This document shows, piece after piece, positions 1 through 64,000 of a stretch of DNA of 64,000 nt. Every line of letters begins with the position of its first letter. Position 1 is the stretch's first letter. The position numbers and the translations under genes are program-made. The notes beneath the pieces are model-generated. The model saw nothing but the letters and a program-made list of their open reading frames with translations. It was not told the origin of the DNA and searched no databases. This DNA is from Dioscorea cayenensis subsp. rotundata (lineage: Eukaryota; Streptophyta; Magnoliopsida; Dioscoreales; Dioscoreaceae), in NCBI RefSeq assembly GCF_009730915.1, contig NC_052474.1, positions 4,623,501-4,687,500 of the forward strand, written 5' to 3'.

Positions 1-1246
1 AAAAATTGGATGATCTCTAAATTGTTGTTAAGTCTGGAAGCTTAAAGTTGGCATTATGTAACAAACAAGCAAATGATGTGGCAAACAATGGTGACAAAGA
101 TGATGATATGTCTAACACATGGTGACATGGCAAATGATTAGGCGCGTGATGATCATGGTAGAAGACTATGATTGAAGAATTTATCTTAAAAGAATCATAT
201 GAAGAAAATCTATTTATGTCAAGGAGCATTAAGGTAAAAAAGATCTCTCGTGAAGAGTAAGTTTATCTTACGTATGATTTTATCTATCTTCGGTAAGATC
301 CAAAATGATGAAATCTATCTTTGGTAAACTCTTTTTATGAGAGGAATAATTTTTTTATTAGCAAATATCATCATTAAGATTGCCTAGAACATATTTTTGT
401 ATGAAGGCTAATTATGGGATACAAGATTTATATAGTGAGATTTGATTGAAAATTAAAGACCCAAGTTTGGATGATTGAAGACCATGTTTGGAAGACATTG
501 AGGAGCTAAACTTGGATAAGAGGAGATCAAGTTTTGCAACAATATATTGAAGACCAAACTTGGATGAATGAAAATCAAGTTTGATGATTTTTTGAGACCA
601 TCTTTGGTGAGATAGATTCGCGCATTGGTGGGTGCGACCCTCGGGAAAGGGACTTGTTGAATTGACATGAGGAAGGAAGTAGTTGCAAACAGAATGAGTT
701 CGGGACGAGTTAACTACTACAAAGCGAACTGAAGGAACTGAGAGGGTTGAAGGTGTCGCAAGTTCGATTGCAACTCGGCTAGACCTCAATCAGGTTCAAC
801 AAGGTGGGCTGTGTTACAAGTTCGGTTGCAACTAGTGTTGCAATATCTAACTTTGGAAGATGCCCAAGTTTGGAAACCCAGAGAATCTAAAAGATGATGT
901 TTGATTGGGACATAGGGATGTACATACAAGATATCATGCTTGAAAATTTAAAATGAGCTATGAGTGAGAGATCTTAGTGAGTGGGTTGAGGAGAGTGGGT
1001 ATCGGGTAAACTAAAGAGGATTATTCTTTGTTTTGTGAAAGAGAGTGACTATTGTAACTCTTATGTTTTTCCCCTATTTTAGTGGATTATTTTTTTCTAG
1101 TTTGGCCCTCCAGACGTAGGTAAGGTTGTGCAGAACTAAGTAACCAATTTGTGTGTCTCCTTTCTTTTGCATAATTGATTGTGTAAATTCATTACTTGTG
1201 AGGTTGAAAGAAAAATTATCTCACCACTACCCTTTCAAAACTAACA
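1..1246 (+). mobile_element. LTR-like repeat remnant, copy A (start cut by window)
   Basis: This stretch aligns by eye along its length with 20266-21562. Shared landmarks include repeated phrases around CCAAGTTTGGATGA, GAGATCAAG and GACGTAGGTAAGGTTGTG, followed by GAACTAAGTAACCAATT. The right end is CTAACA (1241-1246). The other copy begins TGTTAG, so the pair has the TG...CA inverted ends usual for LTRs, and the text just before the end resembles the 3' part of plant LTRs. I infer an old LTR or solo LTR of a retrotransposon. No internal coding region adjoins it and it is too decayed to classify beyond a possible Ty1/copia link. The left end lies outside the window. Confidence 0.5.
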
Positions 1247-1847
1247 ATTAAGATATCTACAAGATTGTGTGTCTCTTTTCTTTTGCATAATTATGACTCA
1301 AAGTAATTTTTCTTAAGAAATTGTAATACGATAGAAAGATATGGTTAAGCGACAAAATAATGGATCTAATTTGTTTAAGTCCGATGATATTCAAATTATC
1401 TTGATTAATTTAGTTATATTGGCTGAATTTAATTAAGAAGACTGGATGTGTTTTTGTTTTGTGTTAATATATAGCATCCATTACTTTGTTCGCCATCAAT
1501 GATTCTAAAAATACTGATTATTTCTAAAAGGTCTTTTTAATGCATGGCTCTATATAAAACAAGATTTATGCCATCATCGAACTGTTGTTGTTCTGACGGA
1601 GAGACTGCTTTATTTAATTTATTTATTATTTTTTTTAAATTGGGATAACAATCACTGCGGGTGATTTTTCTCATTTTTTTTAAGGTCTTTTTTATTTTGC
1701 TATTGTGGTGTATCTCCCAGTTTTTTTTATTTTATTTATTAATAAATATGTGATTTATTTATTTTTATTAAAAAATTATAGGTCTAGTATACATAGTTAA
1801 TGAATAAACAATTTTACTTTCAAATATTCTTCAGTATCTTCTCCACG
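1247..1847. other. AT-rich intergenic DNA, no gene seen
   Basis: No open frame of note. Just after the LTR-like end, the phrase GTGTGTCTC-TTTCTTTTGCATAAT at about 1265-1290 repeats text found inside the LTR-like repeat at about 1151-1180, so a small internal duplication or a second, nested repeat end is present. The remainder is T-rich low-complexity sequence. Confidence 0.5.
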
Positions 1848-2375
1848 TTTTTTTTTTTTGAAAAAAATAGATAAACCACAAATTTATTAAAAAGAAACAA
1901 ACATGAAAAACCAAAGTACAAAAGATAATACCGCAAAGAAAGAAACAAAACAAAAAAATACTATCCTCACCAGGGATGAGGAAAACAGAGTACATAGAAA
2001 GCAAATAAGGTGAAGGAAAGAGAAAAGCAATCTGAAGTCGGCGAAGTCAGTCATCTGGAGACACAGACCAGCTCAAAGAAAAAAGAAACGAACTACTCCT
2101 GAATCAGATTGGGCGCCAGATCACCGGTGTGGTCAGTAGATCTGGAACTGAGGAAGTTTAGGGAACGCTTGATCTTCTGAGTACCCTCTAAGGCTTCCAA
2201 TTGGTGGGAGTCTGAATCTGCAGAAATCCAAGAGAGAATCATATTAGCAGTCTTATAAATTGTAGCAGAAGTAGGTGAACATATATGGTTGAAAATACGA
2301 TTATTGCGTTCCAGCCAAATATTCCAGAAGATGGCTCTGGAACAGAGGTCCCAAATATTTCTGAGAGTAGAATTA
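1848..2375 (-). mobile_element. 5'-truncated LINE (L1-type), 3' end, minus strand
   Basis: On the minus strand an open frame ending at 2093-2095 carries FWNIWLERNNRIF, the conserved core near the end of the zinc-binding zf-RVT region that closes plant L1-type ORF2 proteins, then about 65 residues to the stop. About 245 bp of 3' UTR follow, ending in a poly(A), seen as poly(T) at 1848-1859 on the plus strand. The terminal phrase (plus strand) TTTTTTGAAAAAAATAGATA is shared with other LINE tails in this window. I found no target-site duplication. The upper boundary is approximate. Confidence 0.6.
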
Positions 2376-2379
2376 ATAA

Positions 2380-4230
2380 TGAATTAATAATGAATTAATT
2401 ACATTAAATATCAATATTCAGGAATCAATATATATATATATATATGTGTGTGTGTGTTTCTTAAAAAGATTACATGACTTGGGCAAAGCAAATGTTGGCT
2501 GCATGACATAAATCAATGGGTGCATGTTTTATGGTCCACAAGCCTTTTCAATCATGCAAGTGCCAGGTTCATGCTTGCAGGTTTATCATTGTTTAGTCCC
2601 TGACTTCATGGAAAACATTTGACTCAACAGCTAAACACACACAAAACTATAACCCAACTAACTCAAAAGGCAAATATATAAACACACACACACATATATA
2701 TATATATAATGGATGATCTCATCAATAATTGTCTAACAGCATTCAAGGGCATTGAAACCCTGGTTTTTTTCCTTAAGGTTATAACCAAATAAAAAAGAAT
2801 ATATCCATTTATGTATTATTTCTTCAAAGTGGTAGCAAGATGATCCTTGAATCAGCCAAACCATATCCATTTTCTTTATACGCATTTAATTCCTCTAATG
2901 AATTTTTAATTAGGACCTTCCAAGATTATGTAATTACTTTACTGCCTTTAGTTTATTATATAAAAAGGGAAAAGAGAGTTATCATTCCAAATAGAAGGAA
3001 GCTAGCTGGCCTTAGAAAACATCAACGGTCCACCATTTGTAGGAGATTCACAAGAAAGCACGTCAGCTCCACTGGCTATCTATAGCCTATAGTAGCTAGC
3101 CAGGTGAACAATCAAAAGTAGCACCATTAGAGAAGAATGAACAAAAACAATTCACAAAAATAACAAAGTGTGATGATATTCACATTATTATTAGAAAATA
3201 ACAATACAATATCAATTAATTAAAATGATTTCAAATCAATCATCTTACTAGTTTGATTTTTTGTTTCTTTTTTTAAATCAATCATATTCATCTATATAAA
3301 GAGTCAGTATTCTCAATCTATTTATACTTATATAGTAAAATAAAAATTTATCATTGTAAAGTTATAGTCTTTAATATATTATTTTAGAAAATACGTATGA
3401 AAGGTTCTCCTTATCTTATATATTAATTTATCTTACATACTAAATTTTTGAGATCATTAAATTATAATAACCGGTGTATTTTTGTGTCTGATTATCTTTT
3501 TAATGCTAATCACCTCTTAAATGAGACCATTTGTTAAAAAAAAAATGAAATAAATTAAAAAAAAAAGAAAAAAAAGGAAATATATATACACACGCACAAG
3601 GTGGGAACCAGAAAATATGGTATATAAAGCAAAATCCTATATATATATTATATATATATCAAAATACAGATAAATCTAATATATACATAAATATTAAAAA
3701 CATGAAAGTGAAACAAAACACAAATATAAAAATAATATGAACAAAAATACCAAGAAACACACAAGAGAAAGGGCTTCCAAATGAGGAAGTTTGACCGAGA
3801 CGACGACAAGGCAAAGGTCCAACTGTCCAAGCCGTTGGGCAGTAGCGACAGTCATGATTTGGTTTCCCCGCCTTCCCTTTTCCATTTATATAAACCATAA
3901 AAGAAAAGAAAACTAGAAAAGCCCCCCTCTAAACCAAATCCGGTTTAGTGAGCCCCACTAACCTCCTATTCACCCTTTCACTCCACCATCCTACTGCACC
4001 ACTCCCATGTCCAACCCTATCTCCTTAAGACTCGCCGCTGCCCACGGAGCTCTCCTACCAATCCCAATCACTCCCTCTCTCTCTTTCTTTCTATCTAATC
4101 CAAAATCAATCTAGTCAAAGGTGACAAATATACAATAATTCATACATGTATATTTATATAAATTATAAATATGTGTGTCTATATGGGAAAAACATGGTTT
4201 GCATGTTAGCCATAAGGAGTAGAATGAGGA
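2380..4230. other. Intergenic region, no gene recognised
   Basis: AT-rich DNA with a TG/AT microsatellite near 2425-2458, an AC/AT one near 2680-2708 and TATATA runs near 3640-3660. A plus-strand 81-codon frame at 2840-3085 resembles nothing I know. From 3780 to 4090 the DNA is less AT-rich and pyrimidine-rich on the plus strand, with TTTATATAAACC at 3886-3897. It may be distal promoter of the RNA-binding-protein gene, but it is over 700 bp from that start codon. Confidence 0.5.
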
Positions 4231-4600
4231 ATAGCATTAGATATAAATGTTGAGGTTGATGACAGCGAAGCAAATAAGAAGCCCCCCACACTCTATTGTT
4301 GTTATAATTCCAAAAGAGAAGACAGCTCTTTTCACCCAGTGTCGTGGGAGCCACCCCTTCCTTCTCCTTCTTACTATTTTTCCTTCATCTCTTCCTCTTT
4401 CCTCTTTCCTCTGTTTGTGCTTCTACCCTCCCTCTCTAATGATCATACCTTCTCCCTTGCCTGTGCTTGTACCATTATCGAGGCGTTGTTCTTCTTTGAT
4501 AGAAATATATACTCATATATAGTGATCAAGAAATTAACAAGCAGAGGGAGCACAGTTGCTGTATACTACTGCTACTACCTCACTATACACCATTTCTTGC

Positions 4601-4640
4601 TCTGCTCTGCTCTGCTCTGTTCTGTTCTGTTCTGTTCTGG
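4601..4640 (+). repeat. TCTGY pentanucleotide repeat in the 5' leader of the RRM gene
   Basis: Eight consecutive five-base units: three TCTGC, four TCTGT, one TCTGG, ending 14 bases before the start codon at 4655. In the likely 5' UTR this would give a pyrimidine-rich leader segment whose length can vary by slippage. Confidence 0.85.
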
Positions 4641-4654
4641 TTGGTTCTTGGCTA

Positions 4655-6015
4655 ATGGCGGGTCATCATCAGCGGCAGGTTCAGTTGGGTGGTGGCGGTG
4701 CTGACACGACTTTCACTAAGATCTTTGTTGGCGGGCTTGCTTGGGAGACTCAGCGTGACACCATGCGTCGCTATTTTGAGCAGTTTGGCGAGATCCTTGA
4801 GGCCGTTGTCATCACTGATAAGCACAGTGGCCGTTCCAAGGGCTATGGCTTTGTATGCTCCTTACTACTACGTAGACATGCGACCATTCAATCCTTTTGT
4901 GTTTCTTTAGCTTTTCTTTCAATGTTTATGTTGTTTTTTTTTCCCTTAATTTTTGCATTGCATTGCATTGCATTGATCTCTAGGTGACGTTTAAGGACCC
5001 GGACTCGGCTATGAGGGCTTGCCAGGACCCTACACCGGTGATCGATGGAAGGCGAGCTAACTGCAACCTCGCCGCACTCGGTGCTGCTTCTCACCGACCT
5101 CGGGCACCAAACCCTCATTATGGTACCTTTTTTTTTCTCCAAAAAGCTTGTATATTCATGTCTGAATTATTAATATAGTAGCTTGCTTGCTTAACTAAAA
5201 GAGTTGTGGTTACAGCAGGACGTTTCCGACCTGCATTTGTTCCAGCTGCAACATCCTCTCCTTATTATGGATCTTCTTCAACCACCTCGTCTGCGTTTTA
5301 TCATCAGCCTGCTCAATATGCAATTCCATATTCTGTCTACGGGTAATTCATTCTCTTCTTCTCTGGGTAATTAAGCTGCATGTAAGGAAGGTGATGATGA
5401 AGAAATTAAATTAACCAATCCCCAAACTCCGAACTCTATGTTTAGGTACTCTTCTGGAGGGTATTCACAGGAGGGTGTGTATCCAATGGTGAGCAGTCTC
5501 TGTCACTACATTAATGTTAAGTTTAGTACATCAAAATGGTTGAAGCTTACAAACAAATGACTCTGACGTTGCAGGGGTATTACGGAGTGTACAGCAACCA
5601 GCAGCAGCAGCAGCACCACCACCACCACCACCAGCAGCAGGTCCAGCACCATTACCAGTTCTCTCCATACTACAGTGCTGGATCAGGGCTTTATCAGAAC
5701 ATGTACTCTTACTACCCCCAGTACACTCAGACTGGCCAGGTTCAGTCTGGTTTCACTCTGCATTATCCTCAAGTGCTGCAATACCCGTATGGTCAGCAGC
5801 ATTATGCCTCTGGCGCACTCCCTTTACCTGTGTCCATTGCCACAGCCACTGCTGGTTAGCATCGTTCCTTTTCTCAATGAATTGCCATCGATTTCATTTA
5901 ATGATCAGATACCATGTTCTGTTTGGCAGGAGTTAACCCTGTGGCAATCGTGGGGCCGAGCTCTTCCCAGCAGCCACCCGGAGCCACTGCTGCCGAACCG
6001 AAATCATCAGCTTAA
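4655..6015 (+). CDS. RRM-containing RNA-binding protein (RBM24/38-like, ARP1-like)
   Basis: Six exons, 4655-4852, 4984-5122, 5219-5342, 5446-5488, 5575-5854 and 5930-6015, all with GT-AG introns, give 289 residues. One RRM lies at about residues 20-97 with RNP2 IFVGGL and RNP1 KGYGFVTF; intron 1 falls inside RNP1, between F and V. The rest is low-complexity, rich in Tyr, Ser and Gln, with a Q-then-H run (about residues 176-190) and Tyr-rich repeats. This architecture matches the plant single-RRM proteins annotated as RNA-binding protein 24/38-like or ABA-regulated ARP1, which bind mRNA in nucleus or cytoplasm; the exact target is unknown. The ATG at 4655 starts MAGHHQR, a normal short lead into the RRM. 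The gene converges on the dehydrogenase at 7190-10834. Intron 2 ends in a tandem CAGCAG acceptor, so an extra Ala is possible. Confidence 0.9.
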
Positions 6016-7189
6016 GCTAGAAACAATATTATTTACATTTAGTTCTTTCATTCATGCATTTCTGATACCATTCACTAACACTGATAATTAGTGCACTGAC
6101 ATCAAGGGAAGAATGAAGGAGATATTGAGATCCATTCTTCTCTCACCATCTCATTCATCAACTGATCCATTGTACAAGCATTGTGCAGGGGTGGGGATCC
6201 CCTGTTTGCTTGGCTAACTCTCATGTTTTTCTTCTTCATTATAGCCATTGCATTGCCATTACTGATCCTGGTTATTGCTTTGCTATATTTGAGGCATAAT
6301 ACCATGACAGGTATCTTCTCAGCAAGGAGGACCAAGTTTTTTTATATACATTTATATGAAAAAAAAAATTCATAGGCAATGTTGTTGACCAGAGAGGCAG
6401 GACGGCAAAGTTTATCAATTGCATCCAGCCTGTTGACACTTTTTTATCAACTCATGGACTTTGGTTTCCATTAATTGTTACAATGGTGCCTGGTTCTTCT
6501 TTGAGAGACCACAGGGATGGCTCTACTCATTCATTGCATTGAAGCTTTTTAATAATTTCCCTTTTTCTTTTTGTTACTTCATTATTATTCAAGCTTGTAC
6601 TTACTAACATTTGTAATGTAGAATTTTATTTTTAGTTAATGACATTCATGCATTAAATCTCTATGTACATATATATATCTATCAAACTGTTGTTGCTTTC
6701 TTTCTGCATCTGTCAGCTGGCCTCTCTCTCTCTCTCTCTGTGTGTGTCTTTTCTGCTGATTTTCTTTGAATTGTTGGAATCCAATGAGAGGAATGCCATG
6801 AGCGTGGGGGTTTGGGAAGTGGAATCCCAAGTTTGCTTTAGTGGGCTGCAATGAGAGCTCCAACTGGGTGATGGTGTGCTCACGGAGCCTTTTTCTTCTT
6901 TGTTTTAATAGATGTATAGCCTTTTGGCATGCACCAAATCAGAAAGCTGTGCCATGTGATAGAACGTGCCTTGGCCTGGATTGGTTTGTTTTGGATTGTC
7001 TTAGATTACCTGCTCTTAGACTGTCAGGTTGACTGCAATTTTTCTTTTCTTCCTTTATGAATACCATATGAAATTTAATATAGCAGAGTATTAAATTATA
7101 AATGTACCAAACCAAAGGCCAAGACTATTGAAGAACATCAAAAGATCAAACTGACATTTGACAACACATATACACACATGTAAACTTGC
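6016..7189. other. 3' UTR and space between convergent genes
   Basis: Follows the stop codon of the RRM gene and precedes (in plus coordinates) the stop codon of the convergent dehydrogenase. It should contain both 3' UTRs; possible plus-strand poly(A) signal-like AT-rich text lies near 6590-6650. There is a CT/GT microsatellite at about 6721-6747. A hydrophobic 64-codon frame at 6181-6375 is present but is not convincing as a gene. Confidence 0.5.
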
Positions 7190-10834
<3,645 letters not shown>

Positions 10835-11519
10835 CCTTCTCTATCTCTCTCTTTCTGTGTATGTCGGTCTGGTTTGTGTGCTTGTATTTATGGAAAGAAG
10901 AATCATTTTGTGGTACTTATAGACATAGTGGCAGTTAAGGCTGGTCTAATTTTGAACCGTAGAACATTGTTCACTCATGTGGATTATTAATGAGCCATGT
11001 GGCCAACTTGTAAATGGGTTCAGTAAATAGGCGCGTTATCGGATGAGTTGCCGCCCGGCCAGCTTGACTGGAATATTATGCCGACTCTTTGAAGACATCA
11101 GAAATGAATGGGTGATAAGTCTCATCAAACGTTATTAAGAAAGGGAAACAAAATGACCCTTTTCTAGACATTGTATCTGGTAAATGCCTATGACGAAGAA
11201 GGAAAAGTATTGAATCTTTGTTTTGTATTTCTCATTAAATAATGCACAAGTTTGGCTCTGCATGGGACAAATGGCCCTGCTGCACATGTCTAGCTCCCTT
11301 TATTTTATATTGATGTGACTTTTATTAAATTATTATTTGCTATTGTTTAGCATTTTGTCTCTGTTTAACGGGAGAAAAATTTGAACCCAATGTTTTATTT
11401 TTATGGGTCAAACAATCTAAATATTTTAAGGAAACCCGAGATTTGGGAATAACATTAATATATAAGAAATATATAGAGTTTACATGCGGTAAGTTTAAAT
11501 TTGATGTTCATCGCTTTTG
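10835..11519. other. Upstream region of the ADH-like gene
   Basis: Contains the minus-strand leader and promoter of the dehydrogenase. Immediately upstream of its start the plus strand reads CTCTATCTCTCTCTTTCTGTGTATG (in parts, 10839-10865), a GA-rich leader on the minus strand. No clear TATA box was chosen. A moderately GC-richer patch lies near 11026-11070. No other gene seen. Confidence 0.5.
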
Positions 11520-11637
11520 TACTCAATGTATAGAGTTTTATACACAAAAGTAATAATTAATAAATCTCTTAATAAAATAAGATATAGATTAAAAAATTTT
11601 AGTAAATGAAACTTTTTGCACAAAAGCATGATTCATG

Positions 11638-11697
11638 TTTTTTCCTTTTTCTTTTTTGAAAAAACATAGATAACCCATATATATTAGGATAAAGGAG
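11638..11697 (-). mobile_element. Micro-LINE insertion, 60 bp, with 13-bp TSD
   Basis: Flanked by exact direct repeats AGCATGATTCATG at 11625-11637 and 11698-11710. The insert starts with poly(T) and then TTTTTTGAAAAAACATAGAT, the reverse complement of the LINE 3' terminus seen elsewhere here. The paralogous unit near 14090-14120 has the pre-insertion arrangement. Only the last few dozen bases of a minus-strand LINE were copied. Confidence 0.8.
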
Positions 11698-11756
11698 AGC
11701 ATGATTCATGATATTCTATGACAATTACTTTATAAAAAAGATGACAGTCACTATTA

Positions 11757-12620
11757 TTTTTTTTTATTTTTTATTTTTAAAAGGTGGATAAACCACTACC
11801 ATTAAATAAAAGGAACAAACTACAACAGATTAGCCAAACCCTCCGAGGAGAGACACAAACCAAACAACAACATCAGTCCACAAGAAGTGGTTAAAACAAA
11901 GGAAACAGAAAGCAAAAACAACCGAACAGCGGCACCACAAAGCCGCCCACACGCCCCAGCGACATCCTGTAACTAGCCCATGCGCTGCTCCTGAGACCCA
12001 CCAGAAGGAAGAACACCTTCTGACTCCTCAACACGCGGACCTAAAATGTCAAGGCTCCGACGAATAGTAGAAATGGAATCTTTCAATTTGACTCTGGATC
12101 CCTCTCCAACTGAAGAGAACCAAGACAACAGCAAATGAGCAATTTTAATAATGAGAGCATGAGCAGACAAACAATGCGCATTAAAGATGCAATCATTCCT
12201 AGACAGCCAAATTTTCCAAATAATCGCTTTCACCACTAAATCTCCCAAGATCCTATAAGCAGGTCGAACAAGCGACCTCCAATTACCCCAAACTGAGGTC
12301 ATGGACAATGGTAGATTCGGCAATTTAAGCAGATGGACAAAATAACCCCACACCTGTCTGGCAAAAGAACACTGCAAGAACAAGTGGTCCACCGACTCAA
12401 CCTCCGCATGACAATGCACACAGGTAGTGGTAGGTAGACGATTGCAACCTCTCTTAGCGAGGTTCTCGAGAGTGAGGATTTTATTATTCCAAGCTAACCA
12501 GTTGAAAATAGTGACTTTTTTCGGACAAAGGTTACGCCAAAAGAACCCCGCCACCGGACATCGTAAACCCCCGTCGATAAGGAAGTTGTAAAAAAATTTG
12601 ACCGAGAAAAGTCCATTTCC
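11757..12620 (-). mobile_element. 5'-truncated LINE with zf-RVT domain, 11-bp TSD
   Basis: Exact 11-bp direct repeats AGTCACTATTA at 11746-11756 and 12621-12631 bound the element. On the minus strand an open frame from the 5' junction to 11973 (about 217 codons) contains the zf-RVT domain of plant L1-type ORF2: WRNLCPKKVTIFNWLAW, then CVHCHAEVESVDHLFLQCSF with its Cys/His ligands, then IWKIWLSRNDCIFN. About 215 bp of 3' UTR and an interrupted poly(A) tail (plus-strand poly(T) from 11757) follow. The upstream ORF2 (endonuclease, reverse transcriptase) is absent, so the copy was dead on arrival. The frame is uninterrupted and the TSD perfect, so insertion was fairly recent. Confidence 0.9.
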
Positions 12621-12660
12621 AGTCACTATTAAGTTCTTGTGACCCTTTTTTTTTTTTTAC

Positions 12661-13139
12661 ATATTGTTTTTTTAGCTGATTTTTTAAATAAAAATTGTAA
12701 TTTATTTATATTTTAAATATACATAGGACATTAACGTCCCAGATATTAAAATGCATAAGAGAGAAAATAAATGAAAGAGAAAGAGAGAGTTATAGTCATA
12801 ACACTAACCTCAACAGTGACTGTTCGGGTGTATTTGTTCTCTAAACAAGTAGTTGAATTACGTTTTAATTTTTAATAATACGTCAAAATACTGTACATCC
12901 TATTTTTCACTCTACTACTATTTACAAGCAGAGTAATCTAAATGAAAATTATTTCATAACATGATGCAATCTGTTGGATTTCTATTTAATAGTTGAGGTT
13001 TATTATTCCTAAAATTTGAATGTACAAACTTGTGTAGATGACATGCCCTCTAATGTGTATATGTATCTACCGACAGAGAGAGACAAAGAGTGCCCATGTC
13101 CAAGTAAAATATATATAATATAAGCAGGAAACCCCAAAA
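12661..13139. other. AT-rich intergenic DNA
   Basis: No gene or recognised repeat. It lies between the first and second copies of the AT-rich unit and contains only A/T-run low-complexity text and a short GA-rich patch near 12770-12795. Confidence 0.5.
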
Positions 13140-13460
13140 TTGAAGATGGGAACAACATTTAAAAGGCTTTGGCTTTCACTATCAATATTCTCTCAATTTT
13201 TCCACGCTCTCATGAAAAAATCCTTTGGAATATGTTAATACTTTATATGACTTTTCTTATTTTTGTAATGGTGATTAGTTGAGATTGATTAAAGTAGTAA
13301 TTAATAAACCTCTGAATAAAGTAATATACAATTAAAAATATTCGTAAGAGATAATTCAAACATGTTACACAAAATATAATTTATGGTTACTTTTGTCAAA
13401 AAGTAATTCATGTTTTGAGATGACAATTATATTGCGAAAAAAATTATCGGTGATTATTTA
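13140..13460. repeat. AT-rich unit, copy 2 of 3
   Basis: Opens with CCCAAAATTGAAGATGGGAACAACATTT, matched in the third copy by CCCCAAAACTTAGGATAGGAACAACATTT (both quoted in parts). It continues through GGCTTTCACTAT, ATATGACTTTTCTTATTTT and GACAATTATATTG. It has none of the LINE inserts of copy 1. Confidence 0.65.
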
Positions 13461-13770
13461 TCTATTTTAAGTGCATATCTGTTCAAACTTTTTTTTTTCT
13501 CTTATGTGAGTTTTTATAATTATTATTCTTTTCAGTATTAAAAATAATAATTATTTATATTTATCAATATATATATGACATATCCAAATATAAGTAATAT
13601 GTAAGACAATTTTTTATTTAAATAATATGCATGAATCATTATTTATTTAATTGAGTAAATATTTATGTAGCACAGTAATTAGATAGTGTAGGTGCATAAA
13701 ATATATAACAAATAAGAGCACAAATAATAAAATTATGATTTACCTACTTTATTTTAAAAAATAAGAGCTC

Positions 13771-13775
<5 letters not shown>

Positions 13776-13810
<35 letters not shown>
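13776..13810. repeat. (AT)n microsatellite
   Basis: About 17 uninterrupted TA units between copies 2 and 3 of the AT-rich unit. Simple-sequence repeat with no further signal. Confidence 0.9.
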
Positions 13811-13812
<2 letters not shown>

Positions 13813-13835
13813 AAAAAAGTATCATAAAAAAAACC

Positions 13836-14190
13836 CCAAAACTTAGGATAGGAACAACATTTCATTGGACTCTGGCTTTCACAATGGATAGCCACCTTTC
13901 ATCATTTTCACACTCGTGGCAAAAGAAAAAAAAAACCTTTTTTTGAATATGTTGATACAATATATGACTTTTCTTATTTTGTCTTTTGGATTACATCAAC
14001 TTAACGGAAAATGATAATTAATAAATTTCTTAATAAAAGAACAACAACTAAAGAAAAAGATTTATACGAAAACATTGAAACTTGATGTGCAAAAGCATGA
14101 CTTGTGTTTTTGCATGACAATTATATTGTGGAAAGATATGATGGCCATTATTAATTTCTTGTTGTACCCTTTGACTTAGTCAACAAAAAA
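13836..14190. repeat. AT-rich unit, copy 3 of 3
   Basis: Same order of phrases as copies 1 and 2, including GTGCAAAAGCATGACTTGTG and GATGGCCATTATTAATTTC, which correspond to the two places where copy 1 received LINE inserts. What the unit originally was is unclear; it has no coding frame and I see no terminal repeats. Confidence 0.65.
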
Positions 14191-16232
14191 ACAGTAAAAA
14201 AAATTAATTTTGTGAGAATTGAAGTGCTTCAAAAATACTAGCATGGATTAACTTATTCCATCATGATCAATATTATAGCGTTACTAACGTTTTGATATTA
14301 AAAACACTTTTTAACATATTAAAATTATCCAAAAATATTATGCTTAAATATGCGTAATAAAATTGCATGATATACTCTCAGTCTCCAACCTAGTGAATTG
14401 TTATTATTATTTTGCTTTTCGCAATTGTTTTTAGCATATTTTGTAGTTTATTATTATTATTATTATTATTAAAAAAGTTGCATAATGTCTCTTAAATTTT
14501 TATTTGGGGTTTCTTCATGTTCATTATATGTAATTACATCTATGTTTTAATTTTTTTTTTAAATGCTACCACAATTGATTGTTCAGTTAAATTTACATCA
14601 ACATGCTGATGCTTCATAAAATACTTTAATACAATGGATGCTTTCCTCTTTTTTTTTTGGAATATATGAATAAACCATCATTCAATTATTAAAACACTTA
14701 TAAAATGTTGATGCACTATGAAGTTACAAAATGTAGGATTTTAGATTGGCTTAAAAATATCTCTCTATATATGTGTGTATTAGAAATTAAATTTTGTTTC
14801 AAAAAAAAAAATTAATAAAAATAAAATAAATATTGCTTTCACTTCTATAATATATGGATCAAATATTCAATCTGATGAATTATCCATATTTAATAAAAAA
14901 TAAATAATTTTTTACCTTGCAAGAGGAATTTAGTAGAGTAATAATTATAATAGTTTTTACTAAAATAAATATTTTTATAATTTAACTTATTAATTAATTT
15001 TTTGAAGTTATAGTAATAACATCCTAAACAAACTCCATTTAAGAACGGAGGGAATACTAAATTAAAACTGGATACAAATTCAACAAATAAAAGAATAATC
15101 AAATTCACTATGCACCTTTCTCATCAACAAGGTCATTGTCACCAGCCCTACTTGAAAGAAACAAAAATTCCTCTTGATTTCACTGAGGCCCACCTTTCAT
15201 TTATTTTATATTTATAATTATTTAATGTAGCTACATCAAATGAATTGAATATAAACCCTACTATTAATCTATGTTTTTTTTTAGAAAAAAAAATGGATTA
15301 GGCCAAGATACAAGAAATTTGAAGGCCAGAATAACTCAGTGGAGTTGACCAGTCGAGCAGCTTCATCGTTGTCGGAGATAACATATATTCTTTTATTATT
15401 TTATTTCAATTATATATTAAAACTAATTAATTTATATTAAATATTTTATTTTATTTTATTTTTTTGATAAAATTGACAAAAATAAAATAAAAAATAAATA
15501 AGTACAGAAATACATTATTATTAAATAATTTATTAATTAACTATTGTGAGAATAACTTTTATATGAAGTTTGAAGAGTAATAAGTGGAAAACAAACTTGG
15601 TCATTGAACATTTACTTCATATATATAATTATCTAATTATTAAATTTAATTATAAATAATATCAATTTAAATAATAGATCATAAAATGTTATAATTAATT
15701 AAATAAAATCTTGGTTTTGCCTACCTTTGATAAAGTTGTGAAAACGATATTAGATATTACAAATAATTGATGAAATTTGGAGGAACAATGCTCACAAATT
15801 CATTATTATGATTTATCATTTCATTGTAAGACTTAATTAAATAAATTAATAAAAAATTAATTATTATTAAAAAAAATATTAACCATTAATTAACTATCAA
15901 TTGAATTAAAAAAAAAAAATCAAATTTAAACTCCAACTCGCTATACACAATGAATCTTCTATAAAATTTATAGACTACTCTAAAAAAAATTAATAATCAC
16001 TTATCATAACTTATACATCTTCGTATTTATTTATCTTTAATATTCCAAAACAAACATAACATCATACAATTAAATCATTGCTTTTCCATTTACCCTTTTT
16101 TGCAACTCAATATTCTACATGACAGCACAAGAAAGCACCAACTAAAACCAGTTAAATTTAACTTAAAATATACACGATTCCCATCATACGATCATACTAT
16201 TACTATCTAGTATCCAGTATCTACCAAACCTG
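14191..16232. other. AT-rich intergenic region, no gene seen
   Basis: Very AT-rich, with a TTA-type trinucleotide run at about 14446-14470. A poly(T)+GGAATATATGAATAAACCATC phrase at about 14648-14680 looks like another minus-strand LINE tail, but I found no TSD. The phrase AACGGAGGGAATACT near 15045-15058 resembles a Stowaway right end without a recognisable left partner. Downstream of the HSP21 gene (minus strand) the nearest 150 bp should be its 3' UTR. Confidence 0.45.
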
Positions 16233-17008
16233 TCACTGAACCTGAACATCAATGACTTTCTTATCACCCTTATTAATCTTTGGAACAGTGACCAGCAGCA
16301 CACCATTCCTCAACTCCGCCTTCACATTCTCCTTCTCGCACTCGTCCGGCAGCAGCAACCGCATGTCATACGAGCTTCTGCTCCTCCACCATGACTCTGC
16401 TTCCCCCTCTCCCTCCTTATGCTGCCCAGTGATCACCAGCACCTTGTCCTCCACCGACACCTTCACCTCCTCTTTGGATAACCCCGGCATGTCAAACCTC
16501 ATTTTCACCTCCGTCTCATCCTCCGTCACGTCCCACGGCGTCCGTATCTCACCGGCCCCGCTCATCCCTATTGACCCGGGGAACGTCACGACGTCCTCGA
16601 ACAACCGGTCCATCGTGTCCAGCATCCGTCTCATCGTCTTCATTGGTGACATTGGATCTACCAAACCTTCCATTTTAGATCTTTGCATCAGTATATATAT
16701 ATATATATAAGTTTAAGAATTTGATTTGACTACTTACCGAAAGGGGAGATGTCTAAGGTTGAGGGGCGTGGTCGGCGTTCCGGAGCAGTGCCTTTCTGTT
16801 TGGTGGTGCCTTTGTTCACCTCAACGTTGAGGGAGTGGCTCTCCTCCTTGTTCTCCGCCATTGCGGTGACTCTGATTAGGCCTTTGTTGGTTTTGTAGGA
16901 TGTCTTAAAGGAGATGCTGTTGGGTTTCTTGGTTTGAGAAGCAAACAAAGTGCGGCTGGTGATGGGAAGGGGAGGAGAACAGAGAAAGGTGGCAGCACTA
17001 GTAGCCAT
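16233..17008 (-). CDS. HSP21: Small heat-shock protein HSP21, chloroplastic
   Basis: Two exons, 16738-17008 and 16233-16666, joined in phase 1, give 234 residues. The N-terminus is Ser/Thr-rich with few acids (residues 1-50), as expected for a stroma-targeting peptide. Then comes the plant HSP21 signature: RRPRPSTLDISPFG, a Met-rich amphipathic helix at about 95-111 (PMSPMKTMRRMLDTMDRLFE), the alpha-crystallin domain at about 130-222 (FDMPGLSKEEVKV; GVLLVTVPK) and the C-terminal VIDVQVQ tail. It acts as an ATP-independent holdase that binds unfolding proteins and thylakoid membranes in plastids during heat stress. Length and intron position fit HSP21/HSP25.3 of other plants. Upstream heat-shock elements and a TATA box support heat induction through HSF. 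Confidence 0.95.
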
Positions 17009-17097
17009 AATGTTGGAACTTGGAACTAGCTTGGAACTTCTTTAGAACTTAATTGGTAACGCTAGAAGATGTTTGAGAAACAGGATGGGAGATGTTG

Positions 17098-17262
17098 TTT
17101 ATATATATAGCATAAACAGAAGAGAGGAGAGTGATCGGGAAGCAGCTCTTAATTTGGTGCCTGCGAGAACGTTCTGGACGATGCGCGGGCGCGAGTGAAA
17201 AGAGTCGACACGTGGATGCAAAAATAGCCGTGTCCAGTGCCTTCCTCTTGTTTCAAGAAACA
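17098..17262 (-). promoter_or_regulatory. HSP21 promoter: TATA box and heat-shock elements
   Basis: For the minus-strand HSP21 gene, TATATATATA lies at 17100-17109, about 92 bp above the start codon. Further upstream at 17167-17177 is GAACGTTCTGG, which contains the inverted pair GAAnnTTC, and at 17252-17259 is TTCAAGAA, the TTCnnGAA form. These match heat-shock-factor binding units and lie about 60 and 145 bp beyond the TATA box, a usual layout for plant HSP promoters. Confidence 0.7.
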
Positions 17263-17399
17263 ACCAGATTTTGAGCTTTGTTGTGCTTGAGGTGGGCCAG
17301 TAAACAGGCCATCCCAGCCCGAGCTTGAGTGTGCTGTGCATGCTCAGTGATCACTATGAAGATATTCCTTGATTTTTTTAATCAACATTATATATATAT

Positions 17400-17835
17400 A
17401 TATTGTTAAATGAGCTAGACAAGAGCTGAGATATTGTATTAAAATGAATTAACAAAGTTTACAAAACACCACCAATCAAAGAAGACAAAAATGAATACCA
17501 TATAACGTTAACAGAACCCACCCTCTCAGTGACCTTTATTAGCCACCTAAGAAAGTAAGCAAGTCTATGCCTTTGTAGAATAAAGGAAAAGCAGGTGAAT
17601 TTCTACTCTGTGAAGCTAATCTATCAGCAATCAGATTCCAATCTCTTTGGAATGACTTCAACATTTGCACAACCCACATTTAGCTTCAATTGCTTCAAAG
17701 TATTGATGTCCTACACAATTCTCTGCATAGTATTCCTTTTATCTTGATTGAAAACTTGAGCTACACCCAGTACTGGCTCATCGAAAGCAACTCCAGTTTT
17801 TAAATTCCAATCTTGCCCATTATTTTTTTTTTTTC
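17400..17835 (-). mobile_element. LINE remnant: RNase H-like 3' end
   Basis: Read on the minus strand, the text encodes VEVIPK, then in a neighbouring frame RDWNLIADRLASQSRN, the C-terminal motif of the RNase H-like (RVT_3) domain at the end of many plant non-LTR elements, followed by a stop and an AT-rich 3' UTR. At least one frame change lies within it. I see no TSD; the bounds are estimates. A host RNase H-like pseudogene is the alternative. Confidence 0.5.
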
Positions 17836-18023
17836 AGCGTAACAATATCCGCCAGAGTTTCATATGTAAGTTTATTAGATAAATTCCTTGTACTCTCCAC
17901 CAGTGTTGGTGTTTGCTTTCCCTTTCCTTTAGTAATGATTGTGGTTTATCTATCTTTTAAAAAAAATTTATTAGATAAATATTTATTATTCTCATGTCTA
18001 AAGTTAAAACTTTTTACAATTTT

Positions 18024-18235
18024 TTTTATAAAGTGGATAAACCATAGATATATGAAAAAAAATAAAGCAATAGAATATAAGCTAACAAATATAAATAAAA
18101 TTGAGTGACAACTAGAAACAAACAAAATACAAATGGACAACGTCTACAAAAAATAAAACTTAGATTAAAACAGAAACAACACCATTAATAATGGTTTCAA
18201 AAAAATAAAACATGCACAAAATCAAAAGTATAACA
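18024..18235 (-). mobile_element. 5'-truncated LINE tail, about 212 bp, with 12-bp TSD
   Basis: Direct repeats TTTTACAATTTT at 18012-18023 and 18236-18247 bound an insert that begins with poly(T) and ATAAAGTGGATAAACCATAG, the reverse complement of the LINE 3' terminal phrase. The rest is A-rich 3' UTR with no ORF. The repeat is AT-rich, so a chance match is possible but unlikely at this exact position beside the tail. Confidence 0.65.
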
Positions 18236-18247
18236 TTTTACAATTTT

Positions 18248-19149
18248 CAACTATATTTGGTTGCACCAAGAAAACAACGAATTCTCTTTATAGGTTTTTT
18301 TAAAACATATTATAATTGTTGATATATTTTTTTGTTATATTGTGATTGACCCATTGTTCAACTTCCCAGTAATACCTTCTGTAGGCCCAAAAGATTAGCA
18401 AGCTCAATCCCTGTTAATACTTTTGATGGTGTCTATGGTGTTGTGGAGGAGGATACCACCTCTGCTTAGATGTCTCTTACACGCCACTTTTTCTTCAAAC
18501 CTATCTTCTGTCACTCCTTCACTTCTAGTAGATTTTGTGATGTTTCACTCGTGTCTACGTATGAATCATACTGTTTAGAGATGGTAAAACCAGAGTCTAT
18601 TTGTGGTTTCCAACCTGATTCATCCAGAATATAGAGGTTTTTTTAGAGCAGGGCACGGGGAGATGCATGGCGGGAATTTTTGTATGGGGATGCGTGGCAG
18701 CGCAGTTTTGGTTTTAGTTTGCTCCGAAACGAGATGCCCCATCCTGATAAGTATTTATTTTTGTATTTTAATAGTTTAACTTAAAAAATCATCAATTTAA
18801 AATTTAACTTATTAATAGACATTAGATATTATAGAGGTCGATAAAAAAAATTTCTTCAAAATTTTCTAAATTTTAGTTGGTTGTTTATACCTTGCATTCA
18901 TAATTATTCAATGTAAAAAAAATTGCTGGGACAAGCCGTGAAAAAACCACAGTAACAATAATGGTATTTAAAATACTACTATTTGAGAGGGCAGAATGAG
19001 GGAATGCTATAAATATGCCGGTGGTGGTAGAGGTTTGTTGGGCCCTATTGCCATTGCTAATTTTATTATATTTCACTGATGAGTATAATTTGCACTTAAT
19101 ATATAGACCTTCTTTAACTCATAATGAATTAAATTTGAATTATTTTGAA
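18248..19149. other. Intergenic DNA, no gene recognised
   Basis: Includes a mixed-composition patch at about 18345-18760 with no long frame; short plus-strand text near 18640-18750 (GGGCACGGGGAGATGCATGG, GGGGATGCGTGGC, GAAACGAGATGCCCC) has the look of a decayed repeat but I cannot place it. Confidence 0.4.
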
Positions 19150-20220
19150 CCAATTTTACTCATAATCTTATTGTTATTGCATTGTAGGAAAGAAAGAAAA
19201 TGATTTGAAGGAAGAACATGTAAAAGGCACAAAATTGGAGGAAGAAGAGCAAAACAGAAAATCTAGCGCCTAGGCGCTAGCATGCAGCGCTTAGGCGCTA
19301 CAACATCAAGAGGTGCAAAAAGAAAGTATAGCGCCTAGGCGCTATGCCTTTTGGCGCCTAGGCGCTACCCCGATTTTTTTATGTTATAAAAAGGGGCTAG
19401 GGGTTGAGACGAAAAGGGAGGAGAATTTCGGAGATCAAGAGATCGGGAGCGAAGTTTCGTGCGGATTCATTGCCGAGCTTTTAGTTTTTTTAGTTTTTTT
19501 CTTTGTTTATTTGATTATGAACCTTGTTAATATGTCAAACTTTGCAATCATTATGTTCTAAATATTTTTTCTAGGGCTACGATGTAGCCAGACTATGAAA
19601 CCCTAGATTCATCTTTGTTTAATTTAATTGATGCTTGTTTCAAGACTATGTTGGATATTTTAATCTATGCTTAGTGCTTGTGATTGCTTGATCACCAATT
19701 GCATGATTATTAATTTGATTTGAGACCGAGAGGTGATAATTGAATTAGGTCTTGGTTGAAATATTGTACAATCATCATAAGATAGAGATATTTATGAGGT
19801 TGTATGCATCATTATAAATTTCTAGAGCTTAATGAGTTCCATAGGTTCACAGTTATCTCAGAGATGATGTTAACTTATCTAGTGGAATATGCTATTGATG
19901 CTTGAGAAAGATCAATATGTAATTTAGGGAAATTTGATGACAACATAAGAAACAAACATTGATTGATTGAATTAGATGATCTAGGTGGAATTAGTCTAGG
20001 TGAACTCGGAAACCCTAGAATCTCTTGACATTGAGTTCTCCTTATCTCTATCTCTCTCTCTCTAGTCCTTGAATTAGATTTTCTAAATTAAACTTCTTCA
20101 ATTTCATTAATCAAGTAGAATCAGGGTTAGTAATTTTGGTAATTAATAAGCTCAATCCTCGTGGGAACGATACTCTCTTATCATTATATTACTTGTTTGC
20201 GATAGCGTATACTTGCGTTA
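19150..20220 (+). mobile_element. LTR-like retroelement fossil with palindromic GCGCCTAGGCGC array
   Basis: Four copies of a palindrome (TAGCGCCTAGGCGCTA) stand at 19264-19367. A TATA-like TTATAAAAAGGGGC follows at about 19384, then a long non-coding stretch ending in CTCGTGGGAACGATACTCTC and ACTTGCGTTAT (20156-20220). In my recollection these phrases are common in plant Ty3/gypsy LTRs and adjoining regions; that is family knowledge, not a search result. No protein-coding part of the element is present. Probably a solo or partial LTR; both ends are estimates. Confidence 0.45.
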
Positions 20221-20265
20221 TATAAATCATAATCAACATTCACAATGTTAGTTTTTCGTGTATCG

Positions 20266-21562
20266 TGTTAGAGCTAGGTTCTATAATTGGCATCATTTGG
20301 CACGTGTCAGTAATGACGTGGCAAAAGCAATGATGTGACAAACAAGATGACATGACAAGGTAACAAGGCACATGAATATGGCAAAACACATGCGGAGATA
20401 TGAAGCCTTGAAGCCTTTCTTTTGAGAGTCTATTTTTGATAAGAAGCATCAAGGTGAAAGTATCTTTTTTGAAGAGCAAGCCATGAGTAGCATATCTAAA
20501 GTTATGATTTAATCTACCTTTGGTAAAATTGAAAATAATAAAATCTATCTTTGGTAACTCGATTTCTCATGAGAGATTTATTTCTTGAAGACCATGTGAG
20601 AGGATATTCTAGAGAAGAGAGTAATCTATTTTTGACAAGTATGAAGATTATTAGTTGGAGACCAAGATTGCAATGGATATTAGTTTGGTGTGAAGACATG
20701 AAAAGACGCAAACTAAGAAAGGCAAGGCAAGCCAACATGATTCTCAAGACCATAATTAACAATGCAATTTGAAACAAAATCCAAAGCTAATTATGGGCAT
20801 AGTTACTTGAAGGCACAAGCTATGCAAGGGCACAAGCTATCTTTGGCAAGTGCATAGATTTGGAAGAATATTGATGATCCAAGTTTGGATGAATGAAGAT
20901 CATGCTTGGAAAATATTGAAGAGCTAAGCTTGAATAAAAGGAGATCAACTTTAGGAATAAGATATTGAAAATCAAACTTGGATGAATGAATATCAAGTTT
21001 GAATATCAAGCTCGAGAAGAATTGACTGCATCGGCGAACTGGAGCAACCGGGAAGGTTGGAGGTGTTGCAGGTCGTGTTACAACGGGAGCTGGACCTCAG
21101 TCAAGATAAGTAGGTGGGTTGCGTTGCAATCTTGGTTGCAACAGAAGTTTCAACATCTAACTTTGGAAGGTAACCAAGTTAGAAAGGCGAAGAGGTTATC
21201 AAAGAGGGAGACGCTATTTTGGGTCGGAAAGACGTCTATATAAGAAACTATACTATGAGATTTAGGATGTGCCACCGGAAAGAGTCCTTTGTATAAGAGT
21301 GAGTGACAGTGGGCATCGGATAATCTAGAAAGGTTTATTATTTATCTTTGTAAGGACAAGTGTGAGAGTTGTACTCATTGTTTTTTACTTCTTTTAATAG
21401 ATTGTTAATCTCCGGGTTGGTCCCCAAAACATAGGCAAAAATTGTGGTGAACTAAGTAACCAATTCGTGTGTGTCCTTTCTCTTCTATGTTTGATTTTAT
21501 ATTGAGTGTGGATATGCACACTTTCATTACATGGGAGATTGAGGAACCCCTCTGGAACTAAC
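20266..21562 (+). mobile_element. LTR-like repeat, copy B (about 1.3 kb)
   Basis: Paralogue of 1-1246. It begins TGTTAGAGC and ends near GAACTAAC, with the shared block CCAAGTTTGGATGAATGAAG (20878 on), GGTTGCAAC, AACTTTGGAAGG, and a 3' part with GGTGAACTAAGTAACCAATT. TG...CA-type inverted ends and length fit a solo LTR. No primer-binding site or coding DNA adjoins it. Divergence between the two copies is heavy, so both are old. Family assignment is open (Ty1/copia favoured by the TGTTAG ends). Confidence 0.5.
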
Positions 21563-22217
21563 GTATCATTTTATAATTGTTTTTTTTTTCTTATTCTATG
21601 TATTTTGTCCTCCTATTTATGTCTTGTTGTTGGCTTGTTATATGTATTTGTTTTTGTTGTTAATATAAAGTGATTTCTACATTTAAAAGAAACTGTGTCT
21701 AGCTAGTTTTCTAATTTTATTTTTTAAATATTGCTGGTTTTTCACATGAATCTTTGTGTTTCTGATATTGTTTATTTGGTTAATAACTTACAATCATTTA
21801 ATTTCATCCACCATCACATCACATGTTTGATTTAAATGTGGATAATTGTCAGATGTATAGTAAATGTTGATCGACATTGTCTCTACAATCCTCCCCAACA
21901 CACTCCCTTCCAAGATTTCACTGAGCTCGGTCCCTCTTTATTTTGTTCTTTTCCCTCTTTAATCTCCATTCATCTTCCCAAGAAAAAAGAGACACGAAAG
22001 GAAACAATTAAGGACAGCTCCACATGCACCCCTATAATTCCACCCAAACAAAGCATTAACTCAGCCAATGCAAAGCAATGGCCACCTTACCAAATGCGCC
22101 CAGTGAATTGACACACACACACACACACCAAAAAGCATGGCATTTTTTTTTTTGGCTCAGAACCAGCAGCAACAAGAGGACTCGACATTTCAAGTACAAG
22201 TATCCTACAACTCACTT
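21563..22217. other. Intergenic DNA and 3' flank of the DUF4228 gene
   Basis: The first part (21570-21690) is T-rich with repeated TTGTT words, resembling plant LINE 3' UTR sequence on the plus strand, but no terminal phrase or TSD was found. The stretch 21880-22210 is C-rich on the plus strand, has an (AC)n run at about 22111-22127, and should hold the 3' UTR of the minus-strand gene at 22218-22775. Confidence 0.4.
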
Positions 22218-22775
22218 TCAAGCCCCGGCCTCCAAGCGACCTTTCCGGCTGCTAGCCAAGCTCCACTGATCCGAGCTCGCCACCGACGTCGACATGGACC
22301 CATGACCGCACTTAGCCACCATCCTCACGCTCTCGATCAACGCCTCAGTCCGCGACTCATGCGCCAAGATCTCACTCAACTGTGCCGGACTAATGACCAA
22401 CTTAACCTTCCAGACCCGGCTAGAACCTCCACTTTGCATGCACTTCTGATTCATGTCCACATCTTGACACCTCCAAATCCCTTCCTGGTCGAACGACACA
22501 CGATACGGCGCCACAACCGATGGGAGTGCACGGAGTGAGACACTGTTAAGTGGCCGGAGATGGTATACTTCACCAGGAGATAGCTCTTCATTGTGCATGA
22601 GTGGTTTGGAAAGAAGATCTTGGTCTTTAAAGACACCGTGGCCTGGAAAACCATTGGTGATGTTTTCCACGGTCACTGGTGGTTGCAGCTCCATCACTCC
22701 ACCGTTGCATGTCACTACTTTTATCATCGTCAACTTATTCATCTCCCCAAAGCCTCTGAATCCACAGTTCCCCAT
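22218..22775 (-). CDS. DUF4228 (PADRE) domain protein
   Basis: A single exon of 185 codons. It begins MGNCGF, a strong N-myristoylation and possible palmitoylation signal, followed by IKVVTCNGGVMELQPPVTVENI, typical of DUF4228/PADRE proteins (quoted in parts), the GHGVF and LLSKPLMHNEELSPGEVYHL blocks that define the family, and a more variable C-terminal half. Homologues are small plant-specific proteins of unknown biochemistry, often induced by pathogens and abiotic stress; the name PADRE reflects this. Length is normal for the family. No intron is required. Myristoylation suggests a membrane-associated pool. Confidence 0.88.
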   Translation of the reverse strand: MGNCGFRGFGEMNKLTMIKVVTCNGGVMELQPPVTVENITNGFPGHGVFKDQDLLSKPLMHNEELSPGEVYHLRPLNSVSLRALPSVVAPYRVSFDQEGIWRCQDVDMNQKCMQSGGSSRVWKVKLVISPAQLSEILAHESRTEALIESVRMVAKCGHGSMSTSVASSDQWSLASSRKGRLEAGA

Positions 22776-25301
22776 TGTATGTTAACTGGCTATAGAGACT
22801 CTCAACAGCTTTATCAGGTGAGAGATAGCCTCAAAAGGAGGTGGAGTTTGGGGATTGTTAGACTTTGCCACTTCGGTCCGGGCCTTGTTAGTTGTGCCAA
22901 GTGAGGACCTTAGGAAAAGAGGGACACAGTGAGGGTCCAGCTTCCTCACTTTCCGGTCTTGTGATCATCCTGTTTGCTAGGTGCTACTATGCTAGAGTTT
23001 AGACTATGTTAATTACTATTGACTAACAACGAATTCAAGATGTTTAAATGTTGGTTGGAGCTGAATTCCGTGAAATGCACGTCGTCATAAACTATAATAA
23101 TATAGTTTAACTATAATATTATATATGCCATATTGCGTTGCGGCCTTGCCAAATGGTATACTAATGACAGCACTTGATTTGAGGTGTGCTTAGGGCCAAG
23201 GAAGGTATTGAAATTGAGAGGAAATCGTTGCCTTGGAAAATATCAATTCTAGAAATTTAATTATCTCCTCAGATAAATTTATTATTTTTTGGACATGAAC
23301 AATGAAGTTCTTTGATTTTTGTTAAATTTTAATAGAATTTTCTTTTGATTAGAATAAAATTTATTTTTTTTAAAAAAAAATAAATAAGCACAAAGTGAGT
23401 TAAACTCAGGAGCAAATGGACAACGGAACGACAAACTATATATAATTTCACGTACAATCTCCCACCTTTTTCTTAATATTTTTAAATCATTTTTAATTAA
23501 TTTTTTTGGGAAAAAAAATATACGGACAAATCATATATGGAATTTGAATCCTCATTTTCGAGTTAGAAAAGAACACTACTCCGTCATACAGTGGTTTTAT
23601 TGAATTTTTTTTTTATATAAAACTTCAGGGGAAATATATTCTAGAAGTTAAATCTTTTCATGTACGTTTGCATCATTAATTTCCTTATGATTTGAGCATG
23701 TGCCATATAAATATCACCCACCTTCCATCATCATACTGTGTGATCTTGATATCTAAAGAATACTCATGGAATATTAAATTCCCTTGTGATGATTTTTCTT
23801 TTGACTTTCCAATAATTTTTTCGGCAATGAGTATTTTTCACATATCCAGAGAGGAATAAGTTACTCACCTATGCACATAAATGTTACGTATAAAAAAAAC
23901 TTCTCGAATTTATTATTTTGTAGGCATCCAAGGCAAATTAACTTGTACATAAATAATTATATATACAAAATAACCACCAATCTATTTACATGCATGTGCA
24001 TGCTTGCGAAATGCACCATTATTTTATTATTTTTTAAACAAAATAAGGTACCTTCCAAATTAAATAAAGTAAATAACATTATAAATGAAAACCTTATAAT
24101 AAGACTCAATTTACCACAACAGTACTTATTCTTTGTGTTGATTTTCTACCTTTTATTACTAATAAAAAAATATAAATATCCATAAATATGGTCGATTTTA
24201 ACACCAAAATTTATATTTTCATCCATTAATTGGAGCATTTTAAAATAAATATCTAAATTGTTATAAACTAAAAACATTGGATTTTTTAAAAATTATAATT
24301 TAATTATTCATATTTTTTTGACCAATTAACTCTTCACATTATTATTTTTTAATATTAAATTATTCACATTAAAAATATGAGATTCATTATATGTCGGATT
24401 TAAAAAGAACTCATTGGTTTCCCCTCATATATAAAAAAGAGTAATACTATGTTTTTTTTTATATAGAAGAGTAATATTATGTTGATAAAGTAGGTGTTTT
24501 AATAAAATTTAGAACAGAACACAAAGTCATAACAATTTAAATCAAGTCATCCTAAACAAGAGCCTCATTTGTACATGGTAGACTTTGTGTTATGGGAATG
24601 GAAAAATCAAAAGTTTTCTATAAGGTTTAAATGATAGATTAGTTCATATATTTGTTGTTGATTTTTTTTATTTATATTTATACTATACAACACGGTGTTT
24701 GTATTCAATTAAAATCATTTATTATTTTAATGCTTTTGAGTTAATAGACATAATGAAATAAGAACCAGATAAAAAGCTTCAAAATATAGAAAACATAAAC
24801 ATCAAAATCAAATAAAAAAAAAATTATTTCTTTGAAATAAATAAATTTTATTTATTTCTGGCAATAGTTTTTTGAATTTTGTTTCACGAGAAAGCTGTGG
24901 TATGCTCCCCACCCTGGGATAAACAGCACAGCAGAGCCCACAAGCTAAATTTTATCTCAGAATCACAGCAGCAACTTGTACAGCCTTATTCTTCACCTCC
25001 AACCATACTGCATTCACTCCACGTCCCATCTATGCTTCTGATACACACCAACATGCACCTCCATTCTGTTCATCCCCAAACACCCTCACAGAAAAAGCAC
25101 CAACTTCAACAGTCTTTATTCAGCTTCCCGACTCACGAAGTCATTTACACTCCCCCATTCACTTTTTTTTATAACAAGAAGACAAATCAATGCTCAATCA
25201 CTTCATTTTCAAACTTTGAATTCCTCCCTCCTCCTTTCTCTCTTCTTCTTCTTCTTCTTCTTCTTCTTCTTCTCTGTAGCTATCACTCTAGTTTCTCTAA
25301 A
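22776..25301. other. Intergenic region between divergent genes
   Basis: Lies between the starts of the DUF4228 gene (minus) and the glutaredoxin-like gene (plus), so both promoters are here. A near-palindrome of ATAATAT/TATAGTTTAAC words lies at about 23092-23122. From 23230 to 24860 the DNA is very AT-rich with no frame of interest. The last 420 bp (24880-25300) are C- and T-rich on the plus strand and look like the 5' UTR/promoter of the next gene. Confidence 0.5.
25232..25273 (+). repeat. (CTT)n microsatellite in the 5' leader of the glutaredoxin-like gene
   Basis: A run of about 10-12 CTT/TCT units ends about 30 bases before the start codon at 25302. Read through in frame it would give a Leu run, but the MGC start downstream is the better start, so this is most likely untranslated leader. 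Confidence 0.85.
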
Positions 25302-26192
25302 ATGGGGTGCGTCTCCTCCTCGTTTCTTGAAGACGAGGAGAGAATAGTCCGGCCAGCACTTAGCCACCACATTGTGTCTCTCACCTCCACCACCTACGGT
25401 CTCCTCACCACTCTTGACCACTCAACAGTCCCTCCAACCCCTTCACCTCCCACTCCACCACCTCCACCTCCTCCAGTGCCACCATCTTTGCCCCATCTTC
25501 CACTCCGTCCAGAGCCAGAGATCATCAACTCATGGGAGCTCATGGCAGGCCTTGACTTCTCCACTCCTACTAACACCCCCATCCCTAGACGCCTTCCGAG
25601 CAAGCAACACACTCACACTCACTCTCACTCTCACTCTCGTTCTAACTCCCAGTCTCACCGAGCGCTGTTTGTCATGGATCAACCACTGAAGCTTGAGAAG
25701 AACGAGCACCCAGTGGTGCTCTATACAACCACGTTGCGTGGCGTGCGTAAGACTTTTGAGGATTGCAATGCGGTGCGCTCTGTCCTGCATGGGCTTGGAG
25801 TGGCAGTGAAGGAGAAGGACGTGTCAATGGACTTGGGATTTCTTGAGGAGCTGCGGAGGGTGATGAAGGGGAGGAATGATGGTTTTGTGGTGCCGAGGTT
25901 GTTTGTGAAAGGAAGGTATGTTGGTGGAGTTGAGGAGGTGATGAGGTTGCATGAAGAAGGAGGTCTAGCAAGGCTTGTGGAAGGGTTGCCCAAGGTGAAG
26001 GTTGGAGATGTTTGTGATGGATGTGGTGGGGTTCTGTTCTTGCCCTGCTTTCAGTGCAGCGGGAGCAGGAAGGTGGTTGTGGTGGTGGAGGTGGGGAAAG
26101 CTGGTGGTGGTGGTGGTGGTGGGAAGGAGAAGGTAGTCAGATGTCCTGAATGTAATGAGAATGGATTGGTTCTCTGTCCTATTTGTTCATAA
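25302..26192 (+). CDS. Glutaredoxin-like Cys-rich protein (GRX domain plus zinc-ribbon-like C-terminus)
   Basis: Single exon, 296 residues. The start MGCVSSS is chosen because it is an N-myristoylation signal shared by this plant family, although the frame stays open 141 codons further upstream through the CTT repeat. Residues 43-70 are proline-rich, 101-120 is a His/Thr/Ser run, 137-230 is a glutaredoxin-like fold (VVLYTTTLRGVRKTFEDC; cis-Pro in VVPRLFV; YVGGVEEV), and the C-terminus has four CxxC pairs (238/241, 249/252, 281/284, 292/295) as in DnaJ-type zinc ribbons. The usual glutaredoxin CPYC/CxxC active site is replaced by LRGV, as known for this group, so ordinary dithiol catalysis is unlikely; it may bind glutathione or act as a scaffold. 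Function of the group is not settled. Confidence 0.9.
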   Translation: MGCVSSSFLEDEERIVRPALSHHIVSLTSTTYGLLTTLDHSTVPPTPSPPTPPPPPPPVPPSLPHLPLRPEPEIINSWELMAGLDFSTPTNTPIPRRLPSKQHTHTHSHSHSRSNSQSHRALFVMDQPLKLEKNEHPVVLYTTTLRGVRKTFEDCNAVRSVLHGLGVAVKEKDVSMDLGFLEELRRVMKGRNDGFVVPRLFVKGRYVGGVEEVMRLHEEGGLARLVEGLPKVKVGDVCDGCGGVLFLPCFQCSGSRKVVVVVEVGKAGGGGGGGKEKVVRCPECNENGLVLCPICS

Positions 26193-26603
26193 GTTTTATT
26201 ACTGTCCAATGTTTAATCACTGCTTGTGAAAACAATACCTCTGCTGCATCTTCTGAATCTGAATGCTAAATTCTGTTCTTTGATGGTTGAGTTCCTGATT
26301 CTGTGTTCTTTGTGTTTTCTCATTTATGATTTTCAGTTTGAAATATTTAACCAGTTGCATCATGCACATGAGATTGCTGGATATTTATTACATTTTGATG
26401 TAGTGATTGTGACTTGTGAGGCACCCTGCCCATTGGATAGAGTCACAGTTTTGAAACTCATATTTGGTGAACTGTGAACATTAAATTAGGCGTCAAAGTT
26501 GGGTGTTATCTCATGCGTTGAGTTGACTTTTAATTTTTTTAATAGATACTCCATTTGTTATTTAATTGCATGACAAATAAAGTACCTAACGGAATTAATA
26601 ATA
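26193..26603. other. 3' flank of the glutaredoxin-like gene
   Basis: Expected 3' UTR and intergenic DNA. A chance frame at 26226-26477 starts inside the 3' UTR and matches nothing. No other feature seen. Confidence 0.5.
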
Positions 26604-27077
26604 CTCTCTCCCTTTCCTATTAATTGTCATATTTAAACAATTGTCTTTCCAAATTATTTATTATCTTTAAAAATTGGGAAGTTATTCCTATTATTCTTCC
26701 AAGTTTCACACTTGATAAAAAAAAACTTTGGGTATTTGTGTAATTTTAAAAGATCTTTCATTTTTATAACATGAAAAACTAAAATATTAAATATAAAAAA
26801 TAAATATTAAACAAAAAAATAACATATTAAGTGAAAATTTACTTAATTTCACTAAGAGCGTAATGTTAAATGAAAATATATTTAATAAACAGAAGTTATA
26901 TTTTGTAAGCAGACAAAATTGGATATAAATATTATTTTTTAAAAAATTCTATTTTTATTTTTAAAAAGAGATGTGCATATTAATAGGAGTTAAAAACTCT
27001 AATAAAAATAAAAATATTTTATCATATTTTTTTTTTTAATTTCAAAAGTGCATATGTGTGAAATAAAACGAAAGAAG
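26604..27077. mobile_element. Stowaway-like MITE (Tc1/mariner group)
   Basis: The left end reads CTCTCTCCCTTTCCTATTAATTGTCATATT after a TA (quoted in parts), close to the plant Stowaway end CTCCCTCCGTTCC...TTGTCATATTT. The right end ...AACGAAAGAAG is followed by TA. The inside is AT-rich and non-coding. The ends have diverged, so this is an old copy and its right end is less certain. Confidence 0.5.
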
Positions 27078-27289
27078 TAGTCAATAAGGTACACGATGCA
27101 TGCCAAGTGTATTAATCAAAAACTTAAATTATGCAATTTGTTTTTCTACGATCTTGTTTGAATTGACTTTTAAAAAAACCAGAGATACTCTTGGAAAACA
27201 CTGTATAACTTAAACAGTCTAGTTGTGATGACCTTTTAAGCATCATAAGGTATTCTCCCACATGGGGGTGCTCGAACACACACATATTT

Positions 27290-27615
27290 TTAAGAAAATA
27301 AATTACAGAGTTGTTATTTATTAAAGAAAACAGAGGTACAGAGAATGGCAAGAGCCCAGGACAGTAAACAACTAAACATTCACACAGATAAGCTAAAAAC
27401 AGAAGGGCAAATAGTGATAGAAGATTAGAAACGATAACAATTACTCTTAACACACTTCATCAACCATCTAGGAAGATCCTTACATTGATGAAAGAGAGAT
27501 ATTATGACTAGTTCGCCCATGGGTTGCAAGTTTATCAGATAAAATATTCCATTCGCGAGGGATGACTTCAATACAAAGATCGCTGATATTGTAAAACCTT
27601 AACAGATTTGCAACT
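27290..27615 (-). mobile_element. LINE remnant: RNase H-like 3' end
   Basis: On the minus strand the text reads IEVIPREWNILSDKLATHGR and continues SLFHQCKDLPRWLMKC (or close), the C-terminal motif of the RNase H-like domain found at the end of plant LINEs. A 3' UTR with an A-rich end follows toward 27290. Only the terminal part is present and no TSD was found. A decayed host RVT_3 gene is the alternative. Confidence 0.5.
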
Positions 27616-28161
27616 CTTTGGCTCATCCTCCAATCATCGACTCTTTGGCTCAAACACCTTAATCTAGACCAAATTGGGTGCTACTAAGATGCCATTCATC
27701 TCATAAAAGGTGCATCAAGTAGGGCTCTCAGTACCTTAGTTTAGGAGGGTGCCTAGAGTGCCATTAAGGTACGACTCCTCTCATGCTAAGTACCACCAGG
27801 CGCTCCAGTGTATGACCCATAGAGTGTAAGTAGGGTGTTATCCTGCATACGCTGGGGACTCGACAACTATCTTTACCATTTAGGGTACTATGAGAGTTTT
27901 ACTTGTCACACAATATAATTCTTCCACCTTGGACTAGTGTCCGTAGATGCTATTAGGTTGTGAGTCTTGTGACCCTTCTCACATTGGATACAAAGATACA
28001 TAATACAACATCAATGTAATATTTATACAAATGTTATATTTGTGATGTAGAATTTTAACAACTACAATAGATACATAATGCAACATGTATATTTGAGGCA
28101 TATCGTAATATTTGTATGAGAGAATGTACAAATATCTATATGAGATTTGTTGGAATGTTTA
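27616..28161. other. Intergenic DNA of unknown origin
   Basis: A patch with mixed composition and no open frame (27620-27930) contains related phrases such as GGGTGCTACTAAGATGCCAT, GTGCCTAGAGTGCCATTAAG and TAAGTACCACCAGGCGCTCC. It may be part of a longer decayed repeat. I do not recognise it. Confidence 0.35.
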
Positions 28162-28169
28162 GCTCAGTT

Positions 28170-28424
28170 TTTTTTTTGTTTTTTTGTTTTTTTGTTTTTT
28201 GGGGGAAGAGGAGCTGGGCGAACCCACTAGAGACTCAGGGACGTGCATAAGCCTCGGTGAAATAAGTGGGGATGAGGCCGCGCTCACGTGGGCGCTTGAA
28301 TCACCCATACACAACCACTATTTACAACTTCCAGAAATGTGCCCTCAGCCGAGAATCGAACTCTCACCACTCGATGAGAGCTCTATTGATGACCCGTGTA
28401 CCAATAGACCCGAAAGTCATTGGC
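28170..28424 (-). mobile_element. tRNA-derived SINE with 8-bp TSD
   Basis: Direct repeats GCTCAGTT lie at 28162-28169 and 28425-28432. On the minus strand the head carries A-box-like TGGTACACGGG and a B-box-like GAGTTCGATTCTC (consensus GGTTCGANNCC), the internal RNA polymerase III promoter of tRNA-derived SINEs. The tail is A-rich with regular C interruptions (plus-strand TTTTTTTG units, 28170-28200). It has no coding capacity. A related copy sits at 32570-32801. Confidence 0.8.
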
Positions 28425-28674
28425 GCTCAGTTAAAAAAATGTGAACAAGCTTGTATAGAATTAGTTTCAATTGTCTATGAAGGTACTATGGTCAACCCTA
28501 AGAGAAGAGATATGATATAACTCACAAGGGAAGGAATGAGCTAACAAAGTTTGGTGATTACATCTCGCCAGTTGTAATGAAGAATTTCTTGAACTACAAA
28601 CTGGTCACTATTTCAGAATATTTCATATAACATGTTAGATCTTTAGCCCCTTTTTCTCATTTCATGGTTATAGA

Positions 28675-29248
28675 TAGGGGTGGCAAAACGGGTTAGCGGG
28701 TTGTGTTCGTGTCGGGTTGACCTGTGAATCTGACACGTTTAACCCTGACACGAACACGACACGATTATTAAACGAATAATTTTTTAGAACACGAACACGA
28801 CACGTCTAAAACTCGTAGCGACACGACACGACACGTTTAACACGTTTAAATCTTAAATAGGTCAATACGACCTGTTTATCTGTTTAAAACACGACACGTT
28901 TAACACGCCACACGACACGACACGCGACACGAATTTTTAATCAAAACATTTTTTTAAAAATCCAAACTAAAATTAAACATAAAATACTTACACATCATAT
29001 TTACCGTGAGAATAATTCAATTAATTTATCAAGTTTACTATCAGACATATTTACCTATTCATATTAAACGGGTTAACCGTGTCATATACGTGTCAACCCG
29101 TTTATTACACGAACCCGCTTAATTTAGGCGTGTCATAAACCGGTCGACCCGTTTATGACACTAACCTGTTTAACCCAAACCCAAACCCTCCTAAGATCGT
29201 GTCGTGTCGTGTCCTGTAAACGTGTCGTGTCAAAAATTGCCACCCCTA
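28675..29248. mobile_element. hAT-type MITE, 574 bp, TIR TAGGGGTGGCAA, 8-bp TSD
   Basis: Exact terminal inverted repeats TAGGGGTGGCAA and TTGCCACCCCTA, bounded by exact 8-bp direct repeats GTTATAGA at 28667-28674 and 29249-29256. An 8-bp duplication and TIRs of this form indicate the hAT superfamily. There is no transposase frame, so it is non-autonomous. Its two arms are packed with ACACGAC / GTCGTGT words in opposite orientation (for example 28740-28930 against 29195-29235), giving large potential for hairpin formation. Confidence 0.9.
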
Positions 29249-29256
29249 GTTATAGA

Positions 29257-30734
29257 GTTTGAAGGTGGATGTGCATCTCTCAGCGGAACTTACTCAAGAT
29301 CATTTGTTGTATCAAGTATAAAGTAGAAGATATATCTTTCAATTCTCTAGATAGGAAAGACCTCAATTAGTTTCAAAATCATTTGTATACACTTGATTAT
29401 CAAGTGGACACACAATAATAACACACAAGTTACAAGTTACAGATCATAGAGATGCAACAGTAATGTAGTAGCAATCATATGGGAATAAGATAGCAATGTT
29501 GAAGGTTATACATTTTTCTTGGAAGAATTCATCCTTAATTTTTACATTCCACCGTCTTTTGGCGTTGGTTTTTCTTCTTAGTGACAACTATGGTGTAAGG
29601 GGATTTCTTCGCTAGGCTCTTTGATTGTTTAGTTACTGATCTTGGTGTTTTCTTTGGTGAAGCCGCCACATCTCCAATGGAATTAGTGGTGAGCTACAAG
29701 ATTGGACATATTAGCCTAATTTCTCAATTACTACAGCAAATTCCCCCAAAATTCTCATGATTAAAATTGCACCACACATATTGAGGGGCAAGCTTTCTAG
29801 TTGAGCCAAACAAAATTCGGGTCACCATAAACAAGCAAAAATGAGTTTGTTAGAGGAGAAGGTGTCTACCAAACAAACAATTGAAGATGTTGGTTGCAAG
29901 AAGATGTCTCCATAAAACTTCATGTTTTTCTCTTAATGTTCCTTAATTTTCTTTTCTTTCGTTTGTTTGTTAGTCTATAACTTTTCTCGAAATTTCTGTC
30001 TTTTCAATTCCTCTTCTGTGTAATGATCCAAATGTTCAATTACTAAGGATTGATTATAAGGCTATATAAGCAGACCAATGGCAAGAATCGGTTCTCCCAA
30101 ACGGCATTTTCTCATAAAGCAGGCAACCAACTCATGTTATGGGATTGGATCTTGATTTGTTTCCCTTCATTTGCTGTGATAAGACAGAGCAGCTACGCCA
30201 ACCAAACCATTGATATGATGTTGTAAAATGCTTCTAAAGAAGTGAAACTTGACATGTTGGAAATACTGTCGCCTATAACAATCGCAATTCATTCAATTCC
30301 AAGGTCATGAGATGATAGATGCAGTCCTAGCTCTTTCATTGCCAACCATCTCAATTGCAGAGGATATTAAATTTAATTAATGAAACTTCAATTGGCATGC
30401 AAATATACAATCTTATTAAAGAAATAAATTCCCTGAAAACTCTGAGAAATTCAAGATTGCAACAAATTGATGAACTTTTCATCAATGGAAACAGAAATAC
30501 AAACAGGACATGGCATTGCTTCCAGGAATAAAGAAGCAACTGATCAATTCACAGTCCTCAACAACTATTATACAGCTCTCCATCTTATCTGAACCATTAT
30601 CCATTACAGATAACAAAATATACCCTTTCTTTTTTCTTGTACAATGAACAAGCAAGAAGGAAGAAGAAGAAGAAGAAGAAAGTGGAAGAGGAAACTCTCT
30701 TATGTAAAACTGTAGAGAAACAGAGAGCAAAAGA
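29257..30734. other. Intergenic DNA with one exon-like patch
   Basis: Mostly mixed AT-rich sequence. Apart from the exon-like patch at 29535-29693 (separate entry) no coding region is recognised. The stretch 30350-30734 should contain the 3' UTR of the minus-strand gene at 30735-31697; a GAA repeat lies near 30656-30682. Confidence 0.45.
29535..29693 (-). pseudogene. Possible Lys-rich terminal exon of an unknown gene
   Basis: On the minus strand a run of 52 codons to a stop follows a good splice acceptor (CTTGTAG). It reads TTNSIGDVAASPKKTPRSVT, then KQSKSLAKKSPYTIVVTKKK and QRQKTVECKN. The basic, Ser/Thr-Pro composition looks like a nuclear protein tail. I found no convincing upstream exons, so it is either the relic of a gene, part of a decayed element, or chance. 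Function unknown. Confidence 0.2.
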
Positions 30735-31697
30735 TCACATAACTAAATGATCAGTGGATCCAACAATGGAGATGCCAACAGGGTTCTTGGTCTGTCTCAT
30801 AAGAATCCTAAGCTGTGCCTTCTGACACTCCAGATTGAAACCAACATGGCCACTTTTTCCATCCTTCCCAGCAGATATTGTTCCATTACTGGCTTTGCCC
30901 TTCATCACCTTGGGGAACTCCACAAACCCTTTGATCCCTCTCTTAATATGTGGGTTCTCTACTTCCCTTCTCTGATGACCGACTCCATCAATGGCAACAG
31001 CAGTTGGAGTTCCAGGTGCTGCTGGTTCCAATGTCTTGCTAACAGACCCACGACCACCACCACCCAACTTCTGTAGCTTCTCCTCCATAATGATCTTAGC
31101 CTCATTGAGCTTCATCTGGACTCGCTCCTCTCTCCAAACCTCAGCAACTCGAAGCATCCTTCTCTCCTCCTCCAACTCCTCCACCTTCTTATTAACCTCT
31201 TGTTGAAGTTTAGCACGAAGGCACTCAGCCTCTTCTCTGGCCTTACGCTCCTCAGCCAAGTCTCGTGCCAGCGCGCCGTTTAATGACTCGACACGCTTGC
31301 GCATCCTCCGCTCAAACTCGAGCTCCACTTGAAGCTCTTCAATGCGGGCATGTGCAAGCTGGAGCAAGTGAGGAGGGGAGTCTTCTCCACAAGCCATGGG
31401 AGTGATGGAGGGATGAGTGGGGGATTCATGGGGGTTGGTTGAAGGTGAGTAGGAGTGGGAGTAATGAGGATTGTCATAAAGCTTCCAGCTTGGCAATGGG
31501 GGCTCCAGGGGCAGCGTGAGCATCATCTTCTCCTTCATAGCCATAGCCATAGCCATAGGCATAGGTGGTGGTGGTGGTGGTGGTGGTACAGGTCCTCTAG
31601 ATTTATTTCTTTTTCTTTTTTGTGGTTTCTTTTGAGATTCAGATGCTTGAATGGTCGTCTTTGCTGGAGATGAGAGAGAGGAATGCAAGGGACCCAT
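30735..31697 (-). CDS. BRANCHLESS TRICHOME-like coiled-coil protein
   Basis: Single exon of 320 residues. In order: a Lys/Arg-rich patch (23-34, possible nuclear signal), a proline run (37-47) followed by an alternating Met-Ala stretch, a long charged coiled coil at about 112-212 (RIEELQVELEFERRMRKRVE; EERRMLRVAEVWREERVQMK), then NPHIKRGIKGFVEFPKV (248-264) and LECQKAQLRILMRQ near the end. The WREERVQMK and RGIKGFVEFP blocks mark the plant family of Arabidopsis BRANCHLESS TRICHOME, a protein linked to trichome branching through cytoskeleton partners. Plants have several relatives, so orthology to BLT itself is not claimed. The start is the first ATG of the frame. The upstream DNA holds CTT, ATC and ATA microsatellites. 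Confidence 0.85.
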   Translation of the reverse strand: MGPLHSSLSSPAKTTIQASESQKKPQKRKRNKSRGPVPPPPPPPPMPMAMAMAMKEKMMLTLPLEPPLPSWKLYDNPHYSHSYSPSTNPHESPTHPSITPMACGEDSPPHLLQLAHARIEELQVELEFERRMRKRVESLNGALARDLAEERKAREEAECLRAKLQQEVNKKVEELEEERRMLRVAEVWREERVQMKLNEAKIIMEEKLQKLGGGGRGSVSKTLEPAAPGTPTAVAIDGVGHQRREVENPHIKRGIKGFVEFPKVMKGKASNGTISAGKDGKSGHVGFNLECQKAQLRILMRQTKNPVGISIVGSTDHLVM

Positions 31698-31739
31698 TCA
31701 CGAGAGCAAGCATTAACGAGCCTGGTGGTGGTATAAAGC

Positions 31740-31905
31740 AAAAGCTGACCGTAAGAAGACTGAAGAAGATAGTTCTCTTCTCATCCTCATCATCATCTTC
31801 ATCTTCTTTATCATTGCCGTCCTGCTTCTTCTCTTCCTGCAGGCTCTTTTTTTTTTTTTTCTTCTTCTTCTTTTAATAATAATAATAATAATAATAATAA
31901 TGTTT
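31740..31905. repeat. Microsatellite cluster upstream of the BLT-like gene
   Basis: Adjacent TCATC/TCT repeats (31778-31815), a poly(T) with CTT units (31847-31873) and about nine ATA units (31876-31902). They lie 50-200 bp upstream of the minus-strand start codon and so probably in its 5' leader or core promoter. Confidence 0.75.
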
Positions 31906-32121
31906 ATTTGGATTGTGAGTCCCTTGCTTTCAGCGTGATCTCTTGGAAGTCAGTGTTTCAAATGTACTGGAGAACTCTTGCTGGATTGTGAAGGGTTGTG
32001 TTTGGCGTTTTGGGGTAAACTGCACAGGCTGGACAACTTCCTGAACAAGTATCAGGCTATTTGCCATGGACAAGTGCTTTGTGTACTTGTGCTAGTATTT
32101 CGTTTGGCCGTAAACAATTTA

Positions 32122-32390
32122 CTCCCTCCGGTTTTTTTTTTATCTGTCATGAGTAACCAAATCTCATATATCAATAAATTTAATTATTTTATAAATTTTA
32201 ATAAAATGTTTGTTATTTTTCCAAAATTATCTTAATTTATATATTTACATTTCTCTCTGATATTTAATTTCAAAAAGAGAATTGAATAGAGTATGGTAGT
32301 TTTGAAAAAAATAATAAATACTTCTTGATATTAAAAAATTACAAATAAAAAGGAACATGGGTTTATGACAGATAAAAAAAACGGACGGAA
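32122..32390. mobile_element. Stowaway MITE, 269 bp, TA target site
   Basis: The left end CTCCCTCCGG and T-run then ATCTGTCATGAG are mirrored at the right by TTATGACAGAT, an A-run and CGGACGGAA. The inverted repeats are about 30 bp, and TA stands on both outer sides (32120-32121 and 32391-32392). CTCCCTCCG is the hallmark plant Stowaway (Tc1/mariner) terminus. Non-coding, AT-rich interior. It sits about 420 bp upstream of the BLT-like start. Confidence 0.88.
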
Positions 32391-32569
32391 TAGGTTTTAG
32401 ATGTAAATAATTCATGAACAAAAATTTTAATGGTTACTCTTAGAAAAGATTTTTTTGAGAAACATACCATGTTTTGATATTAATCAAGCAGGGCGTTCAA
32501 TTGCTCATTATGTATTTTAGTTTTTTTTCAGCAAAACAAATTTATCCATTAACATCAAGTTATGTGATT

Positions 32570-32801
32570 TTTTTTTTTTGTCGTAGTCAATATAAGCAGC
32601 AAAGCCACTAAAAAAAATAGATATATGTACAAATTTTGATGGAGTAAGTGGAGACAAAGTTCGTGCACATGTAGTGCTGAGACTATTCACACATAATCAC
32701 TACTCACATTTTCAGAAATATGCCCTCATTGATTCAAAATCTCGCCACTTATAAAAAATTTTAACAGGGACCAGATATCAATAGACGAATCAATGGATGG
32801 T
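32570..32801 (-). mobile_element. Older SINE copy with 10-bp TSD
   Basis: Exact direct repeats TTATGTGATT at 32560-32569 and 32802-32811. The interior aligns by eye with the SINE at 28170-28424: TTTTCAGAAATATGCCCTCA here against CTTCCAGAAATGTGCCCTCA there, then the diverged B-box region and CAGATATCAATAGACGAATC. A poly(T) at 32570-32579 is the tail of a minus-strand copy. More diverged than its relative, so probably older, though its TSD is intact. Confidence 0.75.
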
Positions 32802-32811
32802 TTATGTGATT

Positions 32812-34017
32812 ATTATTGAGTTAGACACATGACATTATGTAATGTCCTAAAATAATTTGTTTGTGTAAGCTACATGTGAGAGTAGGCATTGCATCAATAG
32901 TTTTAAGAAGAACATATCGGGGGAGCTAATTTTAGGATAATTTGGGGGAAGTGGGAAGAAATGGTCTGATTTTCCCCCACTTCTGATGTTCATTTGTGCT
33001 ATTTTTATTAAAGTGGGAGGAAATTGGTTAATTTATAAAAACTCACTTTCTTTATTTTCAAAGTTTTTTTTTTTAACTCATAAAAATTTTACCCAACACA
33101 TAAATTCTCCAGTTTTATTCTTATTTTATGATAAATGAATACCAAAAGTACTGAAAGTAATATCACTTCCCCCACTTCTCCACTTCAGATTATTTCCCCA
33201 AAATAAACGCCTTGTCTGTTTTCTTCTTATTATTTAAGAAATAAGATTTTGTTTATTTACTATGATAAGAGATATGGAAATTAACCGTGACAACATAACG
33301 ATCAGAACCCAATAATTGGCATTTTGGAATTTGTGATGTCCGGTGTGATGAAAAAAACAAAGGAAAACTGTTGGGAGGTTGAGCAGAGATGCATTTAGGA
33401 CTAGTGAATGGACCAGTCTAATGTTTTTTATGGTCTTTAATTTTAAACATGACTGGTTTACAGGCTTAGTTCGAGTCATGTATAATGTTGGAATAAACGA
33501 GAAGAAACTATTATTTAATTTTTAATTAAAAAATACATTTCCTTAATAAATGGAACTGTTTGACCTGATTTATATACAAATCACCTTGAGTTGAAATTAA
33601 ACAAGAAGATATTAATCCATTTAGCTTGTATACTAGTCATATTCAAGAGTCATTTTATAAGAGTCAAACAATTTTAAAAGGTATCATAATGTGTTAATTT
33701 ACAATGAATCGTGAGTTTCTACTTTGATGTTATTGTTATTATATAAATGATCTGTTGGTCAAGTTATTTATTATTATTTTACTAAATTCATGAACGCAGT
33801 ATGCTAAGTGTGTTAAATAAATTTAATAAATCATCAATCCTGCTCATTCTTGTTTATGAACTGGGTGAGGTTGCCTGGATATTAATATGTTCTGTTGATA
33901 AGATTAGTAGTTTTTTAATATGACTAAATGATTAGTGGGTTTAAATGTTGAATTAGTAGTTGCCCAATATAGTATTCGGCAATGTCATTGTAGGAAAAAA
34001 AACTCATTTTTTTAATT
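32812..34017. other. Intergenic DNA, possible decayed element
   Basis: At about 32925-33000 the text GGATAATTTGGGGGAAGTGGG faces, in inverted order, CCCACTTCTCCACTTCAGATTATTTCCCC at about 33165-33200 (quoted in parts), so an old inverted-repeat element is likely. No TSD was found. The remainder is AT-rich without a gene. Confidence 0.4.
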
Positions 34018-34025
34018 AGAATAAC

Positions 34026-34633
34026 CAGTGGAGGACCTAGGAATTTAGTTCATTCCGGGCTTAAATAAAAGTTAGTATTCTCATATTCATCACCTTTTAA
34101 TTTTCCGGCATTTTTAGCCCAACCATGACCTCTCCTCAGTCCAACCACGACCAGTGGCAAAACCAAAACTCATTGGTAAAGGGGTTAAAGTCAACTACTA
34201 TATATTGTGAGGGATGTTTTGAACAATTTTTCAAACTTTATTAAAACTTAAAAAAAATTAGTAATTTTTAAATAAGAAAATTTTTTCAATGCCACATTAT
34301 TAATTTAATTTTTTCTTGATTATTAAAAAAAACATAAAGTTTAGATCATTATTTTTGTTATATAATTTTTAAAATTTCCACAATTTTTTAAAAGAAAAAC
34401 CTTGTTTTTAATTACTAAAATTCTTAAAAACTTACAATTGCAAACTCTAGAATTTGAACCATGATGGGCTCCTATCATTCAACTCCCACAAACCACTCAA
34501 GCACACACCCATTACATATTAGCTAAACACAAACAAAATATTATTAAACATTAATATTCATATAAAAAATATTATTGGACACGGTTCTTCTAAAGTTTTT
34601 CGGCCGGCTGGCCCCCATGTGGGTCCGCCCCTG
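34026..34633. mobile_element. hAT-type element, 608 bp, 8-bp TSD
   Basis: The left end CAGTGGAGGACC and the right end, read inverted, CAGGGGCGGACC form an imperfect 12-bp TIR with the CAG start usual for hAT elements. They are bounded by exact 8-bp direct repeats AGAATAAC at 34018-34025 and 34634-34641. There is no transposase frame. A second left-end-like CAGTGGCAAAACC at about 34152 suggests an internal rearrangement or a nested relative. Confidence 0.82.
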
Positions 34634-34641
34634 AGAATAAC

Positions 34642-37600
34642 ATAATGGATTTGAGAGGTTTTCATCTCTGATGGATAGGAGGATTATATTACCAGTCTTA
34701 AAGACCATTAGTATTACCATGTTTTGAGGGTTTCAAATCTAGATAATTAAAATCCGACAAATCAAATCTTACATAATACCGTTAATATCATTGTACTAAA
34801 AGCCCTTAATTCTTTTTAATAAGTTAATATGAATTCCAAATCAGTATAAATACACAATAAAATTTATTGATTTATTTGTTTAACTGAATTAAAAGTGTCA
34901 ATATATATTATTTATAAAATGAATAAAATTTAGGTTCTCTTAATCTTCATTACTCATGTGGACGAATCATATTTATTGAAACATAAATTAAAGAAATAAA
35001 CAAATAAAAATAGATGTCATTCAAAATCCATGCATATCTGTTTTGAAAGGTGGCAAACTATAATTCATTGAAAAGGAACTTATATACATTTTTATTAATA
35101 AAATTATAATTTAATCAATTTTATTTAAAAAAATGGCTATAAATTATAAATAAAGAAGTACAATAAAAGGACAGCCACGGAACGTGATCGGGATGCATTT
35201 TCTCAATTGTGAAGGCAAAATTGTTTCTTGGGAATCCTAATCATGAATTGCATTGTACGGGTTATTAAGTATATTATATATATATATATATTATTATAAA
35301 ATGAATTCAGAACAAATCATTGAGCATCTAACAAATGTTCCAAATAACTGCAAAGACAAACATCTCAAAGCAGCAGCTCGTTCACTATTTATTAATTTAT
35401 TTTATTATGTTTAATATCATGTCATCTTTAAATTAAGAATAATTAACATTTTTAAATCTACTTTGACGTGAGATTTTAAGAATAATTTTTTTTTTTGTTA
35501 ACTCTTCCTGCGTAAAATTCTGTAATTAAAACTGAATTATTTTCAAATAAATTTATTCATTAGGAAAAAAATAATTTATTTGTTTTTTCTGTGAAAGCTA
35601 AGTATCATGCTATGGGCATCCGGCAAATCCTGCTCGTAAATTTATTTAGATCAAATCATTACTCTTACTTTCATTGGTAAATGTTTTTCAATTAAATAAA
35701 AAAAAATTCCAAGTTGGAGAAGTGAGATGAATTGATATCATGGTCCATGTGCCAGATGCTTTACGCTATGCTCGTTGGAGTTTGGTCCCCTTCCTCCGGG
35801 TTGGGTTGCAGACTCAGATAAAAAGACATAAGACATGGTCGTTGATTGCAATTATTGTCGTTAGTTGGAAGCACGCGTGGCCCATGCAACTCTTTTTTCT
35901 TTTTCATTTCTTTTTTTTAAAACTTCATTTTCTTTTGCCTTGCATTCTCTCAAGACTCTTGATTGTCCAAACTCCAAAGGGAGCCATTGCCATGTGCATC
36001 TCCACTATTAGTTTATAAACTGTGATTTCTTATTTTCATAATCAAATCATCATCAACATGTGTCACGGTGATTTTGTTTTTCTTTTGGTTTGATATATTA
36101 GCATCTAAATTGTAGTAAAAAATCACTAAGTTTTCTTGATGTTGTTCGATTTTAAGATTTTGAAACTTTATTTATTAATTGTTGGCATAGTTTAATTCTT
36201 GTTTAATTAGAATGAAAGAGTAGAGCCATTATAGATTTGTCTTTCATTCATACTATAATGTTGCTTTGTCCATCTTCCCCCGGTACTTATTTACTGTATC
36301 TTGCCAAATGCAGAACCTTTCTCTAAAGTAATAAGATGAAACATTTTAGCCAACTTTTTAGGTTCAATAGAGGTTTAAATTTAATTAGCTTTTTGTGCAT
36401 GCTATCATGAGTGTCTCATTTGTTCCCCAACCAATTGCCACGCCTCATTTTCTTCAATTTTATTGAAAGTTAAAACCATCACGTGTCATGTCATATAACA
36501 ATAAAATTTCATTACATCAGAACATTTAAATATATACTTAAAACAATGAAATCTAAAGTCATTACTTCGGATTTTGCATCTTCATCTCCATCTTTAACCA
36601 ATGCATCCATTATTCTCAACAAGCTCACTGAAAATAGCCATATGCTTCTCGTTGTACAGCTAAACTTTTATCTTCATGCACATTGTGTGTGTGTATGTGT
36701 GTGTGTCTACACAGAAAGGTGTTTCACTCCACAAGAAGTGGATTCAGGACCAGGCTTTTCGTCTGCCCCAAAAGTGTTTTTGTCGACATGAAAAAGAAAA
36801 AAAAAAGGTGTTTTCATATATAAAAGAATATTTAGAAAACAAAAAGGTGAAAGCAAGAAATAAATATGAGTGGCTGGATGAAAAAGATCCAAACTTTGGC
36901 AAAAATGTATTGATTAAAGTTCTCCCTCAGAAGCATTTCCCAAACAGAGGACCAAACAGAGTCTCAAACAACTCAGATATCAAACATAAAACACTTGTTG
37001 TGGATGAGAACCCCTTCAATGCAACAAAGTTATAGCCAAGAAGATGGCAGTTAACATCAATTAATGTGCACAATATGAATGGCATTCACCAATACAAGAA
37101 CAGTAGCTTAAAATAGTAAAAGCCCAGTACAAGCAACGTCCTATTCAGAAATCTGCACAACCCATGTGCTACTAATCCTGTTAGGAGCTCAATCAAATCT
37201 TAGCCGTGACAATAAAGGTTTTCAATTTCACAGTTGACTAAAGATATATAAGCAAGAAATTAAATCAAAATGGCAGATTAACCAGCGGAAACAGCACAAT
37301 AAAAACATCATTGAGAGGTAATTTCATTGGAGGAATATGCCAACATAATTTTTCTTATGTAACATCAGACTATGCAGTAAGGATAGCAGTATGTCAATGA
37401 TCATTCAATGACAAATAACATACGTTCTCTTCCTGATTAAGGGTTTCGACAGAGAATCAGATAGACTAAAGCGAGAATTGCTGTAAAAAAAAATACAAGA
37501 TATGCATCAAACCAACATATGAAATGTCAAATAAGAAATAGGTTTGAGCTCTGAAGGGTACACATAATTTGGATTTTCTGGTCATGGAGATAAGCCCATT

Positions 37601-40600
37601 TTGATCTTGCACAAATTCACAAAATATAAATGAATGCTCTGTCAAAATCAACAAAGCATATGTAGGACACAACTATGAACCATGCTACAAAGGTTAGATA
37701 AACTAGTAGCAGGAAGGACATGCTGTGTATCGTACTACCAATACGGGATGTAAAACAAAATACAGGTTTGCAGTATAACAGAAATATTTATGTGTATTGG
37801 CACCAATTAGGGTTGCAGGTAGTCCTAGCAATCCTGATTTTGTACAATTTCATAGGCTATAAACATATACTTCGCTAAGGCAAACTGACAACAGGGAAAG
37901 GACAATTTGCCTCATTTTAGCCAGCAAACTTGTTCTCTTTCCACAAAACATAAGCTATATCTATCATACATCAGGCAATGTGCATACGACCATATAATTT
38001 TAGTTGGGCATCAGACAGGCTATAGCTTAATAATATAAAGCATAAGCCATTCGTGAACAATTAGACCAAGGAATCACAAAAAATTTGGGCAACAACAAAT
38101 CCGTCTAATCAGAACCATTAGAATGATCATCATGATGAAGCACAACTCTAACACCAAAGGCTAAAGAAAAAACAAAAATGTGAATAGCAACAAATACCTC
38201 TTTCATATAGTCAAGGGAAATTTAAGGCATTATAGTGGAACCAAATAGCAGAAGATATCAGAAAATCCAGACTAATACAAATAAACGTAGTGACAAGATT
38301 TGTAATACGAAGAAGGACCAGAATTATATTGAATTTATAAAGGAAGCAAAATGAAGAGACACAGAACAGACTGTAAAGCCAAATAAACTAAAAAAAACAA
38401 TAAAAATGATAGAACAGAAAGTCATCCATCTCAAGAACAATGACTTCATAATTCCACCAAATATATACCATGCCAATAACTACACAGATAAGTCAGAAAC
38501 TACTTAAGCTTGCAGATCCATACAGCAGATTTTTTTAACAACAATGCTACAAAGTGTACCATCTTGTATTTAACAAGGAAATATCTAGAAAGAAAGGGTT
38601 TAAAAACATGTATAACAATTACTGATCTAAAGAACATATTCAATTAAATGGCAGAAACTGGAAACCATATTTTTTATAACACAAAAATACCAAGCTCAAG
38701 TAATACTGACAGGCGAAAACACAAGAAAAATCATTGCATGAACTAGACCATAGTCAGAAATAAAGTTGAAAGCACAAAATTCAGAGTGGATTTGGTCATC
38801 AACATCACACAAAATATAACCAACTATATGAAACAGTTAGCACACAAGCATTTATCAATCAATCAGCATGGAACTGCCAACTCAGAACATTCCTAAAACT
38901 TAATTCCAGTTTAACTTAAATTGCGCTACTATGGATTCCAAATACCCTTTCTGCATTTCGATTACATATTTTTGACTGATCTATGAAAATTATAAAGTTT
39001 GTACTAGTGTTGGAGTCCATAAGGGAAGATGCTATTATTAATTCACAATATTACACCTTCTGTTAAAGTTTATAAATTAAATTCCCATCCTCCTACCCAC
39101 CGAACCCCACAAAGTTGTTTACCAACTCCTAATAAGCAAATCAACAATACCACATTTTACACTCAGGTCAGCATGTTAACATGCACAAAGACTGTGGATA
39201 GGGATCTTTTGCTAGAACCAGCATAAATCTAACATGTTCGATCAAGTGAACAATCTAATAATGGATGAACAAGGTGGGAATATTTAGAATATGCAAGGTT
39301 TAAATAGAAAAGGCGATCAGCTAAAACCTTTTCAATTTGTGATTTTCACATATGTTCCGCATATACTCGGTTTTGGAAGAGGCACACTTGGTATTGGGGG
39401 TAGGTAGAAGAGGTTTCTCCAAGAAGCCTTAAATATACACTAAACAGAGATACTGTAACAGTTGAGGAAAAATTGGGAATGCACATGTGACGTTTAATTT
39501 GAACACAAGGACATCAGGCAAATCAAATATGTTATACGGCAATAATACTATTAAAATATACAATGACAAATAAAAGAAATACCACAGCATGTCGCTAAAG
39601 CTAATAACTAGAGGTGGATGAACAACATAAGAAAAAAATTTTTATAAATTGAGAATTGTTCTAATACTATTTCAAAATGTCGGAAGCATGTATGCCTATG
39701 GTCCTCAGAAGCATGTTCCGCTTGAGCTACCAGTGTCTATGAAGAACTTGATAGATGTTTGTTTATGCTAATCTAAGCTTTCTAACAGAACCTGAAAAAT
39801 AGTTCACAATACGGACAACTAGAAGAGTAAAACCTTAAGGGCCATGGCATGAGAAATGATAAACAAAATCCTAAAGGCAAAGACTTGCATCTCAAGCTGA
39901 TAATGTAAGGGTTTGATGTTTCCCATATAAAATCAAAACACCAACTAATAATCTTGCTAATTTAAAAACGTAGCTTCCAAATGACACCTAATGTTCCTAC
40001 GGCCAGTAGATTCTCTGATATCCAAACACCATTGCCCACCAAATCACTACTTTAAATTTCATTCATGTTCACAAAAAAAAAAAAAGAAACCTACAATCAC
40101 AACATCATTAATATATAAACTCGGTTCCCGATGCTCCTATCTACTTAGGGGAATCAACAAGCTTGAAGAAGAGTTTAAACCCCCTGTTAAGAATAATACA
40201 GTATATTTAGAATGAAATCAAGAACTGGTAGCAGGTTGGGAGCTAATATGTCTACAAATCTTTAAACAGGAAATTTCGAAATTATTCCACATTCTATTTA
40301 AGTCATTTTTTCTTGTGCCACTGTCAAGATTATAATTCACCCTTTAATTCAAGTTCATCTGGATGCCCAATGCAACCATTGGAAATCAACTGCATTTGGG
40401 AAAACTTATGAGGTTTAAAGAGACAGGAGGAAAAAAGAAAAAAAAAAAAACACCTGCTTTCATACATTAATTACTCAACAGAACACAAAAGCATATGGAT
40501 GTTACTTACTCAGCCATTGCTGCTAAGATGTTAGATGACAAACAACAAAGTAATCAATCTTTGATGACATCACACAGGAAAATACACGCAATTGGATAAC

Positions 40601-40801
40601 GTTAAATATGAACTCGGTGCAGAAACAACTGAAGCACAAAAATAATACGACAATGAAAAAATATGTAAACAAGAAAACATCATATTTGATCTACACCTTC
40701 CAAAAGGTCGAGAATTGTACCGGACCATCATTCAAGCTGATAGAAATCCAAATCTCAGACAACAATCACCTCCAAGCCCATCTGCTATATATGCCAGGTT
40801 C
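34642..40801. other. 6-kb stretch with no recognised gene
   Basis: 34.6-36.7 kb is ordinary AT-rich intergenic DNA. A patch at 35735-36020 is less AT-rich and could hold a small transcript, but its 92-codon frame matches nothing I know. From about 37.0 to 40.8 kb the composition changes: A-rich and C-over-G on the plus strand, with few long A/T runs, no TE ends and no long frames. U-rich composition on the minus strand is typical of plant introns or UTRs, so transcription from the minus strand (perhaps linked to the gene at 40802-42121) is possible. Confidence 0.4.
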
Positions 40802-42121
40802 TCACAACTCAAATTCATCATCAAGTTTCAGAGCCTCAGCAGCAGCCTCCTCCTCTTCATCATCAACAACAAAGTATGGGTTGTGAGCCTCGGGCCTAAA
40901 CTTATAGCCAGTGTACACATAGAAAGCCAGATTTGCGAATTCCGCAACAACAACACTAGTCCAGGCGTATCTATAGGAAGTAATGGTACTTAGCGCATAG
41001 ACAATCACTCTAGTGAAGTAGATGTAGCAAATGACAACCACATAGTACTGCCGGAACAGCATGAGCTTCATCAAATTGACAGCAGCCTTCCCATCAGTCC
41101 TAGCCGCCTCCCGGAGATTCTTAATAGACCAAACAATCGGGAAAAGAACAGCACAACAGCAAATAACATCGACAAGCAAGAAAACCTGACGCCAAGTAAC
41201 CCAGCCAGGGGAGAATTTGCCGGTCTCGTCCAACTCCACCTGCGCGGCATTTGCCAGAATCTGAAGGGGAATCACCACCATCAGCACCTTCTTCTCCTTC
41301 CCCTGCAAGTACGGCTTGACAAAAGACCACCCGGTGCCGATCAGCACAAGCAGAGTGAACAGCGTGATACCCTTGAGAAAGCTAAAGATATAAAAAAGCA
41401 CGTCCCACCCATGCGCGCTACCAGTGCGCTCGATATAGGACTTGTCCTCAGCCTCGCAAAGGAGGTTGATGGCTTTGAGGACGAGAAGGGCGAGCATGAA
41501 GTGGTGGATTCTGAGAGTGGTTGAGCGATTACGACGGAGGAAGAAGACCCAGAGTACGGCGAGACCGGTGTAGACCAAGAAGAAGAGGAAGTAAATGCGA
41601 GGGAGAGAAGCAAGTCCGACAGAAAGGTAGGCGCGGCGGCCGGATTTGGGGTCGAAATTGAACATAGATGATTTGACGGACATAGAGACCCGGAGATTGG
41701 GGAGGCAATTGGCGAAGAGGAGAGTGAACTGACCGGGCTCGGAGAGGTTGAAGGAGGAGGAGAAGGAATTATCGGAGGGGGAGGGGAGGGAGGTGAGCAA
41801 GAAAACAGGCTTGATGAGGTGGGACTGGAGAGCGCACGAGATGTCCCCATTCTGGAGCTGCTGGATGACATGAACCCAGGCGTCACGGGTGGAGAGGAAG
41901 AAGCCAAGCTGGGAAAGAGACGCATGGGGGAGGGCCTGGTCGGAGAAAGCGAGCTCGGAAACGGAGATCTCCACGGTGCCCGCGTGCGTGAAGCCGAAAT
42001 CATCAAAGGGGATGATGGGCCGCGCGTCGGATCTCAGCTTTGTCGAGCGGATCTCGGCCGATCCAAGCGCGACGAACGCCACCAGAAGCAGCACGACGCG
42101 CAGCGAGATCTTGATCGCCAT
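40802..42121 (-). CDS. Seven-transmembrane GOST/GPR107-like protein (lung 7TM receptor family)
   Basis: Single exon of 439 residues from the ATG at 42121. A signal peptide spans about 1-22 (RVVLLLVAFVALGSA), a lumenal domain about 23-195 contains two Cys (one near SCALQSH, one near FANCLPNL), and seven hydrophobic helices follow from about 197 to 400, ending in a short acidic tail (VVDDEEEEAAAEALKLDDEF). The helix text YFLFFLVYTGLAVLW, HHFMLALLVLKAINLL and FYIFSFLKGITLFTLLVLIG is typical of plant homologues of GPR107/108 and TMEM87 (GOST family), annotated in Arabidopsis as candidate GPCRs (CAND6/7). In animals these act in Golgi-endosome trafficking; a G-protein role in plants is unproven. 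The frame is open 49 codons further upstream, but the downstream ATG gives the signal peptide. Confidence 0.9.
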   Translation of the reverse strand: MAIKISLRVVLLLVAFVALGSAEIRSTKLRSDARPIIPFDDFGFTHAGTVEISVSELAFSDQALPHASLSQLGFFLSTRDAWVHVIQQLQNGDISCALQSHLIKPVFLLTSLPSPSDNSFSSSFNLSEPGQFTLLFANCLPNLRVSMSVKSSMFNFDPKSGRRAYLSVGLASLPRIYFLFFLVYTGLAVLWVFFLRRNRSTTLRIHHFMLALLVLKAINLLCEAEDKSYIERTGSAHGWDVLFYIFSFLKGITLFTLLVLIGTGWSFVKPYLQGKEKKVLMVVIPLQILANAAQVELDETGKFSPGWVTWRQVFLLVDVICCCAVLFPIVWSIKNLREAARTDGKAAVNLMKLMLFRQYYVVVICYIYFTRVIVYALSTITSYRYAWTSVVVAEFANLAFYVYTGYKFRPEAHNPYFVVDDEEEEAAAEALKLDDEFEL

Positions 42122-42127
42122 GGATGG

Positions 42128-42158
<31 letters not shown>

Positions 42159-45100
42159 AATGGATCGATGGAAGTCGGACTGTTTCTTGGCGAAGCGTAA
42201 TCTTTGGTGGGACGTGGGATGATGGAAAAGAATTTTTGAAGTATTTTTTTAGGGATGGAAATGCCCACAGTGCCGGATGGTATTGACGTAGATTGCCATT
42301 GAATATAAAAGGGTTGATTTAAGAAGAGAAGGGTAGTAGTGTCATTTCAAGAGGGTTGTGAGTCTTGTGACTTGATGTGTCGGCGCATGGATCGTCGGCG
42401 GGGTTTGCGTCGCTGACAAGCCTGGACGCAATGCTTTTAATACGGATCGGGTTAGTGCACCGAATGAGGAGATGGGTGTGTTGCGCCAACCGACTTGGCT
42501 CGTATTAACCAACTAGACTATCATTGGACTATAGACTTTGCTTGACGAGGAGAGAGAAAGTTTATTTTGTGAATTATTTTCCCTAAATAAAGTCATTGTT
42601 ATTATTATTATTATTATTATTATTGTTCTTCTTTAAATAAAAGCTATGAAAACTAATATGTACTCCGTTTCTTTGAACCCTCTGTTTTATTAATATTAAT
42701 TTAAAATTATTGTTTTATCCCCCTTGTGAACCGGCCCAGTAGTGCTACTATTGGGCCATACTCGTCGCTCAGCCTGATTTTCTTAACTTAAATTTTTATC
42801 TTAAAATTTTAAAACAGCAAATAGTTTTTTAAAAATTATTAATGAAATATAAAATTTTATTAGTGAGTGTTTAAAAAAATAAAAAAATATGTATAAATTA
42901 AAAATTAGAAAATAGTATACAAAATTTAAATTTTATGAGGCGTAATTAAATAATTGTGTAAAATTAAAACCATTTTTTTTTATAAATACCATAAACTACA
43001 ATCCTCAACTATTTTTACGAGGGAGTTGAACTCTCAACTTTTCCCTAAAAGAGAAAAAAATGAGTTACTATTCTCATGTGGAAATCAAATAAATTTATTT
43101 AAAAAGAAAATAGTGTTAATTTATTTTATAACCAAGTGAAATGTAGGGAGTTCAACTCGATCCCTTCCAATGTAAGTGTTCATGTTTTGTCCAAATTTAT
43201 CCCAAAAAAATAGATAATTTGTTAAAAAAAAATTCCTTGTCATAAAATTCTATTATGTAAAAATATATTAAAAACAACCATATATATATTTTTATATAAT
43301 AAGCGTTTGTCACAAGTTGAACATATGTTTAGTGATGTGTTCAATGTTCATTAAAAAAGGTAATGTATTACATAAATTTTTACAATATTAGATACAACAC
43401 TAATTTTGAATATATTTGTACATATATAGCTAAGTTTTTTAAAAAATGGATAAACAATAATTTAATCAGATAATAAAAAATAATTATCAACAAAGCAATC
43501 ATGAGATGATCCATCACTGATGAAGTAGGGCTTGACACCAACCAAATAGAAAATACCAATGGCACAAAAAAATCATTACTTAAGTGAATTATTTATCCCA
43601 AGTGACACTGCTGCCATACAAGATCATCAATCAAGTTATTCCAAGTTATTCCATGTTATATATATATATATAAAATATTTATTATATCAGTAGTAAACCG
43701 GTGGCATCCACCAAATTATTTTTAATTGTATTGTTTTTTTTTTTAATAACCACCTTAAACTAGGAATAGATTAAATGGTGTAATTTTGCATGAACATTCC
43801 TTAAACAAGTCGCAGTGCATCTTGCAATTTCAAATGCCATTAAATTTTTAATAATTTTTAAATCCCATCAACCTTTCATAATGCCTAACCATAGTTTGCA
43901 TCACTTCTTGTTGGTGTCAAGTCAAAACTTTAACTTCGAAAAAGTTTAGTGTCTAGACTCTAGAGTATCCATCATCAAATATAAATCATGTTTGTTCCTG
44001 ACGAGAAATAATCAACAGTGAATTTTAGTACTTATCAGTTATCATTAGAAGCACAGTGACAAGCTAAAAAGCACCACGCAACTACCATATTTGCCGATTT
44101 TTTTAGATGCCTAAAAATATCCATATTTTTTAATGCTTACATTAGTCACATAACCCAACAACCACTCTGGGCACACTTCGCAGCTCTCTTCCATACTTCG
44201 ATGCCTACCTCACTGGAGGCATGGACTGTTTGAGGGGTGAAAGGATTTTTAATTTGGGCCGAGCGCAATAGATACATCTTTTTTTTTTTAAAAATTTATA
44301 CATGAATTCTCTATTATCGTCAAAATTGATCATACACCCATTGCTTAGTTTTTTGTAGTCCTTGTTTCGATCAATTCGTAACTTGAAGAATCTCTTCCAA
44401 AGATTAAGCGCAATCTAGTCTTTATAGATTTAAGGGTCCATGATCTCCCTAATATGCCAGCTTCGACAAGTGAGCCTAGCCCCCCTTTCTTTGATGGTGC
44501 CCATCTAATTTAAACAAGTTTGGTGTGCATCATTTTTGTGATTATTGTACCTTCTTTTCTTCTGTTTTGATTGTTCCTATTTTTTCTTTTTATTTGTTGT
44601 TATGTTTTTGTCTCTAATTGGGTTTTACCTCGTAATCTGTCATTTTTGTTATTTTTTTGTTCTTTTGATTTTTTTCAAAGAATTATTAATTTATCTATTT
44701 TCTTAAAAAAATTAGTGCAAAATCAAATCACACATGTCAGTGTACTGTGTAACTGTATAAATATGGTCAAGATTCACTTTGGGAGAGGGGAGTGGTGTTT
44801 GTCGCCTTCAAAAAAATGTCACATGACTTGCATGCTCAATCTATCATTGCTAGTTTAAATGAAATATTTTAGTTGGTGAGCCATTCCAGTGGATGAGTAT
44901 TTTTTTAAAAATAAAATTATAAATAAATTAAATCCTACTACCAATAGTGATTAAAAGATAAGTTTAAAAAAAAAAATGAAGAGAACATTTAAAATTGTTT
45001 AGATGAGTAATGTGTGATTGAATTAAAGTTTTTCTGTTAGTTAATACTATCTATTGTCCTTTTACTTATCACATTTTAGATATTTTTTTTATCATATAAT

Positions 45101-45389
45101 TTTTTATTAAATTTAAATTATCAATTGACTTTAATCAATTTTTTTAAATTATGTGAATTAAGTAAAATAGACAAGTAATAAAGACCAAATGTAATAGTAA
45201 TCTTAATTTTTTATTTAATTTGTTGATAAGGTATATAGCAGAAACTAAAATTGTGTTTGGGTATAAATTTGGGATGAGCTAATAATCTTGATGATGCTAT
45301 TAAATTAAAGCTAACTGTATCTAAAATAATTTATTGCTAGTTGTGACATACACAGTATATAGACGTTATCACTTATATTTTAATATAGT
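42122..45389. other. Intergenic region, no gene recognised
   Basis: Begins with a GTC/GAC trinucleotide repeat (42128-42160) in the leader of the minus-strand 7TM gene and its promoter. An ATT repeat lies at 42597-42624. A LINE-tail-like phrase (poly(T), AAAAAATGGATAAACAATAA) lies near 43432-43460 on the minus strand. At about 44555-44715 is plus-strand T-rich text ending in TTTATCTATTTTCTTAAAAAAA, which looks like a plus-strand LINE 3' end. Neither has a convincing TSD. Confidence 0.45.
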
Positions 45390-45979
45390 AACAACAAATT
45401 CATATTCCGAGTGCTTTTATTCCTTTTCTCTCAACGAATTTATTCTTTTAAAAAAAATATTTATGAAGTGGGCTTGTGTGCCTGCATGACAAATGGGATG
45501 AGGCCAGATGTTTCAAGCCATGATTGCCTTAGTGCCCACTGCCCAGACAAGGAAAAGGTCAACAAACAGCAACCATTCATTATCAACTAATAACATAAAA
45601 GGTTGGAAAAAAAGAAACGTAGGATCACACACCATTGGTAGTGCCCGGACTGGCAAATACCATTTTCTAAAAGCACAAACCTGGAACCTAATAAAGTGTC
45701 TTTGTCACGCATGCATTAAGGATCTACTCTGTTAGTCTATTCTAGTTCATGTGTTTTTCTGAAGTTTGTAACTACAAATCATGACTATAGAGAATAATAA
45801 CACTCTCAGCGGCAAAAGCAAAATATCCATCCACTGCGCACTACATTCTTCAACACCCAGCACGCTTAATGACAAAGAAAGATTCGTCCTTTCTGCAGTT
45901 GCATTCAATAAAAACCCATAGTCATAACCAGCACAAAATGCATACCAAAACAGTGCAAAAGTGCAAACTTGAAACAACC
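45390..45979 (+). promoter_or_regulatory. 5' flank of receptor-kinase copy 1, duplicated at copy 3
   Basis: From about 45390 the text is paralogous to 60090-60594 plus 61471-61595: shared phrases include CAAATTCATATTCCGAG, GATGAGGCCAGATGTTT, AAGGAAAAGGTCAACAAACA, CGGACTGGCAAATACCAT and TTCGTCCTTTCTGCAGTTGC. It therefore belongs to the duplicated unit and marks its left boundary. It holds the undisturbed site (CAACACCCAGCACGCTTAATG) where copy 3 has received a transposon. Confidence 0.75.
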
Positions 45980-48900
45980 ATGTTGTTGTCTCAGTTGCTC
46001 AACTTCATCACCACCACCTTCATCATTTTGGTCTTCTCAACCACCGCCACCGCCGCCAACCTTTCACTCCCTCACCCTCTCATCTCCTTCCTTGAAAGCC
46101 TCCCACAATCCTCACAGCGCCTGCTTCTCTGGAACAACACCCTGCCACCCTGCCAATGGCCGGGTGTCTCCTGCTCTTCCAACTCAACAAGCATCACCTC
46201 AATCGACGTCTCGAGCCTCGGCCTCTCCGGCCAACTCTCCTCCTCCGCTCCCCATCTCTGCCGTATCACCACCCTCCGTGAGATCATTCTCAGCTACAAC
46301 AACTTCTCCGGCCCTATTCCCCCTTCCCTCTTCCACTGTCCTTCACTCACCAGCCTCCGCCTTGGCTTCAACTCCCTCTCCGGTCCCATCCCTCCGGACG
46401 TCCTCCTCGCCACCCATCTCACTGAGCTCGTCCTTAGCAACAACTTCCTCTCTGGCAGCATTCCCAAACAACTCCTCCGCCTCCCCCACCTCCAACTTCT
46501 AAATCTCCACAGTAATAATCTCACTGGCCCTTTACCTGACTTCCCACCTTCATGCTCTGTTTCCAAGCTCAATCTCAACAAAAACATACTCTCTGGCCCT
46601 CTCCCTCCTACTCTTTCCAACTGCGTCAACCTCACCGAGTTCTTAGTTTCTTCAAACAAGCTCTCGGGTATCATCACTAGTGATGCCTTTGTGGGTCTTC
46701 GGAGTCTGCAGTGCCTCTTCATGGAAAACAATGACTTCACCGGCGAGTTGCCGAGGAGTTTGCTTGGTCTCACTGGTTTGACAGTGCTGGTCCTTTCTAA
46801 AAACCAGTTTAATGGCACTATACCTGAAGCCATTGGCCACCTTCAGTCTCTGACCGAGATTTTCCTCTGGGGGAACAATCTCACCGGCCCCATTCCTCGC
46901 TCTGTAGGTACTCTTGCACTTCTGAAAACTCTGGAGCTTTCAAGTAACCAGCTTGTGGGGCCTTTACCATCCGAGCTTGGGAACTGCAGTTCCTTGGTTG
47001 AACTTCTGCTTCAGTTTAATCTCATTGGAGGTCCTATCCCACCGGAGATTTCCAATCTGAAGAAGCTGGAGAAGCTCTACCTCTTTGATAACGAATTGGA
47101 GGGAATCATTCCACCGCAGATTGGAAACATGACCAGTCTCATCGACTTGCAGCTTTACAACAACAGCTTGAGTTTCCGGATTCCTGCAGAGGTCGTTTAC
47201 TTGAGGAACTTGAGGTATATGTCATTGGCTTTCAACAAGCTTTCCGGCGAGGTGCCTGGGGAACTTGGCCGGAACTTGTCCTATGGCTTGGTGAAGTTGG
47301 ACTTGACTGGAAATGATTTCCATGGGCTAATACCTCCATATCTCTGTGAAGGGGGGTAAACTTTATGCTTTGGTTATCGGGATTAATCGATTCAATGGTA
47401 GTTTTCCCACCAGCATTGCCGGGTGTTCTTCTCTTTGGAGGTTTACTTCGAAAAACAATCTTCTCCATGGAAGCATACCTGATAATATGCCTGCAAATCC
47501 TGGGATTTCATACATGGACCTCAGTAATAACTTTTTTGACGGCCATATTCCTTCTATTCTTGGTTCTTGGACCAACCTTTCAATGCTAAATATATCCAAT
47601 AATCTTCTATCTGGGTCCATCCCTCCTGAACTTGGCAATCTCAAGAAACTGGGAAAGCTCTCGCTTTCTGCAAACAAACTGAATGGATCCATACCTTCTG
47701 AATTAGGCAACTGCACAGAGCTTCTGGAGTTGGTCCTTAGTAATAACCTTCTTTCAGGGAGAATTCCTGCGGAGATTGTGGTATTGGACAAACTGAGGAA
47801 TCTATTGCTCTCTGGGAACAAATTCTCTGGAGGTATACCTGATTTTTTTACACCAACTCAAGATCTTTTAGAATTGCAGCTTGGTGACAATATGCTTGAA
47901 GGCTCCATTCCTTCCAGTTTAGGTAGTCTTCAGTACATTTCCACTGCTCTCAACCTCAGTAGTAATAGATTGAATGGTAGCATTCCACCTAGTCTTGGCC
48001 AACTTCGTGGCCTGGAAGTGCTTGACCTGTCCAACAATTTCTTGTCTGGTGAGATCCCTTCAAGATTGAGTGACATGGTTGCTCTTACCTTTGTGAATGT
48101 TTCTTCTAATCAACTCTCTGGTAGACTACCTGAGGGCTGGATTAAGTTTTTAAATTCATCACCAGCTTCATTTTCAGGTAATCCAGCACTATGTATAGTT
48201 GGCAATTATTATTGCCAAAAGGAAGCAAAAGAACATGGCCATGGAATTCACTGGGCAATAATACTTGTTATTGTTGTTCTTGGTATAATTTTCTGTTTAG
48301 TAGGAATGCGCATAGCCACATATGTTGCAGCTGGGAGAGCACAGGATGGTTCTTCTCATCTTCCATCGTCCATTCGTAGTGTTGACTCGGTGGCAGACTT
48401 CCCTGAAGATCTTACATATGAGGATATATTGCGAGCTACTGAAAAACTTGAGTGAGAAGTATGTGATTGGGAGAGGAAAAACATGGTACTGTTTACCGGA
48501 CAGAGTTTGAGGCTGGAAAACTCTGGGCTGTGAAGAGGGTCGATTTGTCACAGTCCTGTTTCATACTTGAAATGAAGGTTTTGAGTTCAGTGAAGCACCG
48601 AAATCTAGTGAAGGTGGCAGGCTATTGTGTGAAAGATGGATTCGGTATGATAATTTATGAGTACATGCCTGGTGGCACTCTTTTTGATACTCTACATGAC
48701 AGGAAAACACAAGTTGCATTGGATTGGGAAACCCGGCATCGAATTGCTTTAGGCATAGCGCAAGGTCTTTCTTATCTTCACCATGATTGTGTGCCGCGGA
48801 TAGTTCATAGAGATGTTAAATCTAACAACATACTGATGGATTCTGACTTGGAACCAAAGATTGGAGACTTTGGAACAGCAAAACTATTAGGTGATGCAGA

Positions 48901-49419
48901 ATCAAGCTCAACAGTGTCTGTGGTTGTAGGAACTCTTGGTTACATTGCTCCAGGTATGTGTGTCAGCTACTACTCAAATCAATATCTGCATTCATTTGGT
49001 GTATTTTTTGGCAGTTGGTGCTTTCTGGTTATATTTTCTAATTCATACAGAGATTGGATATTCGACCAAAGTGACAGAAAAATCAGATGTTTACAGCTAT
49101 GGAGTTGTTCTGTTAGAACTTCTTTGCCGGAAATTGGCAGTGGATCCAAATTTTTGGAGATGGTGTTGATATCGTGACCTGGATAAGATCAAAACTAGAA
49201 AATGCAGATATGTTTAGCCGTCTCTCTTTGCTTGATGTGGAGATGCAGTACTGGATGGAAGATGAGAAAAATAAAGCGCTCGAACTATTGGATTTAGCTA
49301 TTTCATGCACCAAGGTAGCATTTGAAGCAAGGCCCTCCATGAGAGAAGTTGTGGGAATGCTGATGAAGATGAAGGGTAGAGAAATTAAGAAGGAAGATAA
49401 GAAGAAGGCCTCTTTCTAA
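45980..49419 (+). CDS. LRR receptor-like kinase (subfamily XI type), copy 1, frame interrupted
   Basis: Signal peptide from ATG 45980 ([19 protein letters not shown]), N-terminal cap with CQWPGVSC, about 24 LRRs of the plant LxGxIP type, a transmembrane helix near 48255-48320 ([18 protein letters not shown]) and a kinase domain. The kinase has GRGKHGTVY, the catalytic Lys in [18 protein letters not shown] (GDFGTAKLL) and GTLGYIAPE; one intron, 48954-49050, splits the APE glutamate. It is an RD kinase with all key residues. By family it resembles LRR-XI receptors for peptide ligands (PEPR-like wording), at the plasma membrane. The frame shifts four times, at 47351-47356 (G run), 48442-48446 (A run), 48477-48481 (A run) and 49151-49155 (T run), each one base too long compared with copy 3, the copy 2 sliver or the family. 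Otherwise the coding length would be 1112 residues. Pseudogene or consensus errors: see findings. Confidence 0.9.
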
Positions 49420-50240
49420 TGGACGTGTGCTTTGATATGCAATAGTAACAACCGCTCGAAGTCTACTAGTCTATTATTGTGATGATATATAGTATGTAAA
49501 TTCTTCAAACCATGTGCAACTATTTGGATCACTGGCACTTTGACCACAATTGGTCACCTCTGCTCCTTTTGTTCTGATTCACAGAGGGGCCAAATGTTCA
49601 GCTTTGGTCATTGTGATCCTTTGCAAGGATTAAAGTTGTTCAGATTGTCTCCTTTGTAAATTAGTCACTGTAGCGCCAGAGCCACTTGAGTTAAGTGGCG
49701 AGTGGCACTCAAAATAAATTGTTCATGTGGCACTCTTTCAACAAACAATAAAAATAAAAGAATTACTGTAGTACTTGACTTAATTTTTTTTTTTTTTATT
49801 GATTTGTTTCATCGTCCTTAATTTGTGTTGCATGCTAACAAGAGATTTTAAATTTAGATTTATAGTTCGTAAATAGCACAATTTAATTTTTTTAAAAATT
49901 AATCACATTTTAATTAAAGAAGATACATGGTACAAAGACAAGCAAGTACAGAAAATATAGTCTACTGGCACTGGCAGTGCACTATTGAAATATGTTCCAT
50001 CATATTTGCAAAGGAGGTTGGGATAATTTGAACAGGCTTCCCACTGGTACTTGTATCTTTCGCCAAGCGTCCTGTGTCCAAAGGGGAATGTCTAGATAAA
50101 GCAAAATGATTGTATTAAGCTTGCTTCATTCTTGTCAACCAATATCATTTTCAAATTTATACATGTCTCCTCTTTGAATTTCTTCTATATCTGTTTCCTA
50201 TAACCTCTTTTATTTTAATAAATTTGAATTGAAAAAAAAT
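49420..50240. other. 3' flank of receptor-kinase copy 1
   Basis: 3' UTR and AT-rich spacer with no gene. A short stretch at 49675-49740 contains two related phrases around AGTGGC / GTGGCACTC, possibly decayed repeat ends. Confidence 0.45.
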
Positions 50241-50790
50241 ATTGAAATTTATTCCTATGTCTTTTTTTTTTGGATCTCTTCTTTGGATTTCTTCCATCTA
50301 TGTCTTCTAAATTGGTGAATATTTTCCACTCAGTTGTGTTTCCCTCTTTTTTCTTTTCTTTGTGTCTCTATTAGTTTTGTTGTTTTTTTTTAAGTTTATC
50401 ACCTCTAGTGATAGACTCTTTTTGTAGTTTTTTTTTTCATTTATTTTTTGTTGTATTTGTTGTACTTGTTTGTTTGCTATTTTTTTTTCAATAAATTTGT
50501 TGTTTATTTATTTTTAACAAAAAATAAAAATAAAAAACTAACATAATCACTCCTTTTGATCATGCTCTACTGCCTTCTATTTGTGTCTCAATGTTGTTCT
50601 TCTTTTATCTATTATGGAGTAGTAGTTTTTTTCTTTGTTTTATGTGTTGTTTCTATAGTTTGCTTTTAGCTTTATTTATTTATTTTAATTTGTTATTATT
50701 GTTTTGATTTTTTTTTGTCTCATGTGTTTGTCTTTGTACTTTTTTTTTCAATAAATTAAGATTTATCCATCTTTATAAAAAAACCTAGAG
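50241..50790 (+). mobile_element. Tandem plus-strand LINE 3' ends
   Basis: Two T-rich segments each end in the LINE terminal phrase on the plus strand: TTTTTTCAATAAATTTGTTG with TTTATTTATTTTTAAC and an A-rich tail at about 50488-50530, and TTTTTCAATAAATTAAGATT with TATCCATCTTTATAAAAAAA at about 50745-50785. Words such as CATGTGTTTGTCTTTGTACT precede the ends. These are 3' UTR pieces of 5'-truncated copies. The second end recurs at 58860-58932, so it was present before the receptor unit duplicated. Confidence 0.55.
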
Positions 50791-51203
50791 CTATCTTTTG
50801 CCACAAGAAAATATATATATATATATATATATATATAAACAAATTCAAATCACACGATTCACACTGCCACCAAAGAAATTAATAGAGTCAAATAAACAAT
50901 ACTTTTAGATAGGCAAAAACATAGCAACAAAAATAATAGTAAATATAAACTACTTTTAAAATATATGAATTCTAGATTATAAATAATCAATTAGAATAGA
51001 TTTTATGAGATTTGAATTAATTCGGGATGTTTGCGAATTAATAATTAACTGGTATTTAAATTAATTTTATTTATAAACTAAACAAAATTATTTTTGCTTT
51101 GTGTAAAATGAATGAAGATAAGCTTAATGATTATTAAAAGAATTTTTAACTCTGTTAAATGTCACATAGCAATTAGAGGCCTATCTCCATGTGCACACTT
51201 GCG
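50791..51203. repeat. Duplicated flank of the receptor unit (upstream of copy 2)
   Basis: Aligns with 58930-59660 less a LINE insert: shared text ATCACAC, AATAGAGTCAAATAAACAA, CATAGCAACAAAAATAATAG, TAAATATAAACTACTTTTAAA, AATTAGAATAGA, TGTGAAATGAATGAAGATAAGC-like words and TTAATGA-TATTA. In copy 3 this flank lies upstream of a whole receptor gene; here it runs straight into a kinase fragment. Includes an (AT)n run at 50811-50837. Confidence 0.7.
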
Positions 51204-51229
51204 TTTGAGGATCTTACATATGAGGATAT
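51204..51229 (+). pseudogene. Receptor-kinase copy 2 sliver, left part
   Basis: GAGGATCTTACATATGAGGATAT (quoted in two parts: GAGGATCTTACA, TATGAGGATAT) equals copy 1 text at about 48403-48426, coding for EDLTYEDI at the start of the kinase region. All LRR and transmembrane coding DNA expected to its left is missing. The copia element begins directly after it, and the continuation is at 55919. Confidence 0.75.
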
Positions 51230-51456
51230 TGTTAGAAGTATGAGTATGCATTCTCTTTTAGTCTTTGACCATTTGACCATTTCATTGTTTTCAGTTAGAG
51301 TGAGTGGCTAGCAATCAGGGTTGTTTCAAGTAGTGCCACTATTTTTTCCTTGTTTGTTACTGCATGTTGTACCACTCCTTGGAATTGAGTTATTTAATGA
51401 AGTGAGATCCAAGAGATCATGATTACGGCAAAATAAGCTTCACTTAGTTTTTTTCA
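51230..51456 (+). repeat. 5' LTR of Ty1/copia element 1
   Basis: About 227 bp beginning TGTTAGAAG and ending TTTTTTTCA, paralogous to 55687-55918. It is followed directly by a primer-binding site of the initiator-Met tRNA type (TGGTATCA...GAGC), usual for plant Ty1/copia. By eye the two LTRs differ at roughly one position in nine. Confidence 0.85.
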
Positions 51457-54400
51457 TGGTATCAAGAGCCCAGATCCAATGGTGAATCCTGCATTGTCCA
51501 ATACAGCCTCTTCTTACACATTCACAAAATCTCAATTCTTCTCCTTCAACTGGTCTCTTACCCGACCTTCCTTCAACCACCTCATCAACGTGATGCTTAC
51601 AAGGGACAATTATCTGCTGTGGAAGGCACAGTTTCTGCCTTACCTGCGAAGCCAACAATTGCTCGGATATGTCGAGGGGACCATCGTGCGTCCATTAGTG
51701 GCAATCACACAGAGCAATGAAGAAGGAACTGCAGTAGTCCCAAATCGAGAATATTGCATCTGGTATCAACTGGATCAACTTGTGCTCAGTGCCTTGTTGT
51801 CCTCACTCACTGAAGAGATCTTCTCCCATGTCCTTTTCTTGTCTACTTCTAGAGAGGTATGGCTCACTTTGGTGAAAATGTTTTCATCAAGCTCCAGAGC
51901 CCGAATCATGCAGATCCGAATGCAACTGTCTCCTTTACAAAAGAAGGATCTCTCAATTAATAACTATTTTCACAAGGTTAAAAATCTTACCATTACTCTG
52001 TCAGCTATTGGTAACCCCCTTCATGAGGAAGAGATTGTATCCTACCTATTGGCAAGACTTGGTTCCGAGTATGACCCTATAGTCACGAGTGTTACCACTC
52101 GCACTGCTCTGTCAGCTATTGGTAACCCCCTTCATGAGGAAGAGATTGTATCCTACCTATTGGCAAGACTTGGTTCCGAGTATGACCCTATAGTCACGAG
52201 TGTTACCACTCGCACTGATTTAGTAACTATGGGAGATTTGTTTGCTCATTTGTTGAGCTTTGAGCTGAGACTTGAGCATAACAGTACCAGTTTTTAGATA
52301 GCAACAGCAAACAATGTTAGTATGAGTCCAACAAACCAAGCCCGTGGCGGTGGTAGAAACAATCGTGGCCGAGGCCGTGGAAGAGGAGGACGATTTCTTG
52401 ATGGTTATGGTAATCCCAGACAATGAAGTAATGGACCACGACCAATTTGCCAAGTTTGCGGCAAACCAGGACATGAAGCATTGCGCTGCTACCACAGGTT
52501 TGATCACACGTACCAGTCGGAGGAAAATCACATGGTAGCAACAGTAACTAAAAATTTATATTCAGTTGATCCAAATTGGTATGTAGATACTGGAGCAATG
52601 GACCACATCACTAATGACCTGAAGAGATTGACTACCAAGGAACCCTATGGTGGTACTAATCAAGTCCAAGTCGCAAATGGGCAGGTTTGTCAATTACTTA
52701 TACTGTAAATTCCTCTCTTGTTGGATATACCAAACCTTTATTTCTGAAAAATATTCTCCATGTTCCAAAAATTAATCGTCACTTACTATTTGTTCATAAG
52801 CTTGCTCTTGACAATAATGCTTTTGTTGAGTTTCATTCTGATTGTTTCCTTGTTAAGGATCAAGCCACGAAAATAGTCATTCTCAAGGGCAAATATAAAA
52901 GCGGACTTTATGCTTTTGCTCACTGCCAACCAAATTAAGCACTTCTTTCAGCTTAACTCACTCAAGAGCAGTGGCACCAGAGAATAGGTCATCCATCACC
53001 TTCAATTGTCCAAGCAATCCTGGAGAATAGCAAGCTTGCTGTAGGTTCAAACAAGTCTAATTCTATTTGTAGTGCTTGTTAGCAAGCCAAAATACATCAA
53101 CTTCCTTTTAGCTCATCATCTCATGTTTCTTCTCATCCTTTAGAACTTGTTTATTCAGATGTTTAGGGTCCTGCTCTTCCATCTGTTGGAGGTTATAAAT
53201 TTTATGTAAGCTTTATTGACGACTTTAGTAAATTTACATGGATTTATTTTCTCCGACACAAGTCAGATGTAAGCAAATTTTCTTTCAATTTTCAAAAACA
53301 TGTTGAGCGTATGTTTGGCCGAAAAATCCTCACTATTCAAACTGACTGGGGTGGGGAATATCAAAAACTCCACAAATTTTTTAACCTTGAAGGTATCAAT
53401 CATAGAGTCTCTTGCCCTCATACCCATCAACAAAACGGGTCAGTCAAAAGAAAACACCGACACATTGTTGAAACTGGTCTTTCCCTACTTGCTCAGTCAC
53501 ACATGCACATTCGTTTTTTGGGATGAGGCATTTCATACCACTTGTTTTCTGATTAATAGAATGTTGAGTCGTGTGATATCTGGTAATACACCCTTAATAC
53601 GTCTTTTTGGCCATGATCCAGATTACTCCTTTGTTAGGGTGTTTGGATGCACATGTTGGCCAAACTTGCGACCTTACAACTCAAGAAAACTTGCATTCCG
53701 AACTAAACAATGTGTTTTTTTAGGTTATAGTGGGTCTCACAAAGGGTACAAATGTCTTGATCAGTCTACAGGACGAGTCTACATTTCTTGTGACGTGGTG
53801 TTTGATGAGCAAGTATTTTCTTTTCAAAAGTCCTCTGAAAATGTTTCACACTCTGTTCCAAATCATTCACACTCCACTGTCCTTCCTCCTTTAGTTACCT
53901 CTTAACTTCCTCGTATCGACAAAGATCCAACAACATCTATTCCTCCTAATCCAGCAAGGGATGAAATTCAGATAAGTAATTACAATACTAACCCTATGAC
54001 CGACAATGTTACTTTGAATTCTGAGTCTACAGATGCTCAAGATGGACCCACTAGTCAACAACATGGTGTTGATCATCATCCAATGAGAACGAGATTACAA
54101 AACAACATCCGGAAGCCGAGGAAGTTCAATGATGGCACTATTCCATATCCGACAAATAGGAGGGCATTCTCAACATTAGCTAAACCAACTACTCACATTT
54201 AAGCTATGCAACATCCTCAGTGGAGAAGTGCTACGGATGCAGAGTTTAAAGCCTTGCTCAAAAATAAAACTTGGCAACTGGTACCACCAAGGGGAAGCGT
54301 GAATATTATCGATTGCAAATAGGTCTTCAAACTCAAAAGAAAAGCAGATAGTACTATTGATAGGTACAAGCACGCCTTGTTGCAAAAGGATTCAAGCAAA

Positions 54401-55686
54401 GGTATGGAATTGATTATCTTGAAACTTATAGTCCAGTAGTTAAGCCTACAACTATTCGGATTTTTTTTGTCTATTGCAACCTCCAAGGGATGGATATTGA
54501 GGCAGATTGATATACAAAATGCATTTCTTCATGGTGTGTTGCAAGAAGAAGTCTACATGAGGCAGCCTACAGGGTATAAGAATGTTAATTTTCCTCCTAA
54601 TTATGTTTGCTTGTTGGAAAAGGCCTTGTATGGGTTAAAACAGGCACCTAGAGCATGGCATTCTAGGCTAACCTACAAACTCCAGGAACTCAGGTTCACA
54701 ACATCCAAGTCTGACACATCTTTGTTCATTTTTAACCAAAATGGAATCACAATATTCATGCTTATTTATGTCGATGACATAATCATTGTGAGTTCCTCTG
54801 CTAGTGCGTCAGACAAACTAATCTAACAATTGACACAAGACTTTGCCGTCAAAGACCTTGGACCATTGGAGTTTTTTCTAAGCATTGAAGTCAAGTCTAC
54901 CAAAAATAGTATTTTGTTGTCGCAAGGAAGATATATTGCAGATCTCTTGGGAAGAACAAACATGAAGCAATGCAAAGAAATATCTACACCTATGGAAATT
55001 GGTGAAAAATTGACCAAGACTGAATGAGTACAACTATCAGATACTGACACTTTTCAATACAGAAGCATAGTAGGAGCATTGCAGTACCTTACAATCACAC
55101 ACCCAGATATTCCATTTGTAGTGAACAAAGTATGCCAATTTTTGCAACATCGCACTGATCTCCATTAGACAGCAGTGAAAAGAATTCTACACTACATCAA
55201 GGGTACTCATACTAGAGGAATATGGCTTCCGAAGTCTTCTTGAACAACTCTCAATGCTTTCTCGGACGCAGACTGGGCTGGATGCCTAGATGATCGGCGC
55301 TCTACAAGAGGGTTTGCAATCTTTCTAGGCTCAAATCTTGTATCATGGAGTTCAAGAAAACAACCTACAGTATATCGTTCAAGCATGGAGTCAGAGTACA
55401 AAGCAATTGCAAATGCTACAGCAGAGGTGATATGGATACAATCGTTATTGTGCGAACTTGGTATTTTTCAGAATAATGCTCCTAGGCTGTGGTGCGACAA
55501 TCTTGGAGCAACCTATTTGACTGTTAATCTAATCTTCCATGCTAGAATGAAACATATTGAATTTGATTTTCACTTCATTCGAGAGCAAATCTCAGACATG
55601 TTTACTAAAGCTCTGACCAAACCAGTATTTCGTTCATTTTGCAACAATCTCAATCTGAAGACTCTTTAGTTGTGATTGAGGGAGAC

Positions 55687-55918
55687 TATTAGAAGTATGA
55701 GTATGCATTCTCTTTTATTCTTTGACCATTTGACCATTTCACTATATTCTAGCTGTTAGAGTAATTGGCTAGCATTCAAGGCTGTTTCAAGTAGTGCCAC
55801 TGTTTTCACCTTGTTTGTTACTGTACGTTGTACCACTCCTTGGAATCAAGTTATTTAATAAAGTGAGATCCAAGAGATCATGATTACAAAAAAAATAAGC
55901 TTCACCTAGTTTTTTTCA
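55687..55918 (+). repeat. 3' LTR of Ty1/copia element 1
   Basis: About 232 bp matching the 5' LTR over its whole length, ending TTTTTTTCA immediately before kinase-fragment sequence. It is preceded by the polypurine tract GAGGGAGA. Confidence 0.85.
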
Positions 55919-56024
55919 TATTGCGAGCTATTGAAAACATGAGTGAGAAGTATGTGATTGGGAGAGGAAAACATGGTGTTGTATACCTGACAGGGTTTGA
56001 GGCTGGAAACTAAGGGCTTTGACG
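55919..56024 (+). pseudogene. Receptor-kinase copy 2 sliver, right part
   Basis: Continues the fragment at 51204-51229. It reads [20 protein letters not shown], then VYLTGFEAG, in one frame, matching the P-loop region of copy 1 at about 48427-48525 and showing four A residues in both A runs where copy 1 has five. The match ends abruptly at about 56010-56024 where a second copia fragment begins. The rest of the kinase is lost. Confidence 0.8.
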
Positions 56025-58190
56025 TATCCCAAAAAGATACATCTTTTAAACTTTGGATCAAGCTTGGACCTCTCATCACCAGGAATATGCACATAAGCCG
56101 GACATCCAAAAATCTTTAATCCTGACAAATCAATGTCATTACCTGCCCACACTTTCTCTGCGGTCTTCCCATCAAAAGGGGCCCGCGGTGATCTGTTGAT
56201 AAGGTAACAAGCCACGTTGACTGCTTCTGACCAGAAACTCTTCCAAAGTCTTGCATTCAACCTCAAGTATCTTGCCCTTTCAGTAATATACCTGTTCATC
56301 CTTTTGGAAACATCGTTTTGCTGAAGTGCCTCTAAATGCCCTACTCCTCACAAAATTCCAGAAACTGTGAATATGTGTACTCTATGCCATTATCTGTTCT
56401 CAAATATTTAACCATTTTGCCAGTCTAATTTTCAACTTCTACTTTCCAGGCCTTGAACTTTAAGAAAACTTCAAATTTACCCAGACCTTTCGTGAGAAGT
56501 TATCAATAAAGGTCACAAAATATTGAGATCCTCCTAATGACAGCTCTTTGGTCGGCCCCATACATTAGAATGTACATAATCCAGAATTCCCTCAGTTTTG
56601 TGTTTACTAACCTTGAACTTCACTCTGGACTGTTTCCTCATTAAACAATACTTGCAGAAGTCTAATTTGCAACAACTAACTTTCTTAAGCAACCCTCGTT
56701 TGTGAAGAGCAACCTTCCCAATTTCACTGAGATGACCTAATCTCATTTGCCACAGAAAGGTTGTGTCATGATCTGATTCTGCAACTGCTGCTCCGTTTAC
56801 AACTGTATTCCCAATCAATCTGTAGATGTTCCCAGCACTCCTCTCTCCCTTCATCATTATCAGTGCACCCTTGCTCACCCTAATGCAATCCTCCTCGGTT
56901 TTATAGCCAAAACCATTCGCATGCACTGTCCCGAGTGAGATCATATTCTTCTTCAATTCTAGAATGTGTCTTACATCATACAAGGCATGAACAACACCAT
57001 CATTCATATGAATTCTGATATGTTCTTTCCAGCAATAGCACATGCCTTATTGTTCCCTATGTAGACAAAACGGAAACTACCTGATGTGTATGAACTGAAC
57101 CAATCCTTGTTGTGAGTCATATGGAAAGAACAACCTGTATCCAGAACCAATGAGTCCAATGGCCGACATGACGAAACAGAAAGAAGATCGCCATCCCATA
57201 TCAGCAATCTAAATCATTGTTCTGAACTATGTTTGGAGATTTTAATGAATCATCGATCTTCTCATTAAACTATTTATTCTTCATTGGACAATCCTTACGA
57301 ATATGCCCAAACTGCTGACATCTGTAACATTGTACAAGTTTTCTACCTCTAGAGTTTGACCTAGAATTCCTTTTTCTGAAATTTTCCTTCCCTTGCTTTC
57401 ATCCACAATCCTGATTTCCTTTCACATAAAGACTTTCCGTTACAAAACCCTCAGAATTATTCTGTCTACACTAGTTATGGGCTAATAGTGCAGTAGTAAT
57501 CTCATCTACCTTTACTGTATCCTTTCCTCATGTGAGTGTCGTCACCAGGTGCTCGTATGAAGGCAGTAAAGAGCACAATAGTATCATCGCCTTATACTCA
57601 TCTTCAATTCGAATCTCGATTCTCTACAAATCACTGATGGTTTGATCGAAGTAGTTGATATGTGCCACCAGATCTCCACCCTCTTGCATCTTTAGCCCGT
57701 ACAACTTCTGCTTCAGATAGAGTTTATTTGTTAGAGACTTTGACATATACCTGGCTTCCAATTTCTTCCAAATCTCCACTGGAGATGAGAGATGCATGAC
57801 GTGATATAACACATCATCTGCCAAACAAAGCCGAATTACTGCTATTGCTCTCACCTGCAATTCCTCCAAATCGGCATCATCTATGCTGTGAGGTTTAGTC
57901 TCCCACAAAGCCTTCAACATCCCTTACTGCGCTAACAGATCGTTGACCCTCCTTTGCCATAAGCCGAAGTTCCCAGTTCCATCAAACTTTCCCACATCGC
58001 AACGGAGTTCATCAACTTCAACAAATCTCTCTGATACTAGTTGTTGAGAAATTGAATTATGATCTAAAGAGAAAATAAAAAACAATCACACAAAAGGCAT
58101 GAGATTTAACGAGGTTCGACAGAGTATGCCTACATTCTTGAGAGCGGAGCGGCTGCCGTTTCTCTTATTAGAAAATTAATTAGGATTACA
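56025..58190 (-). mobile_element. Ty1/copia fragment, gag to integrase, opposite strand
   Basis: Minus-strand coding remains, from high to low coordinates: gag (UBN2-type text IWKKLEARYMSKSLTNKLYL, about 57624-57920), a CCHC knuckle (CYRCQQFGHIRKDC, about 57300-57340), protease (LVLDTGCSFHMT, about 57130-57170), GAG-pre-integrase (LWQMRLGHLSEIG) and the integrase C-terminal part (SFWSEAVNVACYLINRSPRA; FGCPAYVHI). A primer-binding-site-like TAGTATCAGAG (minus) at about 58028-58038 adjoins an LTR beginning near 58042. RT, RNase H and the 3' LTR are absent. It is a different copia lineage from element 1 (wording like Tnt1-94-type polyproteins). Several breaks; a fossil. Confidence 0.85.
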
Positions 58191-58197
58191 TATTATA

Positions 58198-58198
<1 letters not shown>

Positions 58199-58254
<56 letters not shown>
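58199..58254. repeat. (AT)n microsatellite
   Basis: About 27 uninterrupted AT units at the outer edge of the LTR of copia fragment 2. It obscures the true end of that LTR. Confidence 0.95.
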
Positions 58255-58257
<3 letters not shown>

Positions 58258-58261
58258 ATCC

Positions 58262-58541
58262 CTACCCGGTACAATTTACCAAAATACACTTGGGCAATGT
58301 CAAGGCTTTGTTGCTCAACATTGATGAAGACCTTGCAGTGGTCTTCGTTGTGGCTGGCATCGGTTAAGGTGAAGCCGATGTTACGGCAAGTGTCATGGAT
58401 GAACTTTAGTTGTGATTTCACAGAACACCATGACCATGTCGGTCTTGGTGCAGGTTTCACAAGCACAGAGCTTGTCTGGGTGGCCTTCATTAACAGATTT
58501 AGAGGTGAAGAAGAATGTTTCTCATCACCATCATTCATCAA
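58262..58541 (-). CDS. Unrecognised coding-like fragment
   Basis: A minus-strand frame from ATG 58541 remains open past 58262. It has less AT-biased, codon-like composition: [20 protein letters not shown], then [20 protein letters not shown] and [21 protein letters not shown] do not recognise a domain. It lies between a copia LTR with an AT microsatellite and an inverted repeat, so it may be a captured gene fragment, an exon of a decayed host gene, or part of an unclassified element. Confidence 0.3.
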
Positions 58542-58579
58542 GAGATCGGCCGATTTAGGTGTCTTATGCTATCCTGAAC

Positions 58580-58705
58580 TAAAAAAGCGTAAAAGCTTTA
58601 CCGTTTTCAGTGCGAAGAATTGAAAATTATAAAGCTTTTACCGTTTTTAGTGGATTTAAGGCAAAACGGTAAGTTTTTCACTGTTTTGCCTAAATCTATT
58701 TTTAT
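58580..58705. repeat. Hairpin and repeated AAGCTTT(T)ACCGTTTT motif
   Basis: AAAAGCTTTACCGTTTTCAGTG at about 58588 recurs as AAGCTTTTACCGTTTTTAGTG at about 58632. Directly after it, GATTTAAGGCAAAACGGT is followed by a nine-base loop and ACTGTTTTGCCTAAATCT, an 18-bp inverted repeat with few mismatches. Together they look like the terminus of an element or a structured remnant; no second end was identified. Confidence 0.6.
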
Positions 58706-58749
58706 TTTTAAAATTAATTATATTAATAATTAAAATAAAAATATGTAAT

Positions 58750-59660
58750 ATTTTTTTTTGGGAAAAAGCCTTCTTCTACCTCTTGTGGAGTAGTAGTTTT
58801 TTATTTTGTTTTATGTGTCGTTTCTAGCTTTATTTATTTATTTATTATTATTTTGATTTTTTTTTTCTCATGTGCTTGTCTTTGTACTTGTTTTTCAATA
58901 TATTAAGGTTTATTCATCTTTATAAAAAAAACTATAGCTATCTGTTGCCCCAAGAGTGTATATATATATATATATATATATTAAAACAAATGCAAATCAC
59001 ACTACCATTAAAGAGACTAATAGAGTCAAATAAACAAAGCATGTCTGAGGATCAAGGTCTCTCTCAATTTCATGAGCACAAGAGTTGCGAACATTTCTAG
59101 CGATTCAGACCCTAATATAGCTCAGGAGTAGTCTACTCCTCCAGCCAGCTCAGACAGGCCTATGATTCTAGTTGGTAGTCTTTATTGGTCCAGCTTCCCT
59201 TCCGTTTTTAGTTTTTTTTTTCCCTCTTCTTTTCCTTTTATTGTATCAAGTGCCTCACTGTTGGTGTGAGAACTCAAGTTGTTTTCTATTATGTTGTTTA
59301 TTTTACTTTTGTGTGTTTGTCCTTCTCCTTTTTTTTTTTTCAATAAAGTTGTGGTTTAATAAAAAAAATATAAACATAGCAACAAAAATAATAGTAAATA
59401 TAAACTACTTTTAAAGTATTTGGATTTTAGATTATAAATACTCAATTAGAATAGAATTTATGAGATTTGAACTAATTCGGTTGTTTGTGAAGTAATAATT
59501 AACTAGTATTTAAAATAACTTTAACAATAATCTTAACAAAATTATTTTTGCTCAGTGCAAAATGAATGAAGATAAGCTTAATGACTACCAAGAAATTTAT
59601 TAACTCAGTTCGATGTCACATGGTAATTAGCATCTTAACTTTATGTACATACTTAAAAGA
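58750..59660. repeat. Duplicated flank of the receptor unit (upstream of copy 3)
   Basis: Paralogous to about 50590-51180, including the older LINE tail at 58860-58932. It differs by the extra LINE insert at 59039-59368. It continues into AT-rich DNA (59660-60090) with no gene and an (AT)n run at 60049-60064. Confidence 0.7.
59039..59368 (+). mobile_element. 5'-truncated LINE insert, about 330 bp, with empty site
   Basis: The paralogous flank at 50890-50935 reads straight from AGTCAAATAAACAA into GCAAAAACATAGCAACAAAA. Here the same sequence is split by about 330 bp that ends in TTTTTCAATAAAGTTGTGG, TTTAAT and an A run, the plus-strand LINE terminus. Flanking ATAAACAAAG / ATAAACATAG is the near-exact target duplication. 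So it inserted after the receptor unit duplicated. Confidence 0.75.
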
Positions 59661-60089
59661 TATTTGACAAATCAAATCGAGTTAATAAATCCCTGCCATG
59701 CAAGTCCTAGACGGAAATAAAATGATTAATGAGATTTTTAAATAGTATTATATAATTAAATAATTACTAAAATGAAGCTCAACTTAAAAGTTAAAATATT
59801 TATTGGATTCACACTGCAACCCAATAACTTATGTGAGTTTTAAGTTTTTCCCCCTTTTTTTTTTTCTTCTTATTCATGTCAACTGCAGACATTACCCATG
59901 CTATGAATCATTCCCATCTCTTCTCTAAATTCAAGTAAACTTTATTAGATAGGAGAGAAACTTTTATTTTGTGATTATTGTATTTTATTATAATGATAGT
60001 ATTTTTTAGAATATATATGTATAGTAAGTGGCTTGTCGCCCTTTACAAATATATATATATATATAATATTAACCTTTTTAAATTTTAAT

Positions 60090-60594
60090 AGAATTTACAA
60101 CAAATTCATATTCCGAGATCTTTTTTCTTTTCCATTTCTCGCAACGAATTTATTCTTTAAAAAAAATTATGAAGTACCGTGCGTGTGTGTCCGCATCACA
60201 AAAGAGATGAGGCCAGATGTTTAATGGCATGCATGCTGTCCGATCACTATCTCTTTGAGAGGCCGTGACACTCGCCATAGTGCCCAGACAAGGAAAAGGT
60301 CAACAAACAGCAACCATGCATTATTAACTACCAACATAAAAGGTTGGAAAAAAAAAAATAAATAATATCACGGACCATTGGTAAGGCCCGGACTGGCAAA
60401 TACCATGTTTAAAACAACAAACTCGGAACCTAATAAAGAGTCTTTGTCACGTTTGTAACTGCAAATCATGACCTCGAGTTCATGAATTTTTCTCAAGTTT
60501 GTAACTGCAAATCATGACCTCAGGGAATAACAACACTCTCAGCAGCAAAAGCAAAATAGCCATGCACTGCACGCTACATTCCTCAACGCGCAGC
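60090..60594 (+). promoter_or_regulatory. 5' flank of receptor-kinase copy 3 (paralogous to copy 1 flank)
   Basis: Matches the flank of copy 1 from about 45390 on. A small local duplication is present near 60445-60525, where TTTGTAACTGCAAATCATGACCTC occurs twice (quoted word: AACTGCAAATCATGACCTC). The homology is interrupted at 60595 by a TIR transposon and resumes at 61471. Confidence 0.75.
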
Positions 60595-61470
60595 CAAAGT
60601 TGTCAGACCCGGTCCGGACAATGATCCGGCTAAGCCCAGGGGTCAAGGGTCAATGGGTTCGACCAGATCGAACCGGAGTTAAACCGGGGTCAATAATTAA
60701 ATATAAAAAATATTATAATAATTACTAATGAGCAAATATAATATTAAACCCATAATTATATTATAAACCTACTCAAATTTTATATTTAAATTAATAATTG
60801 ACCTTATATTAGGTAGAGTTTTCTAATTATGTCATTTATTTTTACATTTTTTAAATATTTACAAATTTAATATATTAATATATAATTATCGAACTTCTCT
60901 CTGTGTTATTTATTTATTTATTTATTTGTGTATTGGTTGATTTTGTTAAAATAAATAAAAAATTAATTCACTAATTCTTATATCTCAATTGAGTTTTTAT
61001 TTTGTTTTAAATTTTTTTATATTTTTTATTTAATTAGAATACTTTAATTTTATATTTTTATAATAAAATTACACTGATTTATTGTTTTATTTTCTTAATA
61101 AATTAAATTTTTAGAAAGTATTTACATAACACATTAATATATTTTATTTTTAAATGTTAATTTTTGTTGGTATGTTTATGATATATATATATATATATAT
61201 ATATATTGTAATTCTATTTATTGATTATAAATTATAAATTAGTATTAATAAATATACACGATTTTGTGATTTCTAATGAGAAAATAATAATAAATTATTA
61301 AATATTGTAAAAAAAAATTAAACATTGTGACCCGGTTGAACCGCCCGGGTCACCGGATTAACATCGGGTTTTTAATACCCGGGTCAATGGGGTATACTCG
61401 GGCCGGTCACATGGCCGGTTCCTGGTTTTTCTGGTTGAACCAGCTGGATCGGTCCGGGTCTGACAACCTT
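60595..61470. mobile_element. Non-autonomous TIR transposon, about 876 bp, 7-bp TSD
   Basis: Left end AAAGTTGTCAGACCCGGTCC and right end, read inverted, AAGGTTGTCAGACCCGGACC give a TIR of about 20 bp with two mismatches. Direct repeats GCGCAGC flank it at 60588-60594 and 61471-61477. Copy 1 has the undisturbed site at about 45852-45875. The sub-terminal 100 bp are GC-rich with GGTCAA / CCGGTT / ACCCGG words at both ends; the middle is very AT-rich, with an (AT)n at 61183-61206. No transposase frame. TSD length points to hAT or Mutator-like groups; undecided. Confidence 0.8.
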
Positions 61471-61595
61471 GCGCAGCACGCTTAATGAGAAGGATATATT
61501 CGTCCTTTCTGCAGTTGCATTCAATAAAAACCCATAGTTATAACCAGCCCAAAATGCATACCAAAACAGTGCAAGAGTGCAAACTCGAAACAACC

Positions 61596-64000
61596 ATGTT
61601 GTTGCCTCAGTTGCTCACCTTCTTCACCACCACCTTCATCATTTTGGTCTTCTCAACCACCGCCGCCGACCTTTCACTCCCTCACCCTCTCATCTCCTTC
61701 CTTGAAAGCCTCCCAAAATCCTCACAGCGCCTGCTTCTCTGGAACAACACCCTGCCACCCTGCCAATGGCCGGGTGTCTCCTGCTCTTCCAACTCAACAA
61801 GCATCACCTCAATCGACGTCTCGAGCCTCGGCCTCTCCGGCCAACTCTCCTCCTCCGCTCCCCATCTCTGCCGTATCACCACCCTCCGTGAGATCATTCT
61901 CAGCTACAACAACTTCTCCGGCCCTATTCCCCCTTCCCTCTTCCACTGTCCTTCACTCACCAGCCTCCGCCTTGGCTTCAACTCCCTCTCCGGTCCCATC
62001 CCTCCAGACGTCCTCTTCGCCACGCATCTCACCAAGCTCAACCTTCGCAGCAACTTCCTCTCTGGCAGCATTCCCAAACAACTCCTCTTCCACCTCCCCA
62101 ACCTCCAAGTTCTAAATCTATACACTAACAATCTCACTGGCCCTTTACCTGACTTCCCACCTTCATGCTCTGTTTACAAGCTCTATCTCAACGAAAACAT
62201 ACTCTCTGGCCCTCTCCCTCCTACTCTTTCCAACTGCGTCAACCTCACCGATTTTTTCGTTTCTTCAAACAAGCTCTCAGGAGTAATCACTAGTGATGCA
62301 TTTGTGGGTCTTCGGAATCTGCAGTACCTCTTCATGGATTTCAATGACTTCACCGGCGAGTTGCCGAGGAGTTTGTTTGGTCTCACTAGTTTGACCAAGC
62401 TGATCCTTTCTAAAAACCAGTTTAATGGCACTATACCTGAAGGCATTGGCCAACTTCAGTCTCTGACCGAGATTTTCCTCTGGGGGAACAATCTCACCGG
62501 CCCCATTCCTCGCTCTGTAGGTACTCTTGCACTTCTGAAAAAACTGGAGCTTTCAACTAACCAGCTTGTGGGGCCTTTACCACCTGAGATTGGGAACTGC
62601 AGTTCCTTGGTTGAACTTCAGCTTCAATATAATCTCATCGGAGGTCCTATCCCGCCCGAGATTTCCAATCTGGAGAAGCTGGAGAAGTTCTACCTCTTTG
62701 CTAACAAGTTGGAGGGAATCATTCCACCGCAGATTGGAAATATGACCAGTCTCATCGACTTGCAGCTTTACAGCAACAGCTTGAGTTTCCGGATTCCTGC
62801 AGAGGTCGTTTACTTGAGGAACTTGAGGTATATGTCATTGGCTTTCAACAAGCTTTCCGGCGAGGTGCCTGGGGAACTTGGCCGGAACTTGTCCTATGGT
62901 TTGGTGAAGTTGGACTTGACTGGAAATGATTTCCATGGGCCAATACCTCCATATCTCTGTGAAGGGGGTAAACTCAATGTTTTGGTTATCGGGATTAATC
63001 GATTCAATGGTAGTTTTCCTACCAGCATTGCCGGGTGTTCTTCTCTTCGGAGGTTTACTTTGAAAAACAATCTTCTCCATGGAAGCATACCTGATAATAT
63101 GCCTGCAAATCCTGGGATTTCATACATGGACCTCAGTAATAACTTTTTTGACGGCCATATTCCTTCTATTCTTGGTTCTTGGACCAACCTTTCAATGCTA
63201 AATATATCCAATAATCTTCTATCTGGGTCCATCCCTCCTGAACTTGGCAATCTCAAGAAACTGGGAAAGCTCTCGCTTTCTGCAAACAAACTGAATGGAT
63301 CCATACCTTCTGAATTAGGCAACTGCACAGAGCTTCTGGAGTTGGTCCTTAGTAATAACCTTCTTTCAGGGAGAATTCCTGCGGAGGTTGTGGTATTGGA
63401 CAAACTGAGGAATCTATTGCTCTCTGGGAACAAATTCTCTGGAGGTATACCTGATTCTTTTACACCAACTCAAGATCTTTTAGAATTGCAGCTTGGTGAC
63501 AATATGGTTGAAGGCTCCATTCCTTCCAGTTTAGGTAGTCTTCAGTACATTTCCACTGCTCTCAACCTCAGTAGTAATAGATTGAATGGTAGCATTCCAC
63601 CTAGTATTGGCCAACTTCGTGGCCTGGAAGTGCTTGACCTGTCCAACAATTTCTTGTCTGGTGAGATCCCTTCAAGATTGAGTGACATGGTTGCTCTTAC
63701 CTTTGTGAATGTTTCTTCTAATCAACTCTCTGGTAGACTACCTGAGGGCTGGATTAAGTTTTTAAATTCATCACCAGATTCATTTTCAGGTAATCCAGCA
63801 CTATGTATAGTTGGCAATTATTATTGCCAAAAGGAAGCAAAAGAACATGGCCATGAAATTCACTGGGCAATAATACTTGTTATTGTTGTTCTTGGTATAA
63901 TTTTCTGTTTAGTAGGAATGCGCATAGCCACATATGTTGCAGCTGGGAGAGCACAGGATGGTTCTTCTCATCTTCCATCGTCCATTCGTAGTGTTGACTC
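61596..64000 (+). CDS. LRR receptor-like kinase, copy 3, intact to window edge
   Basis: The frame from ATG 61596 runs 801 codons without interruption to the edge, covering signal peptide ([19 protein letters not shown]), the CQWPGVSC cap, about 24 LRRs, a second Cys pair (CIVGNYYC), the transmembrane helix and the start of the juxtamembrane region; the kinase lies beyond the window. It carries the five-G run (GAA GGG GGT) where copy 1 has six. Residues 1-140 and 460-801 are almost identical to copy 1, while the middle LRRs differ at many solvent-facing positions. Expected to be a plasma-membrane receptor of the LRR-XI type with a peptide-like ligand. The upstream TIR element ends 125 bp before the start codon, so its leader or core promoter has been altered relative to copy 1. 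Confidence 0.92.
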   Translation, partial: MLLPQLLTFFTTTFIILVFSTTAADLSLPHPLISFLESLPKSSQRLLLWNNTLPPCQWPGVSCSSNSTSITSIDVSSLGLSGQLSSSAPHLCRITTLREIILSYNNFSGPIPPSLFHCPSLTSLRLGFNSLSGPIPPDVLFATHLTKLNLRSNFLSGSIPKQLLFHLPNLQVLNLYTNNLTGPLPDFPPSCSVYKLYLNENILSGPLPPTLSNCVNLTDFFVSSNKLSGVITSDAFVGLRNLQYLFMDFNDFTGELPRSLFGLTSLTKLILSKNQFNGTIPEGIGQLQSLTEIFLWGNNLTGPIPRSVGTLALLKKLELSTNQLVGPLPPEIGNCSSLVELQLQYNLIGGPIPPEISNLEKLEKFYLFANKLEGIIPPQIGNMTSLIDLQLYSNSLSFRIPAEVVYLRNLRYMSLAFNKLSGEVPGELGRNLSYGLVKLDLTGNDFHGPIPPYLCEGGKLNVLVIGINRFNGSFPTSIAGCSSLRRFTLKNNLLHGSIPDNMPANPGISYMDLSNNFFDGHIPSILGSWTNLSMLNISNNLLSGSIPPELGNLKKLGKLSLSANKLNGSIPSELGNCTELLELVLSNNLLSGRIPAEVVVLDKLRNLLLSGNKFSGGIPDSFTPTQDLLELQLGDNMVEGSIPSSLGSLQYISTALNLSSNRLNGSIPPSIGQLRGLEVLDLSNNFLSGEIPSRLSDMVALTFVNVSSNQLSGRLPEGWIKFLNSSPDSFSGNPALCIVGNYYCQKEAKEHGHEIHWAIILVIVVLGIIFCLVGMRIATYVAAGRAQDGSSHLPSSIRSVD

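Follow-up and report, generated by a model that had tools for sequence, protein, structure and literature searches.

Evidence for sequence exchange and for positive selection on the predicted ligand face in a tandem cluster of PEPR1-like receptor kinases from Dioscorea cayenensis subsp. rotundata

A tandem cluster of LRR receptor kinases

The window analyzed here, a stretch of 64,000 nucleotides of Dioscorea cayenensis subsp. rotundata, corresponds to C4:4623501-4687500 of the host genome; the whole assembly, with 2249 contigs and a length of 584 Mb, was also searched. It contains a 14.7 kb tandem duplication with several copies of a single receptor gene (Table 1), together with a GOST/CAND6-7 gene and a glutaredoxin gene. 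Copies 1 and 3 encode LRR receptor kinases, each with 27 repeats. Copy 3 is intact in the host contig: once one GT-AG intron of 97 nt is removed, it is a single open frame of 1110 amino acids, with its stop codon ending at C4:4688525. It matches LRR families, LRRNT_2 and Pkinase, and, with a signal peptide and a transmembrane segment that were judged by eye, it combines the signal peptide, LRR ectodomain, transmembrane segment and kinase of an LRR receptor-like kinase. The six PDB matches listed for the kinase are BRI1 and BAK1. The intron of copy 1 was placed by comparison with copy 3, and the reading frame of this copy is in pieces as a result of four +1 homopolymer insertions.

The second unit of the duplication begins at 61474 and extends past the window. 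Further on lies copy 4, the coding sequence of which opens with ATGCTG; its start codon is near C4:4699648, about 14.5 kb past that of copy 3. The copia element that splits the copy 2 remnant has terminal repeats that are 87% identical to each other. It was found again in the second unit, at C4:4690290-4694865, and is therefore probably older than the tandem duplication. Elsewhere in the genome, a broken fragment of the receptor lies at C17:2638900-2642150 (the C17 fragment); its pieces show about 88-92% DNA identity, and it carries a deletion and an insertion. Besides the cluster and this fragment, matches with E <1e-60 in a protein search are 35-42% identical (among the matches listed, with 56 of 1321 candidates scored), and short matches reach up to 53% identity, again among those listed.

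Table 1. Coordinates of the receptor copies, their blocks and associated features, as positions in the window
Feature	Position	Strand	Basis or remark
Tandem duplication, first unit (14.7 kb)	45858..60594	+	second unit begins at 61474
Copy 1, LRR receptor kinase	45980..49419	+	two exons, intron 48954-49050
Copy 2, remnant only, around kinase-region start	51210..56022	+	split by copia element
Copia element within copy 2 remnant	51224-55919		terminal repeats 51224-51457 and 55681-55919
Copy 3, same receptor gene as copy 1	61596..64000	+	cut by window end
Homogenized stretch, LRR1 to LRR3	46107..46395	+	0 substitutions among copies 1, 3 and 4
Divergent middle LRRs, copy 1 (LRR3 end to LRR14 start)	46396..47163	+	59 differences from copy 3
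Divergent middle, copy 3 counterpart, one codon longer	62006..62776	+	
Second small divergent patch, LRR16-18	47327..47460	+	7 differences
Homogenized stretch, LRR18 end to LRR27, transmembrane, kinase, 3' flank	47461..49756	+	
G run with one extra base relative to copies 3 and 4	47351..47356	+	frameshift in copy 1
A run with one extra base relative to copies 3 and 4	48442..48446	+	frameshift in copy 1
A run with one extra base relative to copies 3 and 4	48477..48481	+	frameshift in copy 1
T run with one extra base relative to copies 3 and 4	49151..49155	+	frameshift in copy 1

Copies 1 and 3 differ in blocks

A first-pass annotation of this DNA had described copies 1 and 3 as identical over about 46110-46390, as differing many times between 46390 and 47170, and as carrying only about six or seven differences from 47460 to 48390. 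Our counts bear this out. There are no differences at 46107-46395, where copy 4 has one single-base insertion; 59 substitutions and one in-frame 3-base indel at 46396-47163 (hereafter the middle); and 6 substitutions at 47461-48388. All seven of the peptide pairs that it cited are also correct. Outside these blocks, 13 substitutions at 45861-46106 show that the 5' end is divergent too, a single one lies at 47164-47326, and there are none at 48245-49419. This clustering is not random: the longest identical run is 1250 nt (p 2e-4 by permutation). Over the whole of the second homogenized stretch the two copies differ at 6 of 2290 sites, compared with 351 of 10605 across the remainder of the duplicated unit.

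Silent and replacement divergence were estimated for each block by NG86, with blocks set by codon start. In the middle (46396-47160) dS was 0.101 and dN 0.073. The corresponding values were 0.013 and 0 for 46107-46395, where the sole silent change is at 46396; 0.028 and 0 for 47161-47326; and 0 and 0.009 for 47461-48388. In the small patch at 47327-47460 dS was 0.099 and dN 0.050, but the true dS is somewhat lower, one of its three silent changes being an artefact of splitting the copy 1 codons at the frameshift, where the T following the G run was the base omitted. This artefact lowers, rather than raises, the omega of the wider likelihood runs reported below and leaves the middle unaffected.

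Overall, silent differences between copies 1 and 3 occupy 17 of 185 sites in the middle and 5 of 365 in the flanks (p 2e-5), a conservative comparison, since one of the five flank changes is a codon-split artefact. Because silent divergence follows the same contrast, we attribute the difference between middle and flanks to sequence exchange. Selection as its cause is ruled out, since silent sites differ likewise.

The copies form a mosaic

Comparison of copies 1, 3 and 4 gave a statistically supported mosaic between paralogues. Of 3619 comparable sites, 102 are polymorphic. The first 16 (45865-46058) comprise 12 at which copy 3 agrees with copy 4 and 4 at which copy 1 agrees with copy 3; in the next 74 (46106-48244), copy 1 agrees with copy 4 at 73 and copy 3 with copy 4 at one; and the last 12 (48643-49474) all join copy 1 to copy 3. 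This pattern has 9 switches (p 1e-4). Copies 1 and 4 show no differences in the middle and a single substitution across the ectodomain (46059-48642). Their upstream flanks differ at 86 of 485 sites, compared with 24 of 514 for copies 3 and 4, and their downstream flanks show patchy identity of 80-87%. Copies 1 and 3, in turn, have no substitutions across roughly 1.5 kb covering the kinase and the 3' flank, where one 3-base indel and three single-base indels separate them.

The divergence of the middle exceeds what the tandem duplication itself has accumulated: its 17 silent differences in 185 sites compare with a background of 351 in 10605 for the duplicated unit (p 2e-4). One explanation would be that there is no older lineage and that copy 3 alone has evolved fast in the recent past, once the duplication had taken place. 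The direction of change is consistent with this, in that 36 of the 51 sites assignable to copy 1 or copy 3 changed on the copy 3 side (58 sites were examined, of which 3 have a third base and 4 lack C17 sequence). However, the middle has diverged at silent sites nearly three times as much as the duplication background. Nor is this divergence below that from the C17 fragment: over the 205 codons that align to that fragment, dS is 0.128 between copies 1 and 3 and 0.108 between copy 1 and C17. We therefore consider recent change in copy 3 alone very unlikely. In a protein search of the genome, no donor of the copy 3-type middle was found elsewhere among the matches listed (56 of 1321 candidates scored).

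Replacements concentrate at exposed strand residues

Each LRR contains a strand of the form L-x-x-L-x-L-x-x-N, in which the x residues occupy positions 2, 3, 5, 7 and 8. Homology suggests that in this receptor they lie on the concave face. The first-pass annotation had also proposed that the differences mostly alter residues of the xxLxLxx strand, and this was confirmed: 23 of the 37 residue differences in the middle fall at x positions and 14 elsewhere. Among its 256 codons, differences affect 23 of 55 x positions, 1 of 44 strand scaffold positions and 13 of 157 others, so that the spread over scaffold and exposed positions is uneven (x positions versus the 14 of 201 for all others, p 4e-9). 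The middle was chosen for its richness in differences, but this choice alone does not favor x positions. In the small patch at 47327-47460, 5 of the 7 differences are replacements, and x positions hold 3 of the 5 residue differences.

Taken as a whole, the middle has a dN/dS of 0.72 by counting and 0.83 by likelihood, which is below 1, although not well below it. This single value conceals two very different classes. Pairwise codon likelihood with a shared neutral rate gave an omega of 3.21 for x positions and 0.36 for the others; by this measure omega exceeds 1 only at the exposed strand residues, the pattern that the first-pass annotation had named as support for its claim. A single omega for the middle was rejected (LRT 43.0), as was an omega of 1 at x positions (LRT 12.2, p 4.8e-4). 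The result was similar with flat codon frequencies (omega_x 3.03, p 7e-4) and over the whole LRR domain (omega_x 2.65, p 9e-4), and p stayed <0.01 in all 11 runs in which the repeats from LRR4 to LRR14 were left out one at a time. When the C17 fragment was added as a third lineage, leaving 205 of the 256 codons usable, omega_x was 3.1 (p 3e-5).

Could exchange alone account for these data? On this explanation everything but the middle was homogenized, and the bias to x positions is simply tolerated change around a constrained scaffold. The strand scaffold positions are indeed strongly constrained, with an omega of about 0.11, and silent changes, too, cluster in the middle block. Moreover, a counting test limited to x positions was not significant (replacements 26/135, silent changes 3/29; p 0.19). 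The same replacements were significant when the comparison took in every silent site of the middle (p 0.008), and the positive likelihood result likewise draws on the silent sites of the whole middle. Relaxed constraint, however, allows an omega of at most 1, in contrast to the values of 3.2 and 3.1 obtained for x positions with two and three lineages, and we regard exchange alone as rather unlikely.

On the copy 3 side, replacement and silent changes number 16:2 at x positions and 11:7 elsewhere; we do not take this as proof. Polarity is uncertain, the C17 sequence being a broken fragment that may not be an outgroup. Separately, comparison of the C17 fragment with copies 1 and 3 also gave dN greater than dS at x positions.

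The divergent face and PEPR1

The 27 LRRs of the receptor are collinear with those of PEPR1, a member of LRR-RLK subgroup XI, aligning one to one with 269 of 678 aligned residues identical. Like PEPR1, it has an LRR ectodomain, a transmembrane segment and a kinase within one protein. When the genome was searched with the PEPR1 ectodomain, copy 3 had the top score, 420 bits, among the 20 matches listed (65 of 1458 candidates scored). Three shorter pieces, on C404, C27 and C1187, have higher identity (45-49% over 358-403 residues, compared with 40% over 676 for copy 3), so we call the receptor PEPR1-like only. These pieces score lower than copy 3 and have in-frame stops in the matched stretch; the three loci are possible relatives of Pep receptors.

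The ectodomain has 135 x positions, 75 of them in LRR4-18, and it is there that all 26 x differences are found; LRR1-3 (15 x positions) and LRR19-27 (45) have none. Excerpts of two papers place Pep1 on LRR4-18 of PEPR1 (PMC6749341, PMC4526913). Because exchange sets the borders of the divergent region, its match to the Pep1 footprint is suggestive rather than separate proof.

Across the x face of LRR4-18, the net charge is +4 in copy 3 and -1 in copy 1, and the numbers of tyrosines are 8 and 4. At strand position 3 of LRR4, LRR9 and LRR11 (46424, 46784 and 46928), the E, V and T of copy 1 correspond to lysines in copy 3; these three lysines may form a basic stripe on the predicted concave face.

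Frameshifts in copies 1 and 4

Copy 4 has two single-base homopolymer insertions, different from the four of copy 1, and the coding sequence of copy 3 has no frameshifting insertions. All six insertions lengthen short homopolymers in stretches common to another copy. Single-base indels and substitutions stand at 5:1 between copies 1 and 4 at 46059-48642, and at 3:0 between copies 1 and 3 at 48245-49756, compared with 26:351 in duplicated intergenic DNA (p 1.4e-5 and 4e-4); the first two pairs were entered manually from alignment counts. This pattern makes assembly error the likelier cause, and the four frameshifts of copy 1 are probably of that kind rather than signs of gene death.

The four frameshifts would also be expected if copy 1 were a pseudogene and its differences were neutral decay. 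But copy 4 has a middle identical to that of copy 1 without those four frameshifts (it has the two others), and copies 1 and 3 have no substitutions in the approximately 1.5 kb that contains three of them. The scaffold positions are conserved as well. On the frameshift pattern and this conservation, we judge decay of copy 1 to be highly improbable.

A broader artefact, a mixing of two haplotypes or of near-identical copies that made both the tandem order and the mosaic partly spurious, would accommodate both the six homopolymer insertions, every one of them in copy 1 or 4, and the 5:1 ratio between these copies. Against it, copies 1 and 4 differ at 86/485 sites upstream, neither the window nor the stretches of the host contig examined contain any N, copy 3 has an intact frame of 1110 residues, and replacement biased to x positions would not arise in this way. 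An artefact on this scale seems quite unlikely to us, but part of the apparent exchange could stem from the assembly of near-identical copies.

A model for the evolution of the cluster

The first-pass annotation had offered selection for new ligand specificity and conversion of everything else as alternatives; the data support both, for different parts of the pattern. They support the conclusion that exchange homogenized most of the receptor and that an old, positively selected ligand face persists in copy 3, which, judged from its sequence, may have acquired a new ligand specificity. We think it probable that this tandem PEPR1-like cluster has evolved by exchange combined with diversifying selection, through the steps proposed here.

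The model starts from four observations: the 14.7 kb tandem duplication, a mosaic with clean switches, the excess of silent change in the copy 3 middle, and an omega above 1 at x positions and below 1 elsewhere. Copy 3 would have been made by unequal crossover between two older genes, taking its 5' end from the copy 4 lineage and its 3' end from the copy 1 lineage. Later conversion would have erased the differences between the ectodomains of copies 1 and 4 and, between copies 1 and 3, would have rehomogenized both the N-terminal LRRs and the kinase. LRR4-18 of copy 3 would not have been overwritten, and the older ligand-face lineage would therefore have been kept in that copy. Selection for ligand recognition may have driven the exposed residues of this lineage apart. 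The outcome would be two versions of the receptor with one common signaling kinase, recognizing different ligands or variants of one ligand.

A stronger form of this model is possible but, on balance, doubtful. Here selection, not accident, would have set the limits of the unconverted block, with signaling parts swapped freely and two old ligand cassettes kept coextensive with the PEPR1 footprint (LRR4-18), the face of copy 3 being the more basic and tyrosine-rich. A hormone-type class of receptor would then be acting like a resistance-gene cluster.

Relation to known receptor clusters

The tomato Cf and rice Xa21 families are resistance clusters that combine exchange with positive selection on xxLxLxx residues. 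A similar combination, conversion and positive selection on these residues, is described for the SH3 resistance-gene cluster of coffee in the excerpted text of PMC3113787. As far as that text goes, the likeness includes tandem paralogues, conversion and an omega above 1 at x residues only, but the coffee genes are intracellular NLRs, whereas the yam receptor is a cell-surface receptor kinase.

Selection or conversion has also been proposed for a tandem of receptor kinases, the Arabidopsis OAK cluster, in the portions of PMC3136440 on which we draw. That cluster likewise consists of tandem receptor kinases, with new combinations of promoter and coding sequence and high divergence confined to one part of the ectodomain. 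The OAK divergence, however, is in a malectin-like domain, not in LRRs, and was seen between alleles of two accessions.

More generally, Fischer et al. 2016, as cited in passages of PMC5296948 and PMC5380761, reported positive selection on lineage-specific expanded LRR-RLKs. By these accounts the selected genes resemble ours in being recent paralogues with selection mainly in the LRR domain, at a few positions of the repeat. A PEPR1-like gene would nevertheless fall outside the positively selected clusters if it belongs to subgroup XI, to go by the relevant passage of PMC5296948, and such a receptor would be unusual among them. A passage of PMC5380761 does, however, report positive selection on old branches, those that gave rise to the PEPR1/2 group and to the group paired with it.

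For resistance genes, the combination of conversion with selection at x residues is well documented. If the class is truly subgroup XI, evolution of recent paralogues in the style of resistance genes would reach receptors of the peptide-hormone type. Copies 1 and 3 also constitute a natural receptor pair, identical or nearly so in the kinase, the transmembrane part, LRR1-3 and LRR19-27 and different in their predicted ligand faces, that could be used for domain comparison and for a ligand search.

An insertion in the 5' region of copy 3

Finally, the 5' region of copy 3 contains an insertion at 60595-61473 that copies 1 and 4 lack. It has 22-nt terminal inverted repeats that are 91% complementary, resembles a short DNA transposon, and lies about 120 bases ahead of the copy 3 start codon.
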